The translations under genes were made by a program, and so were the position numbers. DNA of 64,000 bases from positions 992,001 through 1,056,000 of the forward strand of contig NZ_CP034692.1 in the NCBI RefSeq assembly GCF_004114375.1, read 5' to 3'. Below the pieces are notes generated by a model. That model worked only from the letters and a program-made list of their open reading frames with translations, was not told the DNA's origin and searched no databases. Shown here one piece after another: positions 1 to 64,000 of this stretch; the first letter of the stretch is position 1; every line of letters begins with the position of its first letter. The stretch comes from Halorubrum sp. BOL3-1 (GTDB taxonomy: Archaea; Halobacteriota; Halobacteria; Halobacteriales; Haloferacaceae).

Positions 1-654
1 GAGCCAAGAATATTTAGCAAATGAATAAATATCAATTAATCTCTCACGTGTGTTCATCTGTTTGAGGGATAAGAAATTTTCAGCTTTGACCATAAGATAA
101 ACAAGCCCAACAGCAGCCGCTACCAGAGAGGATAGGACCCACCCAAACACGAGACCAGACAGTCCAAGCCCAATACTAACCGCAGCAACCTGAAGAACAA
201 TACGAATAATAGACTGGATTGAGGTTAATATACCCGAAATATGGACGTTTTGGGTCCCCGATAAGCCTGTCCTAACAGCAGTCATCGCTGTCCCAGAGAT
301 AACAAGAACAATGAGGAAGTACGTTGAGTATGGGTGTGTGATATAGTCTGTTACTTGTTTTGAGAACAGAAGGAGAAAGAACGTAATTGCTCCAGTTCCA
401 ACACCGATAACTCCCAGTCCCACTTGAAAATATTCTGCGGGAGCTTCACCCTCACTCATCCGTTTGGTGATTGCTGGACTGATGCCGGCGTCGACTAACA
501 CGCTGAGCCAGCCAACCGAAGAAAGTAAGATGAAGTATATTCCGAGCGTGTCTGATCCAACTATCCTCGCGAAATAAAGTGTCGCAAGGAACCCCCCGGC
601 TGACGTGACGACCTTTGAAACGAACTGGATTGCTGATGTCTGGCCAATCCTCAT
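1..654 (-). CDS. Oligosaccharide flippase, Wzx/MATE-like, 3' end outside window
   Basis: The frame reads leftwards from an ATG at 652-654 and runs off the window edge, leaving the first 218 residues. It is strongly hydrophobic, with membrane segments near residues 15-32, 35-55, 80-100, 115-135 and 155-185, and opens with the typical start of polysaccharide-exporter proteins (MRIGQTSAIQFVSK). Members of this family move lipid-linked oligosaccharides across the cytoplasmic membrane; haloarchaeal AglR is a proposed example. The neighbouring glycosyltransferases and AglB support that role for the N-glycan or a surface polysaccharide. The codon use is AT-rich, as in the glycan genes beyond the insertion element. 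Family call is firm; the exact substrate is unknown. Confidence 0.8.
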   Translation of the reverse strand, partial: MRIGQTSAIQFVSKVVTSAGGFLATLYFARIVGSDTLGIYFILLSSVGWLSVLVDAGISPAITKRMSEGEAPAEYFQVGLGVIGVGTGAITFFLLLFSKQVTDYITHPYSTYFLIVLVISGTAMTAVRTGLSGTQNVHISGILTSIQSIIRIVLQVAAVSIGLGLSGLVFGWVLSSLVAAAVGLVYLMVKAENFLSLKQMNTRERLIDIYSFAKYSWL

Positions 655-840
655 CAGTAGGTAGTGTCGTACCAAGTCGCACTCATATATTGATCATTCA
701 ACATTTCTGGTTTGCTTTGGCAATTTTTTCTTGGTTATCCTTTTAAATACTCGGATTTGGAGAATACGAGACAGTTGGTTGAATATACGAATAATTATGA
801 TGGAATATAAATAAACGTTACAGCGATAGCGAGGCGAAAG
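655..840. other. AT-rich intergenic stretch upstream of the flippase
   Basis: About 190 bases of AT-rich DNA between the flippase start and the left hairpin of the insertion element. It contains runs such as TTTTAAATA and ATAAATAAA and presumably holds the promoter of the leftward flippase gene, but I cannot single out one TATA box. No open frame of note is present. Confidence 0.5.
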
Positions 841-860
841 CCCACCCGTTCACGGGTGGG
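841..860 (+). repeat. Left-end hairpin of the IS200/IS605 element
   Basis: A perfect 8-base-pair stem (CCCACCCG / CGGGTGGG) closes a TTCA loop. In this family such subterminal hairpins are the sites that TnpA binds. It lies about 75 bases before tnpA. Confidence 0.75.
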
Positions 861-934
861 ATGAAGCCGACAACTGGGAATCTATCCACATTCGTAGTCA
901 CGTCTGGAGTTAGATATTTGCGTAACATCTTTAG

Positions 935-1348
935 ATGAATTACTTCTATATACCGGCGATGCCTCGCGGGTTCGACCGAGAACGTACCAACGTCCACAAA
1001 CTCCAGTACCACTTCGTCTGGTGTCCGAAGTACCGCAAGTCGGTGCTCGAAGGCGAGGTACGCGATCGACTTGAGGAACTCATCGAGGACAAAGCCGACG
1101 AACTCGACGTAGAGATTCTACAGTTGGCGATTCGTTCCGACCACGTTCACTTGTTCATCACGGGCGATCCGACGCTCGCTCCGAACAAAATAATACAACA
1201 GGTCAAGGGCTACTCCTCGCATCACCTCCGCGACGAGTACGACTTTGACTTGCCCTCGCTGTGGACGCGCTCGTACTTCGTCTCCAGTGCGGGCGACGTC
1301 TCCAGCGAGGTCATCGAGGAGTACATCGACGCACAAGCGGGTGAATAA
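935..1348 (+). CDS. tnpA: IS200/IS605 transposase TnpA (HUH-Y1 single-strand transposase)
   Basis: This 137-residue protein has the size and motifs of the Y1 HUH transposase that cuts and joins single-stranded element ends. The metal-binding HUH motif is seen as DHVHLFI with histidines 70 and 72, and the catalytic tyrosine is Y130 in EEYIDAQ. The N-terminal block (YHFVWCPKYRKSVL) is typical of the family. An alternative start at the second Met (959) would remove eight residues and fits relatives equally well. It is intact, so the element could still be mobile. tnpB follows after two bases, indicating joint transcription. Confidence 0.93.
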   Translation: MNYFYIPAMPRGFDRERTNVHKLQYHFVWCPKYRKSVLEGEVRDRLEELIEDKADELDVEILQLAIRSDHVHLFITGDPTLAPNKIIQQVKGYSSHHLRDEYDFDLPSLWTRSYFVSSAGDVSSEVIEEYIDAQAGE

Positions 1349-1350
1349 CG

Positions 1351-2505
1351 ATGCAGCGGAACGTCTCAACCACGGTGCGGGTCAAGCTCCACTCGCTGAC
1401 CAACAGAAAATCCGATATGCTGGCCCGTGAGTACGAGGCGTTCCAACGCGAAGTTCACGGCGGGGATGCCGACCTCTACTCCGCGACGAAACAGCAAGCG
1501 TCGAAAGTCCAGCGACAGAAAGACCCGAACCCTGACACTGACCAGCCCGTCGTTCTCCGCAACGACGTACTGGATATTGCCCACGACAAGGACACGGTGC
1601 TGTCGTCGTGGTGGATGAAAGTCCCCGTATACGACCCTGAACGGGGACAGGGGAACTCTATCTGGTGTCCTGCCCACGTTCCACACAAGGACGAAACACT
1701 CGTCCAGGAGGGTGACATTCGAGATAGCGAACTAGTGCGCGGTGACGGTGACTGGTACGTCAATCTCGTCGTTAAACGGTCTGTGACCATCCAAGACGAG
1801 TATGACGACGTACTGGCCATCGATATGGGCGCACGCTGGGTCGCTACCTGTGCCTTCCTCTCGGACCGTGACACCACGTTCTACGGCGAAGAAGTGCGCT
1901 GCCTCCGCGAACATTACAAGCAACTACGGAAGTCTATCGGGAAGGCCAAACCTCGACAGGGACAGCAGGTGGTTGAGCGCATCGGTGACGCGGAAGCGCG
2001 GAAGGTCGACGACCGTCTCCACAAGATAGCTCGACATATTGTAGAAGATGCCAAAGAGCGGAACGCGGTCATCGTCGTGGGTGATCTCGGCGGGGTTCGC
2101 AAGGATAACGACAAAGGTCGGTACGTCAACGACAAGACCCACAAAATGCCGTTCGCTCGACTGTTGAACTACATCGAGTACAAAGCACATGACGCGGGTA
2201 TTGACGTGGTGTTGGTCGAGGAATACGACACGTCGAAGAGGTGTAACCGCTGTGCTTGCGAGGGGGTCCGGGAGACGCAGGGGCGGTTCAAGTGTTCTGA
2301 GTGTGGATTGGACGACAACGCGGACAAGAACGGTGCGCTGAACATCGGGAAACGAGCCTTGGGCAAGTTTTCGAAACCGCTGTCCGAGGCGGGGGCTGTA
2401 CTGGCACAGCCCGAAACACAGGTCATCGTCCCACGTGACGAGGAACCTGTGAACCTCTCTGTTTCCGTGGGTTCAACCCCCAGTGGGGGAACCCCACGGC
2501 TTTAG
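1351..2505 (+). CDS. tnpB: RNA-guided nuclease TnpB of the IS200/IS605 element
   Basis: This 384-residue protein belongs to the TnpB family, the transposon-encoded relatives of Cas12 that use a guide RNA from the element end and bias element retention. RuvC-I aspartate D158 lies in AIDMGA, the zinc finger (CNRC and CSEC pairs) at about residues 298-318, and the last RuvC aspartate D325 in ADKNGALNI. At RuvC-II the usual Glu-Asp-Leu reads Gly-Asp-Leu (G244-D245), so the canonical glutamate is absent; the adjacent or another acidic residue might substitute, or cleavage may be lost. The TAG stop lies in the loop of the right-end hairpin. Two bases separate it from tnpA. Confidence 0.92.
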   Translation: MQRNVSTTVRVKLHSLTNRKSDMLAREYEAFQREVHGGDADLYSATKQQASKVQRQKDPNPDTDQPVVLRNDVLDIAHDKDTVLSSWWMKVPVYDPERGQGNSIWCPAHVPHKDETLVQEGDIRDSELVRGDGDWYVNLVVKRSVTIQDEYDDVLAIDMGARWVATCAFLSDRDTTFYGEEVRCLREHYKQLRKSIGKAKPRQGQQVVERIGDAEARKVDDRLHKIARHIVEDAKERNAVIVVGDLGGVRKDNDKGRYVNDKTHKMPFARLLNYIEYKAHDAGIDVVLVEEYDTSKRCNRCACEGVRETQGRFKCSECGLDDNADKNGALNIGKRALGKFSKPLSEAGAVLAQPETQVIVPRDEEPVNLSVSVGSTPSGGTPRL

Positions 2506-2511
2506 CCGTGG
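2494..2511 (+). repeat. Right-end hairpin of the IS200/IS605 element (3' part of a possible guide RNA)
   Basis: A perfect 7-base-pair stem CCACGGC / GCCGTGG with loop TTTA. The stop codon of tnpB is inside the loop. In TnpB systems the guide RNA is made from the 3' end of the tnpB region up to the element end, and sense overlapping RNAs from IS1341-type genes have been reported in Halobacterium, so a non-coding RNA is expected here. Its 5' boundary cannot be read from the sequence. Confidence 0.7.
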
Positions 2512-2622
2512 AAGGATGTCAGACCCGTACGTCGAAGCGTATCTTCACGATTCGTCAATACATCCCGATTCTGCCGGTCGAAGTCCATACGAATAAGCCC
2601 TTCCAGCGAATATTTACCGCCA

Positions 2623-3564
2623 ATGTCGGACGGCTCATCTCTCGTCGCCGGCGGGGCCGGATTCCTTGGAAGCCAGCTGTGCGAGTCGTTACTTGATGAC
2701 GGTCACCAGGTCTACTGTCTCGACAACGAGAGCAGCGGCCGGTCGGAAAACATCGAAAGCTTCCGAAATCGGAATCAGTTTACCTATATCAAGGGTGACG
2801 TTTGTGATCTCCCTGATCTCCCCGCTGTAGATGAAGTGTATCATTTTGCGTCACGCGCGTCGCCGAGAGATTTCAAAGAACACCCAATAGAGATTGCTCG
2901 AAGCAACACAGAGGGGACCCGAAATCTGCTGGAATACTGCGTTGAACAGGATGCACGAATGCTCTATGCGAGTACCAGCGAAGTCTACGGGGATCCAGAA
3001 GAACACCCTCAGACAGAGAGCTGCAACGGGAACGTCAATATCCGCGGTCCTCGGAGCTGTTACGACGAGTCAAAACGGTTCGGAGAAACACTTGTCGTTA
3101 CATACGAACGAGAGCATGATATTGATGTCCGCACTGCGAGGATTTTCAACACGTACGGTCCGCGGATGAGACAAGACGATAGGCGCGTCGTCCCGATATT
3201 CATCAGGCAGGCGCTCAACGGCGAAAACCTGACCGTGTATGGCGATGGGACGCAGACTCGTAGCTTCTGTTTCGTTGAGGATGAAATTCGCGGTCTTCGT
3301 CGTCTGATGGAAACAAATGGCTTATGCGGGGAAGTTGTGAACATTGGAAGCGACCACGAAGTTACTATCACAGAACTCGCTGAAGTGATTTTGTCTGCGG
3401 TGGAGTCCTCGTCTAAAATCACACACAAGCCACTTCCAAAAGATGATCCGGAACGGCGACAGCCCGACATTACACGGGCAAATACACTACTTGACTGGTG
3501 GCCGAAAACGGAGCTTAACGAGAGAATTGACCGCACGATTCAACAGTTCACTGGATCCGCGTAA
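2623..3564 (+). CDS. NAD-dependent epimerase/dehydratase, UDP-glucuronate decarboxylase (UDP-xylose synthase)-like
   Basis: A 313-residue short-chain dehydrogenase of the extended type. The NAD-binding glycine motif GGAGFLG is at residues 11-17 and the catalytic Tyr-x3-Lys is in CYDESK. The block STSEVYGDP and the [10 protein letters not shown] and RSFCFVEDE segments match UDP-xylose synthases, which oxidise and decarboxylate UDP-glucuronate to UDP-xylose. It would supply a pentose donor for the glycosyltransferases that follow. The intergap to the GT61 gene is 11 bases, so they are probably cotranscribed. A general sugar epimerase/dehydratase with another substrate remains possible. Confidence 0.82.
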
Positions 3565-3575
3565 CTCGGATACAA

Positions 3576-4706
3576 ATGAATACCAGCTACTGGAAGCGAT
3601 TGTTAGCGAACACAGTCTCAGATATAGCTGAAACAACTATTTTACAGGAAATCCTAGACAAACGTACACACACCGATCAGAATTTAAAACAGATCTCTGT
3701 CAGAGATTACTCGTACGGTAGTGACCAGCAACTACAATTATCTGTTCCAAAGCACGTTGGAGAACTCTCCGAGGCAATTTCAAATCTATGTGGAGATCAC
3801 CACGTTCCAGAGTGGAATGTGTATGAACTACAGGATACCAAGCTTGTCGGACCAGATGCTTTGGCAATAACTGGCGATAACAGATTCGTATTAGCTAACT
3901 CATTAAATAGTCGGTCACTACTTCTGAGAGAAATATTGAGTTGTTTCCGTTCTGGAATTGTTCCGAGTGCTAATCGTCCGGCAGACGACGAAATAGGTTT
4001 GGCTGTTTCGTTGGTAGGTCCTTGGGCAACCGGATATTTTCATTGGTTTGCTGAATACCTCCCAAGGTTGGAAGGCTTAAGAAAATTTGAAGCTTGTACC
4101 GGCGAGAAACCCACGCTCATAATTCCGGACCGTCCGCCAAACTGGATGACTGATTCTCTCTCATTGCTCGGGTATAGTTCAGATCGTATCGTAAAGTGGT
4201 CTGGAGGGGACAAACTAATACGCCGACTTATTATCCCGCAAGTACGACATATTCCTGTTCAGAATGGGTATATTCACGATCCATTCGGACTGGAATGGGT
4301 TGGAGGGCAGCTTCGCCAAGCGGTACCAGCCGTGGATCAAAATAACACTTCTCAATTATATATTTCCAGAGCTGATGCTGACGAGCGACGCATCGTTAAT
4401 GAAGATCGGGTAATGGAATTGCTCAATAAACACGGGTTCTCTCGTAAGGTATTATCCGACTATTCTTTAGTAGAGCAGATATCGATGTTCCAGCAGGTGG
4501 ATTCTGTTGTCGGCCCCCACGGTGCTGGCCTAATAAATATAATGTACAGCAAGGGTATAGATGTCATCGAAATTTTTGGAGACTATCAAAACGGGTGTTA
4601 CTACACTATGTCTGGCTTAGAAGAAGTATCATACGCCTGTATTTCTGGAATTCCCGTTGAGCAGGACATTTATGTCCCACCAAAAAAGATTGAAAAATTC
4701 ATATGA
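3576..4706 (+). CDS. Glycosyltransferase family 61 (DUF563) protein
   Basis: A 376-residue protein whose C-terminal half carries the GT61 signature VGPHGAGLINIMY at about residues 312-324, followed by a hydrophobic strand VIEIF. GT61 enzymes transfer sugars such as xylose or GlcNAc onto glycans. The central WFAEYLPRL segment is also typical. It lies between a UDP-xylose-synthase-like gene and more glycosyltransferases, so xylosyl transfer is an attractive but unproven guess. Strongly AT-rich codon use, unlike the ribosomal and metabolic genes of the window, suggests acquisition by transfer. Confidence 0.82.
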   Translation: MNTSYWKRLLANTVSDIAETTILQEILDKRTHTDQNLKQISVRDYSYGSDQQLQLSVPKHVGELSEAISNLCGDHHVPEWNVYELQDTKLVGPDALAITGDNRFVLANSLNSRSLLLREILSCFRSGIVPSANRPADDEIGLAVSLVGPWATGYFHWFAEYLPRLEGLRKFEACTGEKPTLIIPDRPPNWMTDSLSLLGYSSDRIVKWSGGDKLIRRLIIPQVRHIPVQNGYIHDPFGLEWVGGQLRQAVPAVDQNNTSQLYISRADADERRIVNEDRVMELLNKHGFSRKVLSDYSLVEQISMFQQVDSVVGPHGAGLINIMYSKGIDVIEIFGDYQNGCYYTMSGLEEVSYACISGIPVEQDIYVPPKKIEKFI

Positions 4707-4755
4707 TTAAACCGAATCCGCTACTTTTGTGAGGGAGAACATATTTTATCTTGTA

Positions 4756-5697
4756 ATGGCTGAGAACGCAACCGAATGGTCGCTTGACACGCCTGTCGCA
4801 TTTTTTGTATTTAATAGGCCAGAATTAACCGCAAAAGTGTTCCAAAAAATACGGGAAGTCGAACCATCCACACTCTTTGTTATTGCAGATGGCCCTCGGC
4901 CAGGTGTGCCATCAGACGAAAAGAAGGTGAGACAAGTGCGATCAATCGTTACGGATGTAGACTGGGAATGTGACGTCCATACTCTTTTTAGCGATATCAA
5001 TCTTGGGGTAAAAAAACGTATTCAGACGGGAATCAATTCTGTGTTTAATGATGTTGAAAAATGTATTTTTCTTGAGGATGACTGCTTTCCAAACACCGAT
5101 TTTTTCAGATTCTGCCAAACACTGTTGAAGTGGTATGATGATGATGAACGAGTCATGGATATCTCTGGTAGTAATCATCTAAAGAAGTGGTACCCAAATC
5201 GACAGGACTACCATTTTACACGGTTCGGCGGCATCTGGGGATGGGCAACATGGCGAGATGCTTGGGAGCATTATGACCCAAAGATGACGAAATGGGAGGA
5301 ACCGGCATTTCGAGATCGTGTCAGAGATTTCTACGGGGGTGGAAAAATGTGGGAATACGTTGAGCTAGTGCTTGATAGAACTTACAGGAATGACATAGAA
5401 ACATGGGATTATCAATGGATGTTTACGAAAGCGATTAATTGGGGTCTAACCGCAAGTCCGTCAAGGAATTTAATTAGCAATATTGGGTTTGATTCTGATG
5501 CAACCCACACTCAGGACGAATCATCACCAATGTCCGGAGTTCCGCGGCATAATCTAGTATTTCCCTTGGACCGAACGGAGTACGTGTGTACCGATAGAGA
5601 ATATGATAGGCAGTACTATAAATTAACCAACTCCATATGGGAACGTAACGTGCTTCTGCGACAATTTCGACATTTTTACGTAAGAAACTATAATTGA
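4756..5697 (+). CDS. GT-A fold glycosyltransferase, HlpA-like
   Basis: About 313 residues from the ATG at 4756; an in-frame GTG at 4729 would add nine residues but lies too close to the previous stop to have a clear leader. The N-terminus VAFFVFNRPELT and the nucleotide/metal region IFLEDDCFPN (a DxD-like motif) are typical of GT-A glycosyltransferases resembling the so-called hemolytic protein HlpA group. The aromatic stretch GGIWGWATWRDAW is characteristic of that group. It has no membrane segment and should act on lipid-linked glycan at the cytoplasmic face. AT-rich like its neighbours. Donor and acceptor are unknown. Confidence 0.78.
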   Translation: MAENATEWSLDTPVAFFVFNRPELTAKVFQKIREVEPSTLFVIADGPRPGVPSDEKKVRQVRSIVTDVDWECDVHTLFSDINLGVKKRIQTGINSVFNDVEKCIFLEDDCFPNTDFFRFCQTLLKWYDDDERVMDISGSNHLKKWYPNRQDYHFTRFGGIWGWATWRDAWEHYDPKMTKWEEPAFRDRVRDFYGGGKMWEYVELVLDRTYRNDIETWDYQWMFTKAINWGLTASPSRNLISNIGFDSDATHTQDESSPMSGVPRHNLVFPLDRTEYVCTDREYDRQYYKLTNSIWERNVLLRQFRHFYVRNYN

Positions 5698-5748
5698 ATA
5701 TAAAAACAAATCCCCCTCTATTTTCAATATGTAGCCTAACATCCTGAT

Positions 5749-6987
5749 ATGAAGAGTTCTAACCTCTCTGTTACTCTACTCAACGCTTACGATTCTGGTG
5801 GCGCTGGAACAGCCACAAAGAGAATTTATCGAGGACTTCAGGAGGTCGGAATCAATGCGAATATGCTTGTTGACCACAAGGAGGGAGATGATTCTCAGAT
5901 ATATGGGCCAGAAAGCACTCTCAGAAAAGCGTATTCAATGGCTCGCCCATTCATTGATCGCCTTCCACTCAGAGCGTATGGCGGTTCTGAGGGTGTGTTT
6001 TCGCCGAACTGGCTCCCTGAAGACGTTGGAAAACGAATTGACAAGCTTGATCCAGATGTAATTCATCTCAATTGGGTAGGTGGAGGATTTCTTACACCAA
6101 GCACAATTGCTTCATTTGATCGCCCAGTTGTCTGGCGATTTCCAGATATGTGGCCTATGACTGGAGGGTGTCACTATGCAAGGAGCTGTGAGAGGTATAA
6201 AGATTCTTGCGGAACCTGTCCAGAACTGGGGAGTTCACGATCATGGGATCTATCTCGTTTTACGATGGCTCGCAAAAGCCGTGCGTTTTCTGATACAGAT
6301 ATTACCGTGGTCGCTCCAAGCACTTGGCTAGCGGAGTGCGCAAATGAAAGTTCCCTATTTCGAGATAATCGTATTGAAGTGATCCCGAATGGACTAGACA
6401 CTGATGTGTATTACCCTTGGGATGATGAAGTTTCGCGTTCTGTATTTGGATTTAATGAGGAAGAGACGATCGTTCTGTTTGGGTCAGTCAATGCAACATC
6501 TGATCCCAGAAAAGGATTTGACCTGCTTGACAGTGCATTAAATCATATCCAGTCTGAAAACCTGAGACTCGTTATTTTTGGCTCATCTGAACCCGCAAAT
6601 CCGCCTGACCTCAATTATCCAACAACATATACTGGATATCTCCATGATCATCAAAGCCTTGCTTTCTTATATTCTTCCGCAGATGTGATGGTAGTTCCCT
6701 CCCGATATGAAGGATTTGGGCAGACTGTTTCAGAGTCAATGGCATGTGGCACACCAGTAGTAGCTTTTGACGCTACTGGACCGAGTGATACAATCGATCA
6801 TCGAAAAAACGGATACTTGGCGGAACCGTACATTCCTGAAGACCTCGCAGAGGGCATAAACTGGATATTAGAGGACCAACAGCGACGAAAAAATCTATCA
6901 AAACAGGCACGTGAAAAGGCCAAGGAGGAATTCTCACTTGAGGTTGCTGCTAATAGATATAAAAGCATCTATGAGTCTATTATTTAA
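5749..6987 (+). CDS. Glycosyltransferase family 4 protein
   Basis: A 412-residue GT-B enzyme. The N-terminal domain has GGAGTATKRIYRGL and the cysteine-rich block DMWPMTGGCHY with CGTCPEL nearby, a combination typical of WcaC-like GT4 proteins. The C-terminal domain has the donor-binding motif VVPSRYEGFGQTVSESMACG at about residues 315-334, with the E-x7-E arrangement of retaining GT4 enzymes. It would extend a lipid-linked oligosaccharide in the cytoplasm. Spacing to the previous gene is about 50 bases. Codon use remains AT-rich. Sugar specificity cannot be read from the sequence. Confidence 0.9.
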   Translation: MKSSNLSVTLLNAYDSGGAGTATKRIYRGLQEVGINANMLVDHKEGDDSQIYGPESTLRKAYSMARPFIDRLPLRAYGGSEGVFSPNWLPEDVGKRIDKLDPDVIHLNWVGGGFLTPSTIASFDRPVVWRFPDMWPMTGGCHYARSCERYKDSCGTCPELGSSRSWDLSRFTMARKSRAFSDTDITVVAPSTWLAECANESSLFRDNRIEVIPNGLDTDVYYPWDDEVSRSVFGFNEEETIVLFGSVNATSDPRKGFDLLDSALNHIQSENLRLVIFGSSEPANPPDLNYPTTYTGYLHDHQSLAFLYSSADVMVVPSRYEGFGQTVSESMACGTPVVAFDATGPSDTIDHRKNGYLAEPYIPEDLAEGINWILEDQQRRKNLSKQAREKAKEEFSLEVAANRYKSIYESII

Positions 6988-7100
6988 TTCAATAAAAACA
7001 ATGGCAACACCGGGGTCTACCGCCATCCAGCACTCAGCTAGATATCAATAGTAATAATCAAATACGAGGAATTATCTGATGTCCTATCCGCAGTTAGCCT

Positions 7101-7975
7101 ATGAGTTCCAAGACACCCACACTGAAACGTTTACCTTACGAGTTTGTTAAAATATGTAAGAGCAAAAGTATTACAAAGGCGCTAGCAGATACCAAGTCAT
7201 ACATATCGCACAATATTAATCCCATCCAAAGTATTAGAAACAGGTATTACGATTGGAAGGGTGGAACACAAGATCTATGTCTAAATGGGGTAACAGCTCA
7301 GTTTGATGCGAAAAGTAAGAATGGTGGTGATAACCTTCGGGTGATGTATGAATCCGAGGACTTCTTTTTACAGGATATGTTGGAGGAGCTCGACGATGGA
7401 GATGTTTTCTATGATATCGGGGCAAATATTGGGATATTCAGTTGCTTTGCAGCACAAAAAATGGACGTGGGCCACATCGTTTCATTTGAGCCATACCCTC
7501 CAAATGTGAATCAACTCCATAAGAACCTTTTATATAATGCTGATAAATCTGATTTCACGTTATTTGACATTGCCTTATCAAATTCAGACGGTAGTGTAGA
7601 ATTCTCTTCGCCAGATAAGCGCGCTGGTCATCAAACCGGCAATATATCACCTTCTGGCCCATCTATCGATGTCAAGAGCACTCCAGGCGATAAGTTGATT
7701 GACGAACGGACACTGCCGGAACCCACTGTCGTAAAAATAGATGTCGAGGGGTCTGAACCGCTTGTAATTCAGGGCCTAGAGGATACGCTAAAAGCTGATA
7801 CGTGTCGCATCTTGTACTGCGAGTTACACCTACCGCGAGCAGATAGAGGTCGGCCGTCGATCATGGATTACGGAGAAACAAAAAAAGTATGTTAGATAAA
7901 ATATATAGTCTGGGCTTTGAGATTGTGTATATGGAGAAAAGAGGCCCAGAAATACAAATTAAAGCCAAAAAATAG
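7101..7975 (+). CDS. FkbM family methyltransferase, reading frame broken near the 3' end
   Basis: SAM-binding motif YDIGANIGIFSCFAA and the later motif VVKIDVEGSEPLVI identify an FkbM-type O-methyltransferase, which caps sugars in surface glycans. The first frame ends at 7895 with TAG directly after a run of seven A (7880-7886). A -1 shift on that run continues to a stop at 7973-7975 and gives the natural-looking C-terminus LDKIYSLGFEIVYMEKRGPE. The heptamer A-AAA-AAA is a classic slippery sequence and also a mutation-prone tract. The gene may be frameshift-decoded, phase-variable, freshly inactivated, or misread in sequencing. If only the 264-residue product is made, the last 27 residues are lost. 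Confidence 0.8.
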
Positions 7976-8039
7976 TCCCAGAATGCTCACTCGCCACCTA
8001 ACGAAATTGGTTAGTGGAAGCCCGAAATACGCGTAAGTC

Positions 8040-9050
8040 ATGAAGGCAGTAATTCCCCTCGCCGGACAAGGAACTCGACTCTACCCGCAGACACACACGA
8101 AACCAAAGGCAATGGTTCGTATCGCGGGGAAACCTATTCTCGGTCACATCCTTTCGGGACTGGTAGAGACGGAGATCGACGAAGCGGTGTTAATTGTCGG
8201 CGGACCGATGCAGACGCAGATACGAGAGTATGCCACAGAGACGTTCGGCAATGAGCTCGATCTGGCGTTTCCGGAACAGACAGATCCACAGGGGCTTGGT
8301 CACGCCATCTACCAAGCAGAACCCGAAGTCAATGACGAACCGATGTTCATTACCCTCGGTGACATGCTGTTCGAGAACGGTTATGAGACGTTCCTTGACG
8401 CACATAGATCGCTCGGAGCGGTTGACGCAAGTATCGGTGTGAAACAAGTTGACGAACCCAGCCACTACGGCGTCGCCGATATCGACGCGTCGGGAGAGGT
8501 TCGTGAGCTCGTCGAAAAACCATCGGACCCACCCTCTGACCGGGCGATCAGCGGAGTGTACGTTGTCGAGAACAGTACCGGACTATTCAATGCGCTAAAT
8601 TATCTGATTGAGAATAATCGCCGGGGAGCAGGTGATGAATTCCAACTCACTGACGCGCTTCAGCGGATGGTCGAAACCGACTCGATCATCGGAACCTTCG
8701 ATGTTGAGGACTGGTACGACTGTGGCCAGCCAAAGACGCTACTTGAGGCCAATCAGGTACTGTTGGAGGAGTTGGAAACGACCGAGGGTGACCGATTAGA
8801 AAATACAGTCATCATCCCGCCAGTCGATATGGGAACGAACGTTACGGTCGAACGGAGCGTTGTCGGACCGTATGTGAGCCTTGACGACGATGCGGAGATC
8901 AACGATAGTATCGTCAGAAGTTCCATTGTCGGGCGAGGTGCCTCACTCACTGGCGCGAACCTCGAACACAGTATTGTGGGTGATACAGCAGAAATTAGTG
9001 GTGACGCTCAGAGTCTAAACGTCGGCGACAATAGCAATCTTAGTCTCTAA
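8040..9050 (+). CDS. Sugar nucleotidyltransferase, AglF/RmlA-like
   Basis: A 336-residue enzyme that joins a sugar-1-phosphate to a nucleotide. The N-terminal pyrophosphorylase signature AVIPLAGQGTRLYPQTHTKPK holds the nucleotide loop and the conserved lysine. FITLGDMLF provides the metal aspartate and VEKPSDPP the substrate lysine. The C-terminal third (from about residue 255) has hexapeptide-repeat character for a left-handed beta helix. Haloferax AglF, a glucose-1-phosphate uridylyltransferase-type protein of N-glycosylation, is of this class. It overlaps the next gene by one base (TAATG), so the two are translationally coupled. G+C rises again here. Confidence 0.85.
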   Translation: MKAVIPLAGQGTRLYPQTHTKPKAMVRIAGKPILGHILSGLVETEIDEAVLIVGGPMQTQIREYATETFGNELDLAFPEQTDPQGLGHAIYQAEPEVNDEPMFITLGDMLFENGYETFLDAHRSLGAVDASIGVKQVDEPSHYGVADIDASGEVRELVEKPSDPPSDRAISGVYVVENSTGLFNALNYLIENNRRGAGDEFQLTDALQRMVETDSIIGTFDVEDWYDCGQPKTLLEANQVLLEELETTEGDRLENTVIIPPVDMGTNVTVERSVVGPYVSLDDDAEINDSIVRSSIVGRGASLTGANLEHSIVGDTAEISGDAQSLNVGDNSNLSL

Positions 9051-9940
9051 TGGGGAGTCGAAAGGTATCGGTCGTCACTCCGTCATACAACCAAGCAGGT
9101 TACCTTCCAGATAATCTTCAGTCGATCGACAGTCAATCTCACGACTCAGTTGAGCATTTGATCCTCGATGGTGGTTCCGATGACGGAACAGCAGAGATTA
9201 TCGAGAATTACGCTGACGATGCTGACCACGAAGTCTGGTGGCGATCTGAGTCAGATGATGGGCAGTCCGCTGCTATCAACGAGGGGTTTGACCGCGCGAG
9301 CGGAGATATTGTTGGCTGGCTCAATTCGGACGATGTCTACTTCGACACGACGACGCTGTCAAGGGTTGAACGCTGGTTTAGTCGTACTGACGCGGACGTG
9401 ATTTACGGCGACTTGGCCTACGTCGATAGTCACTCTCAGGTGACCGAAATAGACGTCCGCCCCGAGTTCGACAGAGAAAAGCTCGCTTACCGAATCGTTA
9501 TCGGACAGCCAGCTACGTTCTTTCGGAGTTATGTCGTCAAGTCAGAGCAGCTCGACGAAGACCTCGACTACTGTATGGACTACGAGTTCTGGATACGTCT
9601 TTCACGGAAGTACGACGTCCGGCATGTCCGTGATGTCCTCGCCGGATTCCGACGACACGAAGCCCAAAAGACGGACGATATGGCTCCAGTCAATGCCGAG
9701 GTGAAGACCATGCTTGACCGCCATCGTGACGAACTGCCGAAGCCGCAGAGAGTTCTTTTGAGCAACGCGTTGACGGAGATTCAGCGAATACTGCGGAGTG
9801 GACGGGAGACCCTATCTCTCCACCGAAACGAGCCGGAACTGGCTTTTGATGGAGAACTTGCGCCACTCTCTGAGATGGTTGCTAATCTTGGACCAAGATA
9901 CGAGGACATACGGAAGGCTCTCGACCGCTGGCAAAAGTAA
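9050..9940 (+). CDS. Glycosyltransferase family 2 protein
   Basis: A 296-residue GT2 enzyme. The opening VSVVTPSYNQAGYL and the GGSDDGTAEI block form the nucleotide-binding half, and WLNSDDVYF carries the DxD-type metal site. DYEFWIRLSRKYDVRHV is the usual acceptor-side motif. No membrane segments are evident, so it is a soluble or peripheral enzyme working on lipid-linked sugar in the cytoplasm. Its ATG overlaps the stop of the nucleotidyltransferase, suggesting that the sugar activated by that enzyme is used by this one. The substrate is unproven. Confidence 0.88.
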   Translation: MGSRKVSVVTPSYNQAGYLPDNLQSIDSQSHDSVEHLILDGGSDDGTAEIIENYADDADHEVWWRSESDDGQSAAINEGFDRASGDIVGWLNSDDVYFDTTTLSRVERWFSRTDADVIYGDLAYVDSHSQVTEIDVRPEFDREKLAYRIVIGQPATFFRSYVVKSEQLDEDLDYCMDYEFWIRLSRKYDVRHVRDVLAGFRRHEAQKTDDMAPVNAEVKTMLDRHRDELPKPQRVLLSNALTEIQRILRSGRETLSLHRNEPELAFDGELAPLSEMVANLGPRYEDIRKALDRWQK

Positions 9941-9953
9941 CGAGCGCTCCAAA

Positions 9954-10874
9954 TCAGTTTGTTTCGGGAACCATCGCATAGAGGTATCCGAACCCGATAC
10001 TGAGCGTAAATGCGAGAAGCATCACGAACTTATCTAGTTTCGCCACAGAAGGCGATGTAACGACCTCGGTGAAGCGGCGGGGAATGAAATCAGTGAGAAG
10101 CTGTCGCAGAAATCTGCGCTCCGTACTCGTCGCTTCTGAATCAATCTCTGCCATCCGTCGCTTCGAATAACCCTGCCAGAATGCCCGCTCTAATAACCAC
10201 TGTCGATCGGTTCGATAGTCGTAGATTTTGTGTTCGACGGTGGCACTTGGCACATAAACGACCCGTTCTCCGGTTTCGCGCTCTAATCGGGCACACAGTT
10301 CGGTTTCTCCCCCTTGAAGATCGTTTTCTCCTCGCTTCCCCATCTCCGTCCTGAATCCCCCGAGTTTCAAGAATACTTCTCTGTCGAACGAAAGGTTCGA
10401 ACTGAATGTATTACGGACGTAGCCTTCTGTTTCTCGGAACCCTTTGTACGTGACCCCGATGAGGAAATAGAACTCTTCGGGAAGATACTCTGGCTTTGCC
10501 GACAGCCAGTCCGGAACCATTCGGCCGCCGACGGCAAGCGCGTCATATCGTTCGTAGGCGTCGATGATCTGTTCTGCCCAATCAGGCGTCGCCACCGCAT
10601 CGTCGTCCATGAACGCGACAACGTCACCGTCCGCTAGTTCAGCACCCGTGTTCCGACTGTATGAGAGACCTCTGTTCTGGTCGTTACAATGTATCGTCGT
10701 GTTCGGATTTGTTCCGTAATCCGTCTCGACCCGTTCGTACACCTCCTCAGTGCCATCGACAACGACCACAAGTTCAATGTCGCCGTATGTCTGGTTGAGG
10801 ATGCTCTCAGCAGCCTCCTGAAACTCTTCATAGCGGTCCATTGAATACGTACAGAGGACCACCGAGATCTTCAT
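9954..10874 (-). CDS. Glycosyltransferase family 2, AglG/AglE-like (glucosyl-dolichyl phosphate glucuronosyltransferase type)
   Basis: A 306-residue GT2 protein on the opposite strand. MKISVVLCTYSMDR starts the nucleotide fold, VAFMDDDA provides the metal-binding aspartates, and GGETELCARL is the conserved acidic acceptor motif. A hydrophobic C-terminal segment at about residues 281-300 (FVMLLAFTLSIGFGYLYAMV) would anchor it in the membrane. Related haloarchaeal proteins such as Haloferax AglG add hexuronic acids to dolichyl-phosphate-linked N-glycan precursors. It is convergent with the GT2 gene before it and divergent from aglB, leaving 95 bases for two promoters. Confidence 0.85.
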   Translation of the reverse strand: MKISVVLCTYSMDRYEEFQEAAESILNQTYGDIELVVVVDGTEEVYERVETDYGTNPNTTIHCNDQNRGLSYSRNTGAELADGDVVAFMDDDAVATPDWAEQIIDAYERYDALAVGGRMVPDWLSAKPEYLPEEFYFLIGVTYKGFRETEGYVRNTFSSNLSFDREVFLKLGGFRTEMGKRGENDLQGGETELCARLERETGERVVYVPSATVEHKIYDYRTDRQWLLERAFWQGYSKRRMAEIDSEATSTERRFLRQLLTDFIPRRFTEVVTSPSVAKLDKFVMLLAFTLSIGFGYLYAMVPETN

Positions 10875-10969
10875 ACACCAAATTTGTCAGGTAACCCGCT
10901 TAGGCCTTCCGTCTGTACGTGAGATGTTTATCACAAGCCTTATGCGCGTTTTGCCAGTGCCTTGCGGTA

Positions 10970-13900
10970 ATGAGCGATTCGAACGATCCGCCGGACGAAT
11001 CGGGCACGTCCCCGTCCGATCTGCTCGCACGGCGGTACCACGTCCCGGCCCTCCTCGGCATCGTCGCGTTCATGCTCTGGACACGACTGCGCTCGTACGG
11101 GAATTTCATTCAGAACGGTGAGGTGTACTTCCGCGGGAACGACGCGTGGTACCACCTCCGCACGACGAACTACCTTCTCGAGAACTGGCCAAGTACGCTC
11201 CCGTACGATGTCTGGACCGGCTTTCCCGTCGGGACGAACGCCGGGCAGTTCGGCACCCTCTGGGACCACATCATGGCCGTCGGAATCTGGATCGCCCGAC
11301 CGACCATGGGCAGCGCGGAGGAGGTCATGCTCGTTATGGCCCCCATCGCCGGCGCACTCGTCGCGGTGCCGACGTACTTCATCGCGCGTCGATTCACCGA
11401 CCGCGTCCCGGCCCTCGCGGGCGCCGCGACGCTGGCGCTGTTCTCCGGGACCTTCCTCCGCTACACCCTCGTCGGCTTCCCCGACCACAGCGCGGCGGAG
11501 ATCCTCTTCCAGAGTACCGCTGTCCTCGCGTTCCTCGTCGCGCTCGGCGTGGCGGAGCGCGAGAAGCCGGTGTGGGAGCTCGTAGTCGACCAAGATGCCG
11601 ACGCGCTCCGGCGCCCTGTCGCATACGCCGCCGCGGCCGGCGTCGCGCTCGGCCTCTACATGTGGACGTGGCAGCCCGGCATCCTGATGGTCGGGTTCAC
11701 GGGGATCTTCCTTGCGGTCAAAATTACGAGCGATGTCTCCCACGGGAAGAGCCCGGAGCCGGTCGCGTTCGCCGGCGCGGTCGCGATGACCGTCGCGGGA
11801 CTGATGCAGGTGATCCCGCTGGACACGTTCTCGTTCAACCCGACAGAGTACTCTTTCCTCCAGATCGTCGCCCCACTGGGCGTCGCGCTCGGGGCCATCT
11901 TCCTCGCGTGGCTCGCCCGCCAGTGGGAGGCACACGACCTCGGCGACGAGAGCTACCCCGCGGCCGTCACGGGGCTGATTCTCGCGTCCGCCGGCGTCGT
12001 CTGGCTCGCGATTCCGTCACTGTGGTCGACGGTCGTTGGAAATCTCCTCAACACCGTCGCGTTCAGCGCGAGCGCCGGCGCCCGCACTATCGGCGAGGCG
12101 CAACCGCCGCTCCAAGGTGCTTCCTTCACGAACTTCGTCCTCTCGCAGTACGGACTCGCCTTCTTCCTCGCGCTCGCCGCAATTCTCTATATCCTCGCGC
12201 GCCCGCTGTACCGCTCCAACGACACCAACCACACGCTGTACATCCCGGCCGCGCTCGCCGTCGTCGGCTCCGTCTACGCGGTCCCACAGGCGTACGGCGC
12301 GGTCGGCGGCGTCGTCGGCGTGAGCTGGCAGGTGGTCGGCCTCGTCATCGCCGCCGCCTTCCTCGTCGGCGCGACGTTCCTCGTCGAGTACGACAGCCAA
12401 GAGCTGTACTTCGTCGTGTGGGCGGCGTTCATCGGGAGCGCCGCGTTCACGCAGGTCCGCTTCAACTACTACCTCGCCGTCGTCGTCGCGGTCGGGACGG
12501 CGTACTTCCTCCAAGTCGCGCTCGACGCGCTCGACCTCTCGTCGCTCGATCTCACCTCACTCGACGCGGTCCGCGAGATCGAGGGCTGGCAGGTGCTGAC
12601 CGTCGTCGCGGTGCTCGCCGTCCTCCTCGTCCCGCTCGTCGGCGTCGCCACGCCGGTCTGGCAGGCGGGCAACTCCAGTCAGCCGGGCAGCGTCGTCCAG
12701 TGGGACGAGAGCCTCCAGTGGATGAACGACGAGACGCCGCAGCCGGGCGAACTCGAGGGCGCGGACAACGCGATGGACCCGTACGACACCTACGATCGAC
12801 CCGCAGACGGCGACTTCGAGTATCCGGAGGGCGCCTACGGCGTCCAGTCGTGGTGGGACTACGGCCACTGGATCACCACCCGCGCCGAGCGCATCCCGAA
12901 CGCCAACCCGTTCCAGCAGAACGCCGGCGAAGCGGCCGACTACCTGCTCGCACCCAGCGAACAGCAGGCGGCTGACGTCCTCGCGAGTCAGAGCGACGAA
13001 GGCAACCGGACCCGCTACGTGATGGTCGACTGGCAGATGGCGTCGCCCAACTCCAAGTTCAACGCCCCGGTCACCTTCTACAGCGGCAACGAGACGGTCC
13101 GCGACTTCAACGAGCTGTTCTACCAGCGCGTCGAAGGGCAGAACGGCCGACAGAGCGGACTCCGGCCCGCCCTCCAGACGCGGACGCAGCGCTACCACGA
13201 GAGCCAGATGATCCGGCTCTACCAGCACTACGGGAGCGCGGTCGAACCCGACCCGGTCGTGTTGGACTGGGAGCCGCAGACGGCCCAGACCGAGTCGGGC
13301 GATCAGGTCGACATCAAGGTCCTCCCGAGCGAGGGACAGCCGGTCCAGCGGTTCGACAACCTCTCGGCCGCCCGGTCGTTCGTCGAGGCGGACGGCTCGG
13401 CGCAGGTCGGCGGCGTCATGGGCGTCCCCACCGAACGCGTCGACGCGCTCGAACACTACCGGCTGGTCCACGCCACGCAGGCTCCCGGACGGTCGTCGTA
13501 CGCACAGCAGGCACAGATCCTTCGGCAGCTCGGCGTCGACCTCCAGGCGACGTTCGGCGAGTCGTTCATCGGCGCGCTGGGCGACGACTTCGTCAAGACG
13601 TTCGAACGCGTGCCGGGCGCGACCGTCGAGGGGTCGGGTGCCGAACCCGGTCAGGAGGTCGAAGCGACCGTCGAAATGGAGAAACCGAACGGTCAGACGT
13701 TCGAGTACACGCAGTACGCGACCGCCGACGAGAACGGCGAGTTCGAACTCACGCTGCCGTACTCGACGACGGGCTACGACGAGTTCGGCCCCGAGAACGG
13801 GTACACGAACACGAGCGTTCGCGCGACCGGCCCGTACAACGTCACCACCGAGCGGACGACGGGCGAGGACCTGTATACCACCGAGCAGTTCGGCCAGGTC

Positions 13901-14143
13901 GAGGTGACCGGAGGGCAGGTCGTCGGCGCGGACGAGGCGGCCGCGACCGTCGAGCTCGAAGAGCGGATCGTCGACTGTCCCAGCGGCGACGCCGCGTGCC
14001 CGATCGACGATGAAAGCGGTGACGGCGGCGACGGCAACACGACGAACTCGACCGATAGCGCGAGCGTGATCGGCGCGGCCGAACCGCTGACGACGGTCGA
14101 CGCCGCGAGCGCGCCGATGGCGACCGGCGACGCGGCCGCCTGA
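10970..14143 (+). CDS. aglB: Dolichyl-phosphooligosaccharide--protein glycotransferase AglB
   Basis: The archaeal Stt3 homologue moves the lipid-linked glycan onto Asn of Asn-X-Ser/Thr in secreted proteins such as the S-layer. The 1057-residue protein begins at ATG 10970 (MSDSNDPPDESG); an in-frame start at 10919 would add a poor cysteine-rich leader. About a dozen membrane segments fill the first 560 residues, the early loop has the metal-binding GNDAWYH, and the catalytic signature WWDYG is at residues 628-632. A large extracellular domain rich in Asp and Glu follows. It anchors the whole glycan locus and is followed by DUF368 after 61 bases. Confidence 0.97.
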   Translation: MSDSNDPPDESGTSPSDLLARRYHVPALLGIVAFMLWTRLRSYGNFIQNGEVYFRGNDAWYHLRTTNYLLENWPSTLPYDVWTGFPVGTNAGQFGTLWDHIMAVGIWIARPTMGSAEEVMLVMAPIAGALVAVPTYFIARRFTDRVPALAGAATLALFSGTFLRYTLVGFPDHSAAEILFQSTAVLAFLVALGVAEREKPVWELVVDQDADALRRPVAYAAAAGVALGLYMWTWQPGILMVGFTGIFLAVKITSDVSHGKSPEPVAFAGAVAMTVAGLMQVIPLDTFSFNPTEYSFLQIVAPLGVALGAIFLAWLARQWEAHDLGDESYPAAVTGLILASAGVVWLAIPSLWSTVVGNLLNTVAFSASAGARTIGEAQPPLQGASFTNFVLSQYGLAFFLALAAILYILARPLYRSNDTNHTLYIPAALAVVGSVYAVPQAYGAVGGVVGVSWQVVGLVIAAAFLVGATFLVEYDSQELYFVVWAAFIGSAAFTQVRFNYYLAVVVAVGTAYFLQVALDALDLSSLDLTSLDAVREIEGWQVLTVVAVLAVLLVPLVGVATPVWQAGNSSQPGSVVQWDESLQWMNDETPQPGELEGADNAMDPYDTYDRPADGDFEYPEGAYGVQSWWDYGHWITTRAERIPNANPFQQNAGEAADYLLAPSEQQAADVLASQSDEGNRTRYVMVDWQMASPNSKFNAPVTFYSGNETVRDFNELFYQRVEGQNGRQSGLRPALQTRTQRYHESQMIRLYQHYGSAVEPDPVVLDWEPQTAQTESGDQVDIKVLPSEGQPVQRFDNLSAARSFVEADGSAQVGGVMGVPTERVDALEHYRLVHATQAPGRSSYAQQAQILRQLGVDLQATFGESFIGALGDDFVKTFERVPGATVEGSGAEPGQEVEATVEMEKPNGQTFEYTQYATADENGEFELTLPYSTTGYDEFGPENGYTNTSVRATGPYNVTTERTTGEDLYTTEQFGQVEVTGGQVVGADEAAATVELEERIVDCPSGDAACPIDDESGDGGDGNTTNSTDSASVIGAAEPLTTVDAASAPMATGDAAA

Positions 14144-14204
14144 TACTTGCGGACGCGAGCGCGTAATTCCGGGCTGTTAACTACCGCCGCACTGTTTTCG
14201 ACGC

Positions 14205-15149
14205 ATGGGCGACCGACGCGAGTGGGTGACGCTGTACCTGAAAGGCGTCGCCATGGGGAGCGCGGACGCGGTCCCCGGCGTCTCGGGCGGCACCATCGCG
14301 CTCATCGTCGGCATCTACGAGCGGCTGATCGCGGCGGTCACCGCGATCGACCCGGGCCGAGTTCGTCGCGTGCTCTCGGGCGTCCGACCGAGTAACATCC
14401 CGGACGCGCGGACCGCGTTCCGCGAGGTCGACGGCGCGTTCCTGCTCGTGTTGGGAACCGGGATCGGTACCGCTGTCGTCGCGGTGTTGAGCGGGGTGAA
14501 CTACCTGCTCGCGACGCGGCCCGTCGCGACGTACGGCTTCTTTTTCGGGCTGATCGCCGCGAGCGCGGCGGTGCTGTTCGGCGACGTGGACCTCGACACG
14601 CCGCGCCGAAAGGCCGCCGCGGGCGGCGGGTTCGTACTCGCGTTTCTCGCCTCGGGCGTCGCCTCGACGGGACTCGGAAGCCCGCTGCCGCTCGTGTTCC
14701 TCGCGGGCGCGGTGGCGGTCAGCGCGATGGTGTTGCCGGGGATCTCGGGGTCGCTGCTGCTCGTCGTCCTCGGCCAGTACGAGTACATGTCCGGCGTTGT
14801 GAGCCGGTTCGTCGACGGACTCGGGGCGCTCGCGGTCGGGTCCGGGTCCGACGCGCTCGTCGAGACGCTCCCGCCCGTTGCGACGTTCCTCGTCGGGGGC
14901 GTCTGCGGGCTGTTCACGATCGCACACGCCGTCCGCTACGCGCTCTCGCGGGCGCGGGCCGCGACGCTCGCCTTCCTCGTGAGCCTGATCGTCGGCGCGC
15001 TCCGCGCGCCGGTTGTCGAGACGTCGACCCGGCTGGCCGAGAGCGGCGAGTCGTGGCGGGCGGCCGCGCCGCGGTTCGCCGTGGCAGCGATCGCCGGTGC
15101 CGCACTCGTGCTCGTGTTGAATCGCTACTCGGCGGCGATCGAGTACTGA
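14205..15149 (+). CDS. DUF368 membrane protein, candidate polyprenyl/dolichyl-phosphate translocase
   Basis: A 314-residue polytopic membrane protein. The family hallmark GSADAVPGVSGGT lies at about residues 18-30 and is echoed near residue 175 by VLPGISGSLLL, consistent with an internal two-fold repeat with re-entrant loops. Bacterial DUF368 proteins have been shown to recycle undecaprenyl phosphate across the membrane. Here it sits 61 bases after aglB and probably in the same transcript, which suggests the equivalent role for the dolichyl phosphate freed on the outer face by N-glycosylation. The family call is firm, the archaeal function is inference. Confidence 0.9.
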   Translation: MGDRREWVTLYLKGVAMGSADAVPGVSGGTIALIVGIYERLIAAVTAIDPGRVRRVLSGVRPSNIPDARTAFREVDGAFLLVLGTGIGTAVVAVLSGVNYLLATRPVATYGFFFGLIAASAAVLFGDVDLDTPRRKAAAGGGFVLAFLASGVASTGLGSPLPLVFLAGAVAVSAMVLPGISGSLLLVVLGQYEYMSGVVSRFVDGLGALAVGSGSDALVETLPPVATFLVGGVCGLFTIAHAVRYALSRARAATLAFLVSLIVGALRAPVVETSTRLAESGESWRAAAPRFAVAAIAGAALVLVLNRYSAAIEY

Positions 15150-15237
15150 GGGGCGGGGAGTCCGGTCTTCAGTAATTCCTCCGAACAGCCGGGTTAATAA
15201 CAGCGATGTCAGGCGGTTCGAACTACGAGCGAGTTAC

Positions 15238-15744
15238 TCATCGATACTCGGAAATCGTCCGATACGGAACGTAGTAATCCATCTCGTCGATCCACGTCGA
15301 CAACCACTCGTCAGCGGTCGATTCGTTGATCTTCCCCGCATCGATCGCAGCCAACAGGACGCCGACCGACCCGATGACGGTCACGCCTTGGTCCTTCGCA
15401 AACGACCGGGCATCGCCGTCGTCCGTCAGCAATCGACCGTCGTGTGCGTCCGCCACGGCGAACGCTTGTGCCTCGCCGGGATCGAGATGCGCCCTGATGA
15501 CTTCCTCTCTGTTCGCGACGGAATCCGGAATCGTCGCGACGGGAATCTCGTCTCCGAGTGTTTTGAGTGCTGACCGAAGATACGGATGCTCATCGACTCC
15601 GTTCGTGAGTTCCTCTTGAACGACTGGAACCGCACAGATTCCGGAGAGTTCGCCAACAACCCACAGCTGGTCGATATACGCGAAGTTTGAGAGGACGGTC
15701 GTGTTCAAGACGCTCGGGGAAGCTGGAACACCGGGGTTGGTCAT
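15238..15744 (-). CDS. PIN-like toxin, DUF3368 type
   Basis: A 168-residue protein with the layout of DUF3368 PIN-domain proteins, which act as RNases in toxin-antitoxin pairs. LDPGEAQAFAVA provides the central glutamate and RLLTDDGDARSFA the later aspartates. The first acidic position, normally in a DTS/DTN motif, reads NTTVLSNFAYI here, so the first metal ligand is an asparagine; this may be a subfamily trait or may weaken nuclease activity. It begins within the last four bases of the upstream antitoxin gene (ATGA overlap), a normal arrangement for antitoxin-first operons. Confidence 0.78.
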   Translation of the reverse strand: MTNPGVPASPSVLNTTVLSNFAYIDQLWVVGELSGICAVPVVQEELTNGVDEHPYLRSALKTLGDEIPVATIPDSVANREEVIRAHLDPGEAQAFAVADAHDGRLLTDDGDARSFAKDQGVTVIGSVGVLLAAIDAGKINESTADEWLSTWIDEMDYYVPYRTISEYR

Positions 15745-16109
15745 TCCACCTGAGACTCCTCGTCGTCCGAGTTCCCCGCACTGAATTCGAGTTCGCTCGC
15801 TGCCGCTTTCTCGTAGGCGGCGTCGTCTTCGTCAGCCAGTCCAACTCGGAGTTCGACGCCGTGCTCGCGGAGCATATCGCGCATTGTCCAGCGGTCGACG
15901 TCTCCGAGTCTCGCGGCATCCCCGAGCGTGATCCGCTCGCGTTCGTAGAGGGTCACTGCGGCCGCAATACGCTCGTTTTCGTGGTCATCGAAGTATTCGC
16001 GCACGAACTCTCGCAGCGCATCGCTCTTGCCTCCGAAGATCCCGGCCTCAACCGCCCCTTCGATGAGGAGATCGAGGTCGTCCGGGTAGGAGCCAGTAAT
16101 TCGTGCCAT
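15741..16109 (-). CDS. UPF0175 family antitoxin (VapB-like)
   Basis: A 122-residue protein. The N-terminal part (residues 1-40) resembles a ribbon/helix DNA-binding segment, and residues 50-80 contain the UPF0175 core with ERITLGDAARLGDVDRWTM, a helix-turn-helix. The acidic tail is probably the toxin-binding, flexible part. It overlaps the PIN-like gene by four bases, so both are translated together and the antitoxin likely represses the shared promoter upstream of 16109. Toxin-antitoxin assignment rests on family pairing, not on a test. Confidence 0.8.
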   Translation of the reverse strand: MARITGSYPDDLDLLIEGAVEAGIFGGKSDALREFVREYFDDHENERIAAAVTLYERERITLGDAARLGDVDRWTMRDMLREHGVELRVGLADEDDAAYEKAAASELEFSAGNSDDEESQVE

Positions 16110-16289
16110 AGTTCTGCCTGAGAGTACGACTTCATATTATTTATGAACTCTGGCGAGAACCGCGTGTCGCAGATGGCTGCGACGTTTCTCCGTGGTTCCT
16201 ACTCGAAATCGGCGGCGTGGCTGGACGGTCGGCCTCGGAAGGCCTGTCGCGCAACGCCTTTTCGGGTCGCGGTTGTAGGCTCGGTCGAC

Positions 16290-16424
16290 ATGGTCCAGAC
16301 CGAATCCGACTCCGAACTCGACCGCGGCGACGTCGCCCCCGACTTCGAACTGCCCGGCGCGGACGGCGAGACGTACGCGCTCAACGAGTTCGGGACCGGC
16401 AGATTCGCGGCTGCCTACAAATAA
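16290..16424 (+). pseudogene. 5' fragment of a peroxiredoxin/thioredoxin-like gene broken by an IS1341-type element
   Basis: The first 40 or so codons (MVQTESDSELDRGDVAPDFE, then ELPGADGETYALNEF) match the N-terminus of haloarchaeal AhpC/TSA-type peroxiredoxin-like proteins. The homology fades after ALNEF and a stop comes at 16422. The 3' fragment of the same gene resumes just beyond the element at about 18072. The middle with the expected redox-active cysteine segment is absent from both sides, so besides the insertion about 70 codons were deleted. The gene must be inactive. Confidence 0.8.
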
Positions 16425-16437
16425 GCAAGCAGAGAGC

Positions 16438-16455
16438 CTACGGCTTTAGCCATGG
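16438..16455 (+). repeat. Left-end imperfect hairpin of the solo tnpB element
   Basis: CTACGGC and GCCATGG flank a TTTA loop with one mismatch and one G-T pair. Sequence and loop resemble the right-end hairpin of the first element, supporting its assignment as an element end. Confidence 0.6.
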
Positions 16456-16507
16456 GGTGAACCCGATAACTGCGGTAACGCGTGCGAACTACGCTATTGC
16501 TGGATAT

Positions 16508-16639
16508 TTAGCTCTCTAATTCCTCCAGTCCTGCCTCTAGCACTTCGGTGTATGCCTCTGAGAGTGCCAAGTCGTTCGCTTCAGCGTAGTCTTTGATTCG
16601 GCCACCAAGTGTGTGTGAAATATCTATGTTGGGGCGCAT
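16508..16639 (-). CDS. Small ribbon-helix-helix-like protein carried by the solo tnpB element
   Basis: A 43-codon frame starts at ATG 16637-16639 and ends with TAA at 16508-16510. The product begins MRPNIDISHTLGGRIKDYAE and continues with an amphipathic helix (SEAYTEVLEAGLEELES). A short strand followed by two helices is the layout of ribbon-helix-helix (CopG/Arc-like) repressors. It is divergent from tnpB, with 42 bases between the two starts, so it could bind there and control tnpB. The predicted fold and the role are inferences; the reading frame itself is clear and too short for usual gene-calling cut-offs. Confidence 0.65.
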   Translation of the reverse strand: MRPNIDISHTLGGRIKDYAEANDLALSEAYTEVLEAGLEELES

Positions 16640-16681
16640 GACAAAAAGACTTTAAGACTAAAAGTATAATAAATTATCGTC

Positions 16682-18055
<1,374 letters not shown>

Positions 18056-18073
18056 AGCCGTGATAGGATGTCA

Positions 18074-18290
18074 AGACGCCGTCTGTACGCCCGACCCGTT
18101 CCTCTTCGGCCGCGAGGACGGCGAGTGGCGGCTGCGCTACCACGGCCGGCTCGACGACGCGCTCAACCCCGGCGACGAGGCGACGGAGTTCTACGTCCGC
18201 GACGCGGTCGACGCCGTCCTCGCGGGCGAGGCGGTCGAGATCCCCGACCGGCCTTCGCGCGGCTGCTCGATCAAGTGGCCGGACGCGTAA
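18074..18290 (+). pseudogene. 3' fragment of the peroxiredoxin/thioredoxin-like gene
   Basis: Immediately after the element end, the frame DAVCTPDPFLFG followed by YHGRLDDALNPGDEATEFYV and the ending CSIKWPDA matches the C-terminus of the same family whose N-terminus is at 16290. The frame has no start of its own apart from an ATG inside the element end. G+C and codon use are those of the core genome. It is a remnant of the interrupted gene. Confidence 0.78.
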
Positions 18291-18408
18291 CGACCCCAAA
18301 CTGAATTCGGGGAGTTCGGTGCTGTTGATACTCTATTGTTCACGTATATTTTCTGGTAAAACACCTGGTCGATGAGAGCTGCGAGTGTCGGATACGGCGA
18401 GTCAGTTA

Positions 18409-18428
18409 CCCACGACTGAAGTCGTTGG
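18409..18428 (+). repeat. Hairpin resembling an IS1341 right end, possible relic
   Basis: CCCACGAC and GTCGTTGG flank a TGAA loop with one mismatch. The loop and stem layout match the right-end hairpin at 18044, although no tnpB is attached. It may be a leftover end of another element between the disrupted gene and the TumE/TumA pair. Confidence 0.45.
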
Positions 18429-18493
18429 CTTCCGCCTCATACCTCGGTGAGTAAACTTATGTTCTATAGGGTCATATACCATAGTACAGCGAG

Positions 18494-18796
18494 ATGTCAG
18501 CTCGTCGCCCGATCGAATTGAACCGCGCTGTCCCTGGCGGGCGCGTGGAGATATTCGCGATCCGTGACGAGGAGTGTCCCGACGGGTGGTTTTACCGGTT
18601 TCAGTACTACCACCCGGAGACGGGCGAGCTGCTCCGGTACGACGACGCGCACGATGACGACGATCTCGGCTGGCATCACCGACACGTTCGATTCGGTGCG
18701 GACACACGGATCGGGTTCCACGGGCTCGCGGCACACGTGACTCGGTTTCTGAACGAGATCGCGACGCTGGCGGACACGGAGAACACCCATGAGTGA
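18494..18796 (+). CDS. TumE-type toxin (DUF6516-like)
   Basis: A 100-residue protein. The pattern GWFYRFQYYHPETGELLRYD followed by HHRHVRF and a helical tail matches the TumE toxin-like family of haloarchaeal two-gene systems. The following gene overlaps it by eight bases and is a winged-helix protein of the TumA type, its usual partner. An imperfect inverted repeat (around 18465-18487, CTATAGGGTCATATACCATAG) lies just before the start and could be the operator or promoter. Biochemical activity of the family is poorly known. Confidence 0.75.
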   Translation: MSARRPIELNRAVPGGRVEIFAIRDEECPDGWFYRFQYYHPETGELLRYDDAHDDDDLGWHHRHVRFGADTRIGFHGLAAHVTRFLNEIATLADTENTHE

Positions 18797-19250
18797 ACCC
18801 GACCACGACGGCTGGCCAGACAAGTACAGCGACCCTCGCGAGCGGCCGCATCCCGACGTGCTTCGCGTCACGGTCGAATCGTTCGACGAGGCGTTTGAAT
18901 CCACGCGCGATACGGTCGACGCGGTCGTCGACGGAGAGCCCCGGCCTGCGGTGGTGTCGTTCGCGACGGTCGGCGAGCTGCGGGAGATTCTCACCGACCG
19001 GCGGATCGAACTCCTACAGGCGCTGATAGATACCGACGGCGCCGTCGAGAGTATCAGCGCGCTTGCGGAGGCGCTCGACCGCGACTACAAGACCGTTCAC
19101 GACGACGTCACGCTTTTGACGAAGTACGGTATCATCTTCCTCGTCGAGGATGACGACCGTGCGAAGCGGCCGTACCTCCCGTACGAGCGCATCCGTCTCG
19201 ACGTCGAACTCACCGGGAGCGACACCGGCGAAGAGCCCGCGGCGGCCTGA
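18789..19250 (+). CDS. TumA-type HTH antitoxin / transcriptional regulator
   Basis: A 153-residue protein. Residues 50-60 hold SFATVGELREILTDRR and residues 70-125 form a winged helix-turn-helix (LLQALIDTDGAVESISALAE, then DYKTVHDDVTLLTKYGIIFL), as in the HVO_A0114 group of haloarchaeal DNA-binding proteins. The eight-base overlap with the TumE-like gene means the two are cotranscribed and coupled. It probably neutralises the partner and represses the operon. The order toxin first, antitoxin second differs from the PIN/UPF0175 pair nearby. Confidence 0.78.
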   Translation: MSEPDHDGWPDKYSDPRERPHPDVLRVTVESFDEAFESTRDTVDAVVDGEPRPAVVSFATVGELREILTDRRIELLQALIDTDGAVESISALAEALDRDYKTVHDDVTLLTKYGIIFLVEDDDRAKRPYLPYERIRLDVELTGSDTGEEPAAA

Positions 19251-19314
19251 CCCACGCCGGTCCGTATCTATGGGAACGAGAGGGAGAAATCGGGGCGTAT
19301 CTAGCCGCTGGTGT

Positions 19315-19345
19315 CTGTTTCAATTTGGCCTATTGAGTGAAACAG
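19315..19345 (+). repeat. Inverted repeat after the TumE/TumA operon
   Basis: CTGTTTCA at 19315-19322 is perfectly repeated in inverse at 19338-19345 (TGAAACAG), with an inner CAAT/ATTG pairing. A second imperfect hairpin (GGCTC...GCC, about 19347-19376) follows. This may be a terminator-like or mobile relic structure; no poly-T tract is attached, so the function is open. Confidence 0.4.
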
Positions 19346-19481
19346 CTGGCTCTCGGAACGCACTCGCTCCGAGCCGAGAACGGCTGACCGAAGTAGTCGC
19401 GAATATCGCGATCGCCGATCCGCTATCGGATCGCAGTGCCGACGGAGACGCTTAACAAGGCGTCGGCCCGAACGACTTCGT

Positions 19482-20183
19482 ATGAGCATGAAAGGCGGCG
19501 AGCCGGACCTCCACGAGATCGACCGGTACGACGGCGGCGTCGGCTGGGTCGCGTACCCCGACGAGACGATGGAGCGTGCGAGCCACGCGTTCGCGGTCCA
19601 CAACGACGAGGCCGATGAGGACGACATCTGGGTGGTCGACCCGGTCGACGCGCCCGGCGTCGACGACCTGCTCGCCGAGCTGGGCACCGTCGCGGGCGTC
19701 GTGATCGGACTCGACCGCCACGTGCGCGACAGCGACGAGATCGCGGCCCGGCACGACGTGCCGGTGTACGTCCCCGAGCGGATGACCGGCGTCGAATCGG
19801 ATATCGATCCGGACGTCGACGTCGAGCGGTTCGGCGCGCGGCTCGCGGACACCGGCTTCGAGGCGATCCGGATCCGCGACTCGTCGGTCCCGCCGTGGCA
19901 GGAGGTCGGCCTCTTCGACGGCGAGACGCTGATCGTCCCCGAGTCGCTCGGCACCGGGTCGTACTTCCGCGGCGACCGCGAGCGCCTCGGCGTCCACCCG
20001 ATGCTCCGGCTCACGCCACCGACGAGCACGCTTTCGGGACTGAACCCGGAGCGCGTCCTCGTCGGCCACGGCGTCGGCGTCCACGAGCGCGCCGCGGTCG
20101 CCCTCGAAGACGCGCTCTCGGACTCCCGGAGCAAGGCCCCCGGCCTGTACGCGAGCACGCTCCGGTCGGCGCTGCCGTTCTGA
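19482..20183 (+). CDS. Conserved haloarchaeal protein, degenerate metallo-beta-lactamase-like fold
   Basis: A 233-residue protein starting MSMKGGEPD (a second ATG at 19488 is possible). The layout WVVDPVDAPGVDDLL, then VAGVVIGLDRH, then AARHDVPVYVPERM resembles the strand-loop-helix region of metallo-beta-lactamases where the HxHxDH motif would be, but only one histidine remains, so it is unlikely to bind two zinc ions. The C-terminal VLVGHGVGVHERAA is also lactamase-like. A decayed paralogue lies at 45874-46131. Function is unknown. It heads a run of small rightward genes with gaps of about 40-75 bases. Confidence 0.6.
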   Translation: MSMKGGEPDLHEIDRYDGGVGWVAYPDETMERASHAFAVHNDEADEDDIWVVDPVDAPGVDDLLAELGTVAGVVIGLDRHVRDSDEIAARHDVPVYVPERMTGVESDIDPDVDVERFGARLADTGFEAIRIRDSSVPPWQEVGLFDGETLIVPESLGTGSYFRGDRERLGVHPMLRLTPPTSTLSGLNPERVLVGHGVGVHERAAVALEDALSDSRSKAPGLYASTLRSALPF

Positions 20184-20256
20184 GCGAAGCCCCGCCGAGC
20201 CGACGCCGACTTGTGCGTGCCCTTTTGACGAGCCGTCCCGTACCGGCGCTCGAACA

Positions 20257-20673
20257 GTGATCCACGTCACCCGCGACCTGTTGACCGTGCTCCGCGAGCG
20301 CGCCGCGAGCGAGGACCCGAACGAGGTGAACCTCCGGCTCTCGGCGACGCCCGCCGGCGAGTTCGAGACCGACCTCGGTCTCGACCCGGAGACGCCGGTC
20401 GTGACCCACTTCACCCTGCCGTCGGTGGGAAACTCGGTCAGCTCCGTGTTCGGCGTCGACCTCGGCACGCCGGCCGGCGAGGGCGGCGCGCGGTTCCTCT
20501 CGCACCCGGACGGCTTCCTCGGGGTCTCGCAGACCGACGACCTCGCGGGCGTGGTCCTCGTCGCCGTCCCGCCGTACGACGACGACTCGGTCGCCGCCTT
20601 CGACCGGTCCGGCGACGGCGTCGAACTCGCCGTCGTCGACGCGGTCCCGCCGACCGAGTCGGTCCCGAAGTGA
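20257..20673 (+). CDS. Conserved haloarchaeal protein of unknown function
   Basis: A 138-residue acidic protein from a GTG start (MIHVTRDLLTVLRERAASED). An N-terminal helix is followed by an alternating beta-rich body with no cysteines, no membrane segment and no catalytic motif I recognise. It lies between the lactamase-like gene and a small DUF5789-like gene, in the same direction. I do not assign a function. Confidence 0.65.
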   Translation: MIHVTRDLLTVLRERAASEDPNEVNLRLSATPAGEFETDLGLDPETPVVTHFTLPSVGNSVSSVFGVDLGTPAGEGGARFLSHPDGFLGVSQTDDLAGVVLVAVPPYDDDSVAAFDRSGDGVELAVVDAVPPTESVPK

Positions 20674-20716
20674 GAAGAACAAGGTTTCAAGCCGTCGGAG
20701 GAAGTAGGCCGCGCCG

Positions 20717-21043
20717 ATGGCAGCACGGCCACCCGGCGGCGGCGAGACCGACGAGCCCGAGGCGATCGAGTTCGGTATCGCGGCCCTCGACGCCCGGCTC
20801 GACGAGGCGGAGGTGTCGTTTCCCGCGACGGCCGCGGAGCTACGCGACGCGATCGGTAGTCAGGAGATCCCCTACGACGTACGGGGGCGCTCACTGACGC
20901 TCGCGAACGCGCTCGACCGCGTGCCCCAGCAGAAATTCGAAAACGAGACCGCGTTCCTCAACGCGCTCTATCCGGTGTTCGACGAGGCGCGCCGCGAGGA
21001 GCGAGGCGTACTCTCCAGCCTCCGCGACGCGTTACCGTTCTGA
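20717..21043 (+). CDS. Small acidic haloarchaeal protein, DUF5789-like
   Basis: A 108-residue protein. The segment VSFPATAAELRDAIGSQEI resembles haloarchaeal DUF5789 proteins (the FPATxxE pattern before a short helix). The rest is a helical region with many charged residues ending in ALPF, the same last residues as the 19482 protein. No enzymatic motif is visible. The start at 20717 follows an upstream gap of 43 bases. Confidence 0.55.
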   Translation: MAARPPGGGETDEPEAIEFGIAALDARLDEAEVSFPATAAELRDAIGSQEIPYDVRGRSLTLANALDRVPQQKFENETAFLNALYPVFDEARREERGVLSSLRDALPF

Positions 21044-21080
21044 TCCGGTTCCGAGCGGCGACGGAACCGGTCTGAATCCC

Positions 21081-21395
21081 TTATCGGACCTCGGTGTTGG
21101 CCTCGACCTCGGCCGCCTCCTCCTCCGGCTCGCCGGTGTCGTACCGCTCGATCACGTCGTTGACCAAGACGATGTCGCCGACCGCGCGGACCCAGCGGTA
21201 CGGGACGATGACGCCGGTCGAGCCGCCCACCTCTCCGGCGAACAGCTCGTGGTTGAGTTCGGCGAGCGCGAGTCCGGTCACGGCGCGGGCGTCCAGATCG
21301 AGCTGGATGTCTTCGATTTCGCCGACGAAAACGCCGTTGCTGGAGTACACCTCGCGGCCGACGAGCGACGTGATCTCTTCGGGGGCTGCGTTCAT
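21081..21395 (-). CDS. PRC-barrel domain protein
   Basis: A 104-residue protein starting at ATG 21395 (MNAAPEEITSLVGREVYSSN). The stretch VGREVYSSNGVFVGEIEDIQ is the PRC-barrel signature, a small beta-barrel found in RNA-processing and photosynthetic proteins. Later IVPYRWVRAVGDIVLV closes the barrel and an acidic tail follows. Haloarchaea carry several such stand-alone proteins of unclear role. It is convergent with the DUF5789-like gene. Confidence 0.85.
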   Translation of the reverse strand: MNAAPEEITSLVGREVYSSNGVFVGEIEDIQLDLDARAVTGLALAELNHELFAGEVGGSTGVIVPYRWVRAVGDIVLVNDVIERYDTGEPEEEAAEVEANTEVR

Positions 21396-21507
21396 ACTCG
21401 GTACGGTCACGAGCGCGCCTAATAAGCGTTCGTTGTCGAACGACGCGCGTCGGACGCTCCGCGGTCCCGCGGGCCGGACGGGCGTCGCTCTCACGAGGGG
21501 ATCGGGG

Positions 21508-23799
21508 TCACTCTCGCGGGGCGATAACCTCGATCGGGTGCATCGGTGTCGAGCCCAGCAGGGCGTCGAGCTGTTCGGTACAGGACGTGCCGGGCGCGAC
21601 GACGGTGCGGTCGGTGTCACCGAACTGCTCGCGGAGCGGCTCGCCGACGTCCATGCTCAGCTCGTAGTAGTCGGTCTTGTAGCCGAACGACCCCGCCATC
21701 CCGCAACACTCCGTCTCGGAGACGCGCACGTCGTAGCCGAGGCCCTCGAAGACGGCCGTCGCGTACTCGCCCACCTCGACCGTACGCGCCTGACAGTGCG
21801 GGTGGTACGCGATCCGCGTCCCCGACGCGACCGGTCCGGTCCCCTCGGCGGGCGCGCGAAGCGCCGCCGGGTCGCCGCCCGCTTCCAGCAGCCCGAACAC
21901 GTACTCCATCGCGTCGTAGCTCGCGTCCGCGAGCCGCTCGTGGGAGTCGGCCGGGAGGAACCGCTCGTACTCGCGGCGGAACGTCGCGAGGTCGCTCGGT
22001 TCGATCACGACCACGTCGCGCCCGGCGTCGAGGTGGGGCGCGACCCCGGCGTACACGTCCTCGGCCGCCGCCTCGGCGGTCGCGACCATCCCCTGCGAGA
22101 GCGGCGGGCGCCCGCTACCGGGGAGGTCCGGCACCCGGACGTGGACCCCGAGCGCCTCCAACGTCCGGACCGTCGCCTTCCCGCGCTCGACATCGACGTA
22201 GTTCGTCGCGGTGTCGGAGTAGACGACGGCCTCGCGGGTCGCCTCGGCAGAGGGGACCGCGGCGCCGCCGCGGGCCTCGAACCACTCGACGAGCGACTCG
22301 CGCGCGAACTCGGGGAGGTCGCGCCGGCGGTCGATCCCGACGACCCGCTCCGCGAGCGCGCGCGCCGGACCGAAGTTCGCGAGGCGGTTCGCGACCGGCG
22401 CGGTCTTGTGACCCCACTCCGCGAGCGTCGCGTAGTTGCCCACGAGTCGCGTCCCGAGGTCGAGTCCGCCCGGCTCCTCGTCGGGCACTAGCTCCTCGAA
22501 CGCCCAGTCGAGCTGGTTCGGGTCCGCTTCGCCGCGGTTGATCCGGTCGCGGACCGCGGTGTTGATCCACGGGATGTCGATGCCGACCGGACACGCCGGC
22601 ACGCACCGGGAGCAGCCGGTACAGAGGTCGTTGAACTCGGCGGCGGTGTCGAGCCCCTCGACCCCCGCCTCCCAGCCGGTGGCGATGCCGCCGGAGTACG
22701 TCTCCCCGCCGAACGCGTGGCCGCCGACGCTCTGGAAGTTGCCGCAGGCGTTCGAGCAGGCGGAACACCGGATGCAGTACAGCGTCTCCTTCAGCGTCTC
22801 GTCGTCGCGCATCGCCATGCGGCCGTTGTCGATCAAGACGAGGTGGAACGCGCGGTCGTCCTCGGAGCCGTCCGCGAGGGGCGTCTCGTCGGCCTCGAAG
22901 TCGGGCACGGGCGAGCCGACCGGCGGCGTCAGCGTCGAGATGTAGGAGGTCACGTCCTGTCCGGTCCCCGAGCGCCCGATCAGCTCGACGAACGGCGCGA
23001 AGTCCTCGACGGTCGGCACGAGCTTCTCGACGCCCGCGACCGCGACGTGGGTGTCCGTCGCGGTCACCGTCTTCCGGGCGTTGCCCTCGCTCGTGACGAG
23101 CAGCATCGTCCCCGAGTCCGCGGCGATGAAGTTCGCGCCCGTCATCCCGAGGTCGGCGTCCTCGATCAGGTCGCCGAGCCGCTCGCGGGCGAACATCGTC
23201 AGCTCCTCGGCGGTCTCGGGCGGGTCCTCGGGGTCGAACCGCTCGGCGAACAGCTCCGCGATCCCCTCGCGGGACTTGTGGATCGCCGGTGCGACGATGT
23301 GCGACGGCTCCTCCTCGGCCAGCTGGAGCACCCACTCGCCAAGGTCGGTCTCCAAGACGTCGACGCCGTCGGCTTCGAGCGCCTCGTTCACCTCGATCTC
23401 CTCCGAGGTCATCGACTTCGACTTGATCGTACGCTCGGCGCCGCGCTCGGCAGCGACCTCGCGGATGTACTCGTTCGCGTCGGCGGCGTCGTCCGCGAGG
23501 TAGACGGTGCCGCCGTTCGCCTCGACCGTCTCCCGTACCTCGTCGATGAGGTCGGGAAGCCGCTCGATGGCGTCCTCCTTTATCTCCCGCGCCTCGTCTT
23601 TCAGCCCCTCGTAGTCGTCGAGGCGGCCGGTCGACTCGTAGCGTCCGTCGTTGAACCCGCGGGTGTTCGCCGCCACGGCGTCGCCTTCGGTCGTCAGTAG
23701 CTCGCGGATGCGCTCGGCCTTCGTCTCGCGGTCGGGCGCGTCGGCCGGCTCGGTCGTCGCCTCCCCGGCGCGGTCGCCGCCGGTCGTCTCGCTACTCAC
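21508..23799 (-). CDS. LutB-LutA-like fusion: LUD-domain iron-sulfur protein with CCG domains
   Basis: A 763-residue protein joining two subunits that are separate in bacterial LutABC lactate oxidation. Residues about 70-320 are a LUD domain as in LutB. Two ferredoxin-type cysteine clusters follow (CIRCSACSNAC and CTGCSRCVPACPVG), then the two CCG cysteine motifs of the LutA/GlpC/HdrB type, including CCGMAGSFGY near the end. It should pass electrons from lactate oxidation into the membrane chain. It overlaps lutC by eight bases and faces the FAD/Fe-S protein gene across a 166-base divergent promoter region. Confidence 0.88.
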   Translation of the reverse strand: MSSETTGGDRAGEATTEPADAPDRETKAERIRELLTTEGDAVAANTRGFNDGRYESTGRLDDYEGLKDEAREIKEDAIERLPDLIDEVRETVEANGGTVYLADDAADANEYIREVAAERGAERTIKSKSMTSEEIEVNEALEADGVDVLETDLGEWVLQLAEEEPSHIVAPAIHKSREGIAELFAERFDPEDPPETAEELTMFARERLGDLIEDADLGMTGANFIAADSGTMLLVTSEGNARKTVTATDTHVAVAGVEKLVPTVEDFAPFVELIGRSGTGQDVTSYISTLTPPVGSPVPDFEADETPLADGSEDDRAFHLVLIDNGRMAMRDDETLKETLYCIRCSACSNACGNFQSVGGHAFGGETYSGGIATGWEAGVEGLDTAAEFNDLCTGCSRCVPACPVGIDIPWINTAVRDRINRGEADPNQLDWAFEELVPDEEPGGLDLGTRLVGNYATLAEWGHKTAPVANRLANFGPARALAERVVGIDRRRDLPEFARESLVEWFEARGGAAVPSAEATREAVVYSDTATNYVDVERGKATVRTLEALGVHVRVPDLPGSGRPPLSQGMVATAEAAAEDVYAGVAPHLDAGRDVVVIEPSDLATFRREYERFLPADSHERLADASYDAMEYVFGLLEAGGDPAALRAPAEGTGPVASGTRIAYHPHCQARTVEVGEYATAVFEGLGYDVRVSETECCGMAGSFGYKTDYYELSMDVGEPLREQFGDTDRTVVAPGTSCTEQLDALLGSTPMHPIEVIAPRE

Positions 23800-24361
23800 C
23801 GGCCCTCACCTCCGTTCCGTCCTCAACTCGGTCGCCGTCGCGCAACAGCACGACGTGGACCTCCTTCGGCCCGTGCGCGCCGTGGACGAGCCCGCCCATG
23901 TCCGCGGTCGCGCTCGGCCCGGTCGCGAACACCACGTCGACCGACTCGTCGCGCGCTCGCGGGCCGAGCCACGCGAAGGCGTCCGGCATGTCCGGCACGA
24001 GGTCGCTCTCCCGGAGGACGACGACGTGGCGGTCGACGAAGAGGCTCACCGGCTCCGCGCCTGCCGAGTCCGCCTCCAGCGCGACGCTCCCGTAGCTCGC
24101 GATCCCGAGCGACGCCGCGGTGACGCCGGTGTGGGCCGCCCGCAGGTCGGCGGTCGTCGGGTCGGTCGCGACGCGCTCCGGCAGCGACGCCGTGGAGTCG
24201 TCGAGCGCGTCCGGTCCCGACCGACCCGGCGGCACCCCGACCGCCGGCTCGCCCGCGGCGGCGTCGATCAGCGACGCGCACTCCCCCGCCGACCCCTCGG
24301 AGACGGTGACCCCGAAGTCCTCGAGTCGACGGGTGAACGTCGACATATCGGCAATTGTCAT
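23792..24361 (-). CDS. LutC-like LUD-domain protein
   Basis: A 189-residue LUD-domain protein (lactate utilisation C type). It has VPPGRSGPDALDD, the conserved ADLRAAHTGVTAASLGIASYG region and the C-terminal FATGPSATADMGGLVHGAHGP, which are standard in LutC. The start is ATG 24361; an internal ATG at 24346 is possible. It is the first gene of the leftward pair with the LutB-LutA fusion. The ten bases directly before the start (ATGATTATCT) recur before the GMC oxidoreductase at 63195 with one change. Confidence 0.88.
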   Translation of the reverse strand: MTIADMSTFTRRLEDFGVTVSEGSAGECASLIDAAAGEPAVGVPPGRSGPDALDDSTASLPERVATDPTTADLRAAHTGVTAASLGIASYGSVALEADSAGAEPVSLFVDRHVVVLRESDLVPDMPDAFAWLGPRARDESVDVVFATGPSATADMGGLVHGAHGPKEVHVVLLRDGDRVEDGTEVRAGE

Positions 24362-24527
24362 AGATAATCATTCGACAGGAGGTACATGTGTGTTGTGCCC
24401 CGCGGCGGCCGCGACGCGGGTCAACGAGCCCCCTCGGGCCGGGTCGGGGAGCGGCGTCCGGCTCCGGGCGCTCGCATCTGTTGTCGGGGACAAGGGGTTT
24501 TTGATTGTTCGACCGTGAGAGACTCCC
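24362..24527. promoter_or_regulatory. Divergent promoter region of the lactate-oxidation genes
   Basis: This 166-base gap separates the leftward lutC from the rightward FAD/Fe-S gene. An AT-rich patch GTTTTTGATTGTTC at about 24497-24510 lies some 25 bases before ATG 24528 and is a candidate TATA region for the rightward gene. On the other side, AGATAATCAT (24362-24371) abuts the lutC start and is near-palindromic (GATWATC core). These assignments are by position only. Confidence 0.45.
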
Positions 24528-27500
24528 ATGGCGACCAACACGCCGGAACCGGATCCGACGGACGGCGGGAACTTCGACTACACCGGCGGCGAGATAGACA
24601 GGCCGGAACTCGTCGACGCGCTCGACCGCCGCGTCGACGGGGACGTGCGGTTCGACGACTACTCGAAGCGGCTGTACGCGACCGACGCCTCGGCGTACGA
24701 GGTCACGCCCATCGGCGTCGTGATCCCGGAGTCGACCGCGGACGTCGCGGCCGTCCACGAGTACTGCTTCGAAGAGGGAATCCCCGTCCTTCCCCGCGGC
24801 GGCGGCACCTCGCTCGCGGGCCAGAGCGTCAACGAAGCGGTCGTCGTGGATCTGACCGGCGAGATGGACGCGGTGATCGAGACCGACCCGGACGCGGAGA
24901 CAGCCAGAGCGCAGGCGGGAGCGTACATCGGCGACCTCAACGCCGCAGTCGAGGACGACGGCCTGAAGTTCGCGCCCGACCCGGCGTGGCGCGACAAGTC
25001 CGCGATCGGCGGCGCGATCGGGAACAACTCCACCGGCGCCCACTCGCTGAAGTACGGGAAGACGGACCACTACATCGAGGAGGCGGAGGTCGTCCTCGCG
25101 GACGGCACCGTGACGACGTTCGGCGAGGTGGCGGTCGAGGAGCTGCGGGAGTCGGCGGACTCCGAGGCCGACGACCTCCTGCCCCGGATCCACGCCGAGA
25201 TCGTCCGGGTCCTCGACGAGGAGGCCGACCGGGTCGACGAGCGGTACCCCGAACTCAAGCGCAACGTCTCCGGCTACAACCTCGACCGCCTGCTGGCCGA
25301 GTACCGCGGCGAGTACGGCGAGGCGGGCGTCGTCAACCTCGCCCGTCTCATGGCCGGCAGCGAGGGGACGCTCGCGACGGTGACGGAGGCGACCGTCTCG
25401 CTCGTCGAGATCCCGGAGACGAAGTCGGTCGCGCTGCTGACGTACGACGACCTCCTCGACGCGATGGAGGACGTGGCGGCGTGTCTCGAACACGACCCGG
25501 CGGCGGTCGAGGTGATGGACGACGTCCTCCTCGGGCTCGCGGCCGACACGCCGGAGTTCCAAGACGTCGTCGGCATGCTCCCGGACGGCACCGACTCGGT
25601 GCTGCTCGTCGAGTTCTACGCCGAGAGCGACGCGGAAGGGCGCCAGAAGGTCGCGGACCTCATCGCGGACCGCGCGGGCGCCCCGGCGGACGGCGCGGCC
25701 GACGCGGTCGTCCCGGAGCCGGCGGCCGAGCCGAGCGACGGCGCGGCCGAGACGACGAGCCAGCCGCGGCGCGCGGTCGACGCCCTGGAGGCGCACGACC
25801 CCGACGAGCGCGACCGCTTCTGGAAGATGCGGAAGGCGGGGCTCCCGATCCTGCTCTCGCGGACCACCGACGAGAAGCACATCTCCTTCATCGAGGACTG
25901 CGCCATCCCGCCCGAGCACCTCCCCGAGTACACGCGGGAGTTCCAACGGATATTAGAGGACAACGACACGTTCGCCACCTTCTACGCGCACGCCGGTCCC
26001 GGGGTCCTCCACGTCCGCCCGCTGATCAACACGAAAGACGTCGACGACGTCGACGCAATGGTCGACATCGCCGACCGCGTCACCGACGCGGTGGTCCGGC
26101 TCGGCGGCTCCGTCTCGGGCGAACACGGCGACGGCCGCGCCCGGACGGAGTGGAACCGGAAGCTGTACGGCGACGACCTGTGGGACGCCTTCCGCGAGTT
26201 GAAGACCGCGTTCGACCCCGACTGGCTGCTCAACCCCGGGAACGTCTGCGGGGACCACGACGTGGGCGAGAACCTCCGGTTCGACGCGGAGTACGAGTAC
26301 GACGCCGGCTTCAACCCCGCGATGGACTGGGCGATCGACAACGGGATGCAGGGAATGGTGGAGCTGTGTCACGGCTGCGGCGGGTGCCGAGGGCCACAGG
26401 AGACGACCGGCGGGGTCATGTGTCCGACGTACCGCGCCGCCGACGAGGAGATCCAGTCGACCCGCGGCCGGGCGAACATGCTCCGGGGCGCGATGGACGG
26501 CGAGCTGCCCGACGACCCCACCGACGACGAGTTCGTCACCGAGGTGATGGACCTCTGTGTCGGCTGTAAGGGCTGTAAGGTGGACTGCCCGAGCGGCGTC
26601 GACATGGCGAAGCTAAAGGCGGAGGTCGAACACGCCCACCACGAGGAGCACGGGGCAGACCTCCGGACGCGACTGCTCGGTCGCTTCGAGGACCTCGCGC
26701 CACTCGGCTCGAAGTTCGCGCCCCTCTCGAACCTCCCGAACAAGATCCCCGGGACCGACCTCCTCGCGGAGAAGGCGCTCGGGATCGCGCGGGAGCGCGA
26801 CCTCCCGACCTTCCGCTCGGAGACGCTCACCGACTGGTTCGCGGCCCGCGGCGGCGCCGGCGTCCCGCGCGACGAGGCCGACCGCGACGTGCTGCTGTTC
26901 CCCGACGTGTACACCACCTACACCAACCCCGGCGCGGGGAAGGCCGCGGTGCGCCTGTTGGAGGCCGCGAACTGTCACGTCGCGATCCCGAACGTCGACG
27001 GCAGCGGGCGCCCGCCCCACTCGAAGGGGATGCTCGACGTGTCGCGGAAGGCCGCCGAGGACGCCGTGGAGACGCTCGCGCCAGAGGTCCGTGACGGGTG
27101 GGAGGTCGTCGTCGTTGAGCCCACCGACGCCGTGATGCTCCAGTCGGACTACCACGACCTGCTCGACGGCGGCGCCAGCGACGTGCCCGACACCGACGTG
27201 GCGACCGTCTCCGAGAACGCCTACGGGATCATGGAGTACGTCGACGCCCACCGGCTGGACGACGACCTCGCGTTCGACGCGCCCGGCGAGCGGCTCACCT
27301 ACCACGGCCACTGCCACCAGAAGGCGACGAAGAAGGACCACCACGCGGTCGGCGTCCTCCGGCGCGCCGGCTACGGCGTCGACCCGCTCGACTCGTCGTG
27401 TTGCGGGATGGCCGGCTCGTTCGGCTACGAGGCCGAACACTACGCGATGAGCAAGGCCATCGGAGAGACGCTGTTCGACCAGGTCTCGGCGAGCGACGGC

Positions 27501-27611
27501 GACGCCCTCGTCGCGCCCGGCACCTCCTGCCGGACGCAGCTGGAGGAGGGTCCCGGCGAGGTGCCGGAGCCGTCGCACCCGGTCGAGAAGTTGGTCGCCG
27601 CGCTGGCGTAG
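24528..27611 (+). CDS. FAD-linked D-2-hydroxyacid (D-lactate) dehydrogenase fused to Fe-S/CCG domains
   Basis: A 1027-residue three-part protein. Residues about 40-280 hold the FAD-binding-4 domain with VLPRGGGTSLAGQSV and AIGNNSTGAHSLKYGK. The FAD-oxidase C-terminal domain follows with GEHGDGRARTEW near residue 536. From about residue 610 two 4Fe-4S cysteine groups appear (CHGCGGCRG...CPTY and CVGCKGCKVDCPSG), then CCG motifs including CCGMAGSFGYE. Such fusions of GlcD/Dld with GlpC-like modules oxidise D-lactate or glycolate and deliver electrons to quinone. The facing lut genes suggest both lactate isomers are used. Confidence 0.9.
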   Translation: MATNTPEPDPTDGGNFDYTGGEIDRPELVDALDRRVDGDVRFDDYSKRLYATDASAYEVTPIGVVIPESTADVAAVHEYCFEEGIPVLPRGGGTSLAGQSVNEAVVVDLTGEMDAVIETDPDAETARAQAGAYIGDLNAAVEDDGLKFAPDPAWRDKSAIGGAIGNNSTGAHSLKYGKTDHYIEEAEVVLADGTVTTFGEVAVEELRESADSEADDLLPRIHAEIVRVLDEEADRVDERYPELKRNVSGYNLDRLLAEYRGEYGEAGVVNLARLMAGSEGTLATVTEATVSLVEIPETKSVALLTYDDLLDAMEDVAACLEHDPAAVEVMDDVLLGLAADTPEFQDVVGMLPDGTDSVLLVEFYAESDAEGRQKVADLIADRAGAPADGAADAVVPEPAAEPSDGAAETTSQPRRAVDALEAHDPDERDRFWKMRKAGLPILLSRTTDEKHISFIEDCAIPPEHLPEYTREFQRILEDNDTFATFYAHAGPGVLHVRPLINTKDVDDVDAMVDIADRVTDAVVRLGGSVSGEHGDGRARTEWNRKLYGDDLWDAFRELKTAFDPDWLLNPGNVCGDHDVGENLRFDAEYEYDAGFNPAMDWAIDNGMQGMVELCHGCGGCRGPQETTGGVMCPTYRAADEEIQSTRGRANMLRGAMDGELPDDPTDDEFVTEVMDLCVGCKGCKVDCPSGVDMAKLKAEVEHAHHEEHGADLRTRLLGRFEDLAPLGSKFAPLSNLPNKIPGTDLLAEKALGIARERDLPTFRSETLTDWFAARGGAGVPRDEADRDVLLFPDVYTTYTNPGAGKAAVRLLEAANCHVAIPNVDGSGRPPHSKGMLDVSRKAAEDAVETLAPEVRDGWEVVVVEPTDAVMLQSDYHDLLDGGASDVPDTDVATVSENAYGIMEYVDAHRLDDDLAFDAPGERLTYHGHCHQKATKKDHHAVGVLRRAGYGVDPLDSSCCGMAGSFGYEAEHYAMSKAIGETLFDQVSASDGDALVAPGTSCRTQLEEGPGEVPEPSHPVEKLVAALA

Positions 27612-27648
27612 TCGGGTACGGCAGCCTCGGCGGAGCGCCGTCGGTCTG

Positions 27649-27858
27649 TCACTCCTGAATCCGCCGAACGTTCGCTGCGAGGACGGAGAGCAGGTACGAG
27701 AAGGTCGGGAACAGCACGGCGACCGCGGCGAGATACGCCGGGTCGACGCCCCCGGACCCGTCGACGAGGAACCCGGTGTACTGGAGGACTGCGAGGGTGC
27801 CGACCACGACCGCCGTGCGCGCCGCGTACTCACGTGGAGAGAAATCGGGGAGGCGCAT
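27649..27858 (-). CDS. Small two-helix membrane protein
   Basis: A 69-residue protein from ATG 27858 (MRLPDFSPREYAARTAVVVG). Two hydrophobic segments at about residues 14-34 and 40-62 are separated by a short loop, DGSGGVDPAY, making a helical hairpin in the membrane. No motif suggests a function. It is convergent with the D-lactate-dehydrogenase-like gene. Eight further in-frame codons upstream are possible but begin in a weaker context. Confidence 0.65.
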   Translation of the reverse strand: MRLPDFSPREYAARTAVVVGTLAVLQYTGFLVDGSGGVDPAYLAAVAVLFPTFSYLLSVLAANVRRIQE

Positions 27859-27969
27859 ACCGCGGTTCGCAGCCGACGGCACTCGAATCTTTCCTCGGGT
27901 ATCGGGTTCACTCCCGGTCGGGAACGGCGCCTCGTGGTCTGCGCGGTGATCGGGTCGGGCGAGCGCTCG

Positions 27970-28908
27970 TCAGTCCCCTTCACGGAGCCGCTCGACGGTC
28001 TCCCTGTCCGGGAGTGCGGTCATCGCTCCCGCGTGTCGAGTCGACGCCGCGGCGACGGCGTTCGCGAACCCGAGGAGTTCCTCGGGCGGGCTACCGTCGA
28101 CGAGCCCGGCGACCACGCCGGCGGTAAAGGCGTCTCCCGCGCCCGTCGTGTCGACGACATCGTCGACGCGGTAGCCGTCGTGCCGCCACTCGCCGCGTCC
28201 CCACGGAGCGTCGGCGGCGGCGATCAGGCGCGCCCCGGCGTCTCCCTCCGTCAGGAAGACCGCGTCCGGTCCGGCGTCGAGCAGTTCCTCGGGCTCGTTC
28301 GGGAGCGTACCTTCGACGAGGTCCTCCCGGGAGGCCTTGAGGACGTCGGTCAACGAGAGCGCCCGCCGCATCGTGGGCTCGGACTCGACCTCCCAGAGCT
28401 CCGGTCGGACGTTCGGGTCGAAGAGGACCCGACAGCCCGCCTCGCGCGCCCGCTCTACGAGGTCGAACGTCGCAGATCGGGCCGGCTCGACGGTCAGCGT
28501 CACCCCGCCGACGGCGACGACATCGACCGACTCCAGCACCTCGTCGGGGACGCCGCTCGCGTCGAAGCGCCTGTCGGCCGTCTCAGCGCGGTAGAACGTG
28601 AACTCCCGGTCGGCGTCCGCGCCGTGGGAGACGAACGCCAGCGCGGTCTGTGCGTCGGGTTCTCGACTCACGAACCGGTCCGGAATCCCCTCGCGGTCGA
28701 GGACGGACGCCAAGTGATCGCCGAAGGCGTCGGTCGCGAGCGCCGTACAGAACCACGGCGTCCGGTCCAGCCTGGCGAGTCCGACCGCGACGTTGGCCGG
28801 TGCACCGCCCGCCTGCCGGGAGAACGACTCCACCGTCGCCAACGACCCGGGCCGGTCGGGAATGAAGTCGATCAGGGTCTCCCCGGCGACGAGGACCTCA
28901 CGCACCAT
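27970..28908 (-). CDS. PfkB-family carbohydrate kinase, probable fructokinase
   Basis: A 312-residue ribokinase-family sugar kinase. The N-terminal GGAPANVAVGLARL is the sugar-binding signature and DTTGAGDAFTAGVV near residue 250 carries the catalytic aspartate and anion hole. VLFDPNVRPELW is typical of fructokinases. Placed beside GH13, GH32 and GH68 enzymes, it would phosphorylate fructose released inside the cell. It is in the same direction as the GH13 gene, 191 bases downstream of it. Substrate specificity (fructose versus other keto-sugars) is inferred from context. Confidence 0.85.
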   Translation of the reverse strand: MVREVLVAGETLIDFIPDRPGSLATVESFSRQAGGAPANVAVGLARLDRTPWFCTALATDAFGDHLASVLDREGIPDRFVSREPDAQTALAFVSHGADADREFTFYRAETADRRFDASGVPDEVLESVDVVAVGGVTLTVEPARSATFDLVERAREAGCRVLFDPNVRPELWEVESEPTMRRALSLTDVLKASREDLVEGTLPNEPEELLDAGPDAVFLTEGDAGARLIAAADAPWGRGEWRHDGYRVDDVVDTTGAGDAFTAGVVAGLVDGSPPEELLGFANAVAAASTRHAGAMTALPDRETVERLREGD

Positions 28909-29099
28909 GCCGTGCCGAGGTGAGTCCGGTATGCCCGCCGTGTCGTCGCTCCGTAGTCGCCTCTCCTCGTCTCTGGCGGAACATCTCTCGGGTGTGTCGT
29001 CGCGTGTGTCGATATTAAATACACGGGACGAGTCCCGAGCGCGTCTCCCGGTCGCGGTTCTCGCGTGGGGACTCGACCGGTCCCGGCGAACGGCTCGCC

Positions 29100-30773
29100 T
29101 TAGCGGGACGCCGCGTACAGCCGCGCCTCGTACGGACGCAGGTCGAAGGGATCGCCGGGCGCCTCCGGAACCGACTCGTAGTTACCGAGGAGGAGGGAGG
29201 CGGACGCGGGGACGGGGTCGACGGCGGGCGACCGACCGTCGGCCGAGAGGTTGAGCACGACCACGACCCGCTCGTCGCCCGCCGTCCGCTCGTAGACGTA
29301 CAGCCGCTCGTCGTCGGGGTAGTGGAGCTCGTAGGAGCCGTACCGGAGCGGCTCCGAATCTCCCCGCAGATCGATGAGCGTCCGGTAATACGACAGCACT
29401 GAGGGCGTCTCTGTGCGCTCGCGAGCGGCGTTGACCTCCCGGTAGTCGTCGTTGACCGCGAGCCAGGGATCGCCGTCGGTGAAGCCGGCGTGCCGCCCGT
29501 CCGTCCACTGCATCGGCGTCCGCGCGTTGTCGCGCGACCGGGCCTCGACGACGTCCCTGATCTCGTCGTAGTCCTCGACGGCGCCGGCCGCCATCAGCTC
29601 CTCGACGTTGCGAACGGTGTCGACGTCGGCGACGTCGTCGAGGCTCTCGAAGGCGGTATTGGTCATGCCGAGTTCCTGCCCCTGATAGAGGAACGGCGTC
29701 CCGCGCAGCGTCAGTACGACCGTCCCGAGCGCGGTCGCGGACTCGTAGCGGAACGCCTCGTCGTCGCCGAACCGAGAGACGCTGCGCGGCTGGTCGTGGT
29801 TCTCGAAGAAGACGGTCGTCCACCACTCGTCGTCGAGGCCGCGCTGCCACCTGTCGAGCACGGACTTGAGACCCGAGAGCGTCCACTCGCCGACGTCCCA
29901 CCGACCGTCCGGACCGAAGTCGATCTCGACGTGCTCGAAGGGAAACACCAGGTCGAGGGGGCCGTCGTCTCCGGCGTACTCGCGGGCGGACTCCAGCGTG
30001 AGCTGCGGCATTTCCCCGACCGTGACGATGTCCCTGCCGGCGAAGGCCGCCTCGTACATCTCGTCTAGGTACTCGTGGATCCGCGGACCGTCGACGAAGT
30101 GCTCGCTGCCGACCAGGTCACGAGTCGGGTCGCCGTCCGGCAGCCCGTCGGGCTTCGAGAGGAGGTTGAGGACGTCGAGTCGGAAGCCGTCGATCCCCTT
30201 GTCGAGCCACCAGTTCATCACGTCGTAGACGTCCTCCCGAACGGCGGGATTCCGCCAGTTGAGGTCGGGTTGCGTCGGATCGAAGAGACTGAGATACCAC
30301 GCCTCGCGTTCCCCGTCGTACGTCCACGCGGAGCCGCCGAAGAACGACTCCCAGTTGTTCGGCGGCTCGTCCGGGTCACCCTCGCGCCAGACGTAGTAGT
30401 CACCGTACTCTCCGTCGGGATTCGCGCGGGACCGCCGGAACCAGTCGTGTTCGGAGGACGTGTGATTCGGGATCATGTCCATCACCAGCCGGATGTCCCG
30501 GTCGTGGAGACCGGCCAACAACGCGTCCCAGTCCTCCATCGTCCCGTACTCGGCGTGGATCGACCGGTAGTCGCTGACGTCGTACCCGTTGTCGTTCTGG
30601 GGCGACTCGTACACCGGGCTGAGCCAGACGGCGTCGACGCCCAGCTCGTCGAGGTAGTCGAGCCTTGCGACGATCCCCGGGATGTCGCCGACGCCGTCGC
30701 CGTCGGAGTCGTTGAAGCTCCGCGGATAGATCTGATACACCACCGCCTCCTTCCACCATGCGCGTGCTGTCAT
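29100..30773 (-). CDS. GH13 alpha-glucosidase / oligo-1,6-glucosidase family
   Basis: A 557-residue alpha-amylase-family enzyme. MTARAWWKEAVVYQIYPRSF opens the barrel, region I is DMIPNHTS, the nucleophile is D200 in GFRLDVLN, the acid/base E254 is in TVGEMPQ, and the stabiliser D327 is in FFENHDQPR. This pattern belongs to the oligo-1,6-glucosidase/sucrose-active subgroup that splits terminal alpha-glucosidic bonds including that of sucrose. No signal peptide is visible, so it is cytoplasmic. It is divergent from the GH32 gene and upstream of the PfkB kinase. Confidence 0.92.
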   Translation of the reverse strand: MTARAWWKEAVVYQIYPRSFNDSDGDGVGDIPGIVARLDYLDELGVDAVWLSPVYESPQNDNGYDVSDYRSIHAEYGTMEDWDALLAGLHDRDIRLVMDMIPNHTSSEHDWFRRSRANPDGEYGDYYVWREGDPDEPPNNWESFFGGSAWTYDGEREAWYLSLFDPTQPDLNWRNPAVREDVYDVMNWWLDKGIDGFRLDVLNLLSKPDGLPDGDPTRDLVGSEHFVDGPRIHEYLDEMYEAAFAGRDIVTVGEMPQLTLESAREYAGDDGPLDLVFPFEHVEIDFGPDGRWDVGEWTLSGLKSVLDRWQRGLDDEWWTTVFFENHDQPRSVSRFGDDEAFRYESATALGTVVLTLRGTPFLYQGQELGMTNTAFESLDDVADVDTVRNVEELMAAGAVEDYDEIRDVVEARSRDNARTPMQWTDGRHAGFTDGDPWLAVNDDYREVNAARERTETPSVLSYYRTLIDLRGDSEPLRYGSYELHYPDDERLYVYERTAGDERVVVVLNLSADGRSPAVDPVPASASLLLGNYESVPEAPGDPFDLRPYEARLYAASR

Positions 30774-30966
30774 TTTTCGGTGTCGTAGCTGGTTTGCGCG
30801 GCTCGGACCGCGCTCCGACGCGCCCGCCGGTCCGAGTCGGCTCGCCTCCGGATCGGCTCGCCGTCGGCCGCCACTATAACGTGGATTCCGCGTATCCCGT
30901 CTTAACTGTTTTGAGAAGTACTCGGTCGCGGGTGAACGTTTCCGAACTGCTGCCGGATGATCGCCC

Positions 30967-30973
30967 TTTTATC
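30967..30973 (+). promoter_or_regulatory. TATA-like box of the GH32 gene
   Basis: CTTTTAT lies 22-28 bases before ATG 30995, the spacing expected for a leaderless haloarchaeal transcript starting at or next to the ATG. It supports 30995 as the start instead of an upstream in-frame codon at 30758 that would overlap the divergent GH13 gene. Confidence 0.55.
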
Positions 30974-30994
30974 CCGGAAGAGAGTGATCGCGGT

Positions 30995-33124
30995 ATGGCA
31001 GCCACGCCGGTTCGCGTCGGGTTCCTCGTCGACGGACACCCGAGCGACCGACAGGAGGCGGCGCGCGAGTGGGCAGACCGTCGGTACGACGTCGAGGTAC
31101 TCGACCCGGAGCGAGTCGCCCCGTCGACGCCACACGACGTGCTCTGGTGGCACCGCGAGGACGTACCGACGGAGGTCGACGACGGGATCGCGTCGGCCGT
31201 GGCCGGGTACGTGCGCGACGGCGGCGGACTACTCTTGAGTCTCCGTGCCGTGGGTGCGGTGACGTCGCTGGGGTTCGACTCGGTCGCCCCCGACGCCCTC
31301 GGGACGAGGACCGTCACGGCGCCGACCGGACCCCTCTGGCGCTCGGTGTACGACGACCACCCCGCGACCGACGGGTTCGACGGGCTCCGGATTCCGATCG
31401 CGGACCGGGGGCCGGTCCCGTACGCGCGCTACGAGGACCGGCTGCCCGCCGAGGGCGAGGTCCTCGCGTCGACCGTCGAGGGGGAACACGACCGGCCGGT
31501 CCAGACCAGCGTGATCTCCTGGGACCCGGGCGAGGGCTCGGTGGTGGGAGCCAGCGAGCTGGCGTTCGGTTCGGAGGCCGGAGCGCCGTACGGCGAGAAC
31601 CGAGACCGACTCGCAGAGGGACTCGTCGACTCGCTGGCCGACGGGCCGAATCCGCGGTTCGGCCGACCCGTCGACGCCGAGGGGTTCCGGCGGCTCCGCG
31701 ACCGACTGGGCGACGACGCCCAACGACCGCGGTACCACGTCACACCGCCGGCGAACTGGCTCAACGATCCGAACGGGCTGATCGAGCGCGACGGGACCTA
31801 CCACGTGTTCTACCAGTACAACCCGGGCGGGCCGTACCACCACGCGATCCACTGGGGGCACGCCGCGAGCGAGGACCTCGTCCACTGGCGAGACGAGCCG
31901 ATCGCGCTGTCGCCCTCGCCCGACGGTCCGGACCGCGACGGCTGCTGGTCGGGGTGTGCGGTCGAGCGCGACGGCGGGCCGACGTTACTCTACACCGGCG
32001 GGCGCGAGCGCCGACAGCTCCCCTGTCTGGCGACCGCCGCGGACGAGGCGCTCCGGTCGTGGGAGAAAGACCGGTCGAACCCGGTCATCGAGGCGCAGCC
32101 GGGCGGCGTCGACGTGCTGGAGACCGAACACTGGCAGGCGGAGTTCCGCGACCACTGCGTCTGGCGCGAGGACGACCGGTGGCACCAGCTCATCGGATCC
32201 GGCATCGCCGACGTCGGTGGAACGGTCCTCCGATACGTCTCCGAGGACCTCCGGAACTGGAGCTACGAGGGGGAGCTGTTGACCGGCGACTGGCCCGACG
32301 CGGGGGCGGTCTGGGAGTGCCCGGAGCTGCTCCGCTTCGGGGAGTGGGAACTCCTCCACGTCTCGAGCGGCGAGACCGTCTCGTACTTCGTCGGGACGCG
32401 GCGCGACGGAGCGTTCGAGGTCGCGTCGCGCGGCGTCCTCGACCACGGCGACTTCTACGCGCCGCAGTCGATGACCGTCGACGACGGCTACCTGACGTGG
32501 GGCTGGCTCCCGGAGGCCCGCGACGCGGAGGCGCAGTGGGACGCCGGGTGGTCGGGCGCGCTGTCGGTGCCGCGGCGGATAGAGGTCGACGAGGCCGGCG
32601 AACTCAGACAGCGGCCGGCGCCGCGGCTGACCGCGCTGCGGGAGACGACCCAGGTCGACGCCGAGTCTGTCTCGCTCGACGGCGAGCGGTGGGCGCCGGC
32701 GGCCGGCGGTCGGGCGCTCGAACTCGACGTGACCGTCGCGCTCGGGGACGCGGACGCCGCGACGGTGTCGGTCTTCGAGTCGCCGGACCGGGAGGAACGG
32801 ACCGAGATCCGCTACGAGGCGACGAATCAAATCGTCGTCGACCGCTCGGCCGCCAGCGACGACCCCCGCGCTCGGAGCGACGCACAGCGGATGCCGGTGA
32901 CGCCGTACGACGAACCGCTGTCGCTCCGGGTCTTCCTCGACGGCTCCACGGTAGAGGTCTTCGCCAACGAGCGGCATTGCCTGACGAGTCGGGTGTACCC
33001 GACGCGGGAGGACAGCACCGGGATCTCGTTCGCGGCGGAGGAGGGGCGTGCCGACCTCGTGGACGCCTCGGTCTGGCGGCTCGGCGGGGGGTTCCGGCGT
33101 CCGACGACGGGCCGCGACGCCTGA
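30995..33124 (+). CDS. GH32 beta-fructosidase with an N-terminal amidotransferase-like domain
   Basis: A 709-residue enzyme. Residues about 1-215 look like a ThuA/glutamine-amidotransferase-like Rossmann domain (VRVGFLVDG, DVLWWHRED, RDGGGLLLSL) with no catalytic triad I can identify. The GH32 five-blade domain follows, with the nucleophile D258 in WLNDPNG, the transition-state site at residues 385-386 in FRDH (histidine replaces the usual proline), and the acid/base E441 in WECPEL. The C-terminal beta sandwich carries SLRVFLDGSTVEVFAN. It releases fructose from sucrose or fructans. There is no signal peptide. Confidence 0.92.
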   Translation: MAATPVRVGFLVDGHPSDRQEAAREWADRRYDVEVLDPERVAPSTPHDVLWWHREDVPTEVDDGIASAVAGYVRDGGGLLLSLRAVGAVTSLGFDSVAPDALGTRTVTAPTGPLWRSVYDDHPATDGFDGLRIPIADRGPVPYARYEDRLPAEGEVLASTVEGEHDRPVQTSVISWDPGEGSVVGASELAFGSEAGAPYGENRDRLAEGLVDSLADGPNPRFGRPVDAEGFRRLRDRLGDDAQRPRYHVTPPANWLNDPNGLIERDGTYHVFYQYNPGGPYHHAIHWGHAASEDLVHWRDEPIALSPSPDGPDRDGCWSGCAVERDGGPTLLYTGGRERRQLPCLATAADEALRSWEKDRSNPVIEAQPGGVDVLETEHWQAEFRDHCVWREDDRWHQLIGSGIADVGGTVLRYVSEDLRNWSYEGELLTGDWPDAGAVWECPELLRFGEWELLHVSSGETVSYFVGTRRDGAFEVASRGVLDHGDFYAPQSMTVDDGYLTWGWLPEARDAEAQWDAGWSGALSVPRRIEVDEAGELRQRPAPRLTALRETTQVDAESVSLDGERWAPAAGGRALELDVTVALGDADAATVSVFESPDREERTEIRYEATNQIVVDRSAASDDPRARSDAQRMPVTPYDEPLSLRVFLDGSTVEVFANERHCLTSRVYPTREDSTGISFAAEEGRADLVDASVWRLGGGFRRPTTGRDA

Positions 33125-33307
33125 CCGAGAGGCCGGTACGGCGGCTTCGCCGGTCGTCGTCGACGGCGCGAGACCGCCGCTCCCCCGTGGGGCGCTCGTT
33201 TTCTCTCCGACTCGTCGACCTCGCGTCGGACGACCGTCCCTCGATTCGGAGCCGACGGTATCGTCGTCGATTGCGACCGACCGGGAAACCTGGACAAAAA
33301 TTAACTC

Positions 33308-33324
33308 AATACTGAATAAGTATT
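33308..33324 (+). repeat. Inverted repeat upstream of the UspA gene
   Basis: AATACT and AGTATT flank GAATA, a perfect 6-base inverted repeat in an AT-rich gap about 41 bases before the UspA start. It contains TACT...AGTA half-sites reminiscent of the TACT...GAGTA sites bound by haloarchaeal TrmB, but with shorter spacing. Its role as an operator is a guess. Confidence 0.4.
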
Positions 33325-33364
33325 CGCAACACTCAAGTGTCGGCCGCACGAAGGTGTAATCGAG

Positions 33365-33844
33365 ATGAGCATGAACACGGTCCTTCTCGCGATCGGACCG
33401 GAAGACGAGAGCCGCCTCGAAGAGCTCGCCGAGACCGCGGCGTCGGTCGTCGGTTCCGACGGCCGCGTCGTGTTGTTACAGGTCTTCGACCGAGAGCAGT
33501 ACGACACGATCGCGGCGCAGCTGAACATCGACCCCGACTCGGAGGTCACGCCCGACGACGTCTCTCGGCGGTCGCGGATCGTCAGCGACGTGACCGAGCG
33601 ACTCGAACGGGCCGGAGTCGACTACGAGGTCCGGGGCGCGCTCGGCGACACGACCGACAACATTCTCCGGGAGACGGGGACCGTGGACGCGGACCTGGTC
33701 GTTGTCGGCGGACGAAATCGGTCGGCGACCGGGAAGGCGCTGTTCGGCTCGACCGCGCAGCGCGTCCTGCTGGAGGCGGACTGTCCGGTGACGTTCGTCA
33801 AGGAGCGGTCGGCGGAGCGGACGGAAGCGGCCGCCCCCGCGTAG
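33365..33844 (+). CDS. Universal stress protein, UspA family
   Basis: A 159-residue single-domain Usp protein. MSMNTVLLAIGPEDESRL begins the fold and the ATP-binding motif is seen at about residues 116-133 as VVGGRNRSATGKALFGST, followed by the typical VLLEADCPVTFV. Usp proteins bind ATP or AMP and modulate stress tolerance or bound partners. The gene lies inside the sugar island, 240 bases behind GH32 and convergent with GH68, and has its own AT-rich upstream region. A link to sugar control is possible but not shown. Confidence 0.92.
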   Translation: MSMNTVLLAIGPEDESRLEELAETAASVVGSDGRVVLLQVFDREQYDTIAAQLNIDPDSEVTPDDVSRRSRIVSDVTERLERAGVDYEVRGALGDTTDNILRETGTVDADLVVVGGRNRSATGKALFGSTAQRVLLEADCPVTFVKERSAERTEAAAPA

Positions 33845-33945
33845 CGTCGTCGTATTTTTTCTGCCGCGTTCGGTTCACCGCGGACCGAGCCGACGGCTTC
33901 CCCTGATCGGAGGCGACGGGAACGAGAGGTGAGCCCGCTCGCGGA

Positions 33946-35328
33946 CTACGGCAGCGGCTCGTCGTGTTCGGAGCCGGACGCGGCGTCGTACTCGGAGCCG
34001 GATGCGGCGCCGTAGTCGCTCGCCGTCCCGCTCTCACGGATCGTCCCGCCGGGGACCCCGTCCGGGAGGTCCGTCTCGTCGACCGGCGGGAGCGACTCGT
34101 CTCGCGTGGGAACCCGCCAGCCGTCGAGCGCCCCGAGCAGCCGGGTCTCGTCGCCGTCGACCGCGAGCCGGAGCGTCGGCGCGAGCGTGCCCCCGAACCG
34201 CGCGCGCTGTTCGGCCTCGGAGAACTCCGCGACCGCGTCCAGCGAGTCGCCCGCGAAGTCGTAGTAGTTGAGAAAGCTCTGGACCAACACCTCCCCGTCG
34301 TGGGCGAACGCCATCCACGAGTACGCCTGGAACGGCGCGTCCGGCGGGTTCGTCGCGACCAGCCCGCTCCCGTTCAGAGGGCGGTAGGGACCCTCGAACG
34401 CGTCGGCCACGAACCCGTACAGCCCGTCGGGACCGGTCACGCCCGGCGCAAACGTGTGGACGTGGCTACAGACGAACAGGTAGTAGCGCCCGTCCGCGAC
34501 GACGACGTGCGGGCGTTCGAGCTCTTGGTTCACCTCGACCGCCTCGACGAGCGGCGGTCGGATCTCCCACGAGAGCGGGTCGCCGGACTCGGAGACCGCG
34601 ACGCCGACGCAGCCGTTGAACTCGCGGCGGTGCGACGCCTCGGCGTCGTCGCCCTCGCGTGCGGGCGCCGGGACGTTGGCCTCGAACAGGAGGCGCGTCT
34701 CACCGGTCGCGGGATCCTCGAAGAACCACGGGTCCCGGAAGGTGTAGGTCATTCCGCGCGACTGCGCCTCGGTCTCGTACCACTCGCCGTCGGGTTCGAG
34801 GAGCGTCTCGTGGGTCCACGGGCCCGCGACCTCGACTCCTGACTCGTCGGCGGTCACCGTCCCGCCGTGTGCGACCGCGATCCGTTGGGCGTACGTCAGC
34901 TCGGCGGCGTCCTCTCGGCCGGCCGCGGTGTAGTAGAGATAGAGGTCGCCGTCGTCGTACAGCGCCGAGCCGGCCCACTGGCGCTGGCCGAGCGCGCCGC
35001 CGTCGAAGACCGGGCCGGCGTCGCGCCAGGCCGTCCCGTCGGCCGAGTAGAAACACCGGACCTCGGCCACGTCGTGGCGCGTTCCCGGGAGGAGGTCCGC
35101 CGGCGCGGTCAGCGAGAAGGCCAACCGCCACCCGTTCACCTCGGCGACCTCGCCGCGGCGGTCCCGCAACAGCCACGTGTCCCAGACGTGGAGGTCGGGG
35201 AAGGGGTCGACCGCCGGCGGGCCCGCGACCGGCGCGACGTTCCCGCGGCGGCGCTCGATCGACGCCGCCTGCTCTCGCGTCCAGCGCGACCGGGGAAGGC
35301 CGCCGTCTCGGGCGAGCGAGTCGTTCAT
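33946..35328 (-). CDS. GH68 levansucrase / invertase family enzyme
   Basis: A 460-residue five-blade propeller enzyme that transfers or hydrolyses the fructosyl part of sucrose. Nucleophile D50 is in VWDTW, the transition-state stabiliser is in TFRDPW (residues 196-200), and the acid/base E270 is in ELERPH. YLFVCSHVHTF and FQAYSW further match GH68. Most bacterial levansucrases are secreted, but this one opens with charged residues (MNDSLARDGGLPRSRW) and no signal peptide, so a cytoplasmic role in sucrose cleavage or oligofructan synthesis is likelier. The C-terminus has short repeats SEYDAASGSEHD. Confidence 0.9.
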   Translation of the reverse strand: MNDSLARDGGLPRSRWTREQAASIERRRGNVAPVAGPPAVDPFPDLHVWDTWLLRDRRGEVAEVNGWRLAFSLTAPADLLPGTRHDVAEVRCFYSADGTAWRDAGPVFDGGALGQRQWAGSALYDDGDLYLYYTAAGREDAAELTYAQRIAVAHGGTVTADESGVEVAGPWTHETLLEPDGEWYETEAQSRGMTYTFRDPWFFEDPATGETRLLFEANVPAPAREGDDAEASHRREFNGCVGVAVSESGDPLSWEIRPPLVEAVEVNQELERPHVVVADGRYYLFVCSHVHTFAPGVTGPDGLYGFVADAFEGPYRPLNGSGLVATNPPDAPFQAYSWMAFAHDGEVLVQSFLNYYDFAGDSLDAVAEFSEAEQRARFGGTLAPTLRLAVDGDETRLLGALDGWRVPTRDESLPPVDETDLPDGVPGGTIRESGTASDYGAASGSEYDAASGSEHDEPLP

Positions 35329-35423
35329 ACGCGCTATCGACGGCGGACCCGATAAAGCCTTTTCAGTCGAGACGGCCGCGTCCGCGGCCGGCTATCCCCG
35401 ACGATCGTTCCAGAAGTAAAATG

Positions 35424-35429
35424 TTTTAT
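35424..35429 (+). promoter_or_regulatory. TATA-like box before the trmB transcript
   Basis: TTTTAT lies 23-28 bases before ATG 35452, consistent with a leaderless transcript that begins with the short leader ORF. No such box has the right spacing for the TrmB start itself at 35562. Confidence 0.5.
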
Positions 35430-35451
35430 CACAGCCGTGGTATTTTAAACC

Positions 35452-35565
35452 ATGACAGACGGAGGCGACGACGCACAGAGTTCGACCGAGAGCCGTGGCC
35501 CCGGGATGCGAGGGAAGTCACGCCGCGCGCTCGACGCCCCACGCGATCCTCGCGGCGGGTGGTGA
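35452..35565 (+). CDS. Short leader ORF overlapping trmB
   Basis: A 37-codon frame begins at ATG 35452 (MTDGGDDAQSSTESRGPG, rich in Gly, Asp and Arg) and stops with TGA at 35563-35565. The stop overlaps the GTG start of trmB in GTGA, a four-base coupling overlap. Together with the TATA-like box at the right distance this suggests that the transcript starts here and TrmB is made by translational coupling. The peptide may have no function of its own. An indel joining it to TrmB is another possibility. Confidence 0.45.
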   Translation: MTDGGDDAQSSTESRGPGMRGKSRRALDAPRDPRGGW

Positions 35566-36641
35566 GCGTGGACCGGAGAGAGCTTACGGAGATCTTAGAG
35601 GAGGCCGGACTCTCGCCGTACCAGGCCGACGCGTACGTGACGGTCCTCGAACTGGGCGCGGCGCCGGTGACGCGGGTCGCAGACGCCAGCGACGTCCCCG
35701 ATCCGCGGATCTACGACGTGTTGCGCGACTTAGCGGACGACGGCTACATCGAGACGTACGAACAGGAGTCGCTGTACGCCCGCGCGAACGACCTCGACTC
35801 GATCGTAGACGACCTCACGTCGCGGGCGAGCCGCTTCACCGCGGCGACGGAGGAGATCGAGCGCCGCTGGAACGAGCCGTCCGTCGAGCAGTCGACGGTG
35901 AGCATCGTCACGCGGTTCGAAACGGTGGTCAAGAACGCCGCCGAGTTCGTCCGCGAGGCGGACTCGCAGGTGAACGTCTCGCTCGGCGTCGACCAGTTCG
36001 ACCGGCTTCGCGACGCCCTCCGCGACGCGACCGACCGCGGCGTTCGGGTGAACCTCTCGATCCACACGCCGGACGGCGGCACGGAGGCGCTGCCCGACGA
36101 GGAGACGCTGGGCGAGGTCTGCTCGGAGGCCCGTCATCGCCGGCTCCCCTCGCCGTTCGCGGTGATCGTCGACCGGACGAAGACGTGTTTCGCGCCCCAC
36201 GCGGGCTCGACGAACGAGTACGGGGTCTTAGTCGACGACCGCACCCACACGTACGTGTTCCAATGGTACTTTCTCACTACCCAGTGGGACACCTGGGAGC
36301 CGATATACAGCGCCGTCGACGACGAGCCGCCGATCGAGTACATCGACATCCGGTACTGCGTCCGCGACGTGGCGCCGCTGATCCGAGACGGCGCGACCGT
36401 CCGGGTCCGCATCGAAGGGGCGGACACCGAGACCGGTGTCGATCGGGTCGTCGAGGGGACCGCCTCGGACGTCCTCGTCACCGGGGGCAGGAACATCAGC
36501 GGGACGGACCCGGTCGCGAGCTACGGCGGCCAGATCGGTCTCGTCGTGGAGACCGACGACGGACCGGTCGAGGTCGGCGGGTGGGGCGCGATGGTCGAGG
36601 CCGTCGAGGCCCACCGGATCACCGTCGTCGACGTTACGTGA
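35562..36641 (+). CDS. TrmB family transcriptional regulator
   Basis: A 359-residue sugar-responsive regulator. The start is taken as GTG 35562 (MSVDRRELTEILEEAGLSPY); GTG 35568 is also possible. Residues 8-75 form the TrmB winged helix (LSPYQADAYVTVLELGAAPV and PRIYDVLRDLADDGYI), then a short coiled coil, and from about residue 110 the sugar-binding C-terminal domain with ESA-like FQWYFLTTQWDTW. It probably controls the adjacent ABC transporter and glycosidase genes in response to an imported sugar. It lies divergent from GH68 and convergent with the ABC operon. Confidence 0.9.
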   Translation: MSVDRRELTEILEEAGLSPYQADAYVTVLELGAAPVTRVADASDVPDPRIYDVLRDLADDGYIETYEQESLYARANDLDSIVDDLTSRASRFTAATEEIERRWNEPSVEQSTVSIVTRFETVVKNAAEFVREADSQVNVSLGVDQFDRLRDALRDATDRGVRVNLSIHTPDGGTEALPDEETLGEVCSEARHRRLPSPFAVIVDRTKTCFAPHAGSTNEYGVLVDDRTHTYVFQWYFLTTQWDTWEPIYSAVDDEPPIEYIDIRYCVRDVAPLIRDGATVRVRIEGADTETGVDRVVEGTASDVLVTGGRNISGTDPVASYGGQIGLVVETDDGPVEVGGWGAMVEAVEAHRITVVDVT

Positions 36642-36677
36642 GACGACGGGCAAGGCGGAAAAAGAGGCTTCGGACCG

Positions 36678-45873: not shown

Positions 45874-46131
45874 TTACTCCGTTCCGAGGGCGGCCGCGAG
45901 GGCCGAGCGCGCCGCGTCGTGGACGCCCGCGCCGTGTCAGACGAGCACGCGGTCGGGATCCAGCTTCTCGCGGGTCAGCGACATCCACTCCGGCACGAAA
46001 ACGGGGACACCGTGCCTGCGCGCCACTGCCGCCGCGTCGCGCGTGTGCCGGTCTTGGAGCACGACGACGCCGGCCACGTCGCCCGCTGTGTCTCCGTCCG
46101 TCACGGTCGCGCCTACGAGCCCCGCGAACAC
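45874..46131 (-). pseudogene. Decayed paralogue of the lactamase-like gene at 19482
   Basis: The frame from 46131 gives VAGVVVLQDRH and AARRHGVPVFVPEWM, very similar to the centre of the 19482 protein. After DPDRVLV a TGA stop at 45937-45939 sits where glycine is expected, and the same frame goes on with HGAGVHDAARSALAAALG to a TAA at 45874-45876, matching the other protein's VLVGHGVGVHERAA ending. The part before residue 1 and the segment between PEWM and DPDR are missing. So it is a shortened copy with a single-base nonsense change (GGA to TGA). Confidence 0.7.
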
Positions 46132-46220
46132 ACGTCTGTGGCGGGAAACGGTTGAGGAACGGCAGGCGACGCGACGATCGGGTTCTCGACGTTTCGGACC
46201 GCGGCGGGCACCGGAGCGGT

Positions 46221-46667
46221 TCAGACGTACTCGCCCGACTCGTCGTCCTTTCGCTCGTCGAGGTACTCGTGGGCCTCCTCAAAGATCTCGCGGGGGCCGT
46301 CCTGAGTGATCGTGTTGAGCGCCTGGTCGTAGTCGCGCCACTGGAGGTCCCGGTGTTCCTTCGAGAGCTCGGCGCTCGCCTCGAACGAGCGCGCGATGAA
46401 CAGGTGGACCGTCTTGTGGATGGTCTTCCCGTTCGCCTCGAACACGTAGTCGTACTCCTCGCGGAACCCGTCGATCAGCCGGAAGTCCTCGATTCCGGCC
46501 TCCTCGCCGACTTCTCGTATCGCCGTCTGCTGGAGCTCCTCGTCCCCCTCGATCCCGCCTTTGGGGAACTCCCAGTCTCCCGGTCGGCTCTTCAGGAGCA
46601 AGTACTCCCGTTCGCCGCGGGTATCGCGGAAGAGGATGGCTCCGGCGCTGGTCGCTTCGACCGTCAT
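46221..46667 (-). CDS. NUDIX hydrolase, diadenosine-tetraphosphatase-like
   Basis: A 148-residue NUDIX protein from ATG 46667 (MTVEATSAGAILFRDTRGER). The Nudix box runs GGIEGDEELQQTAIREVGEE at about residues 40-59, with the catalytic glutamates. The overall layout (WEFPKGGIE early, TVHLFIARS after) matches bis(5'-nucleosyl)-tetraphosphatases, which clear Ap4A and similar dinucleotides. It is leftward and lies about 170 bases from the uS10-like gene on the other strand. Confidence 0.88.
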   Translation of the reverse strand: MTVEATSAGAILFRDTRGEREYLLLKSRPGDWEFPKGGIEGDEELQQTAIREVGEEAGIEDFRLIDGFREEYDYVFEANGKTIHKTVHLFIARSFEASAELSKEHRDLQWRDYDQALNTITQDGPREIFEEAHEYLDERKDDESGEYV

Positions 46668-46838
46668 TAGCCGCAGGTAAGCGATCACCCCTAAAGAGCG
46701 TGTCGGACTCCCGAACAGATCCGAGCGACTCGGCGGCATCGACCGGTCTCCGGTCGGGATTCGCGGTCCGTTCGCGACCTGGCCGCGGGTAGACGCGTTT
46801 TTACCGCTCGGGGAGCCATTCACGCGTATCCCCCAGCC

Positions 46839-47171
46839 ATGACCTTCGTCACGAAACTCGACTTCGCGTCCGGCGACCGCGACGTGCTCGTCGAGACCGT
46901 CCGGGAGCTCAAGGAGACGCTCGAACGCAAGGGCGCCGAGTGTAAGGGCCCGCACGCGACTCCCTCGGAGCGCGTCACCGTCCCGCTGTACAAGAACCTC
47001 GCCGCCGGCGACGAGTTCTCGCCGTGGCGCTACGACGTCTACCGACGATCGATGGAGATCCACGGCGCCGACGACATCGCGCGCGACGTCGTCGGGCTGG
47101 ACTTCCCCGACTCGATCCACGTCGAGGTCGAGGTCGACCGGAAGAAGCCGCTCGGTCACCGACGGGACTGA
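46839..47171 (+). CDS. uS10-family ribosomal-like protein
   Basis: A 110-residue protein of the uS10/mL48 fold. MTFVTKLDFASGDRDVLVET, the strand VTVPLYKNLA and the end HVEVEVDRKK fit the S10 alpha/beta fold, while the sequence differs from the canonical haloarchaeal S10 that is encoded with elongation factor 1-alpha. Haloarchaea carry such a second S10-like protein of unclear role. It stands alone here, between NUDIX and tgtA, so it is not in a ribosomal operon. Confidence 0.8.
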   Translation: MTFVTKLDFASGDRDVLVETVRELKETLERKGAECKGPHATPSERVTVPLYKNLAAGDEFSPWRYDVYRRSMEIHGADDIARDVVGLDFPDSIHVEVEVDRKKPLGHRRD

Positions 47172-47309
47172 CGCGCACACCTCGGTCCCGAATCGGCGCT
47201 CGACCCGAGCCGAGCCGATTCGGTTCGATCCGGTCACGGCTGCGGTTTCTGCGGTTCGCGGACGCGACGGCACGTCGACCAGCGGCACGTCCACCGAACG
47301 GGGCGCCCG

Positions 47310-48836
47310 TCAGCCGAGCGTCCGCAGGTTCTCCGTGTCGACGCGGTCGGGCAGCCGGTCGAGCGCGCGTTCGCACCACGCGTCGTGGCCGAGCGTGACT
47401 GCGGTCTCGGGATTGGCCGCCGCGAGCGCGACCACGCTCTCCGCGGCCGCGACCTGAGCCGCGTCGTCGGTCCGTTCCGGTACTTCCGCGGTGAGCGGGT
47501 ACGTCTCCGAAAGCGCAGACGGGTACGGGCCGAACGGGGGTTTCACGCGCCACACCGCGTCGTAATCGTGGTTCGAAGGCGCCTTCGACTCGGTGAGCAG
47601 GAGGCGCTCCGGCGCCGCCAGCCGAGCGAGGCGGTCGCGGTGCCGCGCGACCTCCGGGCGCCGGGCCGCCTCGTTGGAGGTATAAAAGAACGCGTCCTTC
47701 GATCCGGGGTCGGTCCGCTCCAACTCGTCGGCGTGGTCGAGCAGTGCGCGGTAGCCGTCGAGCATCGCCGGGTGGCCGCGAGCGCGGCGGTCGACCAGTT
47801 CGAGCAGGGTCCCCGAGCGGATCGCCTCCTTCACGCGGCGCAGCTCCTCGAAGGTGACGTGGAGGTTGTGTTCGGCCAGCAGCCGCTCGGCGGTCGGTCC
47901 GTCGTCGTCCTCGTCGCCGTCGCCCCCGTTGCCACTGTCTCCGTCCCCGTCGAGCCCGCGGAGGTCCGCGGGCGTGCGATCGGCGCACACCGGACACGAG
48001 CAGGGAAAGTAGTCGAGGTCTTCGAGGTGTTCCGTCCCCGAGACGGTGAGGTAGCGGCCGTCGCGAGCCATCAGCGCGTAGGCGGCCGAGTCGAACAGGT
48101 CGCAGCCGGCCGCCACCGCGAGCGCCAGCATCATCGGGTGGCCGGCGCCGAACAGGTGGACGGGCACGCCCGGGCCGAGTCCGCGCTTCGCCGCGCGCAC
48201 CGCCTCGACCACCTCGGCGTAGCGGTAGGCGTTGAGCAGCGGCACCATCGCGCCGACCGGGAACACGTCGAGGTCGGTCGCCGCCGCGTGCCGTCCCGCC
48301 CCCTCGCGGAGGTCGGCGTACGTCGACCCCTGGACCGGTGCGTTGACGAGCATCTCGCCGGTCTCCGCCTCCTCCGCGTCCGCGAGCGCCCGCTTCGTCG
48401 TCGCCAGCTCGCGCTCGGCGCGCTCGCGGTCGGCGTCGGGGGGCGTGGGCACGTCGACGGGCGTCGCCACGTCGCTGCCGATCTGCCGCTGGAACTCGAT
48501 TATCTCAGCGGTCGTCACGTCGATGTCGCCGTACTCGGCCAGCTGGAAGGAGCCGGAGTCGGTCATGATCGCCCCGTCGAAGCCGAGGAACTCGTGGAGC
48601 CCCTCCTCCAGCACTCGGTCCCGAAGCCGATCCGTGCTCCGGATGATGTAGGAGTTCGTGATCAGCATCTCCGCGCCGAACTCCGCGTCGAGCCGCGCCG
48701 GCTCGACCGTGAGCACGTTGGGGTTGACCACGGGCAGGAGCGCCGGCGTCTCGACCGTGACGCCGGCGCGCGGGACCTCCAGCCGGCCGATCCGCCCGGC
48801 CGCGTCGTGGTCCCGGATCTCGAAGTGATCGCGCAT
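47310..48836 (-). CDS. tgtA: tRNA-guanine(15) transglycosylase (archaeosine synthesis)
   Basis: A 508-residue TgtA, which exchanges guanine-15 in the D-loop of archaeal tRNAs for preQ0 as the first step to archaeosine. The catalytic region includes [13 protein letters not shown] at about residues 90-102 and [13 protein letters not shown], and [26 protein letters not shown] carries the nucleophile aspartate. A zinc site CSCPVC follows and ENNLHV-like helices after an acidic insertion ([17 protein letters not shown]) that looks like a salt-adapted loop. Start [14 protein letters not shown]. Monocistronic, leftward. Confidence 0.95.
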
Positions 48837-48920
48837 ACCCCGACTGCGCGGACGCGAGCGGTAAGGGTTGCGTTCGGCGGCGAGCGGGGCGCGCGGCGGG
48901 GGTCCGACGGTCGGTCTGAG

Positions 48921-49697
48921 TCAGAGACCGGTCGGGTGCGAGACGTACGTCGTCTCGACGCCCCACTCGGCCGACAGCGACTCCAGCGCTCGGACGCCGA
49001 ACGTCTCCGTGGCGTAGTGGCCGGCGAGGAAGACGGTAACTCCGGCCTCGCGCGCCTCGTGGTACAGCTTCCCCTTCCCCTCGCCCGTGATCAGCGCGTC
49101 GGCGCCGGCCGCGACCGCCTCGTCGAGCCAGTCGGCGCCGGAGCCGGTGACGACCGCGACGCGCTCGATCCGGTTCGGTCCGAAGTCGAGGACGCGAGTG
49201 GGCGACGACTCGTCGTCCGGCTGGCCCTCGAACCCGTCGAGCGTCTCGCGGACCGCGGCCGCCGACCGCGGCTCCGCCGCGCCGCCGACCGTCCCGACCG
49301 TGACCGGGCCGATCTCCCCGAACGGCTCGCGGTCGACGAGTCCCACCTCGTCTGCGACCCCCGAGGCGTTCCCCAACTCGGGGTGCCCGTCGAGCGGGAG
49401 GTGCGAGACGTACAGCGCGAGGTCGTTCTCGATCAGGGCCGCGATCCGGTCGTGAGCGCGTCCCGTAACGCGCTCGATACCGCCCCACGAGAGCCCGTGG
49501 TGGACGACGAGGAGGTCCGCACCCGCGTCCGCGGCGGCCTCGATCGTCGCTCGCGCGGCGTCGACCGCGAACGCGACGCGGTCGATCTCGGCGTCGTCCG
49601 AACCCACCTGAAGTCCGTTCGCACTCGCGTCGACGTCGGCGTACGCGGCCGTGTCGAGCCGGTCGTCGAGTCGGTCGGCGTACTCGGAGAGTTCCAT
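48921..49697 (-). CDS. Nif3-like dinuclear metal centre protein
   Basis: A 258-residue NIF3/YbgI family protein from ATG 49697 (MELSEYADRLDDRLDTAAY). Metal ligands appear in LLVVHHGLSWGG, YVSHLPLDGHPELGN and near the C-terminus LAGHYATETFG. The order HH, then H...D...H, and the late GHYxxE matches the family. NIF3 proteins are GTP-cyclohydrolase-like or have unknown hydrolase activity. It is leftward and followed by tgtA after 84 bases. Confidence 0.92.
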   Translation of the reverse strand: MELSEYADRLDDRLDTAAYADVDASANGLQVGSDDAEIDRVAFAVDAARATIEAAADAGADLLVVHHGLSWGGIERVTGRAHDRIAALIENDLALYVSHLPLDGHPELGNASGVADEVGLVDREPFGEIGPVTVGTVGGAAEPRSAAAVRETLDGFEGQPDDESSPTRVLDFGPNRIERVAVVTGSGADWLDEAVAAGADALITGEGKGKLYHEAREAGVTVFLAGHYATETFGVRALESLSAEWGVETTYVSHPTGL

Positions 49698-49849
49698 ACC
49701 GAGGTGTGAATCGGGCGGAAAATAAAGCGCGGTGGTCCGGCGGAATCGATCCCGGCCGGGGGGAGGATCGGATACATGTAATCGACGCGACCGATGCGGT
49801 GGCGCGTACCTGTGAGGCCGCTCTGCGGCCGAACAGCACGCGCGAGGGA

Positions 49850-49888
49850 GTCGGTGGCGGCCTCCGCTTCGCTCCGGCCGCCACCGAC
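49850..49888. repeat. Perfect 13-base-pair hairpin
   Basis: GTCGGTGGCGGCC at 49850-49862 is matched exactly by GGCCGCCACCGAC at 49876-49888 around a 13-base loop. Such a stem would fold in RNA or single-stranded DNA. No T-run follows, so it is not an ordinary terminator. Confidence 0.65.
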
Positions 49889-49936
49889 GAGGCTGGGGAG
49901 GTGTGAGGCTGCGGTGCTGTTGCTGTGGGTGGGACT

Positions 49937-50049
49937 CGAAGGGGCAGCCGCGAGGACGAAGCACACCGACGTAAGCACTGGAAGGAGTGAGCGAGGCGAA
50001 CGACTGAAGCGCGCAACGGGGTGCGCGAGTCCTCGCGGCTGGGGCTTCG
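49937..50049. repeat. Interrupted inverted repeat bounding a 70-base core
   Basis: The left arm CGAAGGGGCAGCCGCGAGGAC (49937-49957) and the right arm GTCCTCGCGGCTGGGGCTTCG (50029-50049) are inverse copies at 18 of 21 positions. The core between them is purine-rich. The arrangement resembles a small non-autonomous mobile element or a structured RNA. Copy number in the genome would decide. Confidence 0.5.
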
Positions 50050-50259
50050 GTGGTCGTCCCGTCGACGGCAACTGCGTCGTAGCGAGCGGCCGGGGCTTCG
50101 GCGGTGTCCGTGTCGGATCTCGATTTATAAGGAAAATCGTCGTACAGCCGAGCGGCTGCGGCTTTAGAGGTGTTCGTCGTCGATCCGTCAGCAGCTATCT
50201 ATAAGTGTGCGGCTGGGAGCTTCGGAAGTATCACCGTCAACCGCTTATAAACGATAATC
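50035..50259. repeat. Four degenerate direct repeats of about 51-67 bases
   Basis: Units begin with GCGGCTGGGGCTTCGG (50035), GCGGCCGGGGCTTCGG (50086), GCGGCTGCGGCTTTAG (50152) and GCGGCTGGGAGCTTCGG (50219). The last three end in TTATAAG, TATAAG and TTATAAA. The first unit is also the right arm of the interrupted inverted repeat. Spacing is 51, 66 and 67 bases, and the units differ too much for a CRISPR. Confidence 0.6.
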
Positions 50260-51603
50260 TTAGTCGTCGAGCTCCTCGGCGACGGAGTCCGGAATCGCAT
50301 CGGGACTGCCCGCCCCGGCGTCTGCGGGCGCGTCGACCGCCTCGGTCTCGGCCGCCTGCGGCGTGAAATCGGGGTCGAACAGGCGGAGCGCGGTCCGGAT
50401 CGTCTCCCAGTCGTCCTCGCCGGCGGCGTCCCGCAGCGATCGGGTCGGCGCCGCGAGCAGCTGGCCGACCAGGGCGTCCGCCAGGTCCTCGACCGTCTCG
50501 CGCTGCTCGTCGGTCAAATCGCCCTGCGCCTCCAGCTTCGACATCGCGCGGTCGAGTTCCCGCCCCTTCACCCGGTCCGCGCCCGCGTACATCGACGAGA
50601 TGGCGTCGTCCGCGCGCTTGCGCTTGTACGCCTTCAGAATGCGGTCCAGCTCCTCGTCGATGATCGACTCCACCTCTCGGGCCTCCCGTGCGCGGCTCTC
50701 TCGGGTCCGCCGGGTGACGTCTTCGAGGTCGTCGATGTCGTAGACCGTCACGCCCTCGCGGGCGCCGGCCGCCGGGTCGACGTCGCGGGGCTGCGCGATG
50801 TCGACACAGACGAGCCGTCCGGCGCCGTCGACGTACGACGGGTGGACGATCAGGTCCGGACTCCCGGTCGCGGTGACGAGGAGGTCGGCGTCCGGGACCA
50901 CCGCCGGGAGGTCCGCGAGCGACACCGCCTCCGCGGGGGTGTCGACCTCCTCCGCGACGAACTCCGCGTTCGGGATGGTGCGGTTCGCGACGACAATCTC
51001 CGAGACCGCCGTGTCGTCGAGGGTTCGAGCCGCCAGGGTCCCCATCTCGCCGGCGCCGACGACGACGGCCGAGCCGTCGGTCAGGTCGATCTCGCCCGCC
51101 GCCAGCCGGATCGCCGCGGAACCGAGGGAGACGACGCCTTCGTTGATCGACGTCTCCGTCCGGGCGCGCTCGCCGACGTGGAGCGCCTTCGTCACCGCGT
51201 CCTTGAGGACGGGACCGATCCCGCCGGCCGACTTCGACTCTTCGTAGGCCTCCCGAAGCTGGCCGATGATCTGGTCTTCACCGAGCACGAGCGACTCCAG
51301 CCCGGACGCGACCCGCATCAGATGTTCCAGGCTCTCCTCGTGGCCGAGGCGCCGAACCGCGCCGGCGCGAACGTCCGGGGCGAACGTCGACAGCGCCGTG
51401 GCACTGTCGACGGTGCGGTCGGTGACGACGTACGCCTCTGAGCGGTTACACGTCTGTACCGCGAACGCCTCTTCGACCCCTTCGCGTGCGAGCAGGTCCG
51501 AGACGGTCGCGCGGACGCCGTCGCCCCCGGCGACCTCGATTTCGTCGACGGTCGCGTCGGCGTGGGCGACGCTCACGCCGGCGACCGCACCCGTCTCTCT
51601 CAT
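50260..51603 (-). CDS. hemA: Glutamyl-tRNA reductase
   Basis: A 447-residue enzyme that turns glutamyl-tRNA into glutamate-1-semialdehyde, the first step of tetrapyrrole synthesis. The catalytic cysteine is in FAVQTCNRSEAY near residue 50. LVLGEDQIIGQLREAY and the NADPH site VVGAGEMGTLAARTL follow, and the helical dimerisation end is present, with an acidic tail. Start at ATG 51603 (MRETGAVAGVSVAH). It overlaps the sirC gene by four bases, placing it last in the ahbAB-sirC-hemA operon. Confidence 0.96.
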   Translation of the reverse strand: MRETGAVAGVSVAHADATVDEIEVAGGDGVRATVSDLLAREGVEEAFAVQTCNRSEAYVVTDRTVDSATALSTFAPDVRAGAVRRLGHEESLEHLMRVASGLESLVLGEDQIIGQLREAYEESKSAGGIGPVLKDAVTKALHVGERARTETSINEGVVSLGSAAIRLAAGEIDLTDGSAVVVGAGEMGTLAARTLDDTAVSEIVVANRTIPNAEFVAEEVDTPAEAVSLADLPAVVPDADLLVTATGSPDLIVHPSYVDGAGRLVCVDIAQPRDVDPAAGAREGVTVYDIDDLEDVTRRTRESRAREAREVESIIDEELDRILKAYKRKRADDAISSMYAGADRVKGRELDRAMSKLEAQGDLTDEQRETVEDLADALVGQLLAAPTRSLRDAAGEDDWETIRTALRLFDPDFTPQAAETEAVDAPADAGAGSPDAIPDSVAEELDD

Positions 51604-52280
51604 CGGTCGAGTACCCCCTCTATCACGGTGTCGGCCTCTTTCCGTCCGTTGGATCTCCCCTTTTGTAAACCCTTCCAAACCCCCCGGGATCTGACAACGC
51701 GCCGGACCGCTTCCCGACGTTTCTCGGGCGCGACGCCCGCCGATTTCAGCTCCTCGCGGATCTCTCCCGAGAGCGCCGCCATCTCGCCGGCGCCCTCGAT
51801 CTCGGCCTCGATCCGCTCGCGTAACGCCTTCGCGAGCGCGGGGCTCGTCCCTCCCGTCGAGAGCGCCACGGTCACCGGGTCGTCCTCGATCGTCGCGGGC
51901 ACCACGACGCTCCCGGCGTCGCGGCCACCAGAGACGTCCGTGCGGTTGACGAGGATTCCCCGATCGAGCGCGGCCGACTCCGCGGCGGCGTTGACCGCGG
52001 CGTCGTCGGTCGCGGCGACCGCGAGCGCCGGGTCGAGTCGGTCGAGCCAGCCCGCGACATCGTCGGGAGACGGCGCGGCGCAGACCAGTTCGACCGCGCC
52101 GTCGCTGTCGCCGTCTCCGCCCCGCCCACCGGCGAACGACCGCAGCCGCTCGTCGAACGCCGGACTGACGACGACGACGCGGGCGGCGTCGTCGAACCCC
52201 CGCGCCTTCCGTGACCCCACGGAGCCGCCGCCGAAGACGACCACCGTCTCGCCCGCGAAGTCGTGGTACAACGGGGTCAC
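51600..52280 (-). CDS. Precorrin-2 dehydrogenase / sirohydrochlorin ferrochelatase-like protein
   Basis: A 226-residue Met8/SirC-type enzyme. The NAD-binding motif VVFGGGSVGSRKARGF is at residues 14-29, and AATDDAAVNAA plus LVNRTDVSGGRDAGSVVVPA are the family signature with the catalytic aspartate. It oxidises precorrin-2 to sirohydrochlorin and may insert iron, giving siroheme. It overlaps hemA by four bases and ahbAB by four bases, so the three are translationally coupled. Confidence 0.92.
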   Translation of the reverse strand: MTPLYHDFAGETVVVFGGGSVGSRKARGFDDAARVVVVSPAFDERLRSFAGGRGGDGDSDGAVELVCAAPSPDDVAGWLDRLDPALAVAATDDAAVNAAAESAALDRGILVNRTDVSGGRDAGSVVVPATIEDDPVTVALSTGGTSPALAKALRERIEAEIEGAGEMAALSGEIREELKSAGVAPEKRREAVRRVVRSRGVWKGLQKGRSNGRKEADTVIEGVLDR

Positions 52281-53362
52281 GCCGTGTTGCTGTCCGCCCG
52301 GTCCGCGATGCGGATGCCGGTCTTCTTCAGGATGCGCGTCGAGAACAGCGTGTCCCAGTCGTCGGCGCCGACGTCCCAGTGCTCGTCCATCAGCTCCCGC
52401 ACTTCCGCGATCCGGCGCTCGCTTTCCGCCTCGGTCCGACCGTGCGTCATCGCGAAGAAGTTGTACTCCCAGACGCCCGCGTGTCGAGGGCGCTCGTAGC
52501 AGTGCGTGACGAAGTCCAAGTCCGCCACGGCGGGACCGACATCGTCTAACACCGCCTCCGGCACGTTCCAGACCGTCATCCCGTTCTCCGTGTAGCCGAG
52601 CGCGTAGTGATTCGGGATGACGCCGACCCGGCGCACCTTCCCCTCCCGCTCGAACCGCTTGATCGTCTCGGTCACCCAGTCGACGTCGGCGTCCAAGGCG
52701 GCCGCCACGTCGGCGTACGGCGTCTCCGTCACCGGGAGTCCGCCCTGGATCTCGACGACGAGGTCGCGCTCGTCGGGCGTGAGCGTCTCGCGGTCGCTCG
52801 GGGCCGCCTCGGGACCGAGGTCCGACAGGTCGACGTCGCCGTCAGGGACCGGCCCGTCGACGAGGAACTTCGCGCCGACGTGGAACTCCCGTAGCTTCGG
52901 GAGGTTGTACGTCTCCTGGCCCGTGGCGGTCTCGATCTCCGAGAGCACCTCTTCGACGCGGTCGCTCCCGTCCTTCTCCGGGTCCGGGTGGTCCGCAACG
53001 CTCACCACGAACCACATGTTGAGATGGGGATGCTCGCGCTCGTAGTTGTGCGCGACGGCGGTGAACTCGTTGACCGTCTCCGCGATCTCCTCGTACCGGT
53101 CCGGCGGCGCGTGCATCGCCACGAGCGACGCCGCCCCGCCGATCTCCTCGGCGTTGACGAGCGCGCCGAACCGCGAGAGGATTCCCTCCTCGTCGAGTTC
53201 GCGGACGCGCTCGCACAGCGCCGGTCCCGTCACGTCGACGCCGCGCTCGCTGAGCGCGGCCGCCGCCGCGTCGAAGGGGCGTTCCACGACCGGAAAGCCG
53301 CCCTGAAACGCGTTGATGATCGCGCGGTCGAGCGCCGTCAGATCCGCGTCGACCTCCTGCAT
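52277..53362 (-). CDS. Siroheme decarboxylase, AhbA-AhbB fusion
   Basis: A 361-residue protein with two tandem Lrp/AsnC-like halves (each HTH plus ligand domain), residues about 8-165 and 195-345. FPVVERPFDAAAAALSERG and LPVTETPYADVAAALDADV are the paired starts of the halves. In archaea and sulfate reducers AhbA and AhbB form a complex that decarboxylates siroheme to didecarboxysiroheme on the alternative haem route. Here both are one polypeptide. A role as a transcription regulator is less likely given its operon with sirC and hemA. Confidence 0.88.
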   Translation of the reverse strand: MQEVDADLTALDRAIINAFQGGFPVVERPFDAAAAALSERGVDVTGPALCERVRELDEEGILSRFGALVNAEEIGGAASLVAMHAPPDRYEEIAETVNEFTAVAHNYEREHPHLNMWFVVSVADHPDPEKDGSDRVEEVLSEIETATGQETYNLPKLREFHVGAKFLVDGPVPDGDVDLSDLGPEAAPSDRETLTPDERDLVVEIQGGLPVTETPYADVAAALDADVDWVTETIKRFEREGKVRRVGVIPNHYALGYTENGMTVWNVPEAVLDDVGPAVADLDFVTHCYERPRHAGVWEYNFFAMTHGRTEAESERRIAEVRELMDEHWDVGADDWDTLFSTRILKKTGIRIADRADSNTA

Positions 53363-53455
53363 GGACTGACCTCAGAGCCGAGCGAGAATAAGCGGTTCGA
53401 CCTGCCTCGGTGAGCTTGCGGCGCTCCCGAACTGAGGGCGGCCGCAGCGTCGCGG

Positions 53456-53923
53456 TCAGCTGTCCACGTCGCGGGCGATGTCCGCGAGCGACGAGCGAGG
53501 GCCGCGGTTCGCGTCGTACACGGTCCGCTCGCCCGGGATCCGCAGGCCGTACAGCTCTCCGGACACCACCGCGTCGAGGACGACGCTGTCGCCCGGCTCC
53601 CGCCCGTTCGCGTCGAGCCACTCGACCAGCCGGTTCGCTCCCTCCCCGGCATCGCGCGCGAGCCGCCGGTTATCAAACGCGCCGCGGAGGAACCGTCCCC
53701 GCGAGTCGCTCGCGACCCGCGCGTGGAACTCGTCGCGATCGATCGCGACTCGAACGAGATCGCCCGCGCTCACGCGGAGCGCGTCGCAGGAGCCGGACTC
53801 GACCCGCCCGTCGAGCGCGTCGTCGTCCGGGAGCCTGACGCGGGGGCGGCGAGTGCCGCCGCTCCGGGCGAGCGAGACGCGGATCGAGGAGACATCCTCG
53901 CCGTCGGAGGAGACGCGAGGCAT
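53456..53923 (-). CDS. DUF7112 family haloarchaeal protein
   Basis: A 155-residue protein. The family layout SIRVSLARSGGTRRPRVRL, then RVSAGDLVRVAIDRDEFHA, RFLRGAFDNRRLARD and SVVLDAVVSGELYGLRIPGE matches a haloarchaeal conserved family that is often beside ribosomal protein S6e. It is beta-rich, with no membrane segment. The function is unknown. The S6e gene lies eight bases upstream in the same direction. Confidence 0.75.
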   Translation of the reverse strand: MPRVSSDGEDVSSIRVSLARSGGTRRPRVRLPDDDALDGRVESGSCDALRVSAGDLVRVAIDRDEFHARVASDSRGRFLRGAFDNRRLARDAGEGANRLVEWLDANGREPGDSVVLDAVVSGELYGLRIPGERTVYDANRGPRSSLADIARDVDS

Positions 53924-53931
53924 CGGGGTCG

Positions 53932-54327
53932 TTACTCGTCGTCTTCGTCGTCGGCACCGAGCGCGGCCGCGACGTCGCCGTCGCCGTCGACGACGCTGAC
54001 GTTGATCTGCGCGACGTCGTCGTCGACCTCGCTGCCGCGGACGGTGATGCGCTTGCGCTCGCCGTCGCGGGACGGATCGAAGCCGACGCCGCCCTCCAAG
54101 TAGAGTTCCTTCAGGCGCGTGCCGGAGACGTCCTCGCGCATCGGGCGCCCGGTCTCGTCGGAGCCGCCGGTGAGTTCGATCGTGCGGTCGGAGAGACCCA
54201 CGGCGTCGCCGCCGATCTCGTCGCCGAGCTCGCGACCGAGGAATCGGTTCGCGTCCTGTCCGTCGACTTCCCGCTGGAACGTCTCGCCGGTCTCGGGGTC
54301 GGCGAGGACGACTTTGAATTCGGCCAT
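53932..54327 (-). CDS. rps6e: 30S ribosomal protein S6e
   Basis: A 131-residue archaeal/eukaryotic-type S6e. Start ATG 54327 (MAEFKVVLADPETGETFQRE). GLSDRTIELTGGSDETGRPM and GTRLKELYLEGGVGFDP are characteristic, as is RKRITVRG. It ends with an acidic tail DEDDE that is common in haloarchaeal ribosomal proteins. An in-frame ATG upstream at 54360 would add an unusual leader and lies close to the neighbouring ligase gene; the shorter start fits the family length. Confidence 0.95.
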   Translation of the reverse strand: MAEFKVVLADPETGETFQREVDGQDANRFLGRELGDEIGGDAVGLSDRTIELTGGSDETGRPMREDVSGTRLKELYLEGGVGFDPSRDGERKRITVRGSEVDDDVAQINVSVVDGDGDVAAALGADDEDDE

Positions 54328-54393
54328 GCGCGAACCCAGACTCCCGCGCATAAAAAGCACGTCGAAACGTCGGAACCGCGAGCCGCGCCGGGT

Positions 54394-55140
54394 TCAGCCG
54401 TCTTCTTCGCCCACGCGCACGATCCGCCGCTCGCCGTCGCCCCAGGGACCGTCGACGAACGCGGCCTCAACCGTGCGAGCGACGGACTCCGGGTCGTCCG
54501 AGCCGCCGGCGGCGGCGACGCTCCCGACGGAGTCCGGGTCGAACGGCACGCCGAGCGCGTCGTAGACGGGACCGGTGACTCGGGCGATCTCCTCGGGGTC
54601 GGCCGCCGAGACGACGAGGACGCCCGCGACGAGCGCCGCGTCGGCGCGGACGCGCTGTGCGAGACCGGCGATCTTTCCACCGTCGGCGGAGCTTCCGCCG
54701 CCCGAGTGCCCCGAACCGCCCGCGGCCCGGAGCGAGTGGTCGCCGGGACAGAACGCGGCCGGCGGTTCCCCCCGTCTCACGTCGGCGCCGAGGTCGCGGA
54801 GCGCGTCGCGGAGCGTCTCGATCCCGACCTCGTACCGAGAGTCGATCGACCCGCGCCCGTCCCCGGCCGGCACCGCGACGCCGAACGAGAGCGTCGACCC
54901 GGTGTACGCGACCGCGCGGCCGCCGACATCGCGCTCGACGGGCGGGAATCCCGCGTCGCGCGCCGCTCGCTTCGCGCGATCGAAACCGGCCTCGCGGGCG
55001 TCGCGCCGGCCGAACGCGACCTGCCGGGGCGGCGCGGCGACGCGCACCGCCGGGACGCCCTCCGCGGCCGACGCGAGCAGATCCCCGACGGGCGCGCGGT
55101 CGCTCTCGGGCGAGGGGAGACCGCCCCTGAACACGCGCAT
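54394..55140 (-). CDS. Lipoate/biotin--protein ligase A/B family protein
   Basis: A 248-residue protein of the BPL/LplA/LipB fold from ATG 55140 (MRVFRGGLPSPESDRAPVGD). VRVAAPPRQVAFGRRDA and ERDVGGRAVAYTGSTLSFGVA match the core, and the conserved lysine appears in GKIAGLAQRVRADA. Members attach lipoate, octanoate or biotin to proteins. The end of the protein is acidic and variable. It stands alone, leftward, 66 bases upstream of S6e. Confidence 0.82.
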   Translation of the reverse strand: MRVFRGGLPSPESDRAPVGDLLASAAEGVPAVRVAAPPRQVAFGRRDAREAGFDRAKRAARDAGFPPVERDVGGRAVAYTGSTLSFGVAVPAGDGRGSIDSRYEVGIETLRDALRDLGADVRRGEPPAAFCPGDHSLRAAGGSGHSGGGSSADGGKIAGLAQRVRADAALVAGVLVVSAADPEEIARVTGPVYDALGVPFDPDSVGSVAAAGGSDDPESVARTVEAAFVDGPWGDGERRIVRVGEEDG

Positions 55141-55299
55141 GGCGAAGCGGACGGCGGGACCGTACAAGCCCTTTGCGCCGGACGGCGTCGGTCGCGGTCG
55201 ACCGTCGCGAGCGCGCGGGCCGGCGGCGACCGATTCGCACCGCGAGCGGCGGCGCGTGACACAAGGGTTTTGTCGGCCGTGGAAGTGGTACAGATATCG

Positions 55300-56976
55300 A
55301 TGAGCGACCTGGGCGCGCTGCCGGTCCGAGCGTACCTGACCGCCTGCCTGCTGGCGGGGGTCATCGGGCTCTGGCTCGGCCGGGTCGCGTGGCGGGAGCG
55401 CGACGAGCCGGGCGGGATCGAGGTCGCGCTCTACCTGCTCTGCGGGGGCGGCGTCGCCCTCCTGTACGCCGTCCGCATCGCCGCGCGCGGTGAGACCGCG
55501 ATGACGGTCGCGCTCAACCTGGCGACGCCGCTCGTGGGCGCGTTCCCCGTCCTCTGGATCACGTTCGCGCTGGCGTTTGCCGGCCACGAGCGCTGGCGGA
55601 CCGAAGATCGGATCGTCGCGCTCGCGACCCCCGCGTTCGTCTGGGTGCTGCTCGCGTGGTCCAGCGAGACCCACGGGCTCGCCCGGCGGTCGGTGACATC
55701 CGTCTCCGACGGGCCGTTCACGCTGCTCGGCTACGGCTTGGGTCCCGTCGGGGGGGCGTACGTCCTCCTCGCGTACGGCCTGTGCGTCGCCGGCGCGCTC
55801 CTCGTCGTCGACCTCTACGAGCGGACCGGGAACCGGTACCGGCTCCAGACGTTCGTCGTGCTGCTCGGCACGCTTTTTCCGTTCTTGGCGGGCGTCGCGA
55901 CGTTCGTCGACCTGGGGAGCTACGCGAGCCTCTCGTGGCTGCCGACCGCGTTCGTGATCCACGGCGTGTTCCTGTACGGCACCGTCTTCTGGCTCGGCAC
56001 GCTCGACGCCGCGGTCGTCGCGCGCGACACCGCCGTCGAAGTGATGCAAGACCCCGTGATCGTCTCCGGCTCCGACGGGCGGATCCGTGACCTCAACCCG
56101 GCCGCCGAGGCGCTCCTCCCGCCCGACGCGGTCGGCTCGTCGCTGTCGGCGGTGTTCCCGCGGTTGGAGGTCGGCGCCGAACACCCGATCGCTATCGGGG
56201 ACCGCCGGTTCGACATCCAGGAGAACCCGATAACCGACCCGCGCGGCACCGACCGCGGCCACGTCTTCCTGCTGCGCGACGTGACCGCGCGGGAACGGCG
56301 ACAGGTGGAACTCGAACGGCGGGAGGCCGAACTCGAGCGCCAGAACGAGCGGTTAGAGGAGTTCGCGGGCGTCGTCTCGCACGACCTGCGGAACCCCCTC
56401 GCGGCCGCGGCCGCGGCTGTCGAGCTGGCCCGCCAGCGCGGCGACGACCCCGACGGCGCCCTCGAACGGGCCGTGAACGCCCACGACCGGATGGACGACA
56501 TGATCGAGGGGCTGCTCGCGCTGGCGACGGCGGGGGAGACGGTCGACGACCTCGACCGCGTCTCGCTCGACGGGACGGTCAGGCGCGTCTGGTCGCGGCT
56601 CGAAACCGCGGACGCGACGCTCGCCGTCGAGGGCGACGCGACCGTCTCGGCCGACCGCGACCGGCTCGAACAGCTGGTCTCGAACCTGTTCCGCAACGCG
56701 ATCGAACACGCGGGCGAGGACGTCGCCGTCACCGTCTCCGTCGCGTCCGACGGCGACGCGGTCGCGCTCGCGGTCGGTGACGACGGTCCCGGGATCCCGA
56801 AGGCGGAGCGCGAGCGCGTCACCGAGCGTGGCGTGTCGCTCGCCGGCGGAACCGGACTGGGGTTAGCGATCGTCGGCGACATCGCCGAGGCGCACGGCTG
56901 GACCCTCTCCGTCACCGAGTCAGACGCCGGCGGCGCGCGGTTCGTCGTCGAGGGGATGGAGGCGGCGGATCCGTGA
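55300..56976 (+). CDS. Membrane sensor histidine kinase (7TM-PAS-HisKA-HATPase)
   Basis: A 558-residue protein from ATG 55300 (MSDLGALPVRAYLTACLLAG). Seven hydrophobic segments occupy residues about 8-230, the pattern of the histidine-kinase N-terminal 7TM domain. A PAS-like segment (VMQDPVIVSGSDGRIRDLNP) follows, then a coiled coil and HisKA with the phosphoacceptor H361 in VVSHDLRNPL. The ATPase has NLFRNAIEHA, VGDDGPGIP and GTGLGLAIV. The signal sensed is unknown. No response regulator is adjacent. The stop overlaps the next gene's GTG start by four bases. Confidence 0.93.
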   Translation: MSDLGALPVRAYLTACLLAGVIGLWLGRVAWRERDEPGGIEVALYLLCGGGVALLYAVRIAARGETAMTVALNLATPLVGAFPVLWITFALAFAGHERWRTEDRIVALATPAFVWVLLAWSSETHGLARRSVTSVSDGPFTLLGYGLGPVGGAYVLLAYGLCVAGALLVVDLYERTGNRYRLQTFVVLLGTLFPFLAGVATFVDLGSYASLSWLPTAFVIHGVFLYGTVFWLGTLDAAVVARDTAVEVMQDPVIVSGSDGRIRDLNPAAEALLPPDAVGSSLSAVFPRLEVGAEHPIAIGDRRFDIQENPITDPRGTDRGHVFLLRDVTARERRQVELERREAELERQNERLEEFAGVVSHDLRNPLAAAAAAVELARQRGDDPDGALERAVNAHDRMDDMIEGLLALATAGETVDDLDRVSLDGTVRRVWSRLETADATLAVEGDATVSADRDRLEQLVSNLFRNAIEHAGEDVAVTVSVASDGDAVALAVGDDGPGIPKAERERVTERGVSLAGGTGLGLAIVGDIAEAHGWTLSVTESDAGGARFVVEGMEAADP

Positions 56977-58043
56977 CGGGGACGCCGAGCGACAACGACA
57001 GCGATGGCGGCCGCAATGACGGCAGCGACGACGATAGCGACGACAGCGACGGCAACGACGGCGACAGCGGCGACGGTCGCGCTCCGCCGAACGCGACGGT
57101 GTCGCTTCCCGCTGACGTCGTCGAACGGTATCGGAAGTTCTCGCGGTTCAACTCCCCGTATCCCGCCCACCGCAGCGGGCGAGCGGTCGACCTGTACCCG
57201 GGCGACGGGGTCGGTCGCTCCCCGGTCGCCGGCACCGTCCGCGAGGTCCGGAGCGTCGGCTGTCCGGACCGCCCGTACGCGGCCGCCGAGGACCACCTGA
57301 TCGTCGTCGACCTCGACGACGAGTGGTGCGCCCGCGCCGACGCTCCCCCCGGTACCGTCGCGCGGATCCTCCACGTGATCCCCGAGGTGGCCCCCGGCGA
57401 CCGGGTGGCCGTCGGGGACGCGCTCGGCCCGACGACGCGCTCCGGGTTCTTCGGACAGTGGGTCGACGACCACGTCCACCTCGGCTTCCGGCCGCCGGAC
57501 GCGGACCCCCTCCGAGCGAGCGGGTCGCTCCCGGTCGCCGTCGACGGTCCCGTCGAGCCGGTGGCGTGGGACGGGACCGGCCCGGTCGTCGAGCGCGGCC
57601 CGACACACGTCGTCCTCGACGGTCCGCGACGAGACGAGTCCGGTCCGCCGTTCGCGGCGCTCGCGAGCGACGAGGGCGCCCCCCTCGACGGCGGACTGAC
57701 GCACTACGCCGGGGGCGGGGCGTTCGGAACCGGGGAGAGAACGGCCGGAACCGAACGGAGAACGGCCGCGGCTGACGGGCCGACGGTGTCGCTTTTCGGG
57801 ACGACGATCGGAACCGCGACCGCACACGGCACGGCGGGTGAGCCGGGACCGCCGCGCGTCGAGTGGGAGCCGGTCGACGTCCTCGCGAACGGCGAGCGCG
57901 TCGTCGGACTGTCGCTGTTCGCGGCGCGCGGCGCGCGCTTCGGCGTCAAGGTCGTCTGCCCGGACCGCGAGTTCGCGGTCGGGGAGTCGGTGACGGTCGA
58001 GATCGTTCCCAGCGACGACCCGGTCCGGCTCGGCGTCGGGTGA
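56973..58043 (+). CDS. M23/LytM-like beta-barrel protein of unknown function
   Basis: A 356-residue protein from a GTG overlapping the kinase stop. After a long low-complexity Asp/Ser/Gly start (residues 1-38), residues about 60-190 resemble a lysostaphin-type peptidase: HRSGRAVDLYPGDGVG, SPVAGTVREV, and a final HVHLGFR giving an HxH pair. The first His-Asp spacing is longer than in true M23 enzymes, so peptidase activity is doubtful, and archaea lack murein. No signal peptide is visible. The coupling with the sensor kinase suggests a shared function such as signal binding or modulation. Confidence 0.6.
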   Translation: MTGTPSDNDSDGGRNDGSDDDSDDSDGNDGDSGDGRAPPNATVSLPADVVERYRKFSRFNSPYPAHRSGRAVDLYPGDGVGRSPVAGTVREVRSVGCPDRPYAAAEDHLIVVDLDDEWCARADAPPGTVARILHVIPEVAPGDRVAVGDALGPTTRSGFFGQWVDDHVHLGFRPPDADPLRASGSLPVAVDGPVEPVAWDGTGPVVERGPTHVVLDGPRRDESGPPFAALASDEGAPLDGGLTHYAGGGAFGTGERTAGTERRTAAADGPTVSLFGTTIGTATAHGTAGEPGPPRVEWEPVDVLANGERVVGLSLFAARGARFGVKVVCPDREFAVGESVTVEIVPSDDPVRLGVG

Positions 58044-58129
58044 GTTTCGGGCGACCGGGCGAAGCCAATTACCGACCCGTTGTCACCCGTTTCCGAGGGC
58101 TACAAGCCGCCCGAGAGTGTCTCCGAAGT

Positions 58130-58618
58130 ATGGACCGCACGGACATCGCGGAGATGGATCCGCTCCCCGACGCCGCGACGGAGTACGTCGAGCGGAAGCT
58201 GGAGGACGAACACGGCTACCTCTCGTGGCTGAACACGTCGGTCGAGACGATCGATCGCGGCCGCGTCGTCCTCTCGATCCCCTTCGACGACAAGCTCACG
58301 AACGCCGACGGGCGGACGATCCACGGCGGCGTCGCGGCGACGCTGATAGACACGGCCGGCGGCGTCGCGCAGCGCACGACGTTCGAGGAGCCGCTCGACG
58401 GCGGCGTGGCGACGGTGAACCTCGACGCGAACTACCTCCGGCCCGCGACCGGCGACCTCCGCGCCGAGGCCGAGGTCGTCAGGGCCGGCGGCTCGATCGG
58501 CGTCAGCGAGATGACCGTCACCACCGCCCGGGGCGGGGAGGACAGAGGCGACGCGGGCGACGCCGACCGCTCCGAGGTCGTCGTCGGTCAGGGGTCGTTC
58601 CGGCTGTTCCGCGAGTAG
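58130..58618 (+). CDS. Hotdog thioesterase, PaaI family
   Basis: A 162-residue hotdog-fold acyl-CoA thioesterase from ATG 58130 (MDRTDIAEMDPLPDAATEYV). The family core GRTIHGGVAATLIDTAGGVA at about residues 62-81 has the catalytic His/Gly region, and VATVNLDANYLRPA follows. It removes acyl or aryl groups from CoA. The 3' end overlaps the convergent moeA gene by about 30 bases. The insertion GGEDRGDAGDADRS near the end is a typical acidic halophile loop. Confidence 0.88.
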   Translation: MDRTDIAEMDPLPDAATEYVERKLEDEHGYLSWLNTSVETIDRGRVVLSIPFDDKLTNADGRTIHGGVAATLIDTAGGVAQRTTFEEPLDGGVATVNLDANYLRPATGDLRAEAEVVRAGGSIGVSEMTVTTARGGEDRGDAGDADRSEVVVGQGSFRLFRE

Positions 58619-60660
58619 CCCCGGAGTCCGTCGAGGATAGCGTCAATTCCGGGGCGACCGTCGGCCGCTTCTCCGTCGCCGTCGTCACCGCCCCCGGACA
58701 GCTCGGCCGCCAGCGCCGCGACCGGCTCGCGGTCGACGCGGTCCGGGGCGGCTCGGACGACGACCGGCTGCTCACCGAGCGAGACGAACCCGCAGTCGAG
58801 CCGCGCCGCGGTCTCGCGGAGGCCGAGTCCGGCGTCCGCGTCGCCGGCGACGACGGCGCGGGCCGGACTCTCGAACGCCTTCGCGGTCCGCTCGTACCCG
58901 TCGACCCGCTCCGCGAGCGCGCGGCGGTCGGCGTCGCGCTCGCCCGCCAGTTCGTCGAGGGCGGCGTCGAGGCTCCGGCGCAGCCCCGAGACGGTCGGAC
59001 GGTTCCGGAACCGGAGGTCGCGGTCGACGAGGTCCGCGAGTCCCTCTACCGCGTCCGGGTTCCCGTCGGGGACGACGATCCCCCACTCGCGGGTCCACCC
59101 GCCGATCGGCTCGGCGTCGACCTCGCGGTCGCTCGGCCCCGCTGTCACGGCGATGTCCGGGACGCCGTCGCGGAGGCGGCGGAGTCCCTCACGGGAGCCG
59201 ACCGCGAGGTACCGGGGGTTCGCGAGGCGGTCGAGCAGGCGGTTGAGCGCGGGGTCGTCCTCCCCGACCCCGAGCAGCGTCGGCGGGCACACGTCGGGCG
59301 AGAACAGGTCGACCGAGACCGACTCTCCGGCGTCGAGGTACTCCGTGTCCGGGTCGACCGCGACGACGCCATCCGCCTCGACGAGGCTCGTCGTCGCGCC
59401 CGATCCCTTGTCGACCGGGTAGGCGAGGGGGCGGCCGTCGGCGTCGCCGGCGCGGTCGCCGTCCGCCACGTCGAGCAGCCCGACCGGCATTAGTCGCATG
59501 CGGCCCTCGCCGTAGCGCTCTCCGACCCCCATCCGGCCCTCGACGGTCGCCGTCGCCGGCTCGGGCCGTCCGGCGGCCTCGCGGATCGCGGGCGCGACGA
59601 ACGTCCGAAATATCGTGAGCGCGGACACCGGATAGCCGGGGAGTCCGACGTACGCCGACTCGCTCCCCCGCGAACCGTCCGCCTCGTCGGTCCGGTCCAG
59701 CCGTCCGACGAGCATCGGCTTGCCGGGCTTGACGGCGACCCCGTGGAGGAGGAGCTCGCCGCGCGCCTCGATCACGCGGTAGATGACGTCGACCGCGCTC
59801 GCGGAGGTCGACCCCGAGGAGAGCACCAGGTCGCACTCGTCGGCCGCCCGGCGGAGCAGCCGCTCCATCTCCTCGTAGTCGTCGCCGGCGTGCGGGTAGA
59901 GGACGGGGTCGCCGCCCGCCTCCTCGACGCCCGCGGCGATCGTCGTCGAGTTCACGTCGTAGATCTCGCCGCGGCCCGGGTCGAGGTCCTCGCCCGGCCG
60001 CACCAGCTCGTCGCCGGTGGAGACGATCCCGACGCGCGGGCGCCCCTCGACCGGGACCTCGTCGACGCCGAGCGCGGACAGCAGCCCGACCTCGCGGGGC
60101 GTCAGCCGCGTTCCGGGGCCGAGCGCGCGCGCGCCGGCGGCGATGTCCGTCCCCGCGGTCATCACGTGGTCGCCGGGCGCGACAGAGGTGCGGACCGCGA
60201 TCCGTGGGGACGCGGCGGTCTCGCCCCCGGCGTCGCCCGCGTCGGTCGCGGCCGAGTCGGCGTCGCCGCCCGCAGCGCCGACTTCGTCGGTCCGCTCGAC
60301 CATCACGACCGCGTCGGCGCCGTCCGGCATCACCGCGCCCGTGGAGATCTCGGCGCACGTCCCCGGCTCGACCGCGACGTCGGGCGCCGCGCCCGCGTGG
60401 ACCGCGCCGACGCGGTCGAGCTCGGCGGGGTCGGACTCGTCGGCCCCGAAGGTGTCGCGCGCGCGGACCGCGTACCCGTCCATCGAGGCGCGGTCGAACC
60501 CCGGCACGTCGATCGCGGCGTCGACCCGCTCCGCGAGGACGCGGCCGCGGGCGTCCCGCAGCGGGACCGTCTCCGGCGCCGGGGCGAGGTCGAGCGACGC
60601 GACCGCGTCGCGGGCGGCCTCGGGAGTCGCGAGGTCGCGGAACTCCTTGCGGTCGCTCAC
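58588..60660 (-). CDS. MoeA-type molybdopterin molybdotransferase fused to a PBP-like domain
   Basis: A 690-residue protein from GTG 60660. The first about 410 residues are MoeA: GFDRASMDGYAVRARDTFG, AEISTGAVMPDGADAVVMVE, VGIVSTGDELV, SSGSTSASAVDV and GLPGYPVSAL. From about residue 430 a periplasmic-binding-protein-like domain follows (LLGVGEDDPALNRLLDRLAN, VPDIAVTAGPSDREV), as in archaeal MoeA2 proteins. MoeA inserts molybdate into adenylylated molybdopterin; the fused domain may bind molybdate or act as a regulator. Four-base GTGA overlap with the next moeA. Confidence 0.9.
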   Translation of the reverse strand: MSDRKEFRDLATPEAARDAVASLDLAPAPETVPLRDARGRVLAERVDAAIDVPGFDRASMDGYAVRARDTFGADESDPAELDRVGAVHAGAAPDVAVEPGTCAEISTGAVMPDGADAVVMVERTDEVGAAGGDADSAATDAGDAGGETAASPRIAVRTSVAPGDHVMTAGTDIAAGARALGPGTRLTPREVGLLSALGVDEVPVEGRPRVGIVSTGDELVRPGEDLDPGRGEIYDVNSTTIAAGVEEAGGDPVLYPHAGDDYEEMERLLRRAADECDLVLSSGSTSASAVDVIYRVIEARGELLLHGVAVKPGKPMLVGRLDRTDEADGSRGSESAYVGLPGYPVSALTIFRTFVAPAIREAAGRPEPATATVEGRMGVGERYGEGRMRLMPVGLLDVADGDRAGDADGRPLAYPVDKGSGATTSLVEADGVVAVDPDTEYLDAGESVSVDLFSPDVCPPTLLGVGEDDPALNRLLDRLANPRYLAVGSREGLRRLRDGVPDIAVTAGPSDREVDAEPIGGWTREWGIVVPDGNPDAVEGLADLVDRDLRFRNRPTVSGLRRSLDAALDELAGERDADRRALAERVDGYERTAKAFESPARAVVAGDADAGLGLRETAARLDCGFVSLGEQPVVVRAAPDRVDREPVAALAAELSGGGDDGDGEAADGRPGIDAILDGLRGYSRNSRNDP

Positions 60661-61928
60661 GCGTTCACCTCCCACAGCTCGACGTCGACGGTCTCGCCAG
60701 CGTCGAGTCCCTCCCGCGGCTCCGGCACGACGACCCAGCCGTCCGCGAGCGCGACGCTGGATAAGATTCCGGAGCCGCTCGCGCGGGTCGGCGTCGCGGT
60801 CGGGAGGTCGTCGCCCTCGGCCGACTCGCCGTCTTCGGGATTGCCGCCTTCGCCGTCCGGCGGGGAGAGGCCCACCCGCGCGAACGTCCGCACGCCGGGT
60901 TCGCTCGCGACCTTCCTGGACAGCGTCGCCCGCCGCGTCGGGAACGGGGCCGCGTCGGCTCCGCCCGCGCGCTTCATCGCGGGGCGGAGGAACTGCGCCG
61001 CGTTGACGATACACGCGACGGGGTAGCCGGGTAGCGAGACGATCGGCGTCCCCTCGGCGCGACCGAGACACACCGGGTGGCCGGGCTTCAGGGCGACGCC
61101 GTGGACCAGCACCTCACCGAGGCCGTCGACGACCTCCGGGATCAGGTCCCGCGCTCCGACCGAGGAGCCGCCGGTGGTGACGACCACGTCGGCGTCGAGG
61201 TCGGCCGCGACCGCCTCGCGGAGCGCGTCCGAGTCGTCGGTGACGACGTCGCGGTAGCGCGCCTCGCCGCCCCACCGCTCGACGAGCCGCGAGACGGTGA
61301 GTCCGTTCGTCTCGATCACCTCGCCGGGACCGGGGTCGGACTCGACCAGCTCCTCGCCGGTCGGGATCACGGCGACCTCGGCCGGCTCCCGGACCGCGAC
61401 CTCGTCGAGACCGACCGAGCGCAGGAGGCCGAGGTCGGAGGGTCGCAGGACGTGACCCGGCTCGTAGAGGCGCTGGTCGGCCGCGACGTCCTCGCCCGCC
61501 TCCCCGACGTTCTCGCCGGCCGCGACCGCGTCGAACACCTCCACCTCCTCTCCGACCGTCTCGACCTGCTCGATCATCACGACCGCGTCGGCACCCTCCG
61601 GAACCGCGCTACCGGTGTGGACGCGCGCTGCCTCCCCGGGCGCGACCGCGGCCGTCTCCGGCGGCTCGGCGTCGAGGACCGCTGGGGAGCGGTCGCCGGC
61701 GCCGAAGGTGTCACCCGCTCGGACCGCGTACCCGTCCATCGCGGCCCGGTCGTACCCCGGCACCGGAGACGGCGCGTCGATCGGTTCGGTGACGATCCGG
61801 CCGTCGGCCGCCGCGACCGGGACCGACTCGCGCCGGTCGTGGGGCGTGACGGCGTCGAGCAGCGTCGCCCTCGCGTCAGCGACCCGGGTCCGCCGCTTGA
61901 ACCCGGACTCGCGTCTGTCGTGGCTCAT
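60657..61928 (-). CDS. moeA: MoeA-type molybdopterin molybdotransferase
   Basis: A 423-residue MoeA. VPGYDRAAMDGYAVRAGDTF, AARVHTGSAVPEGADAVVMI, AVIPTGEELVESDPGPGEV, TTGGSSVGARDLI and IVSLPGYPVACI are all in the standard order, and the C-terminal beta-barrel domain ends with WVVPEPREGLDAGETVDVEL. It catalyses molybdate insertion during molybdenum-cofactor synthesis. Two different moeA genes are in tandem and coupled; haloarchaea and other archaea often keep two, perhaps one for Mo and one for W. Confidence 0.93.
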   Translation of the reverse strand: MSHDRRESGFKRRTRVADARATLLDAVTPHDRRESVPVAAADGRIVTEPIDAPSPVPGYDRAAMDGYAVRAGDTFGAGDRSPAVLDAEPPETAAVAPGEAARVHTGSAVPEGADAVVMIEQVETVGEEVEVFDAVAAGENVGEAGEDVAADQRLYEPGHVLRPSDLGLLRSVGLDEVAVREPAEVAVIPTGEELVESDPGPGEVIETNGLTVSRLVERWGGEARYRDVVTDDSDALREAVAADLDADVVVTTGGSSVGARDLIPEVVDGLGEVLVHGVALKPGHPVCLGRAEGTPIVSLPGYPVACIVNAAQFLRPAMKRAGGADAAPFPTRRATLSRKVASEPGVRTFARVGLSPPDGEGGNPEDGESAEGDDLPTATPTRASGSGILSSVALADGWVVVPEPREGLDAGETVDVELWEVNA

Positions 61929-62021
61929 ACAGTCTCATTCGCGGCCGTGGGCAAAAACCCCGTTCTCCGCGGTCGCGGCCGCCGGACTTCCGGTCGCCGG
62001 AACCCCCGCCGCCCCGGTCCG

Positions 62022-62945
62022 TCAGGCGAACCAGGAGAGGAACCGCCGGGTGCGGTGGGCCGACTGGAGGGCGGCGACCTTCGCCGCCACCGCCCCGTCG
62101 ACCGCGGTCCGCTTGGTGGCCCGCGCGCCCCGAGCGGCGCCGGTCCGAGCGTAGTAGGCAGACCGGCGCCCGGCGGCGCCGACGTAGTGTTTCGCCGCCA
62201 TCCGGACCGGTGCGCGCCGGCCCTCGACGGTCGTCGTACCGCGCCGGATCGCCGCCAGCACGTCGTCCGCGGTGACGTCGGCCGCCGACTCCCGACCCTC
62301 GATCGTCAGCTCCGTGAACGCGCGGCCGACGTACTGGAGGTGGTGCGCGTCGCTGGCGGCGACGCCGGGGTACCCGTGTTCGGCCGCGAACCGACGCGCG
62401 CGGCGGTTGCGGGACCCCGTGAACAGCCAGGCGTTGAACACCTCGATCGCGTCGACCTCGGTGGCCGACGCGACGCGCGCTACTCCCGGTCCCGGCTCGG
62501 AGTCGGCGGCCGAGTCGGGCGTCTCGCCTCCGGTCTCGGCGTCGTCGCCCTCTCGGTCCGGTCCGGGCGTCGGGATGTCGCGCCGGCGGACCCCGTGGCG
62601 CGAGCGCTGGAACGGGTGCGGAACGACGGCGACGCCGCCCTGCTCGTGGATCCGTCTGACCGTCTCCGCGTACGGTCGCCCGCGCGGCGGCATCCGGTCG
62701 ACGCCGACCGCGAGCAGGTGGCCGTGCGCGGTCGACACCTCCACGCCGGGGATCCCGATCAGCCCGTACTCGGCGGCGACCTCCGCGGCGCGTTTCGACT
62801 CTCGGATCACGTCGTGGTCGGTGATGACGACCGCGTCGAGTCCGATCTCGGCCGCGTGTTCGAGTATCAGCTCGACCGGCTCGTGGCCGTCGTAGCTGCC
62901 CTCAGAATGGACGTGCGGGTCGATACTGACAGTGACGCGGGACAC
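62022..62945 (-). CDS. PHP-domain metal-dependent phosphoesterase
   Basis: A 307-residue PHP protein from GTG 62945 (MSRVTVSIDPHVHSEGSYDG). The metal-binding histidine pair is in DPHVHSEGSYDG, ITDHDVI provides the second cluster, GIPGVEVSTAHGHLL the third, and VVPHPFQ and SDAHH the last ligands, giving the nine-ligand pattern. Related proteins are histidinol-phosphate or nucleotide phosphoesterases. An acidic insertion at about residues 165-190 is salt-adaptive. The C-terminal 70 residues are basic and helical, unusual for the family. Confidence 0.88.
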   Translation of the reverse strand: MSRVTVSIDPHVHSEGSYDGHEPVELILEHAAEIGLDAVVITDHDVIRESKRAAEVAAEYGLIGIPGVEVSTAHGHLLAVGVDRMPPRGRPYAETVRRIHEQGGVAVVPHPFQRSRHGVRRRDIPTPGPDREGDDAETGGETPDSAADSEPGPGVARVASATEVDAIEVFNAWLFTGSRNRRARRFAAEHGYPGVAASDAHHLQYVGRAFTELTIEGRESAADVTADDVLAAIRRGTTTVEGRRAPVRMAAKHYVGAAGRRSAYYARTGAARGARATKRTAVDGAVAAKVAALQSAHRTRRFLSWFA

Positions 62946-63184
62946 GCTCGGACTACGCGGTGGGAGGTATATAAATGGGCGAGCGACCGCGGGGGGGTCG
63001 GGGTCGGCTCCGTCGAACTCTCCGGGACCCCGACAGGACCACCGTCCGGACACGGGGCGACGGTGATCGCCACGGACGGTCCGTAGACTGGACGGAAGTC
63101 ACCGCGGATAACCGGGAGACGGGACGGAGACCGTCGACGATCGACGGCGTGTGACACGGGTACACTTAATTGACCGTCTCCCGC

Positions 63185-63194
63185 ATGATAATCT
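63185..63194 (+). promoter_or_regulatory. Motif ATGATAATCT immediately before the GMC oxidoreductase start
   Basis: The ten bases abut the ATG at 63195. The lutC start at 24361 is preceded by ATGATTATCT, with one base different, in the same position. The shared GATWATC palindrome suggests a common regulator or a shared start context. It could also be coincidence. Confidence 0.4.
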
Positions 63195-64000
63195 ATGACA
63201 GGGAGCGAGTACGACTACGTCGTCGTCGGCGCCGGGTCCGCGGGATGCGTCCTCGCGAACCGGCTCACTCAGGACGCGGAGACGTCCGTGCTGCTGCTCG
63301 AAGCGGGCGAACCCGACGACGAGCGGAACATCCGAATTCCGGCGGCGTTCCCGGAGCTGTTCAAGACGTCGACGGACTGGGAGTACTACACCGAGCCGCA
63401 GGAGCACTGCGGCGGCCGAGAGCTGTACTGGCCGCGCGGGAAGACCCTCGGCGGCTGCTCGTCCAACAACGCGATGATCTACGTCCGCGGCCACCCGTCG
63501 GACTACGACCACTGGGCCGAGCTGGGTAACGACGGGTGGGGGTACGACTCGATGCTGGAGTACTTCAAACGGGCGGAGGCCTTCGGCCCGGCGAGGTCGT
63601 CGTACCACGGAGACGACGGACCGCTCAGCGTCACCGAGCAGACCTCACCGCGCCCGGTTTCCGAGGCGTTCGTTCGCGCCGCCGCCGCGGCGGGCTACGA
63701 CCGGAACGACGACTTCAACGGGGAGACACAGGAGGGCGTCGGCCTGTACCACGTCACACAGAAGGACGGAAAGCGTCACAGCGCGGCCGAAGCGTATCTG
63801 AAGCCCGTCCTCGACCGTCCGAACCTCACCGCCGAGACCGGCGCGCAGGCGACGGAGGTGACCATCGAAGACGGTCGCGCGACCGGCGTGGAGTACCGTC
63901 AGGACGGCCGGGCCCGCAGTGCCGGCGCGAGCGAGGAGGTGGTCCTCTGTGCCGGCGCGGTCAACTCCCCGCAGCTGCTCATGCTCTCGGGCGTCGGGGA
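63195..64000 (+). CDS. GMC-family FAD oxidoreductase (choline dehydrogenase-like), 3' end outside window
   Basis: The first 268 residues of a GMC oxidoreductase. The FAD-binding DYVVVGAGSAGCVLANRL is at residues 7-24, LLLEAGEPDD and the GMC signature PRGKTLGGCSSNNAMIYVRG at about 77-96 follow, then VLCAGAVNSPQLLMLSG at the right edge. Family members oxidise alcohols such as choline or glucose, using FAD. The conserved active-site residues lie beyond the window. The start ATG 63195 has no upstream ribosome-binding site, fitting a leaderless or short-leader message. Confidence 0.93.
   Translation, partial: MTGSEYDYVVVGAGSAGCVLANRLTQDAETSVLLLEAGEPDDERNIRIPAAFPELFKTSTDWEYYTEPQEHCGGRELYWPRGKTLGGCSSNNAMIYVRGHPSDYDHWAELGNDGWGYDSMLEYFKRAEAFGPARSSYHGDDGPLSVTEQTSPRPVSEAFVRAAAAAGYDRNDDFNGETQEGVGLYHVTQKDGKRHSAAEAYLKPVLDRPNLTAETGAQATEVTIEDGRATGVEYRQDGRARSAGASEEVVLCAGAVNSPQLLMLSGVG

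What the first reader, a model, noticed from the sequence alone, without database searches (positions are those of the whole stretch)
49740..50260. Non-coding block of hairpins and degenerate repeats upstream of the Nif3 gene and downstream of hemA
A 13-bp perfect hairpin, a 21-base interrupted inverted repeat and four related units with TATAAG tails are packed into 500 bases without a gene. The composition is unlike a coding region, and the layout suggests a mobile non-autonomous repeat family or a structured RNA, possibly widespread in this lineage.
Basis: partly seen in the sequence, partly recalled or inferred. Interest (0 to 1): 0.62.

Follow-up and report, generated by a model that had tools for sequence, protein, structure and literature searches.

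The report
Haloarchaea-wide family of hairpin repeats
The gene-free block is one of at least 66 copies in this genome of a hairpin-rich DNA repeat found in most salt-loving archaea tested and nowhere else searched; the two arms of its hairpins have changed together, base pair by base pair, so the folded shape was kept while the sequence drifted, and no description of the family was found in the sources searched.

Summary
The block is real and is one copy of a large repeat family. A folded core (49796-50050) is followed by degenerate 51-66 bp units carrying TATAA motifs (to about 50250). A covariance model finds 133 matches in this genome, 66 strong, all on the chromosome. It finds the family in 148 of 194 Halobacteria genomes, 56 of 65 genera, with no match listed outside the class. 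Rfam and literature searches gave nothing. All 82 copies examined lie between genes. The hairpins covary strongly: at 19 orthologous loci in two species, 53 pairs changed on both sides and stayed paired, against 25 single changes. G-U pairs are rare (1.5%, against 10.5% in haloarchaeal SRP RNA), so pairing looks kept at DNA level. Of 32 sites compared with relative G016, 27 keep a copy; near-identical copies bounded by terminal inverted repeats exist in another congener. Best reading: a non-autonomous, cassette-like repeat whose working form is a folded DNA strand, rarely moving and mostly inherited. A high-copy structured RNA or a chromosomal binding site are not excluded. The trans-acting factor was not found.

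The parts
49796..50050 (+). folded core of the repeat (about 255 nt)
   Evidence: HMM and CM matches in own genome and class; sharp ends where non-orthologous copies share only this stretch
49802..49843 (+). hairpin P1/P2: arms 49802-49809 / 49836-49843, inner stem 49816-49821 / 49825-49830, with CGAG/CGAG-type tandem G-A positions in most copies
   Evidence: covariation in A1, e.g. T12-A51 / C12-G51
49850..49888 (+). hairpin P3, 13-bp perfect arms 49850-49862 / 49876-49888; sequence-variable, sometimes with extra nested hairpins in other copies
49889..49936 (+). G-rich linker with conserved GAGGCTGGGGAGG and GGGTGGGACT (two GGG tracts at 49927-49929 and 49931-49933)
   Evidence: near-invariant columns in A1 and A3
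49937..50049 (+). main hairpin: P4 49937-49941 / 50045-50049, symmetric GGG/GGG internal loop 49942-49944 / 50042-50044, P5 49945-49955 / 50031-50041, inner stems P6/P7 about 49975-50012
   Evidence: 98.6% of cells paired in Halorubrum, all four Watson-Crick pair types in P5 across the class
50035..50250 (+). tail of four degenerate units (50035-50054, 50086-50105, 50152-50171, about 50209-50229) repeating the 3' end of the core
   Evidence: same tail layout in other copies
50124..50250 (+). TATAA motifs of the tail: 50124-50130, 50198-50204, 50244-50250
   Evidence: positional peak also upstream of the core in 134 copies

Best explanation
It is one copy of a class-wide family of dispersed, non-coding, non-autonomous repeats. 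The core is a cassette of hairpins around conserved unpaired G-rich motifs. Inferred: a protein supplied in trans (a transposase or recombinase, not identified) acts on the folded single DNA strand or cruciform, occasionally copying or moving the core into an intergenic site, often within or next to TATAA-containing unit arrays. Shown: copies are then inherited for long times at the same place, some sites are lost, replaced or turned round, and the hairpin arms stay complementary while their sequence changes. Inferred: complementarity is maintained at DNA level, by selection for the folded strand or by hairpin-templated correction of one arm from the other.
For: High copy number without any ORF. 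Always intergenic, 0 of 82 inside genes, all four gene orientations. Non-orthologous copies share only the core, with sharp ends: L022/L019 90%, L009/L129 89%. In congener G015 three copies are about 99% identical over about 440 bp at unrelated places, bounded by inverted repeats GATAGCGGGAGTNNGTATTGCA; 71 such ends, 0 in the reversed control, and 20 of 20 fetched TIR loci have a core match, one of them weak. At the same site a copy lies in opposite orientation in a relative; interior inverted in L089 and L045. Pairing: 98.6% of cells, covariation 0.279 against 0.135 shuffled; partner columns linked 0.4-1.0, other pairs mostly below 0.1-0.3; 53 compensated doubles against 25 singles at orthologous loci, 115 and 10 expected from independence. 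Watson-Crick only: G-U 1.5% against 10.5% in SRP RNA; 3-nt loops dominate the perfect hairpins, 88 against 25 with 4 nt, shuffled 12 and 12.
Against: No autonomous partner or target duplication was found. In this genome no recent pair exists (best about 90%), and 27 of 32 sites are kept in G016, so movement is rare or past. No match in viral contigs or phages, where mobile DNA is expected; few on plasmids. The TIRs of G015 are absent from this genome and G016, so the mobile envelope may be a passenger relation. TATAA peaks at -15 to -20 of the core would suit a promoter.
Confidence: 0.5

Rival explanations
1. A structured non-coding RNA family, transcribed from the + strand from an upstream TATA box, present in tens of copies, acting in trans or as a cell component.
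For: Strong covariation with conserved unpaired motifs; G-U exceeds A-C on the + strand, 58 to 20 in A1; TTTATAA peak upstream of the core in 134 copies.
Against: G-U share far below the SRP yardstick and the excess over A-C is near the background C-to-T bias of unpaired sites, 0.075 against 0.041. The TATA position would start transcripts inside hairpin P1 (inference from usual archaeal spacing). In several genera two copies lie head to head with about 15-27 bp between them, leaving no room for two promoters. No Rfam match.
Confidence: 0.27
2. A host chromosomal site, comparable in role to bacterial BIME/REP or other nucleoid, replication or recombination sites, kept for binding of a host protein.
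For: All 133 matches of this genome are on the 3.37 Mb chromosome, none on the other three contigs, and the stretch 2.86-3.37 Mb is nearly empty; sites conserved between species; one pair of P4 is G-C in 66 of 68 readable copies of G000 and G016 but A-T in 21 of 23 of G015 and nearly all other genomes, also at orthologous sites, as if matched to a trans factor.
Against: Strand order along the chromosome is mixed, copy number varies from 1 to over 60 among genera and some genomes have none, and megaplasmids of other genera carry copies.
Confidence: 0.17
3. Neutral inverted repeats kept perfect only by a mutational process (template switching within quasi-palindromes), without function.
For: Strict Watson-Crick pairing, strand-symmetric changes, many G-C to C-G swaps, inverted interiors and nested perfect hairpins.
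Against: Unpaired motifs (GGGTGGGACTGAAAGGGG, GGGGCTTTC, GACGYAAGCACC, GAGGAGCGCAGCGAG) are near invariant across the class, which a purely mutational process does not explain.
Confidence: 0.06

Closest known systems
[quoted passage not shown]
   Same: short, non-coding, dispersed, intergenic; in some congeners bounded by about 22-27 bp terminal inverted repeats with near-identical copies
   Different: no TIR around the window copy or in this genome for that sequence, no parent transposon and no target duplication found; conserved internal fold across a whole class
PATEs / IS200-IS605-derived palindrome elements of haloarchaea (PMC3119063)
   Same: no terminal inverted repeat in this genome, palindromic hairpins, transposase-free, numerous
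   Different: palindromes are internal and sequence-variable, not fixed near-terminal ones; no link to an IS605 element was found
Bacterial REP/BIME/REPIN mosaic repeats
   Same: intergenic hairpin repeats in tens of copies, mosaic modules, head-to-head pairs in several genera, vertically kept sites
   Different: about 255 nt core with several hairpins and class-wide conserved unpaired motifs; no RAYT-type partner sought successfully
Integron attC sites (archaeal integrons: PMC9668308)
   Same: sequence-variable but structure-conserved folded arms next to short conserved boxes
   Different: no integrase, no gene cassettes, different boxes; resemblance only

Membership tests
MITE | terminal inverted repeats | tested here: not met
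   none around the window copy; TIR pattern absent from this genome, though present around cores in G015 and others
MITE | TIRs shared with an autonomous transposon | tested here: inconclusive
   20 of 20 fetched TIR loci of G015 hold a core match, one weak; no transposase-bearing version seen, whole genome not screened for longer spacings
MITE | target-site duplication | tested here: inconclusive
   flanks of 23 G015 copies gave no clear duplication
PATE (IS605-related) | near-terminal palindromes similar to an IS605-type element | not tested
   supplementary palindrome tables of PMC3119063 not readable here
REP/BIME-like repeat | dispersed intergenic palindromic units in tens of copies, never in genes | tested here: met
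   66 strong matches, 0 of 82 in genes
REP/BIME-like repeat | associated RAYT (Y1 HUH) transposase | not tested
Rfam RNA family | match to a curated covariance model | tested here: not met
   only a chance hit at E 2.2
structured RNA | covariation with RNA-typical G-U tolerance on one strand | tested here: inconclusive
   covariation yes; G-U 1.5% against 10.5% in SRP RNA
structured RNA | transcript | not testable with these tools
   no expression data
integron attC | R-box sequence and a neighbouring integron integrase | not tested
   considered by analogy only

The most novel reading that the evidence does not exclude
A Halobacteria-wide, previously undescribed class of structured element, present in up to 60 or more copies per genome, built on a hairpin whose symmetric GGG/GGG internal loop and the preceding GGGTGGG could form a quadruplex-duplex junction in the potassium-rich cytoplasm; it works as a folded nucleic acid recognised by a host factor that co-evolves with one base pair of P4 across all copies of a genome.
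Probability: 0.25. Interest if true: 0.85.

Novelty: new variant of a known kind. Interest (0 to 1): 0.62.

Why it matters
A repeat family in most haloarchaea tested, with very strong and unusually pure Watson-Crick covariation, was found neither in Rfam nor in the searched literature. It explains many gene-free blocks in these genomes, affects gene annotation and promoter studies, and gives a rare data set in which tens of dispersed copies per genome keep a fold while sequence drifts, at orthologous loci that can be followed between species. It makes testable whether folded single-stranded DNA is under selection or under hairpin-templated correction in archaea.

Tried and rejected
Protein-coding reading: no Pfam match for the ORF across the block and indels between copies are not multiples of three. 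Known RNA: Rfam gave only a chance hit. Derivation from SRP RNA (a short likeness to the eukaryotic Alu domain was noticed): not supported by Rfam. 5' leader of a gene: orientation to neighbours is mixed. Block gene conversion as the source of covariation: neighbouring pairs are unlinked while partners are linked. Plasmid absence as a class-wide rule: rejected, since a class-consensus query finds 45 haloarchaeal plasmid records, whereas the Halorubrum copy found one. Clean empty sites between own genome and G016: none usable, the five sites without a core have other sequence. Strand bias along the chromosome: none seen.

Full report
Observation. Between the start of the Nif3 gene (49697, minus strand) and the end of hemA (50260, minus strand; identities from Pfam) lies a block with no coding potential. 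Two inverted repeats are part of one fold: the 13-bp hairpin is P3, and the 21-base interrupted repeat is P4 plus P5 of a large hairpin, interrupted by a symmetric GGG/GGG internal loop. Both RNA and DNA folding put the + strand 3.2 sd below shuffled energies with the same main hairpins.

Family in this genome. A BLAST search of the own genome gave 62 matches. Forty copies were fetched and aligned. They share a core with a sharp 5' end at GCGGTGGCGCG (window 49796) and a 3' end at GGGGCTTCGG (window 50050). The 3' end is then repeated in a degenerate array with units of 51 to 66 bp, some with TTTATAA. A covariance model of the 3' two thirds (R1) finds 133 matches at E up to 0.01, 66 of them with about 98 bits or more, every one on the 3.37 Mb contig and none on the three others. 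The last half megabase of that contig has almost none among the strong ones. In 82 copies from several species none overlaps a predicted gene and all four orientations of neighbours occur (genes were predicted by a simple codon model).

Family elsewhere. All 22 congeners of the first search have it. In the class Halobacteria R1 finds it in 148 of 194 genomes and 56 of 65 genera; copy numbers in other genera run from one to 69. A phylum-wide draw of 120 genomes gave matches only in Halobacteria (non-matching genomes are only partly listed). Two patterns gave nothing in 2.9 million viral contigs, and the phage collection gave nothing. Plasmids: the window copy found one record, a class-like query 45 records with one to four copies each, so the family is chromosome-biased but not excluded from plasmids.

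The fold. RNAalifold on 52 copies gives 53 pairs, 29 with changes on both sides that keep the pair. A curated structure for the 3' domain has 98.6% paired cells; covariation is 0.279 against 0.135 in shuffles and 0.02-0.07 when slid. Across genera the P5 arm changes completely and stays complementary, with all four Watson-Crick types at most positions, while P4 (GAAAG/CTTTC type), the GGG/GGG loop and the linker GGGTGGGACT stay near invariant. The class alignment is fitted to the model, so its counts lean towards the structure; the orthologue test below does not depend on choosing well-paired copies, though it uses the same model.

How the arms evolve. Flanking segments located orthologous sites in G016. 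Of 32 sites 27 still hold a core match there, a few weak, displaced or in opposite orientation, and five do not. At 19 of them, 459 base pairs could be compared: 53 changed on both sides and stayed paired, 11 changed on one side and stayed paired, 14 changed on one side and broke, 2 changed on both sides and broke; independence predicts about 115 single and 10 double changes. Partner columns about 100 nt apart are tightly linked while columns three bases apart are nearly unlinked. This excludes common descent of blocks as the source of the covariation. G-U pairs make up 1.5% of cells in the class alignment and 2.6% in Halorubrum, against 10.5% in SRP RNA of 30 haloarchaeal genomes handled by alignment and RNAalifold (the SRP structure was predicted, so the comparison is rough, and the element run through that same pipeline gave 5.8%). 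The excess of G-U over A-C is about what unpaired sites show for C-to-T over G-to-A. Perfect hairpins have mostly three-base loops. Together this points to pairing kept at DNA level; it does not exclude an RNA.

A lineage-wide switch. One P4 pair is G-C in 66 of 68 readable copies of this genome and G016, including most tail units, but A-T in nearly every copy of other congeners. The difference also holds at orthologous sites, for example L027/L060, L047/L055, L006/L133, L037/L217 and the Nif3 site. Either short conversion tracts or adaptation to a trans-acting factor could do this; re-amplification is less likely at shared sites.

Movement. Pairs of non-orthologous copies share the core and nothing outside it. 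G015 holds three copies about 99% identical over about 440 bp at unrelated places. Their ends, GATAGCGGGAGTNNGTATTGCA in inverted order, occur 71 times in G015 and never in the reversed control, and all fetched loci with such ends contain a core match, one weak. The same ends are common in G003, G005 and G012 but absent here and in G016. So the core sits in different envelopes: TIR-bounded units in one set of species, TATAA unit arrays in this one. At the Nif3 site the element is present in this genome and six of 28 relatives by HMM, with partial traces in a few more. At other sites it is turned round or its interior is inverted. In Haloarcula and other genera two copies lie head to head with about 15-27 bp between the conserved motifs.

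Mechanism. Shown: a class-wide, intergenic, multi-copy element with a fold maintained in place, discrete cores, and TIR-bounded recent copies in a congener. Inferred: the folded DNA strand is the form that is recognised; a trans factor exists; movement is rare in this lineage. The alternatives are listed separately. The idea that the four GGG tracts (GGGTGGG plus the two loop strands) form a quadruplex-duplex junction is a suggestion from the sequence only; 41 of 47 class sequences have all tracts in the tested form.

Comparison with the literature. The Haloquadratum study (PMC3119063) describes MITEs, PATEs and small mobile repeats in haloarchaea; none could be matched to this element, and its sequence tables were not available. 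The survey of 104 structured RNA candidates (PMC2864571) does not mention haloarchaea. Motif strings were not found in any paper searched. Absence from this library is not proof of novelty.

Noticed in passing
G015 genome, e.g. L117-L119, L191-L210: A TIR-bounded unit of about 430-540 bp (ends GATAGCGGGAGTNNGTATTGCA) always enclosing the core; also common in G003, G005, G012 and absent from the window's genome.
   Followed up: partly
G016:C1:452422-452805 and 962247-962480: Tandem arrays of the tail unit at 63 and 66 bp spacing, up to six copies, next to cores.
   Followed up: no
G000:C3 about 2.86-3.37 Mb: Half a megabase nearly free of strong copies, perhaps an integrated replicon or island.
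   Followed up: no
L160, L067, L068: Extra perfect hairpins with three-base loops nested into P3 or the P6/P7 loop (e.g. CTGCCAGAG...CTCGCTGG modules).
   Followed up: no
L089, L045: Interior of the main hairpin inverted relative to its arms.
   Followed up: partly
window 53734-53818 (-): ARAGORN calls a tRNA-Arg (gcg) inside an ORF that scores as coding (53456-53923); possibly a false call.
   Followed up: no
class consensus GTGGGACTGAAAGGGGC: The motif resembles, from memory, the 3' part of haloarchaeal CRISPR repeats (GTGGGRYTGAAGC); untested and possibly chance.
   Followed up: no
window 51600-53362 (-): Next to hemA lie a siroheme-synthase-like NAD-binding protein and a siroheme decarboxylase-like regulator, a tetrapyrrole gene cluster.
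   Followed up: no
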